The translations under genes were made by a program, and so were the position numbers. A stretch of DNA of 18,643 nt from Actinomycetospora sp. (GTDB taxonomy: Bacteria > Actinomycetota > Actinomycetes > Mycobacteriales > Pseudonocardiaceae). Under the pieces are notes generated by a model. It was not told the origin of the DNA, searched no databases, and saw only the letters and a program-made list of their open reading frames with translations. This document shows positions 1-18,643 of the stretch, in pieces; position 1 is the first letter of the stretch, and each line of letters starts with the position of its first letter. The stretch spans positions 1 through 18,643 of the forward strand of contig JAICLN010000030.1 of assembly GCA_025925615.1 (NCBI GenBank). The letters run 5' to 3'.

Positions 1-268
1 TCGAGCTGAAGCCGGGCCAGACGTAGGGAGGTGCCTCCGGCTCGGCTTCCCGGGACCATGATCACCGAATGAGCGTCCAGATCCTCGTCATCCCGGCGAT
101 CATGCAGGTCTACGGCCTCATCGGCCCCTCGGCCGGCGTCACATCGACCCCTCGGGGACCGAACCCGAGCGACGCAACTCTGGGTTCGCACATCAGCAGA
201 GGGCGCAACGCGGATGGCCGCCGAGTGGACCGTCAGGGCTGCACCGGCCGCCGTGGGAGCCCACTCGG
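1..268. other. unassigned DNA at window start
   Basis: No convincing gene is seen here. The plus frame ending in TAG at 24-26 reads E-L-K-P-G-Q-T and could be the last residues of a gene entering from outside the window, but seven residues cannot be identified. A short ATG frame from 69 gives low-complexity sequence that resembles no family. A 15-base string at 31-45 recurs at 1451-1465. Confidence 0.3.
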
Positions 269-547
269 CACGCGGTCGACGGGCGAGTGGACGCCCGCAT
301 CGGCGGGTTCACCGAGGCGTTCGCCGCCACGTTCCCCGGGGCGGCCGACGTCGCCGCGGAGCGTCGCCACAGCCTGCGGGCGACCGCCGAGCTGGTTCAC
401 CGGGCCGGCCGGACCGGATCCCTGCGGCCCGACTTCGCCGTGGACGACCTGGTCCTCGTGCTCACGGCCCACCGGGGCCTGCGCGGGGCGGCGTCCCGAC
501 GGTTCGCGACGCTCCTGATCCAGGGGCTCGAGGCGCCGCACGGGTGA
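269..547 (+). pseudogene. TetR-family regulator, C-terminal remnant
   Basis: The frame from about 269 to the TGA at 545-547 resembles the C-terminal ligand-binding part of a TetR-family regulator. It contains F-T-E-A-F, an R-x-S-L-R-A-T-A-E-L-V-H-R-A helix, G-x-L-R-P-D-F-A-V-D-D-L-V-L-V-L and the closing S-R-R-F-A-T-L-L-I-Q-G-L motif. A GTG at 287 would give 86 aa, but no helix-turn-helix domain is found in any frame of bases 1-268, and a complete member is about 190-200 aa. The segment between G-L-R-G and A-S-R-R-F looks shortened compared with usual members. I read it as a 3' fragment of a lost regulator rather than a working gene. The family call rests on remembered motif style and has not been tested by alignment. 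Confidence 0.55.
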
Positions 548-606
548 CGCCGGTGCCACGGGATCGGACCCTGGTGGAGACGCCCCCGATGCGGAACAGT
601 GGTCGT

Positions 607-705
607 GTGACCCCTGACCGGCCGTTGGTGCGACGTCTTCACGTCGACCTGTGCCGCCTGGCCGCGGCCACGTGTCGCCCGGGTCCCCGCCGCCCGCGTT
701 CCTGA
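607..705 (+). CDS. cysteine-containing leader peptide 1 (32 aa)
   Basis: A GTG at 607 opens a 32-codon reading frame ending in TGA at 703-705. The peptide carries the core L-V-R-R-L-H-V-D-L-C-R (residues 7-17) and a second Cys at residue 23, 11 residues after the His. The same core occurs in two other tiny genes in this window (4693-4770 and, on the minus strand, 8443-8523), each lying 137-145 nt upstream of a gene. Actinobacteria are known to carry short R-x-H-V-D leader peptides and cysteine-rich upstream ORFs that tune sulfur-assimilation operons, so a cysteine-sensing cis-acting leader is the best reading. The gene 143 nt downstream (849-1262) has no recognised function. There is no strong Shine-Dalgarno; the bases just upstream match those before leader 2. 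Confidence 0.75.
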   Translation: MTPDRPLVRRLHVDLCRLAAATCRPGPRRPRS

Positions 706-728
706 CCGGCCTCGCCGCGCGGCGCGAC

Positions 729-749
729 CCCCGGCCTCGACGGCCGGGG
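729..749 (+). promoter_or_regulatory. strong hairpin downstream of leader 1
   Basis: CCCCGGCC at 729-736 and GGCCGGGG at 742-749 form a perfect 8-bp stem with a 5-base loop. The hairpin starts 23 nt after the leader stop codon and about 100 nt before the next gene start. That is where an attenuator or pausing hairpin would lie if leader translation controls the 849-1262 gene. There is no T-tract, so a factor-independent terminator is not demonstrated. Confidence 0.4.
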
Positions 750-848
750 TGTCCGCCGCCCCGACGCCGTCCGCTCCGCGCCCGTGGCCCTCGCCCCGGC
801 GAACCTGCCCGTAGGCGAGCACGGCGCCCCACCGAAACGGCTGCCCCG

Positions 849-1262
849 ATGACGCTCCTGTCCGACCCCGCCGGCACGGCACCCGCCCGCCCCGTCTCGC
901 CCGTCTCGCCCGTCTCGTCCGTCGGCCCGTCCGCCCCGGTCCGCTCCGGCTCTCCGGTCCGCCCCGTCGGCGCCACCTCGACGAGCCCGCGTCGCGCCGT
1001 CGCGCCGGCCTCCCCGCTGGCGCGCGCCGTGGCCGCCGCCGTCGCGAGCCTGGACGACGTCGACGGCTCCGTCCCGCTCGAGGTCCGGCGGCGCATCGAC
1101 GCGATGCTCCGCCTCGCCGTGGACCGCCACCTCGCGCGCGTCGGCGAGGACGGCCCGGTCGCCGCCGTGCCTGCGCTGCGCGTCGCCTGCGCCCACCTCG
1201 CCGCCGGGGACCTCGAGGACGCCTACCTGGCGCTCCTCACGGCTCGCGACCTGCTGCGATGA
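849..1262 (+). CDS. hypothetical protein (137 aa) downstream of leader peptide 1
   Basis: I do not recognise this protein. The ATG at 849 gives 137 aa. The first ~50 residues are a low-complexity Pro/Ser/Val/Arg stretch that includes a three-fold P-V-S repeat. The remainder (about 55-137) is predicted to be compact and helical: L-A-R-A-V-A-A-A-V-A-S-L-D-D-V-D, then V-R-R-R-I-D-A-M-L-R-L-A-V-D-R-H, then A-L-R-V-A-C-A-H-L-A-A-G-D-L-E-D-A-Y-L-A. There is one Cys and no signal peptide or membrane helix. Strong G/C bias in third codon positions supports coding. No clear ribosome-binding site precedes the ATG, so the start is uncertain. It lies 143 nt after a sulfur-type leader peptide, the spacing seen at the osmC and ssuA leaders, which suggests a role linked to sulfur supply (inference only). 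Confidence 0.6.
   Translation: MTLLSDPAGTAPARPVSPVSPVSSVGPSAPVRSGSPVRPVGATSTSPRRAVAPASPLARAVAAAVASLDDVDGSVPLEVRRRIDAMLRLAVDRHLARVGEDGPVAAVPALRVACAHLAAGDLEDAYLALLTARDLLR
891..917 (+). repeat. 9-bp tandem repeat (x3) inside the hypothetical gene
   Basis: The 9-base unit CCCGTCTCG occurs three times in a row and encodes P-V-S repeats in the low-complexity N-terminus of the 849-1262 protein. It is in frame, so copy-number change would not break the gene. Confidence 0.9.
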
Positions 1263-1450
1263 GCCGGCCCGGGTCCCGCCGCCACCACGCGGCCGGGCCC
1301 GTACCGTGCAGGCCGTCGTCGGTCCGGGGCTCCCGGTCCCCCTCGCCCACCGATCGCCTTCCGGGCGCTGCAGCGGCTCGCGGTCGCCCTGCGTCCCGTG
1401 CTGCGCCCAGGCGTCCTCACCGGCTGCGCCGCGCCCGGTAGCGCTGAGAA

Positions 1451-1477
1451 GGTGCCTCCGGCTCGTGAGAGCGCACC
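1451..1477 (-). terminator. candidate hairpin after the TauE/SafE gene
   Basis: On the minus strand, just past the stop at 1481-1483, GGTGC (1477-1473) pairs with GCACC (1455-1451). Inside that, GCTC pairs with GAGC around a TCAC loop. It is a plausible terminator for the exporter gene, but the stems are short and there is no U-tract. The rest of 1263-1480 shows nothing I can assign. Confidence 0.3.
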
Positions 1478-1480
1478 AAC

Positions 1481-2245
1481 CTAGACGACGACGGCCGCGA
1501 GCGCGGCGAGGAGCAGGACGACGTAGGCGACCGCGTGGGCGCGGTCGGGGATGCGGGGCAGCAGCCGCCGCGCCACCGGGATCGTCGGCAACGATCCGGC
1601 CAGCAGGGCCGCCCCGGCGAGGAGGTCCACCGTGCCACCCGTGCCGGGCAGCAGCGCGTAGACGGCGGTGGCGACGACGGCGACGGGCAGGGTCAGCGGG
1701 TTCGCAGCGGCGACCGCCCGGACCATCGGCCGGCCGCGGCGGCGCAGCAGCGGCACGGTCATGACGCTGCCGCCGACGCCGAGGAACGCGGCCACGGCTC
1801 CGATGCCGACACCCCCGACGGTGCTGGTCACCGGGCCGACGGGCCGGACCTCGCCGGGACGCAGGAACCCGCGGCGGACGACGCTGTCGACGATCGTCAC
1901 CCCGAGGTAGACCGCGAACAGCACGCGGACGACACCCTCGGACGCCGCGGTCGCCGCGACGGCCCCGCCCGCCGCCCCGACCGCCATCCACGCCGCCAGG
2001 GGCCAGAGGTCCTCGCGGCGCAGCCGTCCGGCCCGGCGCTGCGCCAGGGCGGCCACCGCGGCGTTGACGATCATGACGGCGTTCGACGTGGCCACGGCGA
2101 CGTGCATCCCGTCCGGACCGCCGCGCGAGAGGGCGAACACGACCGGCACGGTGACGAATCCGCCGCCGAAGCCGAACAGCACCGTCGTCACGCCGCTGAG
2201 CACGCCGAACCCGACCAGCACCAGCACCAGCACCGTCGTCACCAC
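1481..2245 (-). CDS. TauE/SafE-family sulfite/organosulfonate exporter
   Basis: The 254-aa product is an integral membrane protein of the TauE/SafE (DUF81) family, which exports sulfite, sulfonates or sulfoacetate. It shows the two-fold repeat typical of the family: an N-terminal half opening with L-V-G-F-G-V-L-S-G-V and G-F-G-G-G-F-V-T-V-P, and a second half with G-G-V-G-I-G-A-V-A-A-F-L-G-V-G-G-S-V-M-T-V-P-L-L. About eight hydrophobic helices are visible, and the length is usual for the family. Its start is a GTG at 2243-2245, preceded by a TANNNT-type -10 (TACCGT, 2259-2254) only 8 nt upstream, which suggests a leaderless mRNA. It is divergent from the AraC-type gene at 2335, which probably controls it. 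Beside ssuD and ssuABC it would remove sulfite released from sulfonates; the exact substrate is inferred. Confidence 0.85.
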   Translation of the reverse strand: MVTTVLVLVLVGFGVLSGVTTVLFGFGGGFVTVPVVFALSRGGPDGMHVAVATSNAVMIVNAAVAALAQRRAGRLRREDLWPLAAWMAVGAAGGAVAATAASEGVVRVLFAVYLGVTIVDSVVRRGFLRPGEVRPVGPVTSTVGGVGIGAVAAFLGVGGSVMTVPLLRRRGRPMVRAVAAANPLTLPVAVVATAVYALLPGTGGTVDLLAGAALLAGSLPTIPVARRLLPRIPDRAHAVAYVVLLLAALAAVVV

Positions 2246-2253
2246 GGGCGATG

Positions 2254-2259
2254 ACGGTA
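2254..2259 (-). promoter_or_regulatory. -10 element for the TauE/SafE gene
   Basis: TACCGT read on the minus strand matches the actinobacterial TANNNT consensus. It sits 8 nt before the GTG at 2245, which fits a leaderless transcript. No convincing -35 is seen. Confidence 0.4.
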
Positions 2260-2269
2260 GGTCCTGGCC

Positions 2270-2279
2270 GGGCTAGCCC
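2270..2279. promoter_or_regulatory. palindrome between divergent exporter and AraC genes
   Basis: GGGCTAGCCC is a perfect 10-bp palindrome in the 89-bp divergent intergenic space. A second GCTAGC core lies at 2321-2326, overlapping the AraC gene -10. It may be an operator, although AraC proteins usually bind direct repeats. Confidence 0.3.
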
Positions 2280-2322
2280 ACATCCGATGGACGGCCGCGT
2301 CGCTGCGAGTTCCGGCCACCGC

Positions 2323-2328
2323 TAGCCT
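2323..2328 (+). promoter_or_regulatory. -10 element for the AraC-family gene
   Basis: TAGCCT matches TANNNT and ends 6 nt before the GTG at 2335. The spacing implies a leaderless mRNA and explains the lack of a Shine-Dalgarno sequence. Confidence 0.45.
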
Positions 2329-2334
2329 CGGCCG

Positions 2335-3096
2335 GTGCCCGGGGTCCACATCGACGACGTCGACCACCTCGACCGCGACGTCGTGGCCCTCGCGACGGCG
2401 TACCCCTCGGATCACGTCCTGGCGCCCCACCGGCATCGTCGGGCCCAGTTCCTCTACGGCGCCACCGGCTCGATGCGCGTCGAGACCGCCCACGGCAGCT
2501 GGACCGTCCCGCCGCAGCGGGCCGTGCTGGTCCCGCCCGGCACCGAGCACTCCGTGCGCATGGACGGCGTGCGCACCCACAGCCTCTACCTCGAGCCGAG
2601 CGCGGTGCCGTGGTTCCCGCCGCGCTGCCGGGTCGTCGAGGTCCGCCCGCTGCTGCGCGAGCTCGTCGGGGAGACGGTCGAGCTCGACGTCGAGCGCCCG
2701 CCGCGGGGGCGCGACCGGACGCTGCTCGCGCTCACCCTCCACGAGATCCGGCGCTGCTCGCCGCTCCCGCTGGACCTGCCGCTGCCGGCCGACCCGGACC
2801 TCCGTCGCGCCTGCCAGGACTTCCTGGCCGCGCCCCGGATCGACGCGACCCCGCAGCAGTGGGCCGCGCGTCTCGGGGTCAGCGTGCGCACGCTGCACCG
2901 GCGATTCACCGCCGAGACCGACACCACCCTGGCCGACTGGCGACGCCGGGCCTGCGTGCTGCACGCCCTCCCCCACCTCGCCGCGGGTCGGTCCGTCACC
3001 GCGATCGCCGCCGATCTCGGCTACGCCGGGCCGGCTGCGTTCACCACGATGTTCCACCGCACCCTCGGCGCCCCGCCGAGCGCGTACCGGCGCTGA
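2335..3096 (+). CDS. AraC-family transcriptional regulator
   Basis: The 253-aa protein has an N-terminal cupin-like sensor. It includes H-V-L-A-P-H-R-H-R-R-A-Q-F-L-Y near residue 25, W-T-V-P-P-Q-R-A-V-L-V-P-P-G near 60 and H-S-L-Y-L at about 80. The C-terminal two-helix-turn-helix DNA-binding domain covers about 155-253, with W-A-A-R-L-G-V-S-V-R-T-L-H-R-R-F, then A-I-A-A-D-L-G-Y-A-G-P-A-A-F-T-T-M-F-H-R and the ending P-S-A-Y-R-R. This layout is that of AraC regulators that usually sit divergent from a single transporter gene and control it, which matches its position opposite the TauE/SafE exporter. The effector cannot be told from sequence. The GTG start was chosen for the TAGCCT -10 six bases upstream and because it precedes the cupin domain. 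Confidence 0.9.
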   Translation: MPGVHIDDVDHLDRDVVALATAYPSDHVLAPHRHRRAQFLYGATGSMRVETAHGSWTVPPQRAVLVPPGTEHSVRMDGVRTHSLYLEPSAVPWFPPRCRVVEVRPLLRELVGETVELDVERPPRGRDRTLLALTLHEIRRCSPLPLDLPLPADPDLRRACQDFLAAPRIDATPQQWAARLGVSVRTLHRRFTAETDTTLADWRRRACVLHALPHLAAGRSVTAIAADLGYAGPAAFTTMFHRTLGAPPSAYRR

Positions 3097-3115
3097 GGCC
3101 CCCGCCCCGTCGGTG

Positions 3116-3161
3116 GCGAGAGGGCCGTTCGGACGCGTAGACGCAGCGAGAGTGCCGTTCG
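3116..3161. repeat. two direct repeats of 16 bp between convergent genes
   Basis: GCGAGAGGGCCGTTCG (3116-3131) and GCGAGAGTGCCGTTCG (3146-3161) differ at one base and are spaced 30 bp start to start. They lie between the AraC stop (3096) and the dodecin stop (3173). The second copy can also fold as AGCGA/TCGCT. Function is unknown; a dispersed intergenic repeat or weak bidirectional terminator are the options. Confidence 0.6.
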
Positions 3162-3172
3162 CTCGTGGGGGA

Positions 3173-3391
3173 TCAGCCCTTGGTGTCCTTCAGCGTGAAG
3201 CCGACCCCGAGCGTCACCTGGAAGTGCCCGATCTCGCCGTCGCGGACCTCACCCCGGATCTCCGAGACCTCGAACCAGCCGATCTCGTCGATGGTCTGCG
3301 ACGCGCGCTTGATCGCGCCGCGGATCGCGTCGTCGATGCCGATCTCGGAGCTGCCGACGATCTCGGTCTTGCTGTACGCGTTGTCGGACAC
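3173..3391 (-). CDS. dodecin (flavin-binding/storage protein)
   Basis: The 72-aa protein is a full-length dodecin, a small dodecamer that binds and buffers FMN or riboflavin. Diagnostic features are K-T-E-I-V-G-S-S near the N-terminus, the helix A-I-R-G-A-I-K-R-A-S-Q-T-I, the flavin-stacking Trp in I-G-W-F-E-V, then E-I-R-G-E-V and H-F-Q-V-T-L-G-V-G-F-T-L. The GTG start at 3389-3391 is supported by a strong GGAGGAG ribosome-binding site about 7 nt upstream and by the usual family length; upstream in-frame sequence is low-complexity. It is divergent from the FMN-dependent ssuD gene (start 3573), so it may hold flavin for the monooxygenase or protect against free reduced flavin (inference). Confidence 0.93.
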   Translation of the reverse strand: MSDNAYSKTEIVGSSEIGIDDAIRGAIKRASQTIDEIGWFEVSEIRGEVRDGEIGHFQVTLGVGFTLKDTKG

Positions 3392-3572
3392 GGAATTCTC
3401 CTCCAGGGTGGGCGTGCGGGAACGGCCGAGGGGTGCGGGCCACGGCCCGGCGGGTGATCGCCGACGCAACCCCACGGTGCGCCGGCGCCGGCGCCCCCGG
3501 ACCTCCACCGGTGGGGCCGGTCACACCGAGATCACCGGGGCCCGAGTACGGCCACAGCGAGGGAGTCGCGCC

Positions 3573-4643
3573 ATGGGCATCGTCCCGCACTGGTTCCTGC
3601 CCACGTCCGGGGACGCGCGCGGCATCGTCGCGCGCCGCCACGCCGACCGCGGGCAGGCCGGTGAGGCGCCCCGCCCCGCCGAGATCGACTACCTCGCCCA
3701 GGTCGCCCGCGCCGCCGAGCACCTCGGCTTCCACGGCGTCCTCACCCCGACCGGGACCTACTGCGAGGACGCCTGGATCACCACCGCGGCACTGCTGCGC
3801 GAGACCCGCACGCTGTGCTACCTCGTGGCGTTCCGCCCCGGCCTGATCTCCCCGACCCTCGCCGCCCAGCAGGCCTCGACCTACCAGCGGATCGCCGACG
3901 GCCGGCTGATGCTCAACGTGGTGACCGGCGGGGACGCGATCGAGCAGCAGCGCTTCGGCGACTGGACCGACCACGACGCCCGCTACGCCCGTACCGCCGA
4001 GTTCCTGACGGTGCTGCGGGGCGCCTGGGGGCCCGTGCCGTTCGACTTCAGCGGGGAGCACTACCGCGTCGCCGGCGCCGAGACGCTCGCCACCCCGGAC
4101 CCCGTGCCGCCGGTCTACTTCGGCGGGTCCTCCGACGCGGCGCTCACGGTGGCCGCCCGGCACGCCGACGTCTACCTCACATGGGGCGAACCGCCGGCCC
4201 TGGTCGCGGAGAAGATCGGGCGTGTCCGCAAGCTCGCCGATCAGCTGGAGCGGCCGGTCCGCTTCGGGATCCGGCTGCACGTCATCACCCGCGACACCGC
4301 CGAGCAGGCCTGGGCCGAGGCGCACCGGATGCTCGAGGCGCTCGACCCGGCCGAGATCGCGGCCGCCCAGGAAACCCTGCGGACCAGCCAGTCCGTCGGC
4401 CAGCAGCGGATGCTCGCCCTGCACGGCGGCTCGGCCGACGACCTCGAGATCAGCCCCAACCTGTGGGCCGGGATCGGGCTCGTGCGCGGTGGGGCGGGCA
4501 CGGCCCTCGTCGGGAGCCACGAGCAGGTGGTGGAACGGATCGCCGAGTACCACGAGCTCGGGATCGACGAGTTCGTGCTGTCCGGCCACCCCCACCTCGA
4601 GGAGGCCTACCAGGTGGGCGAGGGCGTCCTCCCCCTCCTGTGA
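3573..4643 (+). CDS. ssuD: FMNH2-dependent alkanesulfonate monooxygenase
   Basis: The 356-aa product is a bacterial-luciferase-fold enzyme that uses FMNH2 and O2 to split alkanesulfonates into an aldehyde and sulfite. It matches E. coli SsuD, from memory, along its whole length: W-F-L-P-T near the start, L-T-P-T-G-T-Y-C-E-D-A-W (Cys64 = E. coli Cys54), N-V-V-T-G, Y-F-G-G-S-S, Y-L-T-W-G-E-P-P, G-I-R-L-H-V-I (Arg234, His236), N-L-W-A-G-I-G-L-V-R-G-G-A-G-T-A-L-V-G (Arg305) and H-P-H-L-E-E-A-Y. The position of the E. coli active-site Tyr331 is His339 here. The C-terminus is about 25 residues shorter than in E. coli. The ATG at 3573 follows a GAGGGAG ribosome-binding site at a good distance. No ssuE flavin reductase is present in the window; the transporter is at 5.5-8.3 kb. 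Confidence 0.93.
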   Translation: MGIVPHWFLPTSGDARGIVARRHADRGQAGEAPRPAEIDYLAQVARAAEHLGFHGVLTPTGTYCEDAWITTAALLRETRTLCYLVAFRPGLISPTLAAQQASTYQRIADGRLMLNVVTGGDAIEQQRFGDWTDHDARYARTAEFLTVLRGAWGPVPFDFSGEHYRVAGAETLATPDPVPPVYFGGSSDAALTVAARHADVYLTWGEPPALVAEKIGRVRKLADQLERPVRFGIRLHVITRDTAEQAWAEAHRMLEALDPAEIAAAQETLRTSQSVGQQRMLALHGGSADDLEISPNLWAGIGLVRGGAGTALVGSHEQVVERIAEYHELGIDEFVLSGHPHLEEAYQVGEGVLPLL

Positions 4644-4655
4644 GGCAGGACGGGG

Positions 4656-4684
4656 TTGGATCCCCGCTGCAGATCGACTAGGAA
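4656..4684 (+). promoter_or_regulatory. candidate promoter of leader 2/osmC
   Basis: TTGGAT (4656-4661), a 17-nt spacer and TAGGAA (4679-4684) form a recognisable -35/-10 pair. Transcription would begin close to the leader GTG at 4693, so the leader may be translated from a leaderless mRNA, as reported for cysteine leader ORFs in mycobacteria. CGGGG (4651-4655) and CCCCG (4662-4666) also form a small hairpin over the -35 box. Confidence 0.4.
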
Positions 4685-4692
4685 CGGTGGTC

Positions 4693-4770
4693 GTGAGCCC
4701 GAGCCTGGTGCGACGTCTGCACGTCGACCTGTGCCGCACGCCGTCGATGGGCTGTCGACCCGCCCGCTGA
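4693..4770 (+). CDS. cysteine-containing leader peptide 2 (25 aa)
   Basis: The GTG at 4693 starts a 25-codon frame ending in TGA at 4768-4770. It has L-V-R-R-L-H-V-D-L-C-R at residues 5-15 and a second Cys at residue 21, again 11 residues after the His. Over 32 bases (4706-4737) its DNA matches leader 1 (626-657) with one difference, and the bases before the start (GGAAC, then GTGGTCGTG) also match. It lies between ssuD and osmC, with 145 nt to the osmC ATG. A cysteine- or translation-dependent attenuator of osmC is the likely role. An in-frame GTG at 4687 would add two residues. Confidence 0.78.
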   Translation: MSPSLVRRLHVDLCRTPSMGCRPAR

Positions 4771-4835
4771 GCGCCCGCTCGCTTCCTGCCCGACGGCCGA
4801 CGCGTCGCGGGCTCCGTCACGTACGCCGGTCATCG

Positions 4836-4868
4836 AGGGGCCGGTGTGCGAACCCCTTCCGACCGGCC
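4836..4868 (+). promoter_or_regulatory. overlapping alternative hairpins upstream of osmC
   Basis: Two helices share bases and cannot form together. One pairs AGGGG (4836-4840) with CCCCT (4853-4857); the other pairs GGCCGGT (4839-4845) with ACCGGCC (4862-4868). A third GCCGGT at 4825-4830 could also pair with the last arm. Mutually exclusive pairings between a leader peptide and its gene are what an attenuator requires, but folding energies were not computed. Confidence 0.35.
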
Positions 4869-4915
4869 GCGTCCGCGCGCCGGTGAACCCACCCGCTCGA
4901 CAGGAGAGCATCCAC

Positions 4916-5398
4916 ATGGCGATCCAGCCCAAAGAGACCGTCGTCCCGTTCCCCGTGCACGCCGAGGGGACCGGCGTCTTCCAGACCCTGACCGCCGGCG
5001 GCGAGGACGGCCACGTCTTCACCTCCGACGCCTACCCGGCCTTCGGCGGGAAGGACTCGGCCCCGAGCCCACTCTTCTACGCGCTCGGCGCCCTGACCTC
5101 GTGCAACCAGGTCACCGCCAGCCTCGTCGCGAAGGACCTCGGCATCGCGCTCGGCGAGTGGACCTTCGACATCCAGGGCGACCTCGACACCGCCGTCCTC
5201 GTCGGCGGGGCCGAGGGCAACGCGAACTTCGACAAGGTCGAGGTCCGCGCCGCCGTCGAGACCGACGCCACCCCGGAGCAGTTCGACACCCTGATCTCCG
5301 AGACCGAGCGCCGCTGCCCCGTCACCCAGCTGTTCCGGCGCAGCGGCCTGGAGTTCGTGAACACCTGGACCCGCGCCGAGCTCCCGGCGTCCGTGTAG
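4916..5398 (+). CDS. OsmC-family protein (peroxiredoxin-like)
   Basis: The 160-aa product belongs to the OsmC/Ohr superfamily of thiol-dependent hydroperoxide reductases. Both catalytic cysteines are visible: Cys63 in A-L-T-S-C-N-Q-V-T-A (on the central helix) and Cys134 in E-R-R-C-P-V-T-Q-L-F. Length is normal for the family, and there is no signal peptide, so it should be cytoplasmic. The ATG at 4916 was chosen for the CAGGAGAG ribosome-binding site 8 nt upstream; a GTG at 4844 in the same frame would place 24 poorly family-like residues in front and would overlap the leader hairpins. It follows leader peptide 2, and its position beside ssuD suggests it handles reactive sulfur or peroxide species made during sulfonate use. 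The true substrate is unknown. Confidence 0.88.
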   Translation: MAIQPKETVVPFPVHAEGTGVFQTLTAGGEDGHVFTSDAYPAFGGKDSAPSPLFYALGALTSCNQVTASLVAKDLGIALGEWTFDIQGDLDTAVLVGGAEGNANFDKVEVRAAVETDATPEQFDTLISETERRCPVTQLFRRSGLEFVNTWTRAELPASV

Positions 5399-5408
5399 CG
5401 ACTCCGAT

Positions 5409-5441
5409 CGTGGGCAGAGCGGTTCGGCCGCTCTGCTCACG
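5409..5441. terminator. bidirectional terminator hairpin
   Basis: GCAGAGCGG (5414-5422) and CCGCTCTGC (5428-5436) form a perfect 9-bp stem with a TTCGG loop. It extends through one G-U pair to a total of about 14 bp (5409-5441). It starts 10 nt after the osmC stop and lies before the convergent permease stop (5522), so it can serve both operons. There is no long T-tract, as is usual in high-GC actinobacteria. Confidence 0.75.
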
Positions 5442-5519
5442 GGACGGCTGCACGGGCCGGGGAGGATCGCGCCATGCCTGAGGACCTGCGGTCTCGTTGC
5501 GCTTCGCGCCCGCGAGCAC

Positions 5520-6413
5520 CTAGGGCCCCGTGGCCAGGCCACGGGCCCGGAGGATGCGCCGTTCGGCCGGGCGGAAGGCGATGAGCTCGACCCCGATCCC
5601 GACGATGAGGATCAGGATGATCGCCGCCATCACCGACGGCATGTCCGAGAGCGACTGGCCCTGGTTGAGGTAGGCACCGAGCCCGAACCCCAGGCTCGGC
5701 GAGGTCGCGATGATCTCCGCCGCCATGAGCGAGCGCCAGGAGAACGCCCACCCCTGCTTGAGGCCCGAGAAGAACCCGGGCAGCGCCGCGGGCAGCATGA
5801 TCAGCCGGGCGGCCTGGGACCGCGTCGCGCCCATCGCGTACCCGACCCGCGGCAGCAGCGGCGGCACCTGGTCGATGCCCGACACCAGGCCGTTCGCGAT
5901 CGAGGGCACCGCGCCCATGAGGACGACGAAGTAGATCGTCCCGTCGGTCAGGCCGAACCACAGCACCGCCGCCGGCACCCAGGCGACCGACGGCAGGCTC
6001 TGCAGCCCGGACAGCAACGGCCCGATCGCCGAACGCACGAGCGGCACGGTCGCCACCAGCAGCCCCAGGGGCGTCCCGATGACCAGGGCGAACAGGAAGC
6101 CCAATACGGCCCGGCTGATCGACGTCCAGATGATCGAGAGCGCCTGCCCGCTCGCGAACTCGTCGGCGATCTGCCCGAACACTGCCCCGGGCGCGGGCAG
6201 CTTGAACTCCGGCCAGATCGCCGAGGCCCACAGGAGCTGCCACACCACGACGAACAGCACCAGCGCGACGATCGGCGGGACGACGCCCGTCGCGAACCGT
6301 CGCCACAGCGGCACCCGGCGCTCGGTCGGGGTGTCGAGCGCGTCGAGCCCCCGCCCGACGTCGACCGACTCGTCACGCTCCGCGGTGATCACGGCCCGGT
6401 CCTCACCGGCCAT
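5520..6413 (-). CDS. ssuC: ABC transporter permease (sulfonate/nitrate/taurine type)
   Basis: The 297-aa product is a BPD_transp_1 permease of the SsuC/TauC group. A hydrophilic N-terminal tail of about 40 residues is followed by six hydrophobic helices. The family signatures are present: L-P-A-P-G-A-V near 72, T-S-I-S-R-A-V-L-G-F near 97, and the cytoplasmic EAA loop A-M-G-A-T-R-S-Q-A-A-R-L-I-M-L-P-A-A-L-P-G that contacts the ATPase. The ATG at 6413 overlaps the end of the ATPase gene by 11 nt, so the two are translationally coupled. It is the last gene of ssuA-B-C, ending 79 nt from the shared terminator. The assignment to sulfonates rests on the neighbouring ssuD and on the leader peptide; nitrate/taurine-type permeases look similar. 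Confidence 0.88.
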   Translation of the reverse strand: MAGEDRAVITAERDESVDVGRGLDALDTPTERRVPLWRRFATGVVPPIVALVLFVVVWQLLWASAIWPEFKLPAPGAVFGQIADEFASGQALSIIWTSISRAVLGFLFALVIGTPLGLLVATVPLVRSAIGPLLSGLQSLPSVAWVPAAVLWFGLTDGTIYFVVLMGAVPSIANGLVSGIDQVPPLLPRVGYAMGATRSQAARLIMLPAALPGFFSGLKQGWAFSWRSLMAAEIIATSPSLGFGLGAYLNQGQSLSDMPSVMAAIILILIVGIGVELIAFRPAERRILRARGLATGP

Positions 6414-7206
6414 GGGCGGAGATCACCTCGCGCAGCTCGGTCGTGATGTGCTCGTGGAGCTCCTCGACGTCGGTCTCCGACCCGGTGCCCCACTCGCGCA
6501 CGACGCGGCCCGGACGCGACGAGAGCAGCACGACCCGCTCGGCGAGCCGCACGGACTCCCGCACGTCGTGGGTGACGAACAGGATCGTCGTGCCCGTCGC
6601 CTCCCACACGCGCAGCAGCTCGGCCTGCAGGAAGTCGCGGGTGATGGCGTCGAGCGCACCGAACGGCTCGTCCATGAGCAGGACTCCGGGCTGGATCTCG
6701 GTCGCGCCGGAGCCGCCCATCCCGGTGGCCGCCGCGAGCGCGCGGGCGAGCGCCACGCGCTGGCGCATCCCGCCGGAGAGCTCGTGCGGCCGCTTCTCGG
6801 CGAGCCCCTCGAGCCGCACCAGGGTGAGCAGCTCGCGGGCCCGCTCCCGGCGCTCGGTGCGCCCCGCCCCGGCGAGGCGCAGCGGCAGCTCGACGTTGCG
6901 GCCGGCGGTGAGCCACGGCAGCAGGGCCGCCTCCTGGAACATCACGGCCGGCCGGGCGGAGCCGGCTGCGACGGTGCCCGAGGTCGGCTGGTCCAGCCCG
7001 GCGACGAGGTTGAGCAGCGTCGACTTCCCGCATCCCGAGGCGCCGAGCAGGCAGACGAACTCCCCCGGCGCGACGGTGAGGTCGACGCCGTCGAGGGCGA
7101 CGACGGCGTCCGCCCCGGACCCGAAGACCTTCGAGACGTCGGTGACCTCGACGGCGGGCGGCCCGGTGCGGGGCGCGCGGTCCCGGCGATCCAGCGTGGC
7201 GGTCAT
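6403..7206 (-). CDS. ssuB: ABC transporter ATP-binding protein (sulfonate type)
   Basis: The 267-aa ATPase powers the importer. Visible motifs are Walker A G-A-S-G-C-G-K-S (55-62), Q-loop F-Q-E (90-92), signature L-S-G-G-M-R-Q-R (143-150), Walker B V-L-L-M-D-E-P (175-181), D-loop G-A-L-D and switch His213 (V-T-H-D). An extra stretch of about ten Gly/Ser/Thr-rich residues (about 160-173) separates the signature helix from Walker B. The ATG at 7206 is preceded by GGAGGGC about 5 nt upstream. It lies 22 nt after the binding-protein gene and overlaps the permease start, so the three form one operon. Confidence 0.92.
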   Translation of the reverse strand: MTATLDRRDRAPRTGPPAVEVTDVSKVFGSGADAVVALDGVDLTVAPGEFVCLLGASGCGKSTLLNLVAGLDQPTSGTVAAGSARPAVMFQEAALLPWLTAGRNVELPLRLAGAGRTERRERARELLTLVRLEGLAEKRPHELSGGMRQRVALARALAAATGMGGSGATEIQPGVLLMDEPFGALDAITRDFLQAELLRVWEATGTTILFVTHDVRESVRLAERVVLLSSRPGRVVREWGTGSETDVEELHEHITTELREVISAHGR

Positions 7207-7228
7207 GAGCTGCCCTCCGAGGGGTGGA

Positions 7229-8305
7229 TCACTTCTGGTCGAGGCCGGCGGAGTCCACGGTGGGACGGCCGGCCGCGGTCAGGGCCTGGTTGAGCGGGCC
7301 GACATCGATGAGGCCCTTGACGTTCGCCGCGGACTTCGCGGTCCCGGCCGTCACCGCGTCGTTCGCCAGCTGGGGGAAGGTCGAGGCCAGCGGGTCCGGG
7401 TCGAGGCTGACCCCGCTCCACGCCCGGTCGAGGACGTTCGCCGGGAGCGGCTTGCTGCCCGCGGCACCGAGCCCGGCGTTGGCGGCGGCCTTCGCGGCGT
7501 TCGGGTCGGTCCGGGCGAGATCCTCGGCGGCGACGAGGCCCTTGAGGAAGGCCGCGACGGTGGCCGGGTGCGCCTGGACGTAGTCGGTGCGGGCGATGAC
7601 GACCGTCGTCGGGAACTGCCCGTTCGGCCACAGCGTCCGCTCGTCGATGAGCTGGGTCGCGCCGGCCTGGAGCACGAACTGCGAGGCGTACGGCTCGGGC
7701 AGCCACCCGCCGTCGAGCTGGCCGGTCTTGTAGGCGTCGAGGGCGCGGGCGTTGTCGATGTTGACGACCTCGACGGCGCCGGGCCCGGTCCCGATCGGCA
7801 GGTTGTTGGCCTTGAGCCACTTCTTCAGGGCGATGTCCTGGGTGTTCGCGAGCTGCGGCGTCGCGATCTTCTTGCCCAGGAGCTGCTGCGGGCTCGTGAT
7901 GCCCGGTCGGACGACGAGTTGCGCGCCGCCCGAGGTGGCCCCGGAGATGACGCGGACGCCGTCGGGGTTCTGCTTGTAGGCGTTGATCGCCGGGCCCGAG
8001 CCGAGGAAGCCGAGGTCGATCGAGTTGCCGAGCAGGGCGGCGGTCTCCTCGGGGCCCGCGTTGAACGTCTGCGTCGCGAGCTCGGTCTGGCCGAGGTTCT
8101 GCGCGAACAGCCCGTTCTGCACCCCGATCAGGGCGCCGGCGTGGGTGATGTTCGGGAAGTAGCCCAGGCGCAGCTGCGGGGCGGGGCCCTGGTCGGCGGC
8201 GGGGGCGGGAGCGGATTCCTGCGCGCGGGAGCAGCCGGCGGCCGCCACTGCGAGGACGGCGAGCGCAGCGACGGCGAGCGCACGCCAGGAACGGGATCGG
8301 GTCAC
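7229..8305 (-). CDS. ssuA: sulfonate-type ABC substrate-binding lipoprotein
   Basis: The 358-aa protein has a lipoprotein signal: basic start T-R-S-R-S-W-R, hydrophobic core and lipobox A-A-A-G-C with Cys25 as the lipidated residue. After a Pro/Ala linker comes an SsuA/NMT1-type periplasmic-binding fold: L-R-L-G-Y-F-P-N-I-T-H-A (strand 1), G-L-F-A-Q-N-L-G, D-L-G-F-L-G-S-G-P-A-I-N-A-Y, then L-V-V-R-P-G-I, L-L-G-K-K-I-A-T-P and D-G-G-W-L-P-E-P-Y-A. It would bind an aliphatic sulfonate or related organosulfur compound outside the membrane. The GTG at 8305 is preceded by AGGAG at 8321-8317. A leader peptide gene (8443-8523) lies 137 nt upstream. Confidence 0.9.
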   Translation of the reverse strand: MTRSRSWRALAVAALAVLAVAAAGCSRAQESAPAPAADQGPAPQLRLGYFPNITHAGALIGVQNGLFAQNLGQTELATQTFNAGPEETAALLGNSIDLGFLGSGPAINAYKQNPDGVRVISGATSGGAQLVVRPGITSPQQLLGKKIATPQLANTQDIALKKWLKANNLPIGTGPGAVEVVNIDNARALDAYKTGQLDGGWLPEPYASQFVLQAGATQLIDERTLWPNGQFPTTVVIARTDYVQAHPATVAAFLKGLVAAEDLARTDPNAAKAAANAGLGAAGSKPLPANVLDRAWSGVSLDPDPLASTFPQLANDAVTAGTAKSAANVKGLIDVGPLNQALTAAGRPTVDSAGLDQK

Positions 8306-8325
8306 GGTTCGGGGTTCTCCTGGGG

Positions 8326-8339
8326 CGGCCCCGCGGCCG
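8326..8339 (-). promoter_or_regulatory. hairpin next to the ssuA ribosome-binding site
   Basis: CGGCC (8326-8330) and GGCCG (8335-8339) pair around a 4-base loop, ending 4 nt before the AGGAG of ssuA on the minus strand. It may act as a sequestering or pausing structure downstream of leader peptide 3. Confidence 0.3.
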
Positions 8340-8442
8340 AGGTGGGCGGGGTCGTGGACGAGGACGGTGGTGGCCCTCGAGCGCGCGCGTCGGTCCGGGC
8401 GTCGTCAGGTGGGTGACAACGCCGGGCGCGGGCGGAGGGGCG

Positions 8443-8523
8443 TCAGGAGAACAGACAGGCGCAGCTGTAGACGCGGCCGAAGTCGACGTGGCGACGGGCC
8501 ACGAGTCGGACTCCGGCGGTCAT
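8443..8523 (-). CDS. cysteine-containing leader peptide 3 (26 aa)
   Basis: An ATG at 8523-8521 opens a 26-codon frame ending in TGA at 8445-8443. The peptide has L-V-A-R-R-H-V-D-F-G-R at residues 7-17 and ends V-Y-S-C-A-C-L-F-S. Cys23 is 11 residues after His12, exactly as in leaders 1 and 2; the Cys16 of leader 1 is replaced by Gly and a new Cys21 is added. It precedes ssuABC, a sulfonate uptake operon, which ties this peptide family to sulfur. No Shine-Dalgarno sequence is seen before the ATG. Confidence 0.8.
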   Translation of the reverse strand: MTAGVRLVARRHVDFGRVYSCACLFS

Positions 8524-8535
8524 GGAGATTGAGCC

Positions 8536-8563
8536 TGCCACGTCGGGCGTGCGGTTGCCACGT
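8536..8563 (-). promoter_or_regulatory. 20-bp-phased direct repeat upstream of leader 3
   Basis: On the minus strand ACGTGGCA occurs twice (8563-8556 and 8543-8536), with starts exactly 20 bp apart, about two helical turns. It ends 12 bp before the leader ATG, in the expected promoter region of the ssuABC transcript. It is a candidate regulator-binding site; the protein is unknown. Confidence 0.4.
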
Positions 8564-8615
8564 TCGTGATCCGCGCGACGCGGGGTGATCTGGGTCGGCT
8601 CGGCGTGGACGGGCT

Positions 8616-8679
8616 TGATCACGACTTCGGTGGCGACACTCCCAAGTGACGCCGGGACGCGCCGCCGAAGTTCGGATCA
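8616..8679 (-). repeat. 64-bp palindromic repeat, copy 1
   Basis: Two 20-bp arms (8616-8635 and 8660-8679) are inverted copies with four mismatches around a 24-base core. In orientation it is the reverse complement of copies 2 and 3. Its right end supplies the TGA stop codon of the DUF559 gene. Confidence 0.88.
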
Positions 8680-9597
8680 CGGTGCTCGGCGCCGCTCGGC
8701 GAGGGCATCGCGGACGTGGGTGAGGAACTGGTCGGGGTTCTCGGTGAGCTCGTACCAGTTCGTCCGGATCACCACCCAGCCCTGCAGGACGAGCGCGTTC
8801 TGCCGGTCGGTGTCGCGCAGGAACGCCCGCAGGTCGCGGTGGTAGGCCCACCCGTCGATCTCCACGAGCACCCGCACCTCGTCGAACGCCAGGTCGAGGA
8901 ACGCACGCCCGTACCCCGGGAGCCACATCTCGCGATCGGCCCGCCACCCGGTGATCCCGTCCGCCGTCAGGGCCCGATGAGCGAGTCGTTCGGCCTGCGA
9001 GCGGGCCCCGCCGCTCGCGAGGCGGAGCAGCGTGGCGCAACGGCTGGCCCCGTGACGTCCGGTCGACCGGCGGTGGGCGCGCCGCAGCGCCTCGAGCTCC
9101 ACCGTCCGTTGCTGCAGGACCTGGTCCACCAGCCGCGCCCCGGCGGAGATGTCGAGGACCGCCACCGCGGCCAGCACGGTCGGGGCCTTCTTGGTCACCG
9201 CGACCCCGTCGACGACGACGCGGTCCTCCGGCGGGACCCCGCGGCGCAGCAGGCGCACGCCGGGCCGGGAGCGGGGCTGGGTCCGGTGTGGCACTGCGAT
9301 CTCGACGTCGGCCGGCGCCGTGTCGGTCAGCCGCCACCAGTACAGCGCCGACCTCCCGACCAGCGTCGCTTCTGGGCCCACGGACAGCATCGCCACCCGG
9401 ATCCGGGCGCGTGGTGTGTCGGGGTGGTCCGCGGCGCGCAGCACCCGGTACATCACCCGCAGCCACTCGCCCCGCGCGACCTTCGCCTCGATCGCGGCCG
9501 CGCTGTAGCCGATCTCCTTCGCCTGCTCGACACTGAGCGCACCGTCCTGGTCGCGGAGCAGCGCCAGGAGGCGGGCCGTGCGTTCGTCCACTCTCAC
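8677..9597 (-). CDS. AbiEi-antitoxin-like N-domain plus DUF559 nuclease-fold protein
   Basis: The 306-aa protein has two visible parts. Residues 1-60 (L-L-A-L-L-R-D-Q-D-G-A-L-S, then A-K-E-I-G-Y-S, then G-E-W-L-R-V-M-Y-R-V) match the winged-helix N-terminus of type IV AbiEi-like antitoxins. Residues about 200-300 match DUF559, a Vsr/PD-(D/E)XK-like fold, with D-L-A-F-D-E-V-R-V-L-V-E-I-D-G (Asp235, Glu246, Asp248 as candidate catalytic acids), D-R-Q-N and G-W-V-V-I-R-T-N-W. Such proteins are common in Actinobacteria and their function is unproven. No cognate toxin gene adjoins it. It is enclosed by inverted palindromic repeats (8616-8679 and 9643-9706). The GTG at 9597 fits the domain start, although an ATG or GTG slightly downstream cannot be excluded. 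Confidence 0.82.
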   Translation of the reverse strand: MRVDERTARLLALLRDQDGALSVEQAKEIGYSAAAIEAKVARGEWLRVMYRVLRAADHPDTPRARIRVAMLSVGPEATLVGRSALYWWRLTDTAPADVEIAVPHRTQPRSRPGVRLLRRGVPPEDRVVVDGVAVTKKAPTVLAAVAVLDISAGARLVDQVLQQRTVELEALRRAHRRSTGRHGASRCATLLRLASGGARSQAERLAHRALTADGITGWRADREMWLPGYGRAFLDLAFDEVRVLVEIDGWAYHRDLRAFLRDTDRQNALVLQGWVVIRTNWYELTENPDQFLTHVRDALAERRRAP

Positions 9598-9642
9598 CGG
9601 GCTTGGACGACACGACGGGCCGATCGGCTCCCTCCCGAACCA

Positions 9643-9706
9643 TGATCACGTCTTCGGTGGCGCGTCCCGGCGTCACTTGGGCGTGTCGCCACCGAGGTCG
9701 TGATCA
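9643..9706 (+). repeat. 64-bp palindromic repeat, copy 2
   Basis: Arms at 9643-9662 and 9687-9706 pair with two mismatches around a 24-base core (9663-9686). The core matches copy 3 at all but two positions by eye. It lies 46 bp upstream of the DUF559 gene start and is inverted relative to copy 1. Confidence 0.9.
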
Positions 9707-9726
9707 AGGTCGTGATCAAGGTCGTG
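9697..9726 (+). repeat. 12-bp tandem repeat at the edge of repeat copy 2
   Basis: The unit GTCGTGATCAAG occurs twice in full (9697-9708, 9709-9720) and again for six bases. The first unit overlaps the right arm of copy 2, as if the repeat end had been duplicated by slippage. Confidence 0.85.
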
Positions 9727-9857
9727 GGCCGCCAGAAGCGGGCTGAACCCCGCCTCGCGCCCGCGTCGGGCGACGTCGAGCACGGACTGCAGGTAGTCCA
9801 GCATCGCCCTGAGCGGCGCGTGGTCGTGGAAGACCGGCCCGTGGCCGGGCACGACGA
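9727..9857 (-). pseudogene. fragment of an MBL-fold hydrolase gene
   Basis: These about 130 bases match 10133-10260, inside the intact MBL-fold gene (9947-10888), at about 88 % by eye; the last 34 or so bases are identical. Translated on the minus strand it reads V-P-G-H-G-P-V-F-H-D-H-A-P-L and continues through D-V-A-R-R-G-R-E-A-G-F-S-P-L, corresponding to residues 214-258 of the intact protein. There is no start, no His-rich metal site and no C-terminus. It is bordered on one side by repeat copy 3 and on the other by copy 2 and its tandem tail. It is a relic of a duplication. The remaining parts of 9598-9946 hold only the repeats. Confidence 0.85.
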
Positions 9858-9921
9858 TGATCACGTCTTCGGCGGCGCGTCCTGGCGTCACTTGGGAGTG
9901 TCGCCACCGAAGTCGTGATCA
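9858..9921 (+). repeat. 64-bp palindromic repeat, copy 3
   Basis: Arms at 9858-9877 and 9902-9921 pair with two mismatches around the core 9878-9901. It has the same orientation as copy 2 and lies 25 bp past the stop of the intact MBL-fold gene. It could also act as its transcription terminator. Confidence 0.9.
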
Positions 9922-9946
9922 AGGTCGGCGGGGTCCCGCCACGAGC

Positions 9947-10888
9947 TCAGGCGAAGCAGGTCAGCGGGCCGCCGTGGTAGGTGACCATGTCGTCGAGCGC
10001 GGCGAACACGTCGATCGACTCGCCCCGCTCGAGCCCGTCCAGCTCGGCGTACGCGCGGTGGAGGTTCCCGACGATCCGCTCGGCGTCGGGCCAATCGGTG
10101 AACCGGTCGAGGTCGGTGTCCCGGGCCGCCTGCAGCGGGCTGACCCCCGCCTCGCGCCCACGCTGCGCGACGTCGAGCACGAACCGCAGGTACTCCAGCG
10201 TCGCCTCGAGCGGGGCGTGGTCGTGGAAGACCGGCCCGTGGCCGGGCACGATCGTCCCGGCCGACAACGGCGCGAGCACGTTCTCGAGCACATCCACCGC
10301 CCCGGCGACCGACCCCATGAGCAGGAACGGCGTGCCCCCGTTGAACACGAGGTCGCCACAGAACAGCGTCGAGCGCTCCGGGAACCAGACGATCACGTCG
10401 TTGGTCGTGTGGGCGGGCGTCCCGACGTGGATCACCTCGGCGCGCAGGTCGCCGGCGTGCAGCGCGACCCGGTCGGTGAAGGTGAGGAACGGCGGCTCGA
10501 GGGGAAGGTCGCCCCACTCCGGGTTCTGCCAGTACGGCAGCTCCCGCGCGGGCCCGAACGCGATCGCCTCGGCCCGGGCCCTCTCGTGGGCGACGATGGT
10601 GGCCCCGGCGAACAGGACGTTGCCGAAGGTGTGGTCGCCGTGGTGGTGGGTGTTGACCAGCGTCCGCACCGGCGCCGCCGACACCGACCCGATCGCCTCG
10701 AGGAACGCTCGGGTACGCCGCTCGGTCGAGCACGAGTCGACCGCCATCACCCCCTGCGGGCCCACGACGAAGCCGGTGTTGTTGATCCACCAGGTGCCGT
10801 CGGGCTGCACGTAGGCGTGGATGCCGTCCGACACCTCCTCCAGCCGGGGCGGGCCGGGCTCGGTGATGTCGTCGTGGCGGGCACTCAT
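9947..10888 (-). CDS. MBL-fold metallo-hydrolase
   Basis: The 313-aa protein has the metallo-beta-lactamase fold with a complete di-metal site: T-H-H-H-G-D-H-T-F-G-N (His81, His83, Asp85, His86), His160 in T-P-A-H-T, Asp179 in F-C-G-D-L-V and His217 in V-P-G-H-G-P. It should be a cytoplasmic zinc hydrolase, of ester, lactone or thioester type; the substrate is not readable. The ATG at 10888 follows AAGGAG, and only 12 nt separate it from the stop of the upstream FAH-family gene, so it is the last gene of that operon. A 130-bp relic of the same gene type lies just downstream at 9727-9857. Confidence 0.9.
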   Translation of the reverse strand: MSARHDDITEPGPPRLEEVSDGIHAYVQPDGTWWINNTGFVVGPQGVMAVDSCSTERRTRAFLEAIGSVSAAPVRTLVNTHHHGDHTFGNVLFAGATIVAHERARAEAIAFGPARELPYWQNPEWGDLPLEPPFLTFTDRVALHAGDLRAEVIHVGTPAHTTNDVIVWFPERSTLFCGDLVFNGGTPFLLMGSVAGAVDVLENVLAPLSAGTIVPGHGPVFHDHAPLEATLEYLRFVLDVAQRGREAGVSPLQAARDTDLDRFTDWPDAERIVGNLHRAYAELDGLERGESIDVFAALDDMVTYHGGPLTCFA

Positions 10889-10900
10889 GGCGTGACTCCT

Positions 10901-11787
10901 TCAGCGCAGCGGGATGGGGGCAGGACCGGGCACGACGTGCGCGTCGATCGCACCGAGCCCGTCGGCCTCGAGGTGGACACGGTCCCCGGGCGCCAGCCAC
11001 GGGTACGCCGCGGCGCCGTGGACCCGGGAGAGCTCGAGCAGGCAGCCGGTGCCGACGGTGCCCGAGCCGATCAGGTCGCCCGGCACCACCCGGGTGCCGC
11101 GCGAGGCGTACGCGATCATCTCGGCGAAGCTCCAGTACAGGGAGTCGAGCTGCCCCGCGCTGCACGGGCGCTCGTTCACGGATGCCGCCATCGCCGAGGC
11201 CGGCGCCAGCTCGTCCGGCGTCAGCATCCACGGTCCGCAGCTCGACGCGAAGTCCTTGCCCTTCGCGGCCCGAGGTTGAGGCGCATCTCGGCGCCCTGCA
11301 GGTCGCGGGCGCTCCAGTCGCAGAACAGCACGTACCCGGCGATCAGGTCGCCCGCCTCGTCCGGGGACACGTCACGCCCCTCCCGGTCGATCACCGCGGC
11401 GATCTCGAGCTCGTAGTCCAGTGCCTCGGACCCGGGTGGCACCGCCACCTCGTGGTCGGGACCCAGCAGCGCCGCCGGGTTCGTGAAGTAGAAGACCGGC
11501 TGCTGATACCAGAGCGGGTCCACGGTCAGCCCGATCGCCGCGCTGGCCGTGACCACGTGCTCCTCGAACGCCATGAAGTCGCGGATCGACGGCGGGCGCG
11601 GGATCGGCGGCAGCAGCGTGGTCCCGTCCGGGACCGGGTCGGCCGCCCGCGCCGCCGCCTCGTCGAGATCGTCCGCTGCGATCACCGCCAGCAACGAGGA
11701 CTCGCCGGGCACCGCGAGCAGCCGCCCGTCGGACCAGACCCCCACGCCCTCCCCGCCCTCGGGCGTGCGGTACGTGCTCCAGCGCAT
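10901..11787 (-). pseudogene. fumarylacetoacetate hydrolase-family gene with a one-base frameshift
   Basis: Two frames together make one FAH-family protein of about 295 aa, which hydrolyses or decarboxylates acylpyruvate-like catabolic intermediates. The first frame (from ATG 11787) contains R-P-P-S-I-R-D-F-M-A-F-E-E-H, the metal-site region L-D-Y-E-L-E-I-A-A-V-I, D-W-S-A-R-D-L-Q and N-L-G-P. At about 11264-11272 the reading shifts: restoring one missing G/C gives the family motif G-P-A-K-G-K-D-F and runs on into W-M-L-T-P-D-E-L, then V-V-P-G-D-L-I-G-S-G-T-V-G-T-G-C in the second frame, ending at 10901. As given, the first frame stops at 11221. Either the sequence lacks one base or the gene is recently broken; every other part is intact. 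It has a GAGGGGG ribosome-binding site and lies 30 nt after the MetE-like gene. Confidence 0.88.
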
Positions 11788-11817
11788 CGTCGACCCCCTC
11801 AGGCCTCGCCGATCTCT

Positions 11818-12906
11818 TCAGGCTTCGGCCCGCAGCTGCTCGGCCGCCTGCGTCATCGACACGAGCTTCGCGCGGGCGAGCGGGCGCGGCAGGGAGAACA
11901 TGCCGCAGTCGGTCGTCAGGTGCACGCGCTCGGCCGGCACGTGCTCGAGAATTCGCCGTACCCCCGCGACGATCGAGTCCGGGGTCTCGACGACGAGGCG
12001 CTTGATGTCGATGCACCCGACGCCGAGGCCCTTGTCGCTCGGGTAGCGCGACCACAGGGCGGCGTCCGCCTCGGGGAAGCCGGTCTCGGCGAAGGCGTAC
12101 TCCACCGCGTCGACGTCGAGCTCGTTCGCCACCAGCTCGTGGAAGCCGGCGTACGGGGTGATGCCGACCGGCGCGCCGCTGCCGAGGTGGCAGATGTGGA
12201 AGACGCGCAGCGCGTCGATGCCCTCGAGCGCACGGTTCAACGTCTCGACGACCAGCGGGTAGTCCTCCGGCGCGTGCAGCGTGAACCCGACGTCGTCGAG
12301 CTGGAGCACCTTGACCCCGGCGGCAACGGCGTCGCGGAACTCGGCGTTGTAGGCGTCGGCGAGGTCGCGGTACAGGGCCTTCTTGTCGCCGTAGTGCTTG
12401 TCCGTCAGCCACCCGCCGAGGTTGGACGGGCCCATCCCGCTGCAGAACTTCACGGTGCGGGGACTGACCCGGCGGGCGGCCGTCCAGAGGTCGGCGAGGT
12501 GCATCGTGCCCCGCCCGACCGGGCCCTCGACGACGACCTCGTTCCAGGTCCCCTCGAATGCCGCCGCACCCTCGCGGCCCATGCCCGGGATGGCGTGGTT
12601 GGGCGCGGGGAGCACCTCGATGCCGTCGAGGTGGTAGCTCGGGTAGAGCAGGAACGAGGAGATGAAGCCCTCGTGCCGGTCGTACCAGAGGTGGCCGTCG
12701 GTGGGCAGGTCGATACCGGCGTCCACCTGGTCGCCGATCATCGCCCGAACCCCGTCGGAGAACGCCTCGGCGAAGTCGCCGCGCCGCAGCGCGACCCGGA
12801 TGTCCTCCCCGCCCAGGTCGAAGGTGTTCCAGCGCGGCCGCGGGTAGGAGCCCACCGCCGTCGTCGGGAACAGGTGGCCGAAGTGCTCGGACAGCCGACG
12901 CGTCAT
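11818..12906 (-). CDS. cobalamin-independent methionine synthase-like (MetE C-domain) protein
   Basis: The 362-aa protein corresponds to the C-terminal catalytic barrel of MetE (Meth_synt_2); full MetE is about 750 aa. Visible features are F-P-T-T-A-V-G-S-Y-P-R-P at the start, D-G-H-L-W-Y-D-R, L-Q-L-D-D-V-G-F-T and the zinc-ligand pattern His237-x-Cys239 (F-H-I-C-H-L-G), a candidate Glu269 and Cys334 in T-T-D-C-G-M-F-S-L-P-R. Stand-alone forms move methyl groups between unusual donors and thiols, or act in degradation of methylated compounds; the partner here is unknown. The ATG at 12906 follows GGAGG and begins at the usual family start; a longer in-frame start at 12969 adds 21 poorly conserved residues. 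It lies between lysR and the FAH-family gene on the same strand. Confidence 0.87.
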   Translation of the reverse strand: MTRRLSEHFGHLFPTTAVGSYPRPRWNTFDLGGEDIRVALRRGDFAEAFSDGVRAMIGDQVDAGIDLPTDGHLWYDRHEGFISSFLLYPSYHLDGIEVLPAPNHAIPGMGREGAAAFEGTWNEVVVEGPVGRGTMHLADLWTAARRVSPRTVKFCSGMGPSNLGGWLTDKHYGDKKALYRDLADAYNAEFRDAVAAGVKVLQLDDVGFTLHAPEDYPLVVETLNRALEGIDALRVFHICHLGSGAPVGITPYAGFHELVANELDVDAVEYAFAETGFPEADAALWSRYPSDKGLGVGCIDIKRLVVETPDSIVAGVRRILEHVPAERVHLTTDCGMFSLPRPLARAKLVSMTQAAEQLRAEA

Positions 12907-13002
12907 CGCGGGCCTCCTCGTCGAGGGTTCGTCGGGACCGACCGTCGCACCGTTCGGCACCCGGATCACGTGCCGCTTCGGTTCCGATCAGGGCTTGACG
13001 AC

Positions 13003-13887
13003 TCAGCGGTTCCCGACGGGGTCGCGGCGCACCACCGTGGCGGCGTGCCGGAAGGCCTCGGCGACCCGCGAGCGGTCGTCGGCGCGGGTCGCGATCGACA
13101 CCTCGCACCCTCCGCCGGCGAGCGGGACGAAGCGCACGTCGGGCCGGCCGTAGAAGTGTCGGGCGGGCTCGCCGTGCATCCCGAGCATTCCGGAGGTGGC
13201 GACCGCCGCGGGGATGGCGGCCGGCGTGCGAACCATCGGGCTGCGGCGGGTGGTGTCGGTCGCGGCGGGGCCCGCCCAGGCCCGGAGGCCGGGGTGGCGC
13301 CCGACGGGCCGGACCCACGGCAGGCCGTCCAGGTCGGCGAGCTCGAGCCGCTCCGCGTCGGCCAGTGGGGACGACGTGGGCACGACGGCCACCCGCCCGG
13401 CCCGCAGCACGAGGTCCATCCGCAGGCCGTCGACAGGCCCGACGTCGTGCACCACCGCGACGTCGACGTCGCCCCGGCGGACCGCGTCGTACTGCGAGTC
13501 CCAGTCCAGCTCGACGTGCACCAGGTCGGTCCCCGGGAGCTGCTCGGTCACCAGCGCGCGGAGCTCGTGCCAGCGGTCGGCCGCCCCGAAGCCGAGCACC
13601 CCGACGCGGACGGCACCTGCCTCGTCGCCTGGCGCGGCCCGCGCCTGCTCACCGAGGGCGTCGACCCGGGCCAGCAGGTCGAGGGCGTCGGCGACCAGCC
13701 GCTCGCCCTCGGGGGTGAGGGTCACCCGGCGGCTGGTGCGGTCGAAGAGGCGGGCGCCGAGCTCGCGTTCCAGGGCGTGCACCCGCCGCCCGAAGGCCTG
13801 CGGCGCGATGTAGTGGCGCTCGGCCGCCTTCCGGAAGTGCAGTTCCTCCGCCAGCGTCACCACGTAGCGGAGCGCCTGGATGTCCAT
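13003..13887 (-). CDS. LysR-family transcriptional regulator
   Basis: The 294-aa protein has the LysR winged helix-turn-helix at residues 1-60 (L-R-Y-V-V-T-L-A-E-E-L-H-F-R-K-A-A-E-R-H-Y-I-A, then L-E-R-E-L-G-A-R-L-F-D-R-T-S-R-R-V-T-L-T), a linker helix and a substrate-binding domain with V-R-V-G-V-L-G-F and D-V-A-V-V-H-D. Its stop is 96 nt before the MetE-like gene on the same strand, so it either heads the operon or has its own transcript. It probably controls the MetE/FAH/MBL genes. It is divergent from the membrane-protein gene at 13978. The effector is unknown. Confidence 0.92.
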   Translation of the reverse strand: MDIQALRYVVTLAEELHFRKAAERHYIAPQAFGRRVHALERELGARLFDRTSRRVTLTPEGERLVADALDLLARVDALGEQARAAPGDEAGAVRVGVLGFGAADRWHELRALVTEQLPGTDLVHVELDWDSQYDAVRRGDVDVAVVHDVGPVDGLRMDLVLRAGRVAVVPTSSPLADAERLELADLDGLPWVRPVGRHPGLRAWAGPAATDTTRRSPMVRTPAAIPAAVATSGMLGMHGEPARHFYGRPDVRFVPLAGGGCEVSIATRADDRSRVAEAFRHAATVVRRDPVGNR

Positions 13888-13964
13888 GCCGTCGCTCCCG
13901 TCGACGGCACCGTACGGCCGCCGGGCGGCCTGCGGGAACCCTCTCGACGGGCCGACGCGCTCAC

Positions 13965-13970
13965 TAGGAT
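13965..13970 (+). promoter_or_regulatory. -10 element of the small membrane-protein gene
   Basis: TAGGAT fits TANNNT and is followed after 7 nt by the GTG at 13978, the typical arrangement of an actinobacterial leaderless mRNA. This is the main support for starting the gene there. Confidence 0.5.
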
Positions 13971-13977
13971 CGTCAGG

Positions 13978-14455
13978 GTGCCCACGGACGCCGAGGACCC
14001 GCGCGACGACGAGGTGGACCCGCGCCGCCGGGGTCGTCGACCTGTTCGTCTACGTGGTCGTCCTCAACCTGTTCGTCGAGTACTTCCCGTCGGTGATCAG
14101 CGAGACGTTCACGCTGTCGGTGCTGACCGCGGTCCTGCTGAAGGTCGTCCTCGAGGTCGTGGTGGCCGCGAAGAAGCGGGCCAAGGGCTGGTTCACCGCG
14201 GCGAGCACCCCGTGGGGGAAGGCGCTGGCCGCGGTCGGCCTGTGGGTGGTGCTCTTCGGGAGCAAGTTCGTCGTGCTCGAGGTGGTCGACCTGGTGTTCG
14301 GCGACGCCGTCGCGCTGGGCGGCTTCATCTCGGTGACGCTCCTGATCATCGTGCTCATGCTGGCCCGGGCCGCGGTCCGGTGGCTCCTGGGCCGGCCGCG
14401 CCGTCTCAGTGCGCCGCCCAGATCCCGCCGTCGACCGGAAGCACAGCCCCGGTGA
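13978..14455 (+). CDS. conserved small membrane protein, apparent frameshift near start
   Basis: The body reads V-V-D-L-F-V-Y-V-V-V-L-N-L-F-V-E-Y-F-P-S-V-I-S followed by about three more hydrophobic helices (T-A-V-L-L-K-V-V-L-E-V, L-W-V-V-L-F-G-S-K-F-V-V-L-E-V-V, S-V-T-L-L-I-I-V-L-M-L). I take it as an actinobacterial membrane protein of unknown function. The natural start, GTG at 13978 with a -10 seven bases upstream, reads P-T-D-A-E-D-P-R-D-D-E-V-D-P-R-R-R in a different frame. One extra G in the GGGG run at 14030-14033 would join it to G-V-V-D-L-F. Either the sequence lacks a base, or a start within the second frame is used. The 3' end overlaps the convergent SDR gene by 50 nt. Confidence 0.6.
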
Positions 14456-15173
14456 CGTACGCGGCGGCCCGGGAGGCGAGGAACACCGCGGCGCCCGCCA
14501 TGTCGTCGGGACGCCCGATGCGGCCCAGCACGGAGTTGGCCGCGATCTCGTCGCCCCGCTCGGCCAGCGTCGCGGCCATCATCTTCGACTCGAACGGACC
14601 CGGGGCGATGGCGTTCACCCGGATGTTCCGCCGGCCGAGCTCGGCGGCAAGGACGCGGGTCAGCTGGTGCACGCCGGCCTTGCTCGCCGAGTACGCGTAG
14701 GTCGGCAGCGGCGTGACGCGCAGCCCGTCGATGCTGCCGATGTTGATCACGCTGGCCGTGTCTTCGGCGGAGGCCGAGGCCGTCAGCAGCGGCAGGAACG
14801 CCCGGGTGAGGTAGAACGGCGCCTTGAGGTTGAGGTCGACCACCTTGTCCCAGGCCGACGCCGGGAACTCCTCGAACGGGGCGCCCCACGTGGCGCCGGC
14901 GTTGTTGACGAGCACGTGGATCCGCTCCTCGCGCGCCGAGACCTCCCCCGCGAGGCGCGAGCACTCCTCCTCGGTGGAGACGTCGGCCGGGATCGAGACG
15001 ACGGTGCCGTGCGGCGAGAGCTCCGCGACGGCGTCGTCCCCGGCGGCCGCCTTGCGGGAGCTGATGTAGACCTTGGCCCCCGCGTCGAGCAGTCCGCGGG
15101 CGATCATCAGGCCGATGCCGCGTGTGCCGCCGGTGACCACGGCGACCTTGCCGGTCAGGTCGAACAGATCCAC
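14406..15173 (-). CDS. SDR-family NAD(P)-dependent oxidoreductase
   Basis: The 255-aa product is a classical short-chain dehydrogenase with cofactor motif T-G-G-T-R-G-I-G (14-21), N-N-A-G (90-93), catalytic Ser147, Tyr161 and Lys165 (Y-S-A-S-K) and the closing P-V-D-G-G. Residues after the second strand (I-S-S-R-K) suggest NADP preference. The GTG at 15173 is preferred because GGGAG lies 5 nt upstream and the product then begins M-D-L-F-D-L-T-G-K; a GTG at 15185 is the alternative. It resembles 3-ketoacyl-ACP reductase-like or gluconate-type SDRs; the substrate is unknown. It stands alone, divergent from the deacetylase lipoprotein gene. Confidence 0.92.
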   Translation of the reverse strand: MDLFDLTGKVAVVTGGTRGIGLMIARGLLDAGAKVYISSRKAAAGDDAVAELSPHGTVVSIPADVSTEEECSRLAGEVSAREERIHVLVNNAGATWGAPFEEFPASAWDKVVDLNLKAPFYLTRAFLPLLTASASAEDTASVINIGSIDGLRVTPLPTYAYSASKAGVHQLTRVLAAELGRRNIRVNAIAPGPFESKMMAATLAERGDEIAANSVLGRIGRPDDMAGAAVFLASRAAAYVTGAVLPVDGGIWAAH

Positions 15174-15249
15174 GGTGTCTCCCACACTTCACCCGAGTGC
15201 CTCGTGTCGCAGGCCGGGGGCGGCCCGCCCGTCGTCGAGGATTCTGCCC

Positions 15250-16122
15250 ATGGGGTCCTCGCGCCGCTCGGTGCTGCTCGGCGCGGCGGGCGCCGCCGTC
15301 CTCGTCGCGGCCGGGTGCAGCACGTCCGCCGCGCCACCCGCGGTCCCGACGTCACCCCCCCCGCCGTCGCCACCCCCGCCGTCGCCACCCGCGGCCCCGG
15401 CCGTCGACCTCGCCGCCCCCGCCGCCCAGGTGGTCCCGCGGACCGCCGACGTGCCGGTGCTGTGCTGGCACCAGCTGCGCGACTGGCGCCCCGGCGACTC
15501 GGCGTCCGCCCGCGCCACGCTGATCTGCCCGCCCGCCGCGTTCCGCGCGCAGCTCGACGCCCTGCAGGCCGGCGGGTACACGACGATCTCCCCCGACGAG
15601 CACCTCGCCCACCTGACGACGGGGGCGCCTTTGCCGCCGAAGCCGGTGCTGCTGACCTTCGACGACTCGCAGGGCAGCCAGATCGCCACCGGCGTCCCGG
15701 AGCTGGCGCGCCGCTCGATGCGGGCGGCCTTCTTCGTCATGACGGTGCCGCTGGGCAAGCCGAACTGGATGTCGCGCGACGACGTCAAGCGGCTGCACGA
15801 CGCCGGGCACACCGTCGCCGCGCACACCTACGACCACCACCGCGCCGACCGCTACACCGGCACCGACTGGGACACCCAGCTCGTGAAGCCCCGCGCCGAG
15901 CTGGAGACGATCATCGGCGCCCCGGTCCGCCACTTCGCCTATCCGTACGGCGATTGGAACGCCGGCGACTTCGCCCACCTCGACCAGGCCGGCTACGTCA
16001 CCGGCTACCAGCTCGCCGAGCAGCCCGTCGACCCGACGCGGCCGCTGCTCTCGCTGCGCCGGACCCTCGTCGGGTCGAGCTGGGGCGGACCCCAGTTGAC
16101 GTCGGCGATGGCCCGCCCCTGA
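15250..16122 (+). CDS. polysaccharide deacetylase-family lipoprotein (CE4)
   Basis: The 290-aa protein starts with R-R-S-V-L-L-G-A-A-G and a lipobox V-A-A-G-C (Cys23), so it is probably a Tat-exported lipoprotein. A Pro/Ser-rich linker (about 30-50, S-P-P-P-P repeats) follows. The NodB-type deacetylase domain has V-P-V-L-C-W-H-Q-L, the metal/catalytic pair Asp138-Asp139 in T-F-D-D-S-Q-G, His192 and His196 in A-H-T-Y-D-H-H, and F-A-Y-P-Y-G-D-W-N. It should remove N- or O-acetyl groups from cell-surface glycans. The ATG at 15250 is preceded by GAGGA and starts exactly at the signal peptide. Confidence 0.9.
   Translation: MGSSRRSVLLGAAGAAVLVAAGCSTSAAPPAVPTSPPPPSPPPPSPPAAPAVDLAAPAAQVVPRTADVPVLCWHQLRDWRPGDSASARATLICPPAAFRAQLDALQAGGYTTISPDEHLAHLTTGAPLPPKPVLLTFDDSQGSQIATGVPELARRSMRAAFFVMTVPLGKPNWMSRDDVKRLHDAGHTVAAHTYDHHRADRYTGTDWDTQLVKPRAELETIIGAPVRHFAYPYGDWNAGDFAHLDQAGYVTGYQLAEQPVDPTRPLLSLRRTLVGSSWGGPQLTSAMARP
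15358..15387 (+). repeat. 15-bp tandem repeat in the deacetylase linker
   Basis: CCCCCGCCGTCGCCA occurs twice in tandem and encodes the P-P-P-S-P linker repeats. It is in frame. Confidence 0.9.
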
Positions 16123-16132
16123 CGCGACCTGA

Positions 16133-16178
16133 GATGCAAGCGAAGCCCTATCGGCGTGCTCCTCTGACTGCTTGCATC
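16133..16178. terminator. inverted repeat between convergent genes
   Basis: GATGCAAGC (16133-16141) and GCTTGCATC (16170-16178) are perfect 9-bp inverted arms separated by 28 nt. They lie between the deacetylase stop (16122) and the DoxX-family stop (16201). The stretch is notably less GC-rich than its surroundings. It may be a long-loop terminator or a protein site. Confidence 0.4.
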
Positions 16179-16200
16179 CAATGGCAGGAAAGCCCCGTCG

Positions 16201-16689
16201 TCAGGCCAGGGCCTTCGCCCGGGCCGCGACGCCCGCCGACCCGAGCAGCCCGGCACCGAGCGCGGCCAGCGCGACCCCCGCGCCCGAGCGCTCGATGCCG
16301 AGGGCGTGGTCGAGCGAGAGCTCACCGGGTCCGGCCGCCGCGAGGGCGAAGACTGCCGCGGTGAGAACGGCGTTGTACTCCCAGCCGCCCTTGGTCACCC
16401 AGGGCCCGTTGGGGGCATGCACGTGGTACACCGCCGAGCCCATGGCGCCCGAGATCATCGTCGTCGCGAGCGGGGTCGCGAGGCCCGCGGCCAGCAGCGC
16501 GCCGCCGCCCGCCTCGGAGACCCCGGCCGCGACGGCGTTCTCCCGTCCCGGCTTGAGGCCCATGCCCTCGAAGCCCGCCGCGGTCCCCTCGATGCCGCCG
16601 CCGCCGAACCAGCCGGCCAGCTTCTGCATGCCGTGGCCGAAGAAGAGCAGCCCGACCACGAGCCGCAGCACCGCCATACCGATCTTCAC
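16201..16689 (-). CDS. DoxX-family membrane protein
   Basis: The 162-aa protein has four hydrophobic helices and the DoxX signature L-L-F-F-G-H-G-M-Q-K-L-A-G-W-F-G-G-G-G near the N-terminus, followed by G-L-A-T-P-L-A and N-G-P-W-V-T-K-G-G-W-E-Y-N. DoxX proteins are small inner-membrane proteins, some linked to thiol and redox homeostasis; the role here is open. The GTG at 16689 is chosen because GGGAG lies 5 nt upstream; a GTG at 16704 would add five residues. It is divergent from the MFS gene. Confidence 0.88.
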   Translation of the reverse strand: MKIGMAVLRLVVGLLFFGHGMQKLAGWFGGGGIEGTAAGFEGMGLKPGRENAVAAGVSEAGGGALLAAGLATPLATTMISGAMGSAVYHVHAPNGPWVTKGGWEYNAVLTAAVFALAAAGPGELSLDHALGIERSGAGVALAALGAGLLGSAGVAARAKALA

Positions 16690-16856
16690 GAGAGCTCCCG
16701 TCACCGCACGGACAGTTGTCCCGTCAAGCTAGACCTGGCCCCGGCGGGGGGGGGCTCCGCGAGAAGCTCGGACGAGGGTCACATGCACCCGGACCCCAGA
16801 TAGGTGCACACTACAAGGGTTCAGCTCGTTGCCCTGACTAACGAATCGGACCGCCC

Positions 16857-18643
16857 ATGACGACGACGGCGCCCGCCGCACCCGTCTCGCGCACCCACCC
16901 GGACCACCCCGGGTACAAGTGGCTCGCGCTGTCCAACACCACGCTCGGCGTGCTCATGGCGACGATGAACTCCTCCATCGTCCTCATCTCGCTCCCCGCG
17001 ATCTTCCGCGGCATCGGCATCAACCCACTGCAGCCGGGCAACATCAGCTTCCTGCTGTGGATGATCATGGGCTACATGCTGGTCACCGCGGTGCTGGTGG
17101 TCACGCTGGGCCGGCTCGGCGACATGTACGGCCGCGCGAAGATCTACAACTCCGGCTTCGCGGTGTTCACGATCGCCTCGATCGCACTGGCGCTCGACCC
17201 GTTCTCGGGCAGCGGCGGTGCGCTCTGGCTGATCCTCATCCGGGTGCTGCAGGGCATCGGCGGCGCCATGCTGATGGCGAACGCGACGGCGATCCTCACC
17301 GACGCCTTCCCGGCCGAGCGCCGCGGCTTCGCGATCGGCACCAACTCGGTGGCCGCGATCGGCGGCTCGTTCATCGGTCTGCTCGTCGGCGGCGTCCTCT
17401 CCGAGGTCGACTGGCGCCTGGTCTTCTGGGTGAGCGTGCCGTTCGGCGTGCTCGGCACGATCTGGGCCTACAAGACGCTGCGCGACCCGGCCGCCCGTCG
17501 TCAGCACAAGATCGACTGGTGGGGCAACCTGACCTTCGGCGTCGGGCTGATCATGCTGCTCGTCGGGGTCATCTACGCGATCCAGCCCTACGGCGGGCAC
17601 GCCGAGGGCTGGACGAACCCGTTCGTCCTGGGCTGCCTCATCGCCGGCGTCGTCGTCCTCGCGATCTTCTGCTTCGTCGAGACGCGGGTCGACCAGCCGA
17701 TGTTCAACCTGCGACTGTTCCGGATCCGGGCGTTCTCGTCGGGCCTGGTCGCGACGCTGATGAGCGCGCTGTCCCGCGGTGGCCTGCAGTTCATGCTGAT
17801 CATCTGGCTGCAGGGCATCTGGCTGCCGCTGCACGGCTACGAGTACGAGCAGACCCCGCTGTGGTCGGCGATCTACATGCTGCCGCTGACGATCGGCTTC
17901 CTGGTGTCCGCGCCGATCTCGGGCGTGCTCTCCGACCGGTTCGGCGCGCGCCTGTTCGCCACCGGCGGCCTGGTCATCGTGGCGCTGACCTTCGTCGCGC
18001 TGCTCGTGCTGCCGACGGACTTCAACTACTGGGTCTTCGCGACGATCCTGCTGGTCAACGGCATCGGCTCGGGTCTGTTCATCTCCCCGAACATGACCGG
18101 GATCATGAACTCGCTGCCCGCCGACCAGCGCGGCGCCGGCAGCGGCATGATGTCGACGCTCCAGAACTCCGGCATGGCGCTCTCGATCGGCATCTTCTTC
18201 TCGATGCTCATCGCGGGCCTCGCGTCGTCGATGCCCACGGCGCTCTTCGGCGGTCTGACCGCCCAGAACGTGCCGCCGAACATCGCGGGGCAGGTGGCCA
18301 ACCTGCCGCCGGTCGGGACGCTGTTCGCGGCCTTCCTGGGCTACAACCCGATGCAGGAGGTGCTCGGCCCGCAGGTCCTCGCGTCGCTGCCGCCGGGCAA
18401 CGCGGCGACGCTGGTCGGCAAGCAGTTCTTCCCGAACCTGGTCACCGGCGCCTTCCACGACGGCCTCGTCGTCGTGTTCGCCGTGGCGATCGCGGTCTGT
18501 GTCGTCGGCGCCATCGCCTCGCTCTTCCGCGGCGGCAAGTACGTCCACCAGGACGTGGCGGTCGGCGAGCGCGTCGAGCCCGCCGAGGGCGACCCGGCCG
18601 GCCCGGCCCTGCCCGCGCCGATCGTCGCGCACCGTCCGCAGCA
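16857..18643 (+). CDS. MFS transporter, DHA2 (EmrB/QacA) type, truncated by window end
   Basis: An open frame of 595 codons runs from the ATG at 16857 to the window end without a stop. It encodes a 14-helix major-facilitator drug:proton antiporter. Motif A is L-G-R-L-G-D-M-Y-G-R (85-94), followed by Arg129 in L-I-R-V-L-Q-G-I-G-G-A-M (motif B), a G-T-N-S-V-A-A-I-G-G-S-F-I-G-L-L-V-G-G helix (motif C region) and D-W-R-L-V-F-W. A second motif-A-like loop is G-V-L-S-D-R-F-G-A-R, and P-A-D-Q-R-G-A-G-S-G-M lies in the C half. A long periplasmic loop rich in Gly/Pro precedes the last helix, and the C-terminal tail is acidic. Substrate unknown. There is no clear Shine-Dalgarno before the ATG, and the start was chosen as the first ATG before helix 1. 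Confidence 0.92.
   Translation, partial: MTTTAPAAPVSRTHPDHPGYKWLALSNTTLGVLMATMNSSIVLISLPAIFRGIGINPLQPGNISFLLWMIMGYMLVTAVLVVTLGRLGDMYGRAKIYNSGFAVFTIASIALALDPFSGSGGALWLILIRVLQGIGGAMLMANATAILTDAFPAERRGFAIGTNSVAAIGGSFIGLLVGGVLSEVDWRLVFWVSVPFGVLGTIWAYKTLRDPAARRQHKIDWWGNLTFGVGLIMLLVGVIYAIQPYGGHAEGWTNPFVLGCLIAGVVVLAIFCFVETRVDQPMFNLRLFRIRAFSSGLVATLMSALSRGGLQFMLIIWLQGIWLPLHGYEYEQTPLWSAIYMLPLTIGFLVSAPISGVLSDRFGARLFATGGLVIVALTFVALLVLPTDFNYWVFATILLVNGIGSGLFISPNMTGIMNSLPADQRGAGSGMMSTLQNSGMALSIGIFFSMLIAGLASSMPTALFGGLTAQNVPPNIAGQVANLPPVGTLFAAFLGYNPMQEVLGPQVLASLPPGNAATLVGKQFFPNLVTGAFHDGLVVVFAVAIAVCVVGAIASLFRGGKYVHQDVAVGERVEPAEGDPAGPALPAPIVAHRPQ

Follow-up and report, generated by a model that had tools for sequence, protein, structure and literature searches.

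Why should three very short open reading frames that share one peptide core lie in front of three different genes in the same stretch of Actinomycetospora DNA, and what might they control? We analysed positions 1 to 18,643 of contig JAICLN010000030.1, here called the window. Translation of ORFs 607-705 (+), 4693-4770 (+) and 8523-8443 (-) gives peptides of 32, 25 and 26 aa, all of which carry L-V-x-R-x-H-V-D-x-x-R and a Cys at +11 from the His; by direct count, 143, 145 and 137 nt lie between their stops and the next starts (849, 4916 and 8305). The first-pass annotation had reported these lengths, the shared core, the Cys position and the gap sizes, and all of them were reproduced, as was its remark that each translation has two spaced Cys and no run of Cys codons. 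Chance is ruled out as the source of the motif, which matches three times in the window and not once in 300 dinucleotide shuffles of it. The nearly equal gaps are no rule, since osmC leaders of the genus sit 75-145 nt 5′ of their gene, and leaders 1 and 2 are not independent examples because they are near-duplicates (31/33 core nucleotides identical).

Leader 1 (607..705, +; VTPDRPLVRRLHVDLCRLAAATCRPGPRRPRS; GTG start) has its sensor Cys codon, TGT, at 673..675 (+), 10 codons before the stop, and an internal Cys codon, TGC, at 652-654 (+). It precedes a 137-aa ORF (849..1262, +), whose start is uncertain because no Shine-Dalgarno sequence was found 5′ of position 849. At the thresholds applied, neither Pfam nor NCBIfam yields a family for this ORF; it has matches at E <=0.001 in 18/18 genomes of the genus, many of them weak, and a leader lies 5′ of its relatives in 8/29 other loci fetched. 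A second species of the genus carries one close ortholog of leader 1, L189, again 5′ of this ORF; the leader's other orthologs have diverged. Leader 2 (4693..4770, +; VSPSLVRRLHVDLCRTPSMGCRPAR; GTG start) carries the sensor TGT at 4753..4755 (+), 5 codons before the stop, and an internal TGC at 4732-4734 (+). The gene behind it (4916..5398, +) was assigned by family search to the OsmC family, which is not clearly a sulfur family by domain. An SsuD-like gene for an FMNH2-dependent alkanesulfonate monooxygenase (3573..4643, +; TIGR03565, 452 bits, cut-off 518) is located 5′ of leader 2 and downstream of none of the three leaders. Leader 3 (8443..8523, -; MTAGVRLVARRHVDFGRVYSCACLFS; ATG start) has the sensor TGT at 8455..8457 (-), 4 codons before the stop, and its other Cys codon, TGC, at 8461-8463 (-). 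The first gene behind it encodes an SsuA-like sulfonate-binding protein (7229..8305, -; TIGR01728, 155.7 bits, cut-off 163.5), followed by an SsuB/TauB-like ABC ATPase (6403..7206, -) and an SsuC/TauC-like ABC permease (5520..6413, -), neither of which reaches the cut-off of a named NCBIfam model.

The three leaders are of a kind already known, and the novelty implied at first does not hold. NCBIfam names a family NF042934, cis_reg_atten 'putative leader peptide' (curated cut-off 27 bits), which accepts leaders 1 and 2 (30.6 and 28.1 bits) and rejects leader 3 (20.0 bits), and the literature supplies direct precedents (Seliverstov 2005, PMC1262725; Shell 2015; Canestrari 2020). None of the three passes NF042933 Ms5788A (19.4, 15.8 and 15.4 bits, cut-off 45). 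The model nearest to leader 3 is NF042936 Ms4527A (E 5e-9, 35.6 bits), whose cut-off of 45 it misses. The family has further members elsewhere in the same genome, and among the sampled genomes of the host family it is matched in 59/60 at E 0.003 and in 55/60 over the cut-off, compared to 0/14 controls; a 'local regulon', as the first-pass annotation had it, is too narrow a description. At E 1, NF042936 was also matched in 5/14 control genomes, so its weak matches mean little.

What do these leaders precede? From the host family we took 109 leaders, the best-scoring part of the matches listed, and tabulated the genes behind them, which were named from Pfam and NCBIfam by one annotated representative per cluster. 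They are mostly sulfite reductase, DUF4395, Ssu-like, TauE or SDF genes, and two of the names are presumptions made from the look of the sequence: SseA-like, for the gene after DUF4395, and the SsuC label. Among the leaders listed, ~83/114 downstream genes fall in sulfur-linked families, a count not set against a base rate. The proposed link to sulfur metabolism is borne out at the level of the family, but within the window clear sulfur genes lie behind leader 3 only.

Codon comparisons show that it is the amino acids that are conserved in the core LVxRxHVDxxR and at the sensor Cys. A leader stands 5′ of osmC in 14/14 orthologs of the genus, with a core pS of 0.375, a pN of 0.007 and a pN/pS of ~0.02, while the spacer from the core to the sensor Cys drifts freely (pS 0.200, pN 0.438); all are sums over non-independent pairs. 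A leader likewise stands 5′ of ssuA in 8/8 genus orthologs, where the core has a pS of 0.194 and a pN of 0.022 (again summed over non-independent pairs) and the spacer is kept too. Selection on amino acids is seen for leaders 2 and 3; for leader 1, the comparison comprises its one close ortholog and the diverged ones. Could the conserved part instead be an RNA or DNA element, a protein-binding site or a structure, in which the ORF is incidental? Codon biases at several core positions would suit such an element (Asp as GAT 40 times versus 7 expected, Arg+9 as CGA/CGT, Ser as AGC). However, Ser+13, present in 102/109 of the leaders listed, is drawn from both codon boxes (AGY 81, TCN 21), the invariant Arg+3 and Arg+10 are written by both CGN and AGG, and the osmC core has the very low pN/pS just given. 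In addition, the window has no Rfam match at the gathering threshold, and RNAalifold finds little shared structure (sir, 5 pairs, 3 with double change; DUF4395, 19 pairs, 0 with double change). We strongly disfavour an RNA or DNA element and give it hardly any credence.

The sensor Cys codon is also biased. It is TGT in 76/107 distinct leaders among those listed, where 4.9 are expected, and in 75/75 of those listed once the sir and TauE groups are set aside, compared to ~5% UGU in the downstream genes; these other leaders form 18 clusters, seven of which are single genes, and the counts ignore kinship. In the sir and TauE groups it is TGT in only 4/36 of the leaders listed, so UGU is not needed everywhere. 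A second leader set gives TGT in 47/49 (expected 8), and the osmC and ssuA leaders together in 22/22; the Cys at core+9 is TGC in 24/25 and 21/24 of two leader sets. Among the leaders listed, the core-to-Cys spacing is fixed in 107/109 distinct leaders and 104/111 have the sensor Cys 1-5 codons ahead of the stop, leader 1 with its 10 codons being exceptional. The sensor Cys is absent in 2/113 leaders (L091, L097) and in 5/54 (L168, L171-L173, L176). The choice of UGU singles out this codon, in keeping with the early suggestion that translation of a Cys codon exerts control.

The same suggestion had named nascent-peptide arrest as a second possibility, in which RxHVD...C would bind a small molecule in the ribosome tunnel, either cysteine itself or some sulfur metabolite, and the Cys codon would be a mere part of the arrest sequence. 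Much of the above is as arrest would have it: the core is conserved as protein with synonymous change free, its distance to the Cys is fixed, a few leaders have the core without the sensor Cys, and the peptide-level conservation is present in the last ~20 residues, as in an arrest peptide. The commonest number of Cys is one (71/113 of the leaders listed; three in a row in 0/113). Yet a nascent chain cannot see whether UGU or UGC was read, and UGU is kept throughout the groups named; moreover, the relatives L120-L122 expand the Cys codon into runs, as codon starvation expects. Arrest by a bound ligand is, in our estimation, improbable.

Plain Cys codon starvation would explain the UGU bias at the sensor, and the polycysteine leaders, as far as the published passages describe them, offer a precedent. 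The RxHVD core would then serve leaderless initiation, peptide turnover or the early elongation rate, and the scarcity of Shine-Dalgarno sequences, which precede 5/111 of the leaders listed, speaks for this reading. TAnnnT stands 5-8 nt 5′ of an in-frame ATG or GTG in 29/111 of them, versus 0/21 and 3/39 out of frame. Members of the family probably start leaderless; we infer the same for the three window leaders, where the 40 nt 5′ of each start contain no exact TAnnnT box. On the other side, the core occupies positions 16 to 6 ahead of the Cys, which should place it in the exit tunnel when the Cys is decoded, and initiation would not seem to require the near-invariant spacing between core and Cys. 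Starvation in this plain form is rather unlikely, and the objection raised at the outset, that simple codon starvation does not account for the RxHVD part, still stands.

If the leaders are translated sensors, we may ask how their outcome reaches the downstream gene. For leader 3, the last codons after UGU contain a predicted anti-Shine-Dalgarno sequence, GUUCUCCUG (8444..8452, -), which in the predicted fold pairs with the ssuA Shine-Dalgarno arm CAGGAGAAC (8314..8322, -). The pairing of leader tail and Shine-Dalgarno sequence beats shuffled tails (fraction <=0.02) in 8/8 ssuA orthologs, and the predicted partner is the leader tail in 5/8 of them; in the remaining 3/8 the predicted partner is local and a simulated stall frees little. 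In four ssuA orthologs, a simulated stall raises the predicted Shine-Dalgarno opening from 0.000-0.002 to 0.29-0.53. According to these folds, a ribosome stalled in leader 3 should free the ribosome site of ssuA. Leader 2 has no such tail pairing, and sequestration of the Shine-Dalgarno sequence was rejected for osmC, where the pairing beats 95% of shuffles in just 1/14 leaders. Leader 1 is followed, 14 nt past its stop, by a strong predicted hairpin without a U-run (720..759, +; -33.5 kcal/mol; z-score -3.6, and -2.9 for the leader 1 region), a possible output structure.

Across the family, a single universal output mechanism was rejected: the mean stall effect is weak, pairing is confined to two groups and structure is little shared. 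Simulated stalls in 104/114 leaders raise the Shine-Dalgarno opening from 0.203 to 0.253, against 0.227 to 0.252 with shuffled spacers (nominal p 0.04). A duplex scan of 99 of the 104 leaders finds clear pairing of leader tail and Shine-Dalgarno sequence in the SsuA and DUF4395 groups only, and taken over all 99, pairing at the tail does not reach significance (p 0.21 and 0.53). On average, local hairpins past the stop are a little stronger than those of shuffles (113 leaders, mean z -0.51, nominal p 4e-5), and no U-run terminator was found within 540-8600. Just 3′ of the stop, over 10 nt, C is 0.49 and G 0.27 (113 leaders listed, not set against other 5′ UTRs); over the 45 nt after the stop, C and G are 0.49 and 0.40 for leader 1, 0.49 and 0.33 for leader 2, and 0.56 and 0.24 for leader 3. 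As proof of Rho-dependent output this bias was rejected; it is real, but it comes without control 5′ UTRs and leader 3 has it too, making it a hint only.

We consider it probable that these leaders are translated upstream ORFs that act by Cys-tRNA-sensing attenuation and are joined to exchangeable output structures. Each leader would gauge charged tRNA-Cys by being translated. When Cys-tRNA is scarce, the ribosome would pause while UGU occupies the A site, covering the mRNA just 3′ of it; when Cys is plentiful, it would continue past UGU and depart. The effect of a pause would vary from operon to operon. At leader 3, the paused ribosome would mask the anti-Shine-Dalgarno sequence, leaving its partner free for ssuA translation; at leader 1, the strong hairpin just 3′ is a candidate output; and for leader 2 and several other groups, in which no tail pairing was found, the output may be of the Rho type seen in tnaC. 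With less assurance, we suggest a part for the conserved nascent chain in slowing or priming the ribosome, such that one codon would suffice where the polycysteine relatives use a run. A fuller version, which we put forward tentatively and hold to be somewhat doubtful, is a modular sensor: an LVxRxHVDLxRxxSxxC nascent chain would hold or slow the ribosome at a single wobble-read UGU near the stop, bolted onto varied outputs (an anti-Shine-Dalgarno tail, a hairpin, possibly a Rho site) in front of at least a dozen kinds of gene, and the choice of UGU or UGC may set the order in which operons respond. If attenuation of this type operates, many sulfur genes of actinobacteria are under the control of one short translated sensor, and a core-bearing leader would mark sulfur genes that have gone unrecognised, such as ORF 849-1262 and the gene for the OsmC protein. 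The conserved peptide and the UGU rule together would offer a test case for a nascent peptide that sharpens a tRNA-starvation sensor to a single codon.

Among known systems, TnaC is an arrest peptide with a conserved nascent chain, a control region at the leader stop and tryptophan as its ligand. The window leaders resemble it in their conserved nascent chain and in having a control region at the leader stop; they differ in a codon-level bias, because of which sensing of tRNA appears favoured over that of a free ligand. The passages of Seliverstov 2005 (PMC1262725) describe candidate leader peptides in Actinobacteria, with Cys codons near the stop and positioned before cys operons, and suggest, weakly, a Rho-dependent, tna-like output. 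Those passages show Cys runs in Mycobacterium, P. acnes and B. longum; single-UGU leaders and ssu or osmC targets are not among them. The uORFC-8-2 cysS attenuator of Rhodobacterales, as far as it is described in passages of PMC8632094, is likewise a Cys-codon uORF before a cysteine-linked gene for which tRNA-Cys sensing was proposed, but it has two tandem Cys codons, UGC dominant, an intrinsic terminator and a host in another bacterial class. Leader 3, which precedes ssuA, comes closest to Ms4527A, at a score below that model's cut-off, and its upstream sequence TGGCA-GCT, read by eye, also occurs in many sir leaders. The mycobacterial polycysteine leaderless uORFs (Ms5788A, NF042933; Canestrari 2020, as cited elsewhere) differ from the window leaders, which have two Cys rather than a run and do not reach the NF042933 cut-off, although that model also accepts L124, a leader without a Cys run (60.6 bits). 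L120 and L122 pass the cut-off with the same core (LTKRRAVDLCR), and both precede DUF4395 genes, as does the host family's largest TGT group.

Translation and motif search bear out the three leader ORFs proposed in the first-pass annotation, at 607–705 (+), 4693–4770 (+) and 8443–8523 (−), which share the core LVxRxHVDxxR and a cysteine located 11 residues past the core histidine, here called the sensor Cys. Leader 1 is followed by an ORF without assigned function (849–1262, +), leader 2 by an OsmC-family gene (4916–5398, +) and leader 3 by an ssuA-ssuB-ssuC-like operon (8305–5520, −); an SsuD-like gene (3573–4643, +) lies upstream of leader 2 and behind none of the three. The DNA of leaders 1 and 2 is nearly duplicate (31 of 33 core nucleotides are identical). 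A profile search assigns leader 3 to a different subtype, nearest the NCBIfam model Ms4527A, and its upstream sequence, judged by eye, is common to many sulfite reductase leaders. Adjoining leader 3 is a small repeat element of about 70 nt with imperfect inverted ends, present in three copies (8609–8683, 9639–9713 and 9854–9927; one inverted, 87–93% alike). A protein encoded at 8677–9597 (−) has a DUF559/MTES_1575 nuclease-like C-terminus and no relation to the leaders.

The cut-off of the NCBIfam model NF042934 (‘putative leader peptide’) is reached by leaders 1 and 2 and not by leader 3. In the host genome, whose assembly is 59.8% complete, the same model finds two more leaders on contig C163 (L010 1300–1365 and 8297–8350). 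One, with TGC as its sensor codon, precedes a sulfite reductase gene and then cysH-, cysD- and cysN-like genes, labels read off the translations and not taken from a family search; the other, with TGT, precedes an SsuD-like monooxygenase gene. Among 60 genomes of the host’s own family, host included, 59 match at E 0.003 and 55 exceed the cut-off, and none of 14 control genomes matches the leader model. When up to 34 candidates were scored per genome in a sample of the phylum, 16 of 246 genomes matched at E 1e-4: eight from family f5 and five from f2, which we infer to be Streptomycetaceae and Mycobacteriaceae, one each from f3 and f6, and the host genome itself.

We then consider the genes behind 114 leaders, comprising 109 from among the better-scoring members of a longer list and five from the host genome. 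Codon-position GC served to call the gene directly behind each leader, and these genes were then grouped into clusters; annotation was drawn, a few single clusters excepted, from one representative per cluster. The clusters are sulfite/nitrite reductase (sir; 26), DUF4395 (19, with an SseA-like start seen by sequence inspection in 15 of the loci), SDF symporter (16), ABC permease (13), TauE (10), SsuA-like (4), OsmC (4), MetY (3), an unclear cluster (3), and SBP56, luciferase-like monooxygenase, SfnB-like and MFS (2 each); two further monooxygenases are single, as are six other genes, including ORF 849–1262. The domains of SDF, OsmC, MFS and the remaining clusters are not specific to sulfur. 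In agreement with the first-pass expectation that sulfur genes lie downstream of homologous peptides, sulfur-tied families account for about 83 of the 114 genes, a raw count, not an enrichment over a background rate, that takes the permeases as SsuC-like. The sir, SseA-like, DUF4395, SDF, SsuA-like, SsuC-like and monooxygenase genes were seen again in a second set of 54 leaders. For ORF 849–1262 itself, every one of the 18 genomes of the genus gives hits at E 0.001, though many are weak. Of the 29 further loci that were retrieved, 8 have a leader ahead of the relative, as do 7 of the 9 best other hits, and several relatives follow a leader with the core altered to LVRRTYVDLLR and TGT retained. 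The ORF is a candidate for an unrecognised sulfur gene.

Within the genus (18 genomes, the host’s own loci counted in), a leader precedes osmC in 14 of 14 orthologs found and ssuA in 8 of 8. Summing over all pairs, which are hence non-independent, the 11 core codons of osmC leaders have pS 0.375 and pN 0.007, compared with 0.200 and 0.438 in the five-residue spacer ahead of the Cys; in ssuA leaders the core (0.194 and 0.022) and the spacer (0.179 and 0.036) are both conserved. Across the family, a serine at +13 is present in 102 of 109 leaders with both AGY and TCN codons, and the invariant arginine is encoded by CGN and AGG. Synonymous change at fixed residues shows that conservation acts on the protein and not on the RNA alone.

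The sensor Cys is also biased in its codon. Of the 107 distinct leaders that have this Cys, 76 encode it as TGT, where 4.9 were expected from the downstream genes. The exceptions fall in two groups: TGT is used in 4 of 36 sir and TauE leaders and in 75 of 75 of all others; A or T occupies 14% of other third positions in those leaders. In the second set, TGT was found in 47 of 49 (expected 8), including eight of nine sir leaders, the ninth lacking the sensor Cys. Another Cys that is often present, at core +9, is instead written TGC, by 24 of 25 leaders in the first set and 21 of 24 in the second. Together, these opposite biases indicate that the codon itself, beyond the residue, matters at the sensor, and this points to decoding by tRNA-Cys. 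Most often a leader has a single Cys (71 of 113), and the sensor lies 1–5 codons before the stop in 104 of the 111 leaders possessing it; leader 1 is exceptional, with 10. The sensor is absent from 2 of 113 leaders in the first set and from 5 of 54 in the second. Four f5 leaders (L168, L171, L172 and L173), all ahead of one gene family, keep the core without it (e.g. ...LLRVSSAY*), and L171 nonetheless reaches 31.8 bits against NF042934; they may reflect decay or a different signal.

The predicted output structures vary. In the minimum-energy fold of leader 3 (z −2.7), GUUCUCCUG (8452–8444), which sits immediately 3′ of the UGU and starts within the next codon, CUG, pairs with CAGGAGAAC (8322–8314) upstream of ssuA. 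Tail–SD pairing is better than that of shuffled tails in all eight ssuA orthologs, three of which have an identical tail, and the leader tail is the predicted SD partner in five. When the stretch covered by a ribosome at the UGU is masked, the predicted opening of the SD rises from 0.000–0.002 to 0.29–0.53 in four of the eight (L232–L234 and L236), with little rise in the other four; a separate run on window leader 3, with different boundaries, gave 0.000 to 0.16. Leader 1 has a predicted −33.5 kcal/mol hairpin 14 nt past its stop (z −3.6), and a search upstream of ATG 849 found no SD. The structure of leader 2 is not unusual (z +0.24), and no SD pairing was found for it. Family-wide, tail–SD pairing occurs in the SsuA and DUF4395 groups, and the sir and DUF4395 groups have a second anti-SD about 70–100 nt beyond the Cys; tail pairing is not clear in the SDF, SsuC, TauE, MetY and OsmC groups, and the three MetY leaders have some SD pairing at 65–75 nt. 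From the stop codon onward, C sharply exceeds G (0.49 and 0.27 in the first 10 nt past the stop, over 113 leaders). The skew is 0.24–0.35 in the SDF, SsuC, TauE, MetY and OsmC groups versus 0.11–0.19 in sir, DUF4395 and SsuA, a bias that is compatible with, and does not prove, Rho output in the former; leader 3 too is C-rich.

Overall, the leaders are probably a known kind of cysteine-tRNA-sensing peptide, with a common peptide sensor and differing output structures. Our confidence is tempered because no exact −10 box precedes any of the three window leaders and the UGU of leader 1 is far from its stop. Strict retention of the RxHVD core and UGU as the sensor codon are worth testing; a literature search, with most subscription papers outside its reach, found no paper on either. 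Excerpts of published work place the family beside known systems. Cysteine leader peptides were predicted for Actinobacteria, with Rho weakly suggested (Seliverstov et al. 2005; PMC1262725), and the available portion of an S. lividans reannotation (PMC8079986) has eight attenuator leaders, none labelled for cysteine. In M. smegmatis, a Cys-rich uORF upstream of cysA2 is ribosome-occupied (Shell et al. 2015; PMC4633059), and contiguous Cys codons are reported to give cysteine-dependent attenuation (Canestrari et al. 2020, as cited in PMC9094748, PMC9031893 and PMC13236596). Three f2 leaders (L120–L122) upstream of DUF4395 or SseA-like genes combine LTKRRAVDLCR with a Cys run; L120 and L122, the two that were scored, reach the cut-off of the leader model NF042933 (Ms5788A), as does L124 from f3, which has no Cys run.
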